A program made the translations under genes and the position numbers. Of a stretch of 22,179 bases of DNA, positions 1 through 22,179 are shown one piece after another. Source of the stretch: a virus. How positions within the stretch are numbered: position 1 is the first letter of the stretch; every line of letters begins with the position of its first letter. Location: IMG/VR virus record IMGVR_UViG_3300006793_005530, positions 1-22,179 of that record. The stretch is one strand, 5' to 3'. The notes beneath the pieces are model-generated. The model did not search any database. It was not told the origin of the DNA and saw nothing but the letters and a program-made list of their open reading frames with translations.

Positions 1-1643
1 ACTAATGCTCTCATCAACATAATTATGTCTGGTAAAGCGTCAAGAACAAGAGGTAAAGCAAATGCAATACCGATTGCTATTTCCTCTCCTAATTTTTTAA
101 TCTCCGGCATTAAATCCGATATTGCATTCATTATGTCATCACCAAATGCGTCAGTTAGTTTAGTTAGCATTATGGTAAGTGGTCGGCCTATCTCAATCAT
201 AGCCTCTGTTATCCTCGACATAAATAGCCTCAAAGATTCTAATGCTGAACCTCCATCCTCAACATTTCTTTGTAATGATTCGGTATATTCATTAGTTGCA
301 CCTGTGGCATTTTGTGTTTCTTCAACTAAGCCATGAAATGATTCACGCTGACTCACTAAAGATGCAATAGCAGTTCCACCCCTCACACCAAACACTTCTA
401 AAATTTGTGTTGTTGTAGCCCCGCTTGCCGCCAACTGGTCTAACACATCACCTAACGATGTGATACCAACAGTTTGTTGTTCGATGGTTCGCAGTAATTC
501 TGTTGATTCTTCCTTCATCTCTTTCTCTTTCGCCGTTACCTGTGATAACTTATGTTGTTGAATAGTTCTTTCTAAATTTAATTCCTGTTCCGATAAAGCA
601 AGAGCCGAGTTTGCTTCTTCTAATCTGGTAATTGTTTTGAGTTCTTGTTCCGTTAAATCTCTATTTTGTCTTGAGGCTCTTTGTCTAATTTGAGCAATAG
701 CAAGATTATTTCTTTGTTGATTGATTGAAGTTTCAGTTAAAGTGTCATTTAGAGCCTTCAATTCAGTTTTGAGCATCATGCTTTCACGGGTTGCTCTATC
801 GAGTTCAATAGTCAAAGACTTGAATTGGCTTTCTGCCGCTTTTCCTGAAGGCGACAAAACCTTGACATTCAAACCTAAATCATTCATGGCTCTCGTAGCA
901 TCAAATGTTGGTTTCAACAATTTGTTGATTGCCATTCTCAAACCTGTTCCGGCAATAGTTCCTCTCAAACCTGCATTACCTAAAGCACCAACTGCGGAGG
1001 CAGTTTCTTGAATACTAATACCTGCGGAGAAAGCGACTGGTGCTACGAATTTTAGACCTTCACCCAAAGAAACAATATCCACATTTGACCGAGTAAATGT
1101 TCTTGTTAATACATCGGACACCAAGCCGAGTTGGTCCATTTCCATGCCGAATGCTTTGACACCTGCAATACCAATGTTAGTTGCAGTTTGAATATCAACT
1201 CCACCGGCAATAGCGAATTTAACAAGGTTCTCCAATGCCCTATCGCTAATCATCTCGTCTGCGGTGACACCTGCAATAGCAAGTTTATTTGCGGCTTCAC
1301 CGACCTCTGCCGCAGTAAATCGTGTGCTTTTTCCTATATCTCGTATCGTGCCTTCTAATTTGTTTAAGTCACTACCCGTTGAACCTAAGATAGCACCTGT
1401 TCTTGCCAAAGTGTCGTTAAATTCAATGAAAGTTCTAACTGACTGATTCAAAAATTGAACCATCTTAGTTGCACCAAATGCGGCAGCACCTACTGCGATA
1501 CCTGCGAAAGACGCTCTGGCAACTGTTCCAAATCTGGAAGCACTACTACCTGCAATATAGAAAGCCTGTGAAAGAGCATTTAGACTGGCTCTCGCTTTCT
1601 TGGTATCAACATTAACGCCAACTCTTGCATCTGTTCCAACCAA
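1..1643 (-). CDS. tail tape-measure protein (partial, runs off left edge)
   Basis: I translated this frame by hand. It stays open from about 1643 to the left edge, giving at least 547 residues. The N-terminal part reads like the PhageMin_Tail/TP901 tape-measure core: alternating Ala/Gly-rich helices such as FTAAEVGEAANKLAIAGVTA, then AFGMEMDQLGLVSDVLTRTF and GLRGTIAGTGLRMAINKLLK. A Gln/Glu/Lys-rich probable coiled coil and a hydrophobic stretch (AIGIAFALPLVLDALPDIIM) follow near the left edge. In this family the protein sets tail length and is threaded through the tail tube. An in-frame TGA lies just upstream, so the best start is TTG at 1643, preceded by GGGGTG at a spacing of 7. No in-frame ATG occurs for roughly the first 60 codons. 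It follows the tail assembly chaperone frame by 35 nt, the canonical order in long-tailed viruses. Identity is confident; the start codon is less so. Confidence 0.88.
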   Translation of the reverse strand, partial: MVGTDARVGVNVDTKKARASLNALSQAFYIAGSSASRFGTVARASFAGIAVGAAAFGATKMVQFLNQSVRTFIEFNDTLARTGAILGSTGSDLNKLEGTIRDIGKSTRFTAAEVGEAANKLAIAGVTADEMISDRALENLVKFAIAGGVDIQTATNIGIAGVKAFGMEMDQLGLVSDVLTRTFTRSNVDIVSLGEGLKFVAPVAFSAGISIQETASAVGALGNAGLRGTIAGTGLRMAINKLLKPTFDATRAMNDLGLNVKVLSPSGKAAESQFKSLTIELDRATRESMMLKTELKALNDTLTETSINQQRNNLAIAQIRQRASRQNRDLTEQELKTITRLEEANSALALSEQELNLERTIQQHKLSQVTAKEKEMKEESTELLRTIEQQTVGITSLGDVLDQLAASGATTTQILEVFGVRGGTAIASLVSQRESFHGLVEETQNATGATNEYTESLQRNVEDGGSALESLRLFMSRITEAMIEIGRPLTIMLTKLTDAFGDDIMNAISDLMPEIKKLGEEIAIGIAFALPLVLDALPDIIMLMRAL

Positions 1644-1678
1644 GCATCAGCACCCCAATAAGAGAGGGTTGGAAAACA

Positions 1679-2187
1679 TCACCTTTTACGGTTTGCTCTG
1701 TTTTTTCGTTTGACGCTTTCACTATAAGCGTTTAATAAAAATGTTGCATCTCGTATATCCATATCTCTAAACTCTTTTGGAGTCAAAGATGTATATACTA
1801 AAAATTCATAAAAAGCGAATCCGTTGTCGCTTATTGCGTATTTCCCAATTCCCCCAAAACACCACCACCGTTGATTTCTCCGATGGAGGACATTATAGAG
1901 GAAGATAATGCACCCAAATGTGTTAGAGGTAGTTTAGACATTAAACCCCATGTGATTTCTTTATCGCATTTTTTCATCATTTCACAAATCATAACTAATC
2001 CCAAAGCCTCGGCTTTGTCAGCATCATTTGTGTGCTTTCTAACCGCAGGATGAAACTTCAATGCTTGATACTCCGATGTAGTTAATGGCATTATGTCTAT
2101 GGTGTCTTTTGGAATCCATTCTAAATTAGAAACATCAACTGTTACTGGTTGGTCAGCGTTTTCAAGTGCTTCATTAAGCCATGACAT
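1679..2187 (-). CDS. tail assembly chaperone, -1 frameshift product (gpGT-like)
   Basis: This is the predicted long form of the tail assembly chaperone. The upstream gene ends at 1831. The overlapping -1 frame continues from the slippery site to a TGA at 1679, adding 57 residues (it begins GIGKYAISDN, then GFAFYEFLVY and TSLTPKEFRD, and ends in the basic NRANRKR). The fusion would be about 169 aa. In lambda-like and many other long-tailed phages, a short chaperone (G) and a frameshifted form (GT) are made from this position, between the tube gene and the tape-measure gene. Here the -1 frame has no good start codon of its own near its beginning, which favours frameshifting. The frame, overlap and slippery heptamer are seen directly; the chaperone role is inferred from position and layout. 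Confidence 0.68.
1813..1858 (-). promoter_or_regulatory. programmed -1 frameshift signal
   Basis: In the zero frame the chaperone codons read GTT TTG GGG GAA. The heptamer T TTG GGG (1858 to 1852 on the minus strand) fits the X XXY YYZ rule for tandem -1 slippage. About 19 nt downstream is a perfect 6-bp hairpin, AAGCGA-(CAACGGAT)-TCGCTT (1832 to 1813). The spacer is longer than the 5-9 nt typical of stimulatory structures, so the hairpin's role is uncertain. Confidence 0.62.
1831..2187 (-). CDS. probable tail assembly chaperone, short form (gpG-like)
   Basis: This 118-aa protein lies between a probable tail tube gene and the tape-measure gene, where siphovirus- and myovirus-type genomes carry the tail assembly chaperone. 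It is mostly helical after a short N-terminal section (MSWLNEALENADQPVTVDVS), with a central helix AEALGLVMICEMMKKCD and a Gly-rich C-terminus (GEINGGGVLGELGNTQ) that holds the slippery site. In the family it binds the tape-measure protein during tail assembly. The start is well supported: a TATATGA element lies at 2210-2216, 26 nt upstream of the ATG, so the message is probably leaderless. I infer the function from gene order plus the frameshift, not from a recognised sequence family. Confidence 0.7.
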   Translation of the reverse strand: MSWLNEALENADQPVTVDVSNLEWIPKDTIDIMPLTTSEYQALKFHPAVRKHTNDADKAEALGLVMICEMMKKCDKEITWGLMSKLPLTHLGALSSSIMSSIGEINGGGVLGELGNTQ

Positions 2188-2209
2188 AAATAACCCTTCT
2201 CATAACACC

Positions 2210-2216
2210 TATATGA
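2210..2216 (-). promoter_or_regulatory. TATA-box promoter for the chaperone gene
   Basis: On the minus strand the sequence reads CCTTCATATAGGTG. The box centre is 26 nt upstream of the ATG at 2187, which would place transcription start at or next to the start codon. The same TTCATATAGGTG form recurs in front of the SSB-like gene at 8101-8107. Confidence 0.6.
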
Positions 2217-2226
2217 AGGTATAACA

Positions 2227-2637
2227 TCAAGACTGTCGTGCGAAAGTAAGACCTTCAAATGACGCATTAATCATCAATGCACCCTCTGCACCGGCCTCAA
2301 CTCCCTCAACTGATAAATCAGTGAAAATGCAATTAGTAATTGTATAAGTGTTCGCCCCTACTGCGCCGTCATTGTCAAATTCTAATTCAAACATTGTGTT
2401 ACCTACGAAAGCGGCCATTAAGGTTGCATCATCAACACCCCATGCTCGCTTCAAAGTTCCTGATACTGCGAATAATCCTCTTGTATGTGCGGTAGCAAAA
2501 CTACTACCAAGAGTAACATATTTTCCAGTCTGTGCGGTTAGGCTAAAATCGCCCGATACGAAGGCTTGTATTGCAGTGCCACCCGAAGGGGTCATTTTAA
2601 TTACTGCGCTTGTTCCTGTAAATGCGTGAACTGACAT
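2227..2637 (-). CDS. probable major tail tube protein
   Basis: This 136-aa protein is rich in beta-forming residues, Gly, Thr and Ser and has almost no Cys or Trp. Segments such as AIQAFVSGDFSLTAQTGKYV and FAVSGTLKRAWGV resemble the beta-sandwich tube proteins of long-tailed phages. It sits directly before the chaperone/frameshift unit and the tape-measure gene, the standard place for the tube gene. It has its own likely promoter (TTATAAC, 2662-2668) about 28 nt upstream of the ATG, fitting a highly expressed structural protein made from a leaderless message. I recognise the pattern and the context rather than a specific family; another tail or head decoration protein remains possible. Confidence 0.6.
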   Translation of the reverse strand: MSVHAFTGTSAVIKMTPSGGTAIQAFVSGDFSLTAQTGKYVTLGSSFATAHTRGLFAVSGTLKRAWGVDDATLMAAFVGNTMFELEFDNDGAVGANTYTITNCIFTDLSVEGVEAGAEGALMINASFEGLTFARQS

Positions 2638-2661
2638 AGCCCTATCTTACAAACACATAGG

Positions 2662-2668
2662 TTATAAC
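2662..2668 (-). promoter_or_regulatory. TATA-like promoter for the tube gene
   Basis: The minus strand reads CGTTATAACC, with the box centre about 28 nt upstream of the ATG at 2637. It departs from the TTATATAG form seen elsewhere, so it is weaker evidence. Confidence 0.4.
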
Positions 2669-2670
2669 GA

Positions 2671-2877
2671 TTATTGACCTGACGCTAAATCCTTCAAGGT
2701 ATCACTAACTGCAAGTATTTCTTGACGAAGCCTGTTTTCATAAGCAGTTTTTATTTGCTCATCACTAATTCCTGATTGAGCGGCGAGTAATTCAACTGCC
2801 ACCAAAGTTCTCAAAACCTGTTGGTCTTGGTCTGTCATACCTAATGCTTCATGTGCTAGTTCTGTAAAATCGCTCAT
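2671..2877 (-). CDS. small helical protein, unknown function
   Basis: A 68-aa acidic, probably all-helical protein (for example RTLVAVELLAAQSGISDEQI). I do not recognise a family. Its ATG lies 2 nt after the stop of the clamp-like gene, with AAGGAAG about 7 nt before it, so it is probably co-transcribed and translated from a Shine-Dalgarno site. The next gene downstream is the tube gene, so it could be a small tail or head-tail component, but nothing in the sequence shows this. Confidence 0.6.
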   Translation of the reverse strand: MSDFTELAHEALGMTDQDQQVLRTLVAVELLAAQSGISDEQIKTAYENRLRQEILAVSDTLKDLASGQ

Positions 2878-2879
2878 AG

Positions 2880-3710
2880 TTAAACTTCCTTGATTGCCTC
2901 TGTTGCTACAACAGTTGTATTATTCCCATCAATAGACTCTAAGACTGCAAACTGACCTTTCTCATGCTTGCTGACTTTCACCTGTGTAGTAGTAGTACCG
3001 AATACGCTTAAAACGGTTTTCAATGATTCGGTGAAAGCAACTTTGAATGGTTCTCCGTGAATATCCATCTCAAGTGGAGTCCAAGACCTAACTTGTTTGC
3101 CCGACCAATGACCTGACCGAGCCTCGCCCTTCTTATCAAAAGTAATAACCACATACGGGGCTTTGGCAGTCAATTGTTCATGAACTCCTTTTCTTAATTC
3201 TTGAAGTGAAATCGTAGCACTGTGAGTTGCCGGTTCATTATCAAACATTGGAAATAATACCTGACCTTTCTCATTTTTTGGCATGAGCCACCTATCGGGA
3301 ATAATAAGGCAGTCCTCTTCCTCTGCTGGCATGACCTCTGCACCGCCGTTGATTTTGGTTGATATTGAAATTGGTTGTGAAGCATTTGTTGAAATTCTAA
3401 CCATCTCGCCTCTTGACTTGGCTCTTACAATGTCGCCTAATTCTTTTGGGTCAGCCAATAATACACATGGCTCTTTGACTTTCAAACCACTAACCGGCCA
3501 CCTTGTCAGGATTGCTTGCATTGTCTTGGCAACATTGAGTCCACTAATACTAATGCCCTCGTTTTCAAAGAGTATTTTGACTGGCACTGGTGGAGAATCC
3601 ATGCAAACTGCTGATAGCAAATTGGCAAACTCCCCGCCATTAACTTGTATCATACAAGTCCGACTTACTTTGGAGTTAGGTGTCAGCATACCCTCTAACG
3701 GGTAGCCCAC
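2880..3710 (-). CDS. PCNA-like sliding clamp (divergent)
   Basis: A 276-aa protein, slightly longer than the roughly 250 aa of archaeal PCNA. The N-terminal segment (residues 27-62: FANLLSAV, then VKILFENEGISISGLNVAK) has the PCNA layout of helix, strand, and the 'D/N-x-G-I-x-I' turn that normally leads into the alaMD motif. The C-terminal part (PLEMDIHGEPFKVAFTESLKTVLSVF, then TTQVKVSKHEKGQFAVLES) resembles the second clamp domain. In archaea the clamp encircles DNA and tethers polymerase, nuclease and ligase, which fits the helicase, SSB, recombinase and nuclease genes upstream. The GTG at 3710 touches the previous stop (TAGGTG). An ATG at 3689 is an alternative start giving 269 aa. Homology is inferred by eye, and a processivity factor of another fold is possible. 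Confidence 0.5.
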   Translation of the reverse strand: MGYPLEGMLTPNSKVSRTCMIQVNGGEFANLLSAVCMDSPPVPVKILFENEGISISGLNVAKTMQAILTRWPVSGLKVKEPCVLLADPKELGDIVRAKSRGEMVRISTNASQPISISTKINGGAEVMPAEEEDCLIIPDRWLMPKNEKGQVLFPMFDNEPATHSATISLQELRKGVHEQLTAKAPYVVITFDKKGEARSGHWSGKQVRSWTPLEMDIHGEPFKVAFTESLKTVLSVFGTTTTQVKVSKHEKGQFAVLESIDGNNTTVVATEAIKEV

Positions 3711-3833
3711 CTACTTTAAGCGATTGCGATTTGTAGGGCTAAAATTTCTTGGCATAATAATTGTAAATTGACCATGAACATTTTTCTTCAACCATTTTCC
3801 AGTTAATGTGCTTCTTCGGTATGTTTCTCTCAT
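3711..3833 (-). CDS. 40-aa basic protein, unknown
   Basis: The frame is open further upstream, but the promoter at 3870-3876 and a GAGG motif (CAGAGGCGAGCGAGA before the ATG) place the start at 3833. That gives a 40-aa, Arg/Lys-rich protein (MRETYRRSTLTGKWLKKNVH onward). No family is recognised. It ends immediately before the GTG of the clamp-like gene and is probably the first gene of that transcript. The charge suggests nucleic-acid contact, but this is only an inference. Confidence 0.5.
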   Translation of the reverse strand: MRETYRRSTLTGKWLKKNVHGQFTIIMPRNFSPTNRNRLK

Positions 3834-3842
3834 TCTCGCTCG

Positions 3843-3891
3843 CCTCTGTTTAATGGTAGTAACCACTACTATATAAGTATGTCGCCTATTC
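3843..3891 (-). promoter_or_regulatory. promoter A with upstream AATAGG box and Shine-Dalgarno leader
   Basis: The TATA box (TATATAA, 3870-3876 on plus) lies 40 nt before the ATG at 3833, so a short leader carrying GAGG is expected. The stretch 3853-3891 matches 10544-10582 at 35 of 39 positions. The leader 3843-3859 matches 16432-16448 at 16 of 17 positions. An AATAGGCG element (3883-3890) lies 8 nt upstream of the TATA core and overlaps the stop codon of the preceding gene. Confidence 0.65.
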
Positions 3892-4233
3892 TTCATCATA
3901 AGCGTCGGGGTGAGCAAGCCATGTTTTTTGAGGATATTTTGTTCGACCATCAATACTGGCAACTCTTACAGTTCCAGCGCAGTAAAACAAATGTGTCTTC
4001 TTGGCTAAGTGATTCGATAACCTATTCATCTCAAATGGTTGCTTGGGTAGTGTAAGAATTTCGCCTGTTGTCATTGGAGTTCCTTCGGGAAAAGTTGCAC
4101 CCTCATTTATCATACATTTCCAAAGACGCTTGACATTTCGACCATCGGATTTTCCCAGTCTTCCTTTCTTCCGTGTACCATATTTGGAAGAAGGAACGGT
4201 ATCTTCATCAGTCGGTTTCTTGCTTTTCTTCAT
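3886..4233 (-). CDS. basic protein, possible winged-helix DNA-binding protein
   Basis: A 115-aa protein with a very basic N-terminus (MKKSKKPTDEDTVPSSKYGT, then RKKGRLGKSDGR). The second half (TTGEILTLPKQPFEMNRLSN, then HLFYCAGTVR and a GRTKYPQKTW hairpin) has the spacing of a winged helix-turn-helix followed by a beta wing. I do not recognise a named family. The ATG at 4233 overlaps the end of the nuclease gene by 26 nt. GGAG lies 7 nt before it, which indicates translational coupling. It could be a regulator or an accessory factor of the recombination proteins encoded just upstream. Confidence 0.6.
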   Translation of the reverse strand: MKKSKKPTDEDTVPSSKYGTRKKGRLGKSDGRNVKRLWKCMINEGATFPEGTPMTTGEILTLPKQPFEMNRLSNHLAKKTHLFYCAGTVRVASIDGRTKYPQKTWLAHPDAYDEE

Positions 4234-5437
4234 CTCCTGACTCCTTTGGCTTCACAATAAGCATTCTTTGGGGTTTGTGAATTTGTGTTCTCTTAATTGC
4301 CTCTGCTACATCATCGGGTAAAATAGGTAAAACTCTATCAACTGCGGCATTAGATAACGATACCATAGTTCCGAATACTGTTGGCGGCACTAACCGTTGC
4401 ACTTCGGCAGGAATATATGACCTTCTCGTTTGTTCTCGCCATTCAACCGACCATTTTTCGGTGTCTAACTTACATTCGGACACTGGCATTTGATAGTCAA
4501 AAATTTCAGTTTTGATATGATTGTCAATGTCTTTCTTTCTCTTTTCAAGCATAGCCTTGCTTGCTTTGATTGTAGCCAATTCATCTAACAAATCGTCTGT
4601 ATCTCCACCTAATGTAGGTGTTAGCATATCCCAAGCCCCGTTTTGCATCAAGTCCTGTGCTTTAGGACAAAGAGGGGCGTAACTGCACCACTGGCAACCT
4701 TTGCCGATAGTAGCCGGAACTTTAGTCCAGTCGCTTGAATCTATTGATTTGATATTCTCATATTGACCATGAAGCCAGTCCTTGAAAGTTTCAAGTCTTT
4801 CATCCGACCAAACGGTTGATACTGTTCCATGCCTCATCAAATCAAAAGTGAATTTCAAAGGTCTATCCGGCCACATTTCTCTTGCTACGCATAGGTAAAT
4901 CGCCGCTTGTATGCTATGGTCGGCTTCACCTTGAGTTATGTCTAATCTCTGTGTTTTATAATCAACCAATTCAACTGTTCCATCAGGGTGTTCGATAATT
5001 AAATCAACAAATCCTAAAACTGGTGTTCCTGTTCTTTCAAGGAAATAAGGAGCAGTGTGTTGCCCGAATTGCATTTCAACATAGAGAACTCTAACTGGGT
5101 CACGGCCTCGACGGTCAAACCATCTCTTGAGCATCCTTTTTCCATCTTCATAAAATGCCAAATCAACTTCACGCTTGGCGGATATTTCATTGTATAGTGT
5201 CATCAACCTACCAAACTTAGGCGGTGGTGTGTCACCATTCTCGTCAGGTCTTCGCCATTCTTCAAAAGCATCGTGAACATTGTTACCCATTCGCCCTGCT
5301 TGTGAACTATCCCTATGATTCCCAATATCCTTCAATGCCTGTGCATCAGCAGTAGGGGTTTCATAATGAAAACAATACTTCAACTTACAATCTTGAGCGG
5401 TCTTCAATCGGCTCGCTGAAATGTAAGGAACTCGCAT
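4208..5437 (-). CDS. PD-(D/E)XK nuclease with Fe-S cluster (Cas4/RecB/AddB type)
   Basis: A 409-aa protein with the signature of the RecB-like PDDEXK_1 family. It has SASRLKTAQDCKLKYCFHY at the N-terminus (C17 and C22), then the motif with H55 (GNNVHDAFEEW), the catalytic GFVDLIIEH (D145) and VELVDYKTQ (D159, K161), then Q177 in the following helix. GKGCQWCSYAPLCP supplies C248, C251 and C257. The N-terminal cysteine and the three C-terminal cysteines are the layout that binds a 4Fe-4S cluster in Cas4, AddB and Dna2. Such enzymes are Mg-dependent exonucleases that resect DNA ends for recombination. It follows the RecA-like gene by 5 nt with CGGAG before the ATG, so the two probably work together. 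No CRISPR array or other cas gene is present, so it is not a CRISPR Cas4 by context. Confidence 0.88.
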   Translation of the reverse strand: MRVPYISASRLKTAQDCKLKYCFHYETPTADAQALKDIGNHRDSSQAGRMGNNVHDAFEEWRRPDENGDTPPPKFGRLMTLYNEISAKREVDLAFYEDGKRMLKRWFDRRGRDPVRVLYVEMQFGQHTAPYFLERTGTPVLGFVDLIIEHPDGTVELVDYKTQRLDITQGEADHSIQAAIYLCVAREMWPDRPLKFTFDLMRHGTVSTVWSDERLETFKDWLHGQYENIKSIDSSDWTKVPATIGKGCQWCSYAPLCPKAQDLMQNGAWDMLTPTLGGDTDDLLDELATIKASKAMLEKRKKDIDNHIKTEIFDYQMPVSECKLDTEKWSVEWREQTRRSYIPAEVQRLVPPTVFGTMVSLSNAAVDRVLPILPDDVAEAIKRTQIHKPQRMLIVKPKESGDEEKQETD

Positions 5438-5442
5438 TTAGA

Positions 5443-6339
5443 TTACTCCGTTGATGTAGCCTTATCAACTGCCTTCCAAAAGCGTTCCTGTGTTGGGTTC
5501 TCCAAACGGAACGGTTTACACGCTCTGGATTTCTTAATTGCAGCAAAATGCCTCGACTCCAATGAGCCACCTTTAGTGCGTTGTTGTTGAGTCATTTCAA
5601 CTATCCAGTCAAATAACGGGTCGGTCATATCTGGTCGCCCTGCGGCCAATACAACACGGTTCTCGTTAGGTGTTCCGTAGTTCTCTGTCTTAGTCTTCAA
5701 TAAAACAGTTGATAGGAAATGGTAGCCATAGATTTCACCTGCTATCTTCAATCTCTCATATGGAGAATAGAATAGTTTGTTGATTACCTTGTAAGCGTGC
5801 ATTTGTCCTTCGGCATAAGCAGGTAGTGTCTTTTTACCTTGACTCATAGCCTCTTGTTGTCTTGAGAGCAACAACTCGCCTTCGGACATACCATGTACCG
5901 ATGTTGAATAATGTTCTCGACAAGCCAAGTAATATGCACCTTCATTCTCCATGACCATGACTCTAACACCATCGGGGTGTTCTTCTCTGTGTTGCCTCAT
6001 CAAATCAATGAAAGCCATTGACATATCATTTACTTCGTCAGGAGTTCTGCATACTTTTCTTAATATGCGGGGTCTAAGACTTGGTGCAACAATCTCATCT
6101 CTTGCTATCAAATCGGCTTGTCCTTCCAAGTCACAATCAACAATACACATCAAAGCCTCTTCGGGTTTGACCTGTGAGCCTTTTTCATTAAAGAATTGTA
6201 ATGCGAAGGTGGATTTCCCGCTACCGGAGAATCCTTGTATCTTCATGTGTCTTGTTCTATTCTTAATCATACTATCGCCAGTATCACATGATGCGATAAG
6301 CGAAGCGTAGTTGTCAGCCTTCTTTTTACTTCGTGCCAT
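5443..6339 (-). CDS. RecA/Sak4-like recombination ATPase
   Basis: A 298-aa protein from the ATG at 6339. The Walker A motif is GFSGSGKST (residues 36-44) and a Walker B-like strand reads RVMVMENEG (about 127-135). A single RecA-type core with short flanks resembles phage Sak4 proteins, which promote single-strand annealing together with an SSB. The SSB-like gene and the Fe-S nuclease gene lie in the same block, as expected for such a module. The frame is open to a GTG at 6360, but the TATA box at 6362-6367 would overlap that start. The ATG at 6339 is 26 nt from the TATA centre, so it is the likely leaderless start. An archaeal RadA paralogue or another P-loop ATPase is possible. Confidence 0.72.
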   Translation of the reverse strand: MARSKKKADNYASLIASCDTGDSMIKNRTRHMKIQGFSGSGKSTFALQFFNEKGSQVKPEEALMCIVDCDLEGQADLIARDEIVAPSLRPRILRKVCRTPDEVNDMSMAFIDLMRQHREEHPDGVRVMVMENEGAYYLACREHYSTSVHGMSEGELLLSRQQEAMSQGKKTLPAYAEGQMHAYKVINKLFYSPYERLKIAGEIYGYHFLSTVLLKTKTENYGTPNENRVVLAAGRPDMTDPLFDWIVEMTQQQRTKGGSLESRHFAAIKKSRACKPFRLENPTQERFWKAVDKATSTE

Positions 6340-6361
6340 AAGTAAAGAGTTAATACCCACC

Positions 6362-6367
6362 TATATA
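6362..6367 (-). promoter_or_regulatory. TATA-box promoter for the RecA-like gene
   Basis: The minus strand reads CCCCTTATATAGGTGGG. The box centre lies 26 nt upstream of the ATG at 6339. This decides that start over the GTG at 6360 and implies a leaderless message that continues into the nuclease gene. Confidence 0.68.
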
Positions 6368-6374
6368 AGGGGCA

Positions 6375-6662
6375 TCAATCCCAAATCTCATCGAAGGTAG
6401 GTTCTCTTGCTTTACCTTCAAGCATTTTTGTTATCATTCTAAAGTTGGCAATTTCAATTTTTCTAACTGATTCTAATTGACGGCCAATTCTTCTTGCTAT
6501 GTGAGCAGGTCTTTCACCGTCACAATGTAAGTTTTCAGGAGAAAGTTTGCAGTCTATATCTAAGATATGTGCCAAGCATCTTTCTTTCTCTTCATTCAAT
6601 TCGTAAATCTCCCAGTCTTGCAGGGTTCTGTTGGGGTCGCCTTTCATGCTTCTTGTCGCCAT
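6375..6662 (-). CDS. small protein with possible sigma-region-4-like helix-turn-helix
   Basis: A 95-aa protein. The middle part reads HCDGERPAHIARRIGRQLES then VRKIEIANFRMI. This has the spacing of a sigma-factor region 4 type helix-turn-helix (...IA..lg.s...VR.IE...l..l), as in many small phage HTH proteins. It is led by its own TATA box (6685-6691), 26 nt before the ATG, so it is probably leaderless. It is followed after 7 nt by the next promoter and the RecA-like gene. A DNA-binding regulator of the replication block is a fair guess. The HTH is an inference by eye. Confidence 0.6.
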   Translation of the reverse strand: MATRSMKGDPNRTLQDWEIYELNEEKERCLAHILDIDCKLSPENLHCDGERPAHIARRIGRQLESVRKIEIANFRMITKMLEGKAREPTFDEIWD

Positions 6663-6684
6663 GTTTAAGCCTATATGATGCCCC

Positions 6685-6691
6685 TATATAA
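6685..6691 (-). promoter_or_regulatory. TATA-box promoter for the small HTH-like gene
   Basis: The minus strand reads ACTGTTATATAGGGGC, with the box centre 26 nt upstream of the ATG at 6662. A second TATA-like tract (CATATAGGC) lies closer to the ATG but is too near to direct it. Confidence 0.65.
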
Positions 6692-6711
6692 CAGTATCGA
6701 CTATAATAGGT

Positions 6712-6784
6712 GGGGGCAACCTTCATGTGTATGGCAAAAATACAAACCCAAATCCCCCGAAGTAAGTTGTAAAGGTTGCACCCC
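6712..6784. repeat. interrupted inverted repeat in a 233-nt gene-free gap
   Basis: GGGGGCAACCTT (6712-6723) and AAGGTTGCACCCC (6772-6784) are complementary apart from one bulged base, separated by about 48 nt. The gap 6663-6895 otherwise holds the promoter at 6685 and a terminator at 6836-6868. I see no convincing gene in it. Confidence 0.5.
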
Positions 6785-6835
6785 ATGTACGGGGGTGGGT
6801 GGCCGTCAGTAGTCTGGAGGGGATGAAGAAACCGC

Positions 6836-6868
6836 AAAAGAAACAAAAATACCCGCCTTGATGAAGGC
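6836..6868 (-). terminator. hairpin plus T-rich tract, terminator after the SSB-like gene
   Basis: On the minus strand, 28 nt past the stop at 6896, GCCTT-CATC-AAGGC forms a 5-bp hairpin. It is followed by GGGTATTTTTGTTTCTTTT. Archaeal transcription commonly ends at such T-rich tracts. Confidence 0.58.
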
Positions 6869-6895
6869 AACTACCAACGCCCGATAACTGGTTCA

Positions 6896-8065
6896 TCAAT
6901 CCCAGTCGTCATCCCAGTCGTCATCGTCGCCAGTAGTCCATTCACCATCGGCTTTCGCTTCCGGCTTCTTGGAGGCATCAGTAGTACCTTTTGGCTTAGA
7001 CGCTTGAGTAGGTTCTTCCTTGACTTCTTCCTTGACTTCTTCCTTGACTTCCTCTTCCGAGTCGTCATCGTCGTCGTCGTCAAGGTCAATAGTTTCAACA
7101 GTGTCATTGTTGAAGTATGAAGAAGCATCGTCGCCCGAATCGTCACCTGTGTTTGGTGTTTCAGGTTTTGGTGGTGCGATTGTAATAATTCCAACTGCAC
7201 ATTCTATTGTAGCCGATAACCCGTATTGGTCGGACATTGAAGTTGTTATCAGTGCCAATACTTCGGAGTATTTACCAAAAGCATTAGCAGTTGAAGATGA
7301 ACAAAGAGCATTGAGTAATAGGTTTTCACCGGACTCAATTGCTTCAATAGTCATTGTTGATTCGTCTTTCAGCAACATTTTACCAAATGTATTACCTGTT
7401 TTAGACTGTTGAACACCCGAATAAGAAACGGTTGCTTCCACCATGCGGTAGTCATTTCTATTTCTGGATATATCATTTTCCAATTCAGCAATAGGTGTTA
7501 CATCGTAAGTATCACGGAGTAGTTGAACCTTGTCACCATGACCATCAAACTCTTCCTCAACAAATACTGTCATACCCGATAGAGGGCGTAGGTCAAGAAT
7601 ATCAAGGTCAAGGTTTCGACATGAAACTGGCGCACTGTATGTTCCATTTTGAACAATGTCGTCAGCCAAAGAAGCGTCTTCATCCCATAGACCCATCTTG
7701 AAAAGAGCCGGTGACATAGTGCTATCTCCATCTTCAATTACAACAGAGCCAAATACATTAGCCATAGCACGGCCATTTCTTAGTATTCTGGATTCACAAG
7801 ACCAAATATCTAAGTGAGCCACATAGGATTTTTGCCTTAGCATTGATGAGAGGTCGGACATAATACAATTCGCTACAAATCTCTGTGCGCTTGCAGTCTT
7901 GATTCCGCCTAAGTCAGCAATTGAATCTTTTAGTTCCTGTGCTTTTTTCTTAAACATTAGAGCGACGGGTTGTTCATCTTTGAATATCCCGTTTTGAACG
8001 CCCTTGTCAATGAAAGGTTGCAGTCTTTGTTTTACGCTTTTTGGTAGTGTTGCTTTTTTCGCCAT
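6896..8065 (-). CDS. single-stranded DNA-binding protein (OB-fold) with acidic C-terminal tail
   Basis: A 389-aa protein. Residues about 205-300 read like an OB-fold (YRMVEATVSYSGVQQSKTGN, then TFGKMLLKDESTMTIEAI). The stretch about 75-180 may hold a second OB-fold (SYVAHLDIWSCESRILRNGR onward). After a Pro/Gly-rich linker the C-terminus is extremely acidic (runs of Asp, three EEVK units, ending DDDDWDDDWD). Bacterial and phage SSBs use such tails to dock partners and to be displaced from DNA. Its place between the MCM-like helicase and the RecA-like/nuclease pair supports an ssDNA-binding role. TATATGA at 8101-8107 is 39 nt before the ATG, leaving a short leader with AAGTGAT. I cannot assign it to a named RPA or SSB family. 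Confidence 0.66.
   Translation of the reverse strand: MAKKATLPKSVKQRLQPFIDKGVQNGIFKDEQPVALMFKKKAQELKDSIADLGGIKTASAQRFVANCIMSDLSSMLRQKSYVAHLDIWSCESRILRNGRAMANVFGSVVIEDGDSTMSPALFKMGLWDEDASLADDIVQNGTYSAPVSCRNLDLDILDLRPLSGMTVFVEEEFDGHGDKVQLLRDTYDVTPIAELENDISRNRNDYRMVEATVSYSGVQQSKTGNTFGKMLLKDESTMTIEAIESGENLLLNALCSSSTANAFGKYSEVLALITTSMSDQYGLSATIECAVGIITIAPPKPETPNTGDDSGDDASSYFNNDTVETIDLDDDDDDDSEEEVKEEVKEEVKEEPTQASKPKGTTDASKKPEAKADGEWTTGDDDDWDDDWD
7013..7048. repeat. three tandem 12-bp repeats coding for the EEVK units
   Basis: TTCTTCCTTGAC occurs three times in a row without change. It keeps the reading frame and encodes VKEE units in the acidic tail of the SSB-like protein. A degenerate fourth unit follows. 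Confidence 0.85.
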
Positions 8066-8100
8066 ATTATCACTTCGTATTCTGTCCTATTATCCACACC

Positions 8101-8107
8101 TATATGA
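8101..8107 (-). promoter_or_regulatory. TATA-box promoter for the SSB-like gene
   Basis: The minus strand reads TTCATTCATATAGGTGTGG, with the box centre 39 nt upstream of the ATG at 8065. This predicts a leader of about 13 nt, unlike the leaderless neighbours. Confidence 0.6.
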
Positions 8108-8116
8108 ATGAATATC

Positions 8117-10099
8117 TTAATCCTCATCTTCCATGTCGTCAATTTGAGCATTTAGCATGGCTTCCCATAGTTCGTCATCTTCGGGTGCTATCTGCTTTGA
8201 ACTTGTTTGAATATTCTCGATAACTTCCCTACGCTTGCTTAGTTTGTCGGTGGCTATGTTTTCACCACTAAACCATGCTGAACCTGAAAATAAATTCGTT
8301 TTATGCTTTGAATCACCAATTACTTCATCTATCAATGTCTTTTTGCCTTGAGGTCTAAGATAGGCAGGTAGGAACAGTGACCGCCAAACGCTTGATTGTT
8401 CTTTAGTACAACCGATTGACTTTAGATTATCTTTATCCGACCCTTTGATTGGATGAAGTATTTTTGCTTTTACTGCCTGTTGTAAAATATCATCGTATTC
8501 GGTTATTATCTCCGGTAGTTTGTTTCTCGCTGCTTCAACAAATAATGGTGCAAGTGCATAATCATCCATCAATCCTGCTTTGGATTTGACAATTTTGTAA
8601 GTCTTTCTGCCGCCGCCTCTGCCGCCGCCTCTGCGACTAACTTCAACCAACCCTGCATCTTCTAAGGTTGGCAGGTGCTTTTCCTTCAAGGCATTCTTAG
8701 TGGTGCTAAAAGCGTGAATACTCAACCATTGTAGTATGTTGTCCTCTGTGAGAGAACGCCTTGCTTCTTGCATAGCATTCATTTGTTGAAATATAGTCCA
8801 AGTTCCGTCAGGTACACCCGACAAACTGGCTCTTAGAACAAGGTCACAAAGAAGTAGGCCAATGACATTATCTTCAATTGATGACAATAAAAATTCTTGT
8901 TCGTCATCTGTTTTTTGTACTGGCCGTTGGTTTTGATGCAACAAAGTAACTGCATCTATTATTGACAATACCTTGCCTATATCCCTTTGGTGTTGAGCAT
9001 TTCTTGCAGGGAAGAAGTCAGCCATTAGAGGGGCGAATATGTTCCTAACTTTGTATTGAGTTAGTCCGAGCATAGACGCTTGTAGTAGTTTCAAATCTGG
9101 ATGAATAGTAAATTTCTCCGGTCTTGCTTTTTGCATCAAAGCATTCTTAACAACATTATCAACTTTCTCAACTGTGGTATCGGGAGTCATAATCAATTGA
9201 CGGGTTATCTGTTCAGCCTCGCTTGGATTTCTTGTAGTCAGGGTGATAAATGATGGCCTTCCTCTAATGATGAAGTCCTTTGTTTCTATTTCACCCGATA
9301 ACTCATTCTTGATTGGAGTTTTCCAAACTAACTCATCATCGTCACCGCTCATAATCGGTTTCATCTTTTTGATAAAAGCGTATGATTCATCCTTTTCCAA
9401 GACAACAATGCAACGCCCATCAACATTAACAATGAAGTTACCTTCCTCATCAATCTCATCGTAGTCGTACTTCAATGCCTCTTTCGATGCACCCGCTAAA
9501 ACCATAATCATACTCTTAGGAAAACCGTTTCTCGCCGTCAGGGTCATGTATGTTTTTCCACTGGCCGACTGTCCTATCATTTCAAGATTAAGTGGATTGT
9601 CGGTCTTACAAGACAAGAAAACAAGGAAGGTTAGCATGAGGTTTGCATCATCACCAACAAACGGTGTTTCTCTTGATTCGTGGAGGATTGAATTTACCTT
9701 ATCGAGCAAATGTCTTTCTCCCAAAAAATTACTAATGGTATTCTCATCAATAGACCCGTAGGTGCTTTCTTCACCTTCAAATGTTTCAGTTTCGACTTGA
9801 ATTTTATCTTTCATTGGTGCAGGAGTATATTTTCCATCCCGAAGTATAGTTCCGGCTTGCAGGAAGTCATCTGTAAAATCTTTAGAATCAACAATACCTG
9901 CGCTCTTAGCAAGTCGAGCAATTGAATGTTGGGATAGGACATTTACCTTGCCCTGTGGCTTTTCATCTATCTCGACTGCAAACTCCATCCTGCCCTTTGT
10001 TGATGTAAGGAAGGTCAAAGATATGCTTATGTCGCCCGATTCAAACTCAAATACGGTTGAAGATTCGGGGGATTGTTTTACTTCAAGGTCAGTCGCCAT
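8117..10099 (-). CDS. AAA+ ATPase, MCM-like replicative helicase candidate
   Basis: About 660 aa from the ATG at 10099; residues below count from a TTG three codons earlier. Walker A is GQSASGKT (179-186), the Walker B-like strand CIVVLEKDE (233-241), and a sensor-1 Asn lies in ITLTTRNPSE (about 294). An Arg-containing helix ARNAQHQRDI (368-377) may hold sensor-2 or finger arginines. A winged-helix domain follows (about 455-510), whose wing is unusually Gly/Arg-rich (RRGGGRGGGRKTYK). The C-terminus is acidic. This layout of AAA+ core plus C-terminal winged helix matches archaeal and viral MCM-like helicases, which unwind DNA at forks. The canonical MCM Zn-binding N-terminal domain is not visible. 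The ATG is 27 nt from a TATA-like element (ATTCATAATGG). A phage primase-associated helicase is the main alternative. Confidence 0.68.
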   Translation of the reverse strand: MATDLEVKQSPESSTVFEFESGDISISLTFLTSTKGRMEFAVEIDEKPQGKVNVLSQHSIARLAKSAGIVDSKDFTDDFLQAGTILRDGKYTPAPMKDKIQVETETFEGEESTYGSIDENTISNFLGERHLLDKVNSILHESRETPFVGDDANLMLTFLVFLSCKTDNPLNLEMIGQSASGKTYMTLTARNGFPKSMIMVLAGASKEALKYDYDEIDEEGNFIVNVDGRCIVVLEKDESYAFIKKMKPIMSGDDDELVWKTPIKNELSGEIETKDFIIRGRPSFITLTTRNPSEAEQITRQLIMTPDTTVEKVDNVVKNALMQKARPEKFTIHPDLKLLQASMLGLTQYKVRNIFAPLMADFFPARNAQHQRDIGKVLSIIDAVTLLHQNQRPVQKTDDEQEFLLSSIEDNVIGLLLCDLVLRASLSGVPDGTWTIFQQMNAMQEARRSLTEDNILQWLSIHAFSTTKNALKEKHLPTLEDAGLVEVSRRGGGRGGGRKTYKIVKSKAGLMDDYALAPLFVEAARNKLPEIITEYDDILQQAVKAKILHPIKGSDKDNLKSIGCTKEQSSVWRSLFLPAYLRPQGKKTLIDEVIGDSKHKTNLFSGSAWFSGENIATDKLSKRREVIENIQTSSKQIAPEDDELWEAMLNAQIDDMEDED

Positions 10100-10120
10100 A
10101 TCTGTCAAGGTGCATACCCA

Positions 10121-10130
10121 CCATTATGAA
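10121..10130 (-). promoter_or_regulatory. TATA-like promoter for the AAA+ ATPase gene
   Basis: The minus strand reads TTCATAATGGTGGG, a one-base variant of the TTCATATAGGTG promoters, centred 27 nt before the ATG at 10099. A second TATA-like tract (ACATATATGTATAA, about 10157-10170) lies further upstream and would give a longer leader. Confidence 0.45.
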
Positions 10131-10221
10131 TTAATCCTTCAAACCATTCTCTTTAGTTTATACATATATGTTATCTGTTATGTGTGTGTGTTAGTATGTG
10201 TTGTAGTATGAATAATTAGGA

Positions 10222-10242
10222 TAACCCCCCGTAGGGGGGTTA
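10222..10242. terminator. perfect 9-bp GC-rich hairpin, possible terminator or RNA 3' stabiliser
   Basis: TAACCCCCC-GTA-GGGGGGTTA is a perfect inverted repeat with a 3-nt loop. It lies between the candidate RNA and the AAA+ ATPase promoter. No T-run follows it on either strand, so it is not a textbook terminator. It could instead mark a replication or protein-binding site. Confidence 0.5.
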
Positions 10243-10348
10243 AAGAATCAGACAATTGCAGGGTTTGAACCGTCAAGGTCTTTCAAAACTATATGCAAGA
10301 AAAACACTTGGCGACAAAAACACCAATTAATTGTAATCATTAATATTG

Positions 10349-10541
10349 AAAAAGATGTGCCTTGCCCGCCCGTTCTATCTCACCATCTGCCGCTCAACCG
10401 AGCGAGAGCCTTAACTGTCGGGGGCAAGGACTTTTTTGACACACTTTCCTTTCCGTACAGAGCCTCCGCCCATTCCCCCCGTCGAGGGTGGATTCGTAGG
10501 TTGTGGTCCGGTATTGCAGTCGTTTCATGTGTCGGCTACAA
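10349..10541 (-). ncRNA. candidate structured non-coding RNA, about 190 nt
   Basis: The gene-free stretch 10131-10580 has a strong promoter at its right end (TATATAA 10562-10568) with no ORF to drive. From the predicted start near 10541, the minus strand is clearly more GC-rich than the flanks. It can form several helices: GACACA with TGTGTC (arms 10528-10533 and 10438-10443), CCTTGCCC with GGGCAAGG (10422-10429 and 10360-10367), a CGCTC-GGTT-GAGCG hairpin inside the latter (10391-10404), and a C-rich/G-rich hairpin around 10474-10493. The GC-rich part ends at a T5 run (10349-10353), a plausible archaeal terminator, after which the sequence is AT-rich. It matches no RNA I recognise. Helices, promoter and T-run are seen; expression and function are inferred. 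Confidence 0.48.
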
Positions 10542-10543
10542 AC

Positions 10544-10582
10544 AATGGTAGTGACCACCCCTATATAAGTATATCGCCTATT
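10544..10582 (-). promoter_or_regulatory. promoter B, orphan copy of promoter A
   Basis: This 39-bp stretch matches promoter A (3853-3891) at 35 positions. The match covers the AATAGGCG box, the TATA box and a near-palindromic GGTGGTCACTACC downstream. It begins at the stop codon of the hub gene and has no open reading frame after it, so it most likely drives the structured segment to its left. Confidence 0.62.
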
Positions 10583-12431
10583 AGTTAGATAATTCCAACG
10601 CTAACTGCAAAGTCTTAGTCAAATCAGGTGATTCTCTTCCCACATTTAGTGTCATTGAAGGTGGGCTATCAACAGTCATATTCCACGACACACCCATGAT
10701 TCTATGTATTCCTGATATTCCAGTCGTGGCAAATTCCATAGCGTCACCAACTCTAATATCGAATGTTGAAGGTATTCCATCAACTGAATATCTAACCTTT
10801 GCCCTACCTATGTTTGATAACATTAGTTTGGCAAACCTCTCCGCTTGAATATTATTCGTTATTGAAGATTCAGTAAATATTTTTTGAACGGGTCTTGTTG
10901 GATATTGTACGCTACCAATGTTCGGATAAGTGAAGTTTATTCCGGCAGTTTCATTCATCACAACTACAACATTGAAAAAATCCAAATCTCCTTTATCTTG
11001 CTCAACATAAGTTGGGTAAAAATCCAAAGGCTTACTTGTTCTTCCGGTAGCCGTTAATTCTCCACCCCTTAGAGGTTGTAAATTGCTATCCGCCAAATCT
11101 TGTAATATCCTAATGTTGATAAGTCCAGTTTTCTCTGCTCTCAAAGAATGTATTTTTGGTGCGGAGTTCATGAATTGTAAAACTGATTGACATGCACTTA
11201 GAATTGTTTTATTTGCTACGCTCAAGGAGTTAGGAACAACTACATTTGATTCAACAATTATGCTATCAATTGGAATAGGAACGGAAGAACCCGCTATCAG
11301 GTTTTTTAGTATCGCTAAACCATCACTTGTTGAAATAAGTTTACTGGATTGAACTATTTCATTCGATAAGTAGCCCAATGTATCTAAGCAGGTCAGGGTG
11401 ATTGACCTTGCCGTTTCTTGTATATCCGATACATAACCTGTGTAAATCAAAGGTGGATTAGCCCAATTATTCGGTGAAAGATAAACTTGAACTGTATCTC
11501 CGACATTGACAATTCCTTCCCTCCTTCCTTGAATGCTTGAAATTGAAATGTTCATACTGCGTGGTGTATTCAATCCTTCCGAGCATGATATTGAAGTTAT
11601 GCCCTTCAATAACCCTAAGCCATTAACTACAACCATAGGGCAATTTGGTATTCCTTCATCTTCCGATATTTGACCATAGATATTACGATACAATACTTGC
11701 CTTGACCGTGCAAAAAATACTCTGTGTTTCCAACCATTTCTCAACCCGCCGAGTCTAAGTGACTTCGGCCTAAATTGATATTTCAGTCCTTCGGGATTCC
11801 ACCCGCCGTTTGTAAAGCCTAAATCCCCCAAATCAAATTCTAAGCCTCCATCTTGAACAGAGGAAGGTTCACCGTTTGAAAATGGAGTTGTAGTAAAAGC
11901 AAATCCACCCCTTGACCCACCGCCTCTTCTGGTTGTCAAGTCATTTATGTCGCCAATTGGTGAAGATGAATAGGCGTGAAACCCCATACCTGCAACATCA
12001 CCGCTACCTATGTTACCTCCCCCTCCAACGCCCGAAGCGAATATTTGGGGGTCAAATGGTCTTGGCACGGCTAAACTTGTGTAGCAAACTGTTTCTATCC
12101 TGTCTTGAAGATAATTACCGCCTATATCGGAAGGAAATGGTATCAAAGATAAACCAAAATCGCTCGGATAATGAATTGGCCGCTCCATCATTTCTTTTTC
12201 ACTTACAGATTGGGCTATTGGGGTTGATAGTTTTTCATTCTCTTGGAGTTCATGTGTTACAGTTTCAGCGTAGGTTCTTGAAACCCATCTGGCAATAGCA
12301 GTTCTTGGTATTCTGTGGTCTTGACCTATTTCCTCTATGTCCTGCTTCATTTCATCGGGAGGTAGTATGTAGGAAAAGCCGTCTTCCGGCTTCCTAACAA
12401 TCCTGTTATACCTCTCAATAGCATCGGACAT
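10581..12431 (-). CDS. baseplate/tail hub protein
   Basis: A 616-aa protein. The central section (about 295-360) reads MNISISSIQGRREGIVNVGD, then TVQVYLS, LIYTGYVSDIQETARSITLT and CLDTLGYLS. This is the pattern of the gpD/gp27-type hub domain ('G-D-x-V-x-V-y-l ... y-x-G-x-v ... i-x-x-x-a-x-D-x-x-x-x-L'). The C-terminal part (VRYSVDGIPSTFDIRVGDAM, then GISGIHRIMGVSW) continues as a second beta-rich domain typical of such hubs. The N-terminal 280 residues are Gly-rich and not recognised. In contractile and flexible tails this protein forms the ring joining the tube to the tip. It starts 9 nt after the previous gene without a visible Shine-Dalgarno site. The fibre gene lies upstream in the same direction. 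Confidence 0.66.
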   Translation of the reverse strand: MSDAIERYNRIVRKPEDGFSYILPPDEMKQDIEEIGQDHRIPRTAIARWVSRTYAETVTHELQENEKLSTPIAQSVSEKEMMERPIHYPSDFGLSLIPFPSDIGGNYLQDRIETVCYTSLAVPRPFDPQIFASGVGGGGNIGSGDVAGMGFHAYSSSPIGDINDLTTRRGGGSRGGFAFTTTPFSNGEPSSVQDGGLEFDLGDLGFTNGGWNPEGLKYQFRPKSLRLGGLRNGWKHRVFFARSRQVLYRNIYGQISEDEGIPNCPMVVVNGLGLLKGITSISCSEGLNTPRSMNISISSIQGRREGIVNVGDTVQVYLSPNNWANPPLIYTGYVSDIQETARSITLTCLDTLGYLSNEIVQSSKLISTSDGLAILKNLIAGSSVPIPIDSIIVESNVVVPNSLSVANKTILSACQSVLQFMNSAPKIHSLRAEKTGLINIRILQDLADSNLQPLRGGELTATGRTSKPLDFYPTYVEQDKGDLDFFNVVVVMNETAGINFTYPNIGSVQYPTRPVQKIFTESSITNNIQAERFAKLMLSNIGRAKVRYSVDGIPSTFDIRVGDAMEFATTGISGIHRIMGVSWNMTVDSPPSMTLNVGRESPDLTKTLQLALELSN

Positions 12432-12440
12432 ATTGTATGG

Positions 12441-12650
12441 TTACTGGTTATCGTTATTAACCATTTTAGGCATAAACGATTTACCCTCGCCTCTTTTACC
12501 GATGGTCGAAGTGTCAGTGGGTGTGGTGAAAGATTTACCTTCATTTCTCATGCCTGTTAAACAATACATAATTTTCCCTTTCTCTGCATTCCACGCATAA
12601 ACTGTGTCACCTACTACTAATCTTCTAACTGCTCCTTGTTTTCTGTCCAT
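12441..12650 (-). CDS. 69-aa protein with duplicated EGKSF motif, unknown
   Basis: A small basic protein. Its N-terminal half (RRLVVGDTVYAWNAEKGKIM) looks like a small beta-barrel, and its C-terminal half carries EGKSF twice about 19 residues apart (RNEGKSF and RGEGKSF). I do not recognise a family. Promoter C (TATATAA 12674-12680) lies 27 nt before the ATG, so the message is probably leaderless and continues into the hub gene 9 nt later. That pairing suggests a tail-related or regulatory role, without proof. Confidence 0.55.
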   Translation of the reverse strand: MDRKQGAVRRLVVGDTVYAWNAEKGKIMYCLTGMRNEGKSFTTPTDTSTIGKRGEGKSFMPKMVNNDNQ

Positions 12651-12673
12651 GTTACAAGATGGGAGGCCACCCC

Positions 12674-12694
12674 TATATAAGACTACCGCCTATT
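12674..12694 (-). promoter_or_regulatory. promoter C with AATAGG box
   Basis: The minus strand reads AATAGGCGG, 7 further nt, then TTATATAGGGGTGG. The TATA centre is 27 nt before the ATG at 12650. The AATAGGCG box (12687-12694) lies inside the last codons of the zinc-ribbon gene and matches the boxes in promoters A and B. Confidence 0.65.
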
Positions 12695-12811
12695 TTTCCA
12701 CCAACTTAGATTCTTATCCCAAATAAAATTACACCGACGACATTTTATCTGAATTTTATCGCCAAGTGAAAAACCTCTAACAGTTCCACCTTTGCATTTG
12801 GGGCATTTCAC
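12683..12811 (-). CDS. 42-aa zinc-ribbon protein (Com-like)
   Basis: I found this by reading past the stop of the membrane-protein gene. A GTG at 12811 overlaps that stop (ATGTGA) and opens a 42-aa frame ending in TAG at 12683. It begins MKCPKCKGGTVRGF and continues KIQIKCRRCNFIWDKN. CPKC and CRRC are separated by 17 residues, the two knuckles of a zinc ribbon. Phage Mu Com, a small RNA-binding translation activator, has this form, and related ribbons are common in phages. The overlap implies coupled translation. The four cysteines in two CxxC pairs make a chance frame unlikely. The target is unknown. Confidence 0.75.
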   Translation of the reverse strand: MKCPKCKGGTVRGFSLGDKIQIKCRRCNFIWDKNLSWWKNRR

Positions 12812-13476
12812 ATTATCAACTCGTACTTCTCACTATAATTTATCTTTGGAAGGTCATCAAACCTTGTCTGTATTTCTTCCATGTGTTTCATGAAAAGTAA
12901 AACGGTTTGCTCAATGAGTTCTTCTTCATCAAGGTTTAAACTCGCCAAAGCCGCCCTTTCTTTATCATGTTCCTTCGCCATTTTTACACGGAAAATTTCT
13001 ATATCCACATCTCTCTTTTTAATCCCAGTTTCAATGACTTTTTCTCCATATTCATTGGTAACGATTTGTGAGTAACGCATTGAATCACTTGACTTAAATA
13101 AGGCAATCAAACGCTTTTCATATTCTTCTAAGTCTATTTCATCAGCAAGGTGTAATTTTGTAAGATTGGTTTTTGCTTCTTCAAGTTCCTCGTATTCTCG
13201 CTTCCATTCTAAGTGTTTCCTCTCCGCATCTTCAATAAATTTTTGGCTTCTTTTTTTATCTCTAAAACTGGATATAGCAACAAATGGAATTATGATTGGT
13301 AAAAAAACAACAAAGATGCATATATATGCAATTATTCCAAAAATTATAACCACAAACATAAGTAAAAACCCTTGCCAAGCACCTTCAAGACTTCCTGTTA
13401 CAAAAAAACCCAGTATCGGGAAAAGTAGTATGAAGATTAAACCTCCTATCCTGTCCTCTATGTCTTGTTCATTCAT
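12808..13476 (-). CDS. membrane protein with coiled coil and SHOCT-like segment
   Basis: A 222-aa protein. Residues 11-70 hold two or three hydrophobic helices (GGLIFILLFPILGFFVTGSL, then LLMFVVIIFGIIAYICIFVV onward). A basic stop-transfer stretch (FRDKKRSQK) and a Glu/Lys-rich coiled coil (about 75-105) follow. The segment TKLHLADEIDLEEYEKRLIALF (about 106-127) resembles a SHOCT short oligomerisation domain. The C-terminus is acidic and helical. The topology predicts a small membrane anchor with a large cytoplasmic part. It could act in lysis, egress, host takeover or superinfection exclusion, and nothing decides among these. The ATG is coupled to the 39-aa gene (8-nt overlap) with AAGGTGA 7 nt before it. 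Confidence 0.72.
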   Translation of the reverse strand: MNEQDIEDRIGGLIFILLFPILGFFVTGSLEGAWQGFLLMFVVIIFGIIAYICIFVVFLPIIIPFVAISSFRDKKRSQKFIEDAERKHLEWKREYEELEEAKTNLTKLHLADEIDLEEYEKRLIALFKSSDSMRYSQIVTNEYGEKVIETGIKKRDVDIEIFRVKMAKEHDKERAALASLNLDEEELIEQTVLLFMKHMEEIQTRFDDLPKINYSEKYELIM

Positions 13477-13588
13477 TTTTAATCACCTTATCGTATCTAT
13501 CTAATAATATCTTAGCCAAATCTTCTTGACCCAAATGATGTATTATTGTGATAGCATCTATTGCTATTTTACTTATTGAATCATTCAT
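13469..13588 (-). CDS. 39-aa helical protein, unknown
   Basis: The frame can be extended upstream inside the preceding gene, but GGTGG stands 7 nt before the ATG at 13588. The 39-aa product (beginning MNDSISKIAIDAITIIHHLG, with EDLAKILLDRYDKVI) is fully helical. It overlaps both neighbours by 8 nt, a typical translationally coupled string. No family is recognised. Confidence 0.58.
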   Translation of the reverse strand: MNDSISKIAIDAITIIHHLGQEDLAKILLDRYDKVIKNE

Positions 13589-14114
13589 CGTTACGCCACC
13601 ATTCAGGTTTTGCTCTGTTCTTATTCCAACCAATAGTGGGTCGGTTTTTATCTCTAATGTAATATTCTCTGTTAGCCTCAACGCCACATTTCCAAATCTT
13701 AGAATCTCTTAAGTCATCATGACCCTTGAAACATCGTGGTGGTTTTGATATTTTACCTCGTTTGATATATCGTCTTAGTTTTTGAGAGTCAATCATCATC
13801 AAACCATTATAGCAATAATGTTCTTTACCAAATCTGGATTTAAACTCTTTACACAATGCCAATCCCCATTCCAAGACCCAGTTGAAGTTATTTCTTGTTT
13901 GCATAGTCCACTTTGTCGCAGGGTGGTTGGGATAACCGCCTTTATGTGGTTCTCCGGTTGATTGAGCCAACGGTAGCAATTCTTGGGGGCATCCATTATC
14001 TCTAAGACTTTGAACAATCATTTGAGTTGCTTCACTTGGCATTTTGACAATGTGAGGGTCGGCTAAATCTAAAGCCGCCAGTCGTGGGTCGTGGTTGGTG
14101 TAAAAAATATTCAT
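13581..14114 (-). CDS. conserved phage protein of unknown function (NIFYxNxDP family)
   Basis: A 177-aa protein from the ATG at 14114, which has GGAGG at a spacing of 7 and is preferred over a TTG two codons earlier. It shows the marks of a family I remember from many phages of aquatic bacteria: an N-terminal MNIFYTNHDPRLAALDLADP, then HIVKMPSEATQMI, a central HPATKWTMQTRNNFNWVLEW with GLALCKEF, and a C-terminal NREYYIRDKNRPTIGWNKNR. Some databases label such proteins as possible pyrimidine-dimer glycosylases, but I see no basis for that and leave the function open. The strong conservation of His, Lys and Trp residues suggests an enzyme. It follows a 24-aa frame by 2 nt. Confidence 0.7.
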   Translation of the reverse strand: MNIFYTNHDPRLAALDLADPHIVKMPSEATQMIVQSLRDNGCPQELLPLAQSTGEPHKGGYPNHPATKWTMQTRNNFNWVLEWGLALCKEFKSRFGKEHYCYNGLMMIDSQKLRRYIKRGKISKPPRCFKGHDDLRDSKIWKCGVEANREYYIRDKNRPTIGWNKNRAKPEWWRNDE

Positions 14115-14116
14115 AC

Positions 14117-14191
14117 TCAAGCCTCCATGTATTCTTCAAAGATGTACTCTTCGGTTTCTATTCTAATTTTTAACACTAATTCATTCGACAT
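14117..14191 (-). CDS. 24-aa acidic peptide in an operon string
   Basis: A 25-codon frame starts at 14191 with TAGGAGGAATTTGTA before the ATG, the best Shine-Dalgarno site in the window. It overlaps the previous gene by 11 nt and ends 2 nt before the next ATG. The peptide begins MSNELVLKIRIETEEYIFEE. It may be a real small protein or a coupling leader. The GGAGG for the next gene lies within its last codons. Confidence 0.5.
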   Translation of the reverse strand: MSNELVLKIRIETEEYIFEEYMEA

Positions 14192-14369
14192 TACAAATTC
14201 CTCCTATTACTACAATTGGTATCTGTCGGTGATTTGCTTTCGCCAACTCAACTGCGCTATCTTCATCAGGTATGCTACAATCAACAAGTGCCATGTAAAA
14301 CATGGCTTTGCTAATGAACTTCATCGGGCTATCGCCTTCCGGCATCTTAAACTTTATCGGGTTCGTCAT
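14181..14369 (-). CDS. 62-aa protein, unknown
   Basis: The frame extends to a GTG at 14375, but TATATAA at 14392-14398 is 26 nt from the ATG at 14369, so that is the likely leaderless start. The product begins MTNPIKFKMPEGDSPMKF and ends with IPIVVIGGICNVE; the middle is helical with an acidic patch (CSIPDEDSAVELAK). No family is recognised. It heads the transcript leading to the conserved phage protein, the membrane protein and the zinc ribbon. Confidence 0.6.
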   Translation of the reverse strand: MTNPIKFKMPEGDSPMKFISKAMFYMALVDCSIPDEDSAVELAKANHRQIPIVVIGGICNVE

Positions 14370-14391
14370 ATACACCCCTAATTGGCTGACC

Positions 14392-14411
14392 TATATAACA
14401 GTTGTCCTATT
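14392..14411 (-). promoter_or_regulatory. promoter D with AATAGG box
   Basis: The minus strand reads AATAGG, 7 nt, then TTATATAGG. The TATA centre is 26 nt upstream of the ATG at 14369. The box overlaps the end of the helicase gene, whose stop is at 14407. Confidence 0.62.
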
Positions 14412-16164
14412 TTATTTGTCTTTTCAGCCAGTTAGGACATTCCTGTATATTGCCCCTAAACCATGTTGGCAACAAATGACCGTTATTGCGAGCAAACCTT
14501 TGCCACCCACCGTCTAAGATGAACAAGTGTCCTACATCGTCAGGAGTTCTTACTACCCTACCTGCACCTTGAACAATTGACAAAGCCGTTTGAAGTTGAT
14601 ACCATTTTTGACAAGGGGCATTACAAGTGAAACCTGCACCGCATAAATCACCACTATACTTACTCGGAGGCTGATACGGACATGACGGAGTATCTTCATG
14701 CACCTTTCTCCACGCTAACTCATCTTGCATCATGCGCTCTGCTATAACCGCATCATTGGTGGGTAGGTATGGTACTTTACATATCACAAGCCATTCCGCC
14801 AGTTTTCCTTTGAAGTCAAAGCCTTGAGTTACATAAGTTGATATTAAAACCAAATCATCTTTGTCATTAGTAAAAAATTCTTCCAACGCTGATTCTCTTG
14901 CTCTCGCATTTCCATCATGTGTTATTATTCTATCACCGTGACCTCGCTCTGTCAGTCCTTTGACTAACTCTTTTCTTATCGCATGGCTATGAGGAAGAAT
15001 AACCCCCCTCTTGTGAGGAAATTTGTTCATGATAGCATCTATTGCATTCACCTGTCTTGGCAGGGTGTGTTTTCTTTTAGCCCATGACATAGAGCCACAT
15101 GGCGCATAATAGACATTGAAATTTTCACTTGGGAATGGTGACTTTGTGATATTGATATACAGAGTCTTTTGAGCATCTAATCCTAATCCGTGAAGAAATG
15201 TATCAATGTCAAGTATTGTAGCCGATAGGAAAATTCTCTTTTTGGCTACCATTTCCAAAATCTCTGACGCATAATCTCTAACTCTAATTGGTTTCAAACA
15301 AAGATATGTGCCGTATTTGGAGTTATCAAATGAAATATGCACATTGTTTGGTTTGAGTAAAATGTCAAACGCAGTTTCTATTTTGCTAACTGCTTCTCTT
15401 ATCTTTTCAACTTCTTTCTCGTTTACTGTCAAGCCTAAATCATCTTCGGCATCGGACAATACTTTACGGGCTACCTTTATTCTATCCCCTATCTCAACCT
15501 TCCAGTCTTGAGGCGTGAAGTGTGAAGGAAATTTTTGACCTGCGCCAAATATCCTATGCCATTCTTTCTCCGACAATCTAACTTCCAGTAAATCATTCAT
15601 GAAACCCTCCATGTCATGTGCTTCATCAATAATAGCAAAATCCCGTTGGTCGAACTTGGTTCTTCCTTTTATTGCTCTAAACATATACGCAGGGTTGCTA
15701 AGAGTCAGGCGTGCATCCTCTGCCGCCCACCTTTGTTCGTAGTAAGGGCATGGTTCTTCCACATCACGCTTCGCATGGCGACATGAACCCGCTTTAGTCC
15801 AACAAGGGGCTGACTTAGCCGTTCCTGTTCGTACCCAACAAGGGAAGTTATCTCTTCCTCTAACCTCTTCCAGTTTATGTCCGTAGTCGGCTTTGTATTG
15901 GTCTATTAGACCAAGTGAAGGAGTCATTAGATATGCTGATTGAAACTGATTCTGTATTGTCATGGCAACTGCCGATTTACCAATTCCTGTCGGGGCTTGA
16001 AGAACAATGTTATCAAAATCGTCGTTTTGTAAAGCCCAATACATTACAGAGAGGGCATCATCTTGATACTTTCTCGGTGTCGGCATTGGGAAGTCGGGGC
16101 GTATCTCATCCCATTTGTCAGGCAGTTTTGCCTTACTTGGTATATTAATACGGACTACCGACAT
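14407..16164 (-). CDS. XPD/DinG-family (Rad3-like) DNA helicase with Fe-S cysteines
   Basis: A 585-aa superfamily 2 helicase. Walker A is APTGIGKS (57-64). C109, C121, C128 and C139 lie between motifs I and II, where XPD, FancJ and DinG hold a 4Fe-4S cluster. DEAH is at 180-183 (FAIIDEAHD), SAT at 314-316, motif V is ISTYVTQGFDFKG (about 441-453) and motif VI is QGAGRVVRT (532-540). Family members unwind DNA 5' to 3' in repair or replication. Four more cysteines (C495, C508, C514, C518) sit in an insert between motifs V and VI, which I do not remember from standard family members. The ATG at 16164 is 26 nt from TATTTAA (16187-16193). It is the first gene after the fibre region and a small acidic protein gene. 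Confidence 0.88.
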   Translation of the reverse strand: MSVVRINIPSKAKLPDKWDEIRPDFPMPTPRKYQDDALSVMYWALQNDDFDNIVLQAPTGIGKSAVAMTIQNQFQSAYLMTPSLGLIDQYKADYGHKLEEVRGRDNFPCWVRTGTAKSAPCWTKAGSCRHAKRDVEEPCPYYEQRWAAEDARLTLSNPAYMFRAIKGRTKFDQRDFAIIDEAHDMEGFMNDLLEVRLSEKEWHRIFGAGQKFPSHFTPQDWKVEIGDRIKVARKVLSDAEDDLGLTVNEKEVEKIREAVSKIETAFDILLKPNNVHISFDNSKYGTYLCLKPIRVRDYASEILEMVAKKRIFLSATILDIDTFLHGLGLDAQKTLYINITKSPFPSENFNVYYAPCGSMSWAKRKHTLPRQVNAIDAIMNKFPHKRGVILPHSHAIRKELVKGLTERGHGDRIITHDGNARARESALEEFFTNDKDDLVLISTYVTQGFDFKGKLAEWLVICKVPYLPTNDAVIAERMMQDELAWRKVHEDTPSCPYQPPSKYSGDLCGAGFTCNAPCQKWYQLQTALSIVQGAGRVVRTPDDVGHLFILDGGWQRFARNNGHLLPTWFRGNIQECPNWLKRQIK

Positions 16165-16186
16165 ATCCTATACTAAATTATCCACC

Positions 16187-16193
16187 TATTTAA
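16187..16193 (-). promoter_or_regulatory. TATA-like promoter for the helicase gene
   Basis: The minus strand reads AAATTAAATAGGTGG, centred 26 nt before the ATG at 16164. It overlaps the last codons of the preceding 77-aa gene. Confidence 0.55.
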
Positions 16194-16423
16194 TTTGTTA
16201 GTCTGTGGCATAGTCTTGCCACGACTCTGTGGGTGTTTATTTTTCTTCCAGTTGCAGTAGTTATATTTGCATTTTCAATATCGGATTGAAGGTAAAGAAC
16301 CTCTCTTAATTCTCTATCCGCATCACTTGCTGCTACATTTTCCGCAGTAGTGTTGTAAATGTCATCTAAGTAATCTTGCTTGTGTCCTACATATTCGTCA
16401 TATTCGTATTCGTCTTGGCTCAT
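16190..16423 (-). CDS. 77-aa protein, acidic N-terminus, unknown
   Basis: The first 25 residues are dominated by Asp, Glu and Tyr (MSQDEYEYDEYVGHKQDYLD). The rest is a mixed helical region that ends with basic residues (HRVVARLCHRLTN). No family is recognised. Promoter E lies 39 nt before the ATG, with a leader carrying GAGGG eight nt upstream of the ATG. Small acidic viral proteins of this kind can mimic DNA, but nothing here shows that. Confidence 0.6.
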   Translation of the reverse strand: MSQDEYEYDEYVGHKQDYLDDIYNTTAENVAASDADRELREVLYLQSDIENANITTATGRKINTHRVVARLCHRLTN

Positions 16424-16431
16424 TTCTGTTC

Positions 16432-16465
16432 CCTCTGTTTAATCGTAGCAGTCGCCCCTATATAA
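16432..16465 (-). promoter_or_regulatory. promoter E with conserved Shine-Dalgarno leader
   Basis: TATATAA (16459-16465 on plus) lies 39 nt before the ATG at 16423. The leader 16432-16448 matches 3843-3859 at 16 of 17 bases (minus strand CTAC[C/G]ATTAAACAGAGG), so two unrelated small genes share the same 5' leader. Confidence 0.62.
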
Positions 16466-16510
16466 TACTATCTCATATATTTATTATCAAGAGTTTAAAT
16501 ACAGTCAGGT

Positions 16511-16516
16511 AAAAAA
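16511..16516 (-). terminator. T6 run after the fibre gene
   Basis: The minus strand reads GCAATTTTTTACCTG, 44 nt past the fibre stop at 16560. A T-tract of this length is a plausible archaeal terminator. No hairpin is evident. Confidence 0.4.
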
Positions 16517-16559
16517 TTGCTACCCTAACTTCCATTGGAGGCTATTGACCACGATAACA

Positions 16560-19500
16560 TCAAGGCCAACCGGCTATGCCTTCACCTGTATTTGTATTCT
16601 CACCGATTGACATTGTAGCACCGCCAACAAACGGATAATACAACTTACTTCCAAAGTGCGGGGTTGAATACCAAGACAATTCGTTAGTAGTCCATCGTAA
16701 ATCTATTTCTCCGGCATTGTGTCCGTGAAACTTTTGATACCTCAACTGTGGAGAGGAATGAGTAAAGTCCTCATGCCCTGCCATAGTTTGAGCCGATGAT
16801 GCGGGCGAGTATTTTCCAGTCCTTGAATCGTAAGCCATAGATGGCACAGACAAAAATCTCAAATTTACATCACGGGCAACAGAACTAAAACTACCACTTG
16901 GTTTTGATACCTCAACTGTTGGGATAAATAATTCCATAAAATGAACCCGTTCACCATGCGCTATACTTACATTCAGTCCACCGTCAGGCCAACTCATCGT
17001 TATATTTTCATCAAAGCCTTCTAACTGTGCGCTAGATGGAGTTCCAACCCATTGAAACGGTGTAGCAGTACCGGCTTGTGTTGCTTGTGTTCCAGTTCCA
17101 GTAAATACTCTTGGATTCCCTGTATTGATTCGGGGTATTGTAAAACCAAATACCATGTGCAACTCATCTTTGTCCGATATTGTGGTTGTCATGTATCTAT
17201 ATTGGTAATTAAGTCCGGCATATATACCATCCCTGCTTTGATTAACTAAACTCATGTAGGACATTCCCGAACCCGATACAAATCTCTTAGACCAATCTTC
17301 TTTTGTTTTCCAAGATACAATGTATGATGAATACTCCGCCGAGCCTCCGCTTTGCCACCCAGTAACATAAGCAATATCATCTGTGTCAATGACTGCATCA
17401 TAGTAAGTTATAGGATTTCCTGCAAAATCCGTATTTGCCCCTAAAATTATTGTAGCGTTTTCTCTATCAAATTCAAACCTTCCCGATGGTGTTAAGTCTT
17501 TAATGACTTTTCCATAATTTGCATAAATTGAAGTGTGACTCAAATTGCCATAAGCAGTAGCAAAGTTGTAATTATTTCCGAGATTATAATTCGCCCCTCT
17601 ATAAAATACAACGGGGAAGTCATCACCTTGTAAACACACTTTGGGTTTATCACAATCGTATGTATAATGTCCTTTTGTCATAGTCATGGTGCTTACCTGT
17701 GCATCATTAACGGGTCGTCTTGAAACAACTTGCCAAGTTTTATTTTGTTGAAAACTTGAACCGCCGGTTGAACCGTTGCCCGAAGCCAACAAAGGCCATG
17801 ATGTTTCATTTTCTAATTTTAATGTGTAAAGAATTTGACTCCCTGCCGGTATTGCGCCATAATCACGCTCAACAACTCTGCACACTAAATGCAACCTATT
17901 TTTGGAGTCACAAACTAAACTTGGTTCTCTCAAATCCCAATTGTTTGACCCCCCAACCAAAACTGGCGTGTGAGCCGACCAATCCCAAGAATACACTAAC
18001 TCCGGTTGGGTAGTAACTAAATCCCTCTTAGCGTATGTATAATACAAAACATGCTGACCATCTGGTTTTTTAATTTCAACAATTGCATGTATTGTTCCGT
18101 TGCTATCGGAAGCAAATGCCGAACCATGTTGTCTGTAATTTGTTGGTGTGCCACCGACAATCACCTTCAAATGTGGTCCGACTTCATCTTTTCCATCGTG
18201 GATTTGATTATTAGTGACCTTGACTGACTTCCTATTCCAAAACAAGTCCGAATGAGCGGGTTTAGAATAATGAGTCCATACTGGTATGTTATCTGTTGCT
18301 GATTTTGCTGAACGGTCTAAACTAAATGTATGTAATGTTCCATCTGGAGTTCTCACAATTCTTTGACCCATACCCAAGCCGTAACCATCGTCTAAGTTTG
18401 TATTAGCACCTGCGGTTGATTGATTATGTGTAGGAACTCCAAGATTTGAATTTTGACTTCTTTCAAATGGTGTATATACAGTCATTGAAGTATCTTCATA
18501 ACCACTTCCCCTTGCACTCACAATGCCTCCACTATCCCACACTGCCCTTATTGAGTTAGATAGGTGAACATCAACCGATGACTGCAATTGTTCTGCCGTT
18601 GCTATGTAATCGTGCTTGTTCATAGAATCAATATTCCCAAGTAATGCCGGAGAATATCTTTCATTTGCTACATGGAGAGCATCATAGTCTGTTCCTGTAT
18701 TTATGGGAATAGCCCCTGCATGGAAAAACTCTGTTGGGTGGTCTTTCCAAAATTCTGAGAAAGTGGGTTGTAACAAGTTTGTTCCACCCGTCTTTCTTGG
18801 CTTGCCAAGTATTCTTGCATTGGCGTTTAATTCCGCCTGTCCTATTTCAATTGATGACAATGTGGATTCCATATTCCAAAGATTAGTTCTAAGATATGGT
18901 TGAGCAATATAAGGTGACATTGAAGATTGAGCAAAATTAGTCGGTGTCTGTCCTTTTATTCTTCCAATCAAAGGATTGTTTTCTAAGTTGTATCTGTGCA
19001 ACGGTAAATGTAATTCAAGGTCTAAACTATTCTTGGCCTTCGCTCTTGCTCTAACCTGTATTTTTTCAGGTATTAGTAATTCTAATGGTATCTCATAACC
19101 AAGACCCGCATTGACTTGCTTCCATACCCTGTCAGGTTTGAAAGGATGGTCGGATGACATTATACCATAATGCAACGGTCCGTGATGTGAAATACCAATC
19201 ATACCACCTGTAAATTGACTAAGAGTTGCCCCCTCGTCGCTTACATCGTTTGCATAGAAGTTTTTCCATAACCCAGTTGATTGAGTTCCAATGTGAAGTC
19301 CTTGAACCCCAACTGCTTGAGGTTGATTTGAATAAAATTGAAGCCCGTTACTAACTGTTGTATCATATAATCCTTGTTTGAAAGACCATCCCGCCCAACC
19401 CAATTCTTGATGTGGATTAGCACCTGCGCCAAAGTCAGCAAACCCAATTGTAGTAGGATTGTAATGTGTTTGGAATAAGTGCTTATAGACTGCATTTAAA

Positions 19501-22179
19501 TTATCCCAATGACGGAGAATATCATACGCTTGATATGTATCACCCGTTATTGGATTCATCATAGAAAAGTTAATTGTCGGTTGATAAAATGGATAACCGC
19601 TAACTGGTCTTGTCAATTTTGCATCAACATAAAACATCTTATCTTCATCTTTTTCAACATCAATATTTGCATCAGTAAATAATTGAGTCATCAAGGTTGA
19701 AGGTGAAGATGTGGATTGTCTATACAACAAAAAATCTTCTAACTGTAAGTGTGGTAAACACTTGGCAAAATTTGGATAAGACATACGACACTCTGGATAA
19801 GAACCGTAAGTAATTGGTATTGCTTTTTGACCGCTCTCTTGAAACCAATATGCCAACTGTGAACCCGACCAAAAACCAACATCACGCTTCCAATTGTGAT
19901 ATGAATTTCCATCTTCGGTTTCAACATCAAAAATGTATGGGTTTGATTGTAACTCATATCTTAGTGTTGGTTTAAAGTCCAAAGTTATATTTTTACCATC
20001 TCTTGTGAAACTAAATAATTTAGAGCCTTCAACCTTTCTTGCTTTTTTGTTATTAAATAATAACACAAGACTGCGAGCATAAGTGTCACCTAACATGAAA
20101 TTCCATGTTGGAAGTCCTGAAAAATTTGACAAGCCCCCTACATAATGTGTACCCGTTGCTATATCGGGCAAAGGTGGTCCACTTGTTGTAATTTCAACAC
20201 CAAGAATCGGGTCAAAATGTGTAGTGCTTGTGTCGGCAGGTATTGTATTTCTTGATGAAATTATTGGCTTACATACCCCGTTGTGATAATAATACCCCGC
20301 AGGGCAACGGCCATTTTGAGCAATATCTGGTTGAGGCGGATAGCCGATTAAGGGTGAAGGGTAATCTAAAGTGGTGTCAATCCTATCACGATGAATAGCC
20401 AATATCTTCATTCTTCCATCTTCCATAATTTGAAAATCTCCAACATGAAGAGTCGGGTGTTTCATTGGTTGGTTGTTAGTGTTTAGAGAATGTCTTGGAT
20501 GCTTCATAAAAGCCTTATTTTCGACACCAAGATAGCGCATAGCCTCTATCTGTGGGAATACCCATTCATGTACGCTCCAACATGCGGCAGGTTGTTGTAC
20601 TCGTCTAATTTTGTCTTTATCGTAACCATGCGAATGAGCAAGGTCATATGATTGATTGGAATTAATTTTTTTGATGAAGTTCACATCACCTATCAATGAC
20701 TTCCCTAAATACCATTTATCCAAAACTCCTTCAACGGACATTTTTGTTGTATAAAACGGGTCTTTGAATGGGGAGTATTTGAAAATCACCATCTCCGGTC
20801 CGTCAGGAATTGCAGCAGCACCGGCAGCCCCTCCGCCCGCTTTGATTTGTCCTGTTCCATAGATTTGTGAATTTAGATGTGCCATTTCAATAACATCGGT
20901 GGCAACAAATAATTCGTCATTAAAAACATCAGCCGACCAATGATGGGAAATACCCCCTTGTTGATAGAAGCCACCTGCCTCTATTGCGCTCGATAACAAA
21001 GGCACTTCGGCAAAGCCCGCACTGGCGAGCGGTTTGAATGGCGTTAGTTGAATTAGGTTGAATTGTCTTGGCATAACACTATTGACACAATAACTATCAT
21101 TTGTTGAATTTATTTTTGCTACATCTGCACCATCAACATAAATGCGCTCTAAGTCAGGGTTTAGTCTAAATATGGCATGATAGATATAACACCCCTCATC
21201 TTTTAAATTTAGATTGACACTTGTTCTTGCTTCCGGTGCATTTCTTTCTTTTGGTACTCCCAATTTTGAATTTGATGCTGATGCTGATGCTGACAATCTG
21301 GTTCTTGGTGCAAGACTAACTAACACATGATAATCAACTAATGGTTTATTGAATTTTGAATTTGTATTCGGTTGAGGGTGTGAATTTCCTTTTTCAACGG
21401 TGACTTCTTGATAATTAACTAATGCAGGAACAATTTGTATTTTAGTCGGTATCATGTTTTTCATAAAGTCCTGACTCAAACTACTGGTCTTTGTATAGTT
21501 TCCTCCATTCAAATGTCCGTTATCTCCGAGAATATATCCCACTGGCTTAACTAATTGTTGGGTTGTTCCGTCTGTTGGTGGAGTTTGTGAAGTGTCTAGT
21601 GTTATTGGAGTTGAACCACTTACCCATCTTGTACTTCTTCCAAGTGCAAATTTACTAGCATTATCACTTCTAGTATCATTCGATTCATAATAACTTGCAC
21701 TCTTAATAGAATCACGATTTCCAGTGGTAGTCATGGCCTCTGTAATTGGTGTGATATAAGCACCGTCTGTACCATATCTGTACGCTCTATCGGCTAGTGA
21801 TTGAGTTCGATAGGCTTTACTGTTCCTTCTTGGCGAAGTTCCAGAATGAACTTGAATATTTATACCTGCAAAAGTTCCTAAATCGTCATCCGACCAACCC
21901 GACTGTGCATCTTCCGATACGGACATAAAAGCAGTTGCCGTAAAGATTCCTTCATATCCTATCAAACCGCATGAGTCCATGACACATAGGTTGCCTAAAT
22001 CGGGTCGGCCAAGTGGTCGCCAAAGCATTTCGCCAGCATCGGCAGGAGTATTGTTTGAATCGCTAAGAAAATCATTAGTTCCAATGTATTGTATTGTTTC
22101 ATTGAAAGGTATTGGTTCTTGGGGCATAGATGAAGTTGTTTGGCCGCCTAATCCATCGGGTTGAGAAATGGGTTTGTAA
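16560..22179 (-). CDS. giant tail fibre / host-recognition protein (partial, open at right edge)
   Basis: The frame is open from the right edge to a TGA at 16560, at least 1872 codons. An ATG at 22127 is possible, but 17 more in-frame codons lie upstream (ISQPDGLGGQTTSS) with no promoter, so the true start is probably outside. The protein is rich in Asn, Ser, Thr, Tyr, Trp and Gly, as adhesins and fibres are. Landmarks, counted from 22127: an Ala-Ser tract near 280 (SASASASNSK), a Cys-bracketed CPAGYYYHNGVCKP near 612, and five propeller-like repeats between about 1260 and 1660 (PDGTLHTFS, SNGTIHAIV, SKNRLHLVC, TDDIAYVTG, DKDELHMVF), suggesting a glycan- or protein-binding beta-propeller. The virion role is inferred from size, composition and the hub gene downstream. 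A secreted or surface adhesin is the alternative. Confidence 0.68.
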   Translation of the reverse strand, partial: YKPISQPDGLGGQTTSSMPQEPIPFNETIQYIGTNDFLSDSNNTPADAGEMLWRPLGRPDLGNLCVMDSCGLIGYEGIFTATAFMSVSEDAQSGWSDDDLGTFAGINIQVHSGTSPRRNSKAYRTQSLADRAYRYGTDGAYITPITEAMTTTGNRDSIKSASYYESNDTRSDNASKFALGRSTRWVSGSTPITLDTSQTPPTDGTTQQLVKPVGYILGDNGHLNGGNYTKTSSLSQDFMKNMIPTKIQIVPALVNYQEVTVEKGNSHPQPNTNSKFNKPLVDYHVLVSLAPRTRLSASASASNSKLGVPKERNAPEARTSVNLNLKDEGCYIYHAIFRLNPDLERIYVDGADVAKINSTNDSYCVNSVMPRQFNLIQLTPFKPLASAGFAEVPLLSSAIEAGGFYQQGGISHHWSADVFNDELFVATDVIEMAHLNSQIYGTGQIKAGGGAAGAAAIPDGPEMVIFKYSPFKDPFYTTKMSVEGVLDKWYLGKSLIGDVNFIKKINSNQSYDLAHSHGYDKDKIRRVQQPAACWSVHEWVFPQIEAMRYLGVENKAFMKHPRHSLNTNNQPMKHPTLHVGDFQIMEDGRMKILAIHRDRIDTTLDYPSPLIGYPPQPDIAQNGRCPAGYYYHNGVCKPIISSRNTIPADTSTTHFDPILGVEITTSGPPLPDIATGTHYVGGLSNFSGLPTWNFMLGDTYARSLVLLFNNKKARKVEGSKLFSFTRDGKNITLDFKPTLRYELQSNPYIFDVETEDGNSYHNWKRDVGFWSGSQLAYWFQESGQKAIPITYGSYPECRMSYPNFAKCLPHLQLEDFLLYRQSTSSPSTLMTQLFTDANIDVEKDEDKMFYVDAKLTRPVSGYPFYQPTINFSMMNPITGDTYQAYDILRHWDNLNAVYKHLFQTHYNPTTIGFADFGAGANPHQELGWAGWSFKQGLYDTTVSNGLQFYSNQPQAVGVQGLHIGTQSTGLWKNFYANDVSDEGATLSQFTGGMIGISHHGPLHYGIMSSDHPFKPDRVWKQVNAGLGYEIPLELLIPEKIQVRARAKAKNSLDLELHLPLHRYNLENNPLIGRIKGQTPTNFAQSSMSPYIAQPYLRTNLWNMESTLSSIEIGQAELNANARILGKPRKTGGTNLLQPTFSEFWKDHPTEFFHAGAIPINTGTDYDALHVANERYSPALLGNIDSMNKHDYIATAEQLQSSVDVHLSNSIRAVWDSGGIVSARGSGYEDTSMTVYTPFERSQNSNLGVPTHNQSTAGANTNLDDGYGLGMGQRIVRTPDGTLHTFSLDRSAKSATDNIPVWTHYSKPAHSDLFWNRKSVKVTNNQIHDGKDEVGPHLKVIVGGTPTNYRQHGSAFASDSNGTIHAIVEIKKPDGQHVLYYTYAKRDLVTTQPELVYSWDWSAHTPVLVGGSNNWDLREPSLVCDSKNRLHLVCRVVERDYGAIPAGSQILYTLKLENETSWPLLASGNGSTGGSSFQQNKTWQVVSRRPVNDAQVSTMTMTKGHYTYDCDKPKVCLQGDDFPVVFYRGANYNLGNNYNFATAYGNLSHTSIYANYGKVIKDLTPSGRFEFDRENATIILGANTDFAGNPITYYDAVIDTDDIAYVTGWQSGGSAEYSSYIVSWKTKEDWSKRFVSGSGMSYMSLVNQSRDGIYAGLNYQYRYMTTTISDKDELHMVFGFTIPRINTGNPRVFTGTGTQATQAGTATPFQWVGTPSSAQLEGFDENITMSWPDGGLNVSIAHGERVHFMELFIPTVEVSKPSGSFSSVARDVNLRFLSVPSMAYDSRTGKYSPASSAQTMAGHEDFTHSSPQLRYQKFHGHNAGEIDLRWTTNELSWYSTPHFGSKLYYPFVGGATMSIGENTNTGEGIAGWP

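Follow-up and report, generated by a model that had tools for sequence, protein, structure and literature searches.

A short reading frame in this virus has no start codon of its own near its beginning, and the question that it raises is whether and how it is translated. The window, meaning the whole stretch of DNA that was analysed, is a 22,179-base virus record whose main genes lie on the minus strand. The original prediction assigned it to an archaeal virus, and proposed that a programmed -1 frameshift at T TTG GGG joins a short tail assembly chaperone (TAC) gene to this second frame, as in the lambda G/GT pair. The features on which the analysis turns are these:

3..1643, minus strand: tape-measure protein gene (PF10145, E 5.9e-31; phrog_1533, E 3.9e-54)
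1682..1852, minus strand: -1 frame, T-like extension of 57 codons, with its TGA stop at 1681-1679
1831..2187, minus strand: TAC zero-frame gene (G-like), an ORF of 118 aa
1840..1846, minus strand: third in-phase heptamer, G GGA AAT, found in the window and L002-L005, absent in L006 and L007
1849..1855, minus strand: most likely shift site, G GGG GAA (zero-frame GGG GAA), with G GGR RAN in 31/31 contigs
1852..1858, minus strand: T TTG GGG, the overlapping heptamer named in the original prediction, found in 8/31 contigs
2227..2637, minus strand: probable tail tube protein (phrog_290, E 1.2e-6; PF18906 Phage_tube_2, E 7e-4, below the curated cut-off)
2880..3710, minus strand: PCNA-type sliding clamp of 276 aa, from a model matching Haloferax volcanii PCNA (3ifv) with Z 19.1 over 225 residues

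Gene arrangement at the chaperone locus

The TAC gene is placed between the tail-tube-like gene and the tape-measure gene, which suits a chaperone of the G/GT type. Near its end, the zero-frame codons read GGT GGT GGT GTT TTG GGG GAA TTG GGA AAT ACG CAA TAA. T TTG GGG does occupy 1858-1852 in the right phase. The -1 frame then stays open for the predicted 57 codons, as far as a TGA at 1681-1679, just before the TTG at 1643 from which the tape-measure ORF starts; that ORF then runs off the contig end. From 27 codons upstream of the shift to 14 downstream, the T frame of the window contains no ATG, GTG or TTG, and the earliest start-type codons inside T are a TTG at +22 and an ATG at +30. There is also an ATG overlapping the T stop (1643-1681) in the tape-measure frame, but a TGA closes it after 10 codons; the stretch that holds it seems to be conserved in L004, L006 and L007. 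Elsewhere in the window, positions 14407-16164 encode a DinG/Rad3-like helicase (PF13307, E 8e-20), whose NCBIfam YoaA match (E 1.5e-21) is below the cut-off.

Taken on their own, the heptamer and the open frame are each weak evidence as far as chance is concerned. The 19 window genes (6,828 codons) hold 34 in-phase XXXYYYN heptamers, among them 2 TTTGGGG and 7 TTTGGGN, and 7 of 38 gene-end/frame combinations remain open for at least 50 codons beyond the stop in another frame. Under window codon usage, the probability of G GGG GAA given Leu-Gly-Glu is 0.026, and that of T TTG GGG given Val-Leu-Gly is 0.016. The arrangement rises above chance because it is conserved in relatives.

An AlphaFold2 model of G (pLDDT 78) is suggestive of a tail-assembly-chaperone fold. 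Of the 274 chains aligned, YqbN (3klu) and the HK97 tail assembly chaperone (2ob9) match it best; their Z values, 5.5 and 5.2 respectively, are below 8, the tool's safe level, and both are 8-9% identical to the window G. A Foldseek search of a viral library returned no match at E < 0.001, and several of the named matches are TACs. Neither G, GT nor T matched a chaperone family in Pfam or PHROGs, and nothing was found when the window GT protein and the G part of L028 were compared with phages by tblastn. The frameshift mechanism is not defined by a match to a chaperone family profile. Weak family matches, among them HATPase_c_2 (E 0.007) and Aquarius (E 0.011), were put down to chance.

The -1 frame and the probable shift site in relatives

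A scan of IMG/VR with the window protein yields 6 contigs, and one with an alignment of 7 TACs yields 28. Tape-measure scans add L051, L052 and L066, bringing the collection to 31 contigs, several of them identical or nearly so. In all 31, the G gene is accompanied by a T-like -1 frame (truncated in L027, where the contig ends), and this frame is open and conserved throughout, which supports a lambda G/GT-type -1 frameshift as the kind of event. The T proteins can be aligned from the shift codon onward: G11, R29 and R34 are invariant, the core resembles (M/I)TPxEWRxLDxRD, and identity to the window T goes down to 26%. Substitutions in T, counted in five pairs that we chose from eleven, number 44/26/90 at -1 codon positions 1/2/3 (chi2 40.8, p 1.3e-9). 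At the sequence level, this is the pattern that translation of the frame would leave. The zero-frame tails past the shift site diverge. In the window's clade they read GELGNTQ, GELENTQ or GELEIIPEPQTE, the G stop lying at least 5 codons past the junction, and in most other relatives the tail is absent and the stop comes directly after GAA.

The predicted lack of an own start codon for T holds in the window and in all 6 rows of its clade. Across the group it stands only in part: 11/22 distinct rows, those of the window's clade included, are free of ATG, GTG and TTG between the upstream stop and +14, but a start is found at the junction in a minority, as an ATG at +1/+2 in L028, L029, L042, L043 and L044 and as a GTG at +2 in L034. 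Judging from these alignments, an own start is not shared by the T frames and could be usable in some relatives. Within the window's clade, we found no stops in the -1 frame, no junction lacking a slippery heptamer and no separate starts.

It is in its exact site that the original prediction needs correction. TTTGGGG is in phase, and the window's clade has it without exception (8 contigs), but it is missing from 23/31 contigs, 2 of which have TTTGGGA. At the homologous codon, G GGR RAN is found in 31/31 contigs: as GGGGGAA in 27, as GGGAAAC in 2 (L034, L035) and as GGGAAAG in 2 (L045, L046), the last two being canonical heptamers. Comparison with relatives, the check proposed for the prediction, thus bears out the -1 frame in 31/31 but retrieves TTTGGGG in only 8 and a strict GGGAAAC or GGGAAAG in 4. 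Because only 8/31 keep TTTGGGG as against 31/31 for G GGR RAN, the site first named is probably wrong, and the alignments indicate that the shift site common to all probably lies one codon downstream of it. GGGGGAA departs from the strict X XXY YYZ form. Around the junction of the window's clade (1843-1859), TTTGGGG, GGGGGAA and GGGAAAT neighbour or overlap each other where the hairpin of other relatives, described below, is missing. The L045/L046 junction, TTTGGGAAAG, has two overlapping heptamers, including the lambda-type GGGAAAG, and is also without hairpin.

With the arrangement, the coding character of T and the shift site all conserved across a diverse group of sequences, we predict with high confidence that one gene gives two products through a -1 slip at G GGG GAA (1855-1849). 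We infer that slippage takes place at a rate such that most ribosomes would stay in the zero frame, making the 118-aa G-like chaperone, and a minority would shift back by one base at this heptamer, which is the putative choice among the overlapping sites. The P-site Gly-tRNA would re-pair perfectly on GGG, and the Glu-tRNA would re-pair on GGA via a middle G-U pair. The reliance on a middle G-U pair in the A site speaks against a slip at GGGGGAA. Slipped ribosomes would then read the T frame and produce a 169-aa G-T fusion. By analogy with lambda, the fusion may help to assemble the tail by recruiting tail tube subunits to a tape-measure protein coated with the chaperone.

Downstream structure and competing explanations

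In most relatives outside the window's clade, a hairpin (CCCTCG...CGAGGG) begins 5-6 nt past the heptamer. Because the stem sits in codons for a conserved peptide, synonymous recodings of each sequence were used as the control. Compared with these, the minimum free energy (MFE) has a mean z of -1.5 (18 rows), and the stem score beats 95% of recodings (p < 0.05) in 8/22 rows. Fisher's method gives p 4e-6 for this ad hoc score over 13 rows that we chose, one per lineage. Between L042 and L044, C-G becomes U-A at two wobble positions with the pair kept. Pairs were counted in an alignment (A7) of 14/22 rows; the 8 left out (the window, L003, L004, L006, L007, L051, L045 and L046) do not form the hairpin, and the recoding test took all 22. 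The shuffle control is modest, with paired cells as high in 32/500 shuffles and covariation in 23/500. A hairpin in most relatives is supported beyond coding constraint by these sequence comparisons. For the window itself the tests do not support a downstream structure (MFE p 0.12-0.53; stem p 0.91), and the stem of the other relatives is not present in the window's clade, in L045/L046 or in L066. In L006/L007, a fold of another kind at 42-72 nt reaches p 0.03-0.05. The frameshift stimulator might have been swapped within the lineage, with GGGGGAA plus hairpin in most members and tandem slip sites elsewhere, although we consider this quite unlikely. It is just as doubtful that, as part of such a swap, the window's clade and L045/L046 lost the hairpin and carry the overlapping sites TTTGGGGGAA and TTTGGGAAAG instead. 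Were it true, extended slippery runs would replace RNA structure in setting the G:GT ratio on archaeal ribosomes.

A programmed -1 slip could also take place at T TTG GGG (1858-1852) or G GGA AAT (1846-1840) rather than at G GGG GAA, a possibility that we rate as low but worth keeping in mind. T TTG GGG has the strict X XXY YYZ form, is in phase in 8/8 window-clade contigs, and is seldom expected by chance from its Val-Leu-Gly codons (P 0.016, as above). However, it is not kept in most of the group, TTTGGGN is commonplace in phase with its 7 cases in window genes, and by established pairing rules a Leu-tRNA on UUU would have a third-position mismatch. As for G GGA AAT, a slip there would give the junction peptide ...GVLGELGNYAISDNGF, but the heptamer is lost in L006/L007.

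The remaining explanations dispense with ribosomal slippage altogether. T may be translated on its own beside the G stop, either by ribosomes that terminate and re-initiate or from a start of a non-standard kind. In L042, L043 and L044 the G stop overlaps a T-frame ATG (ATGA), and L028 and L029 have an ATG at +2 and L034 a GTG at +2; because of these start codons at the junction, re-initiation stays a rival in L028, L029, L034 and L042-L044. For the locus as a whole it is highly improbable, as 11/22 distinct rows, including 6/6 from the window's clade, lack any start from the upstream stop to +14, the G stop in that clade is 5 or more codons past the junction, and what is conserved at the junction is a slip run rather than a start codon. 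Transcriptional slippage on GGGGG, generating mRNAs with one extra base, would yield the same fusion. Yet four relatives carry only GGGAAA, and five Gs are a short run for polymerase slippage, so that this origin has a very slim probability. Finally, the frequency of long open frames past window gene ends (7/38) leaves room for a sequencing error, or for a broken gene followed by a frame open by chance. This reading has next to no probability: it is refuted by the presence of the same arrangement in 31/31 contigs together with the third-position bias in T. A -1 slip at G GGG GAA is the explanation that we retain.

Host domain and known or predicted frameshifted chaperones

That the virus infects archaea was part of the original prediction, and we also consider an archaeal virus likely, because the window has a modelled PCNA-type clamp and a relative (G002, 55.5 kb, which holds L028) has RFC and PolB. 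The two-domain length of the modelled 3710-2880 protein fits PCNA; bacterial clamps come close behind Haloferax PCNA (Z 18.9), and the protein has no sequence match in Pfam, NCBIfam or PHROGs. G002 encodes an RFC small-subunit-like protein nearest to that of HCTV-1 (41.8%) and a fragment of family B polymerase (PolB) whose best matches are mostly in haloviruses. The PCNA_N (PF00705) and MCM (PF00493) profiles found nothing in 12/12 records, and a host and provirus search across genome contigs by TAC and tape-measure protein found no relative. Any tie to marine archaea, Poseidoniales or others, is no more than a guess, drawn from what the literature says of viruses with such genes (PMC10768690).

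Several traits are shared by lambda and the window: the order of tail tube, G/T and tape measure, a -1 shift (predicted in the window) shortly before G ends, and a T frame without its own start. The lambda gpG/gpGT frameshift was reportedly described by Levin in 1993 and by Xu, Hendrix and Duda in 2004. The GGGAAAG of L045/L046, at the homologous place, is the lambda heptamer. Lambda differs in that the window has GGGGGAA and TTTGGGG, and no sequence similarity is detectable in the profile searches run. The lambda work is cited in an archaeal virus source (PMC5009743).

Closer in host domain, a -1 TAC shift has been predicted in HVTV-1, HCTV-1, HCTV-2, HCTV-5 and Hardycor1 (PMC5009743, PMC8211752, PMC7911831). 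Going by the published HCTV and HVTV sites (PMC5009743, PMC8211752), the G GGA AAC of HCTV-1 is the site of L034/L035, and the G GGA AAG of HCTV-5 is that of L045/L046. In contrast to these haloarchaeal viruses, the window's lineage mostly has GGGGGAA, with a conserved hairpin in many members, and its hosts may differ. The HF1 group seems to need a +1 shift (PMC7230728). In a Halorubrum tailed virus (OP630574; L047, 2480-3102), the -1 frame of ORF19 gives a T-like match that carries no annotation and lies upstream of the tape-measure gene; this ORF19 region showed no clear slip heptamer. GGGGGAA is also the 'fivetwo' slip motif, described in roughly a thousand chaperones of actinophages (PRFect, PMC10274946). 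There the heptamer is identical and the same argument of G-U re-pairing is made; these phages have bacterial hosts, and are likened to the window by motif only, not by their proteins.

Among the papers searched on magroviruses or marine archaea and programmed ribosomal frameshifting, there was no report for this virus group. With their 31 contigs, the window's relatives add a diverse set of viruses, probably archaeal, to the short list of archaeal tailed viruses with a likely frameshifted chaperone. Their shift site and hairpin are kept over a large sequence distance, and their T domain is overlooked by standard gene calling and family libraries. They offer natural test material for frameshifting by archaeal ribosomes, a subject with little experimental study. 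Because -1 shifts are reported in the chaperones of haloarchaeal viruses, the probable frameshifted chaperone is of an already known type, and the one described here is an ordinary, well-supported case, its slip site moved by one codon.
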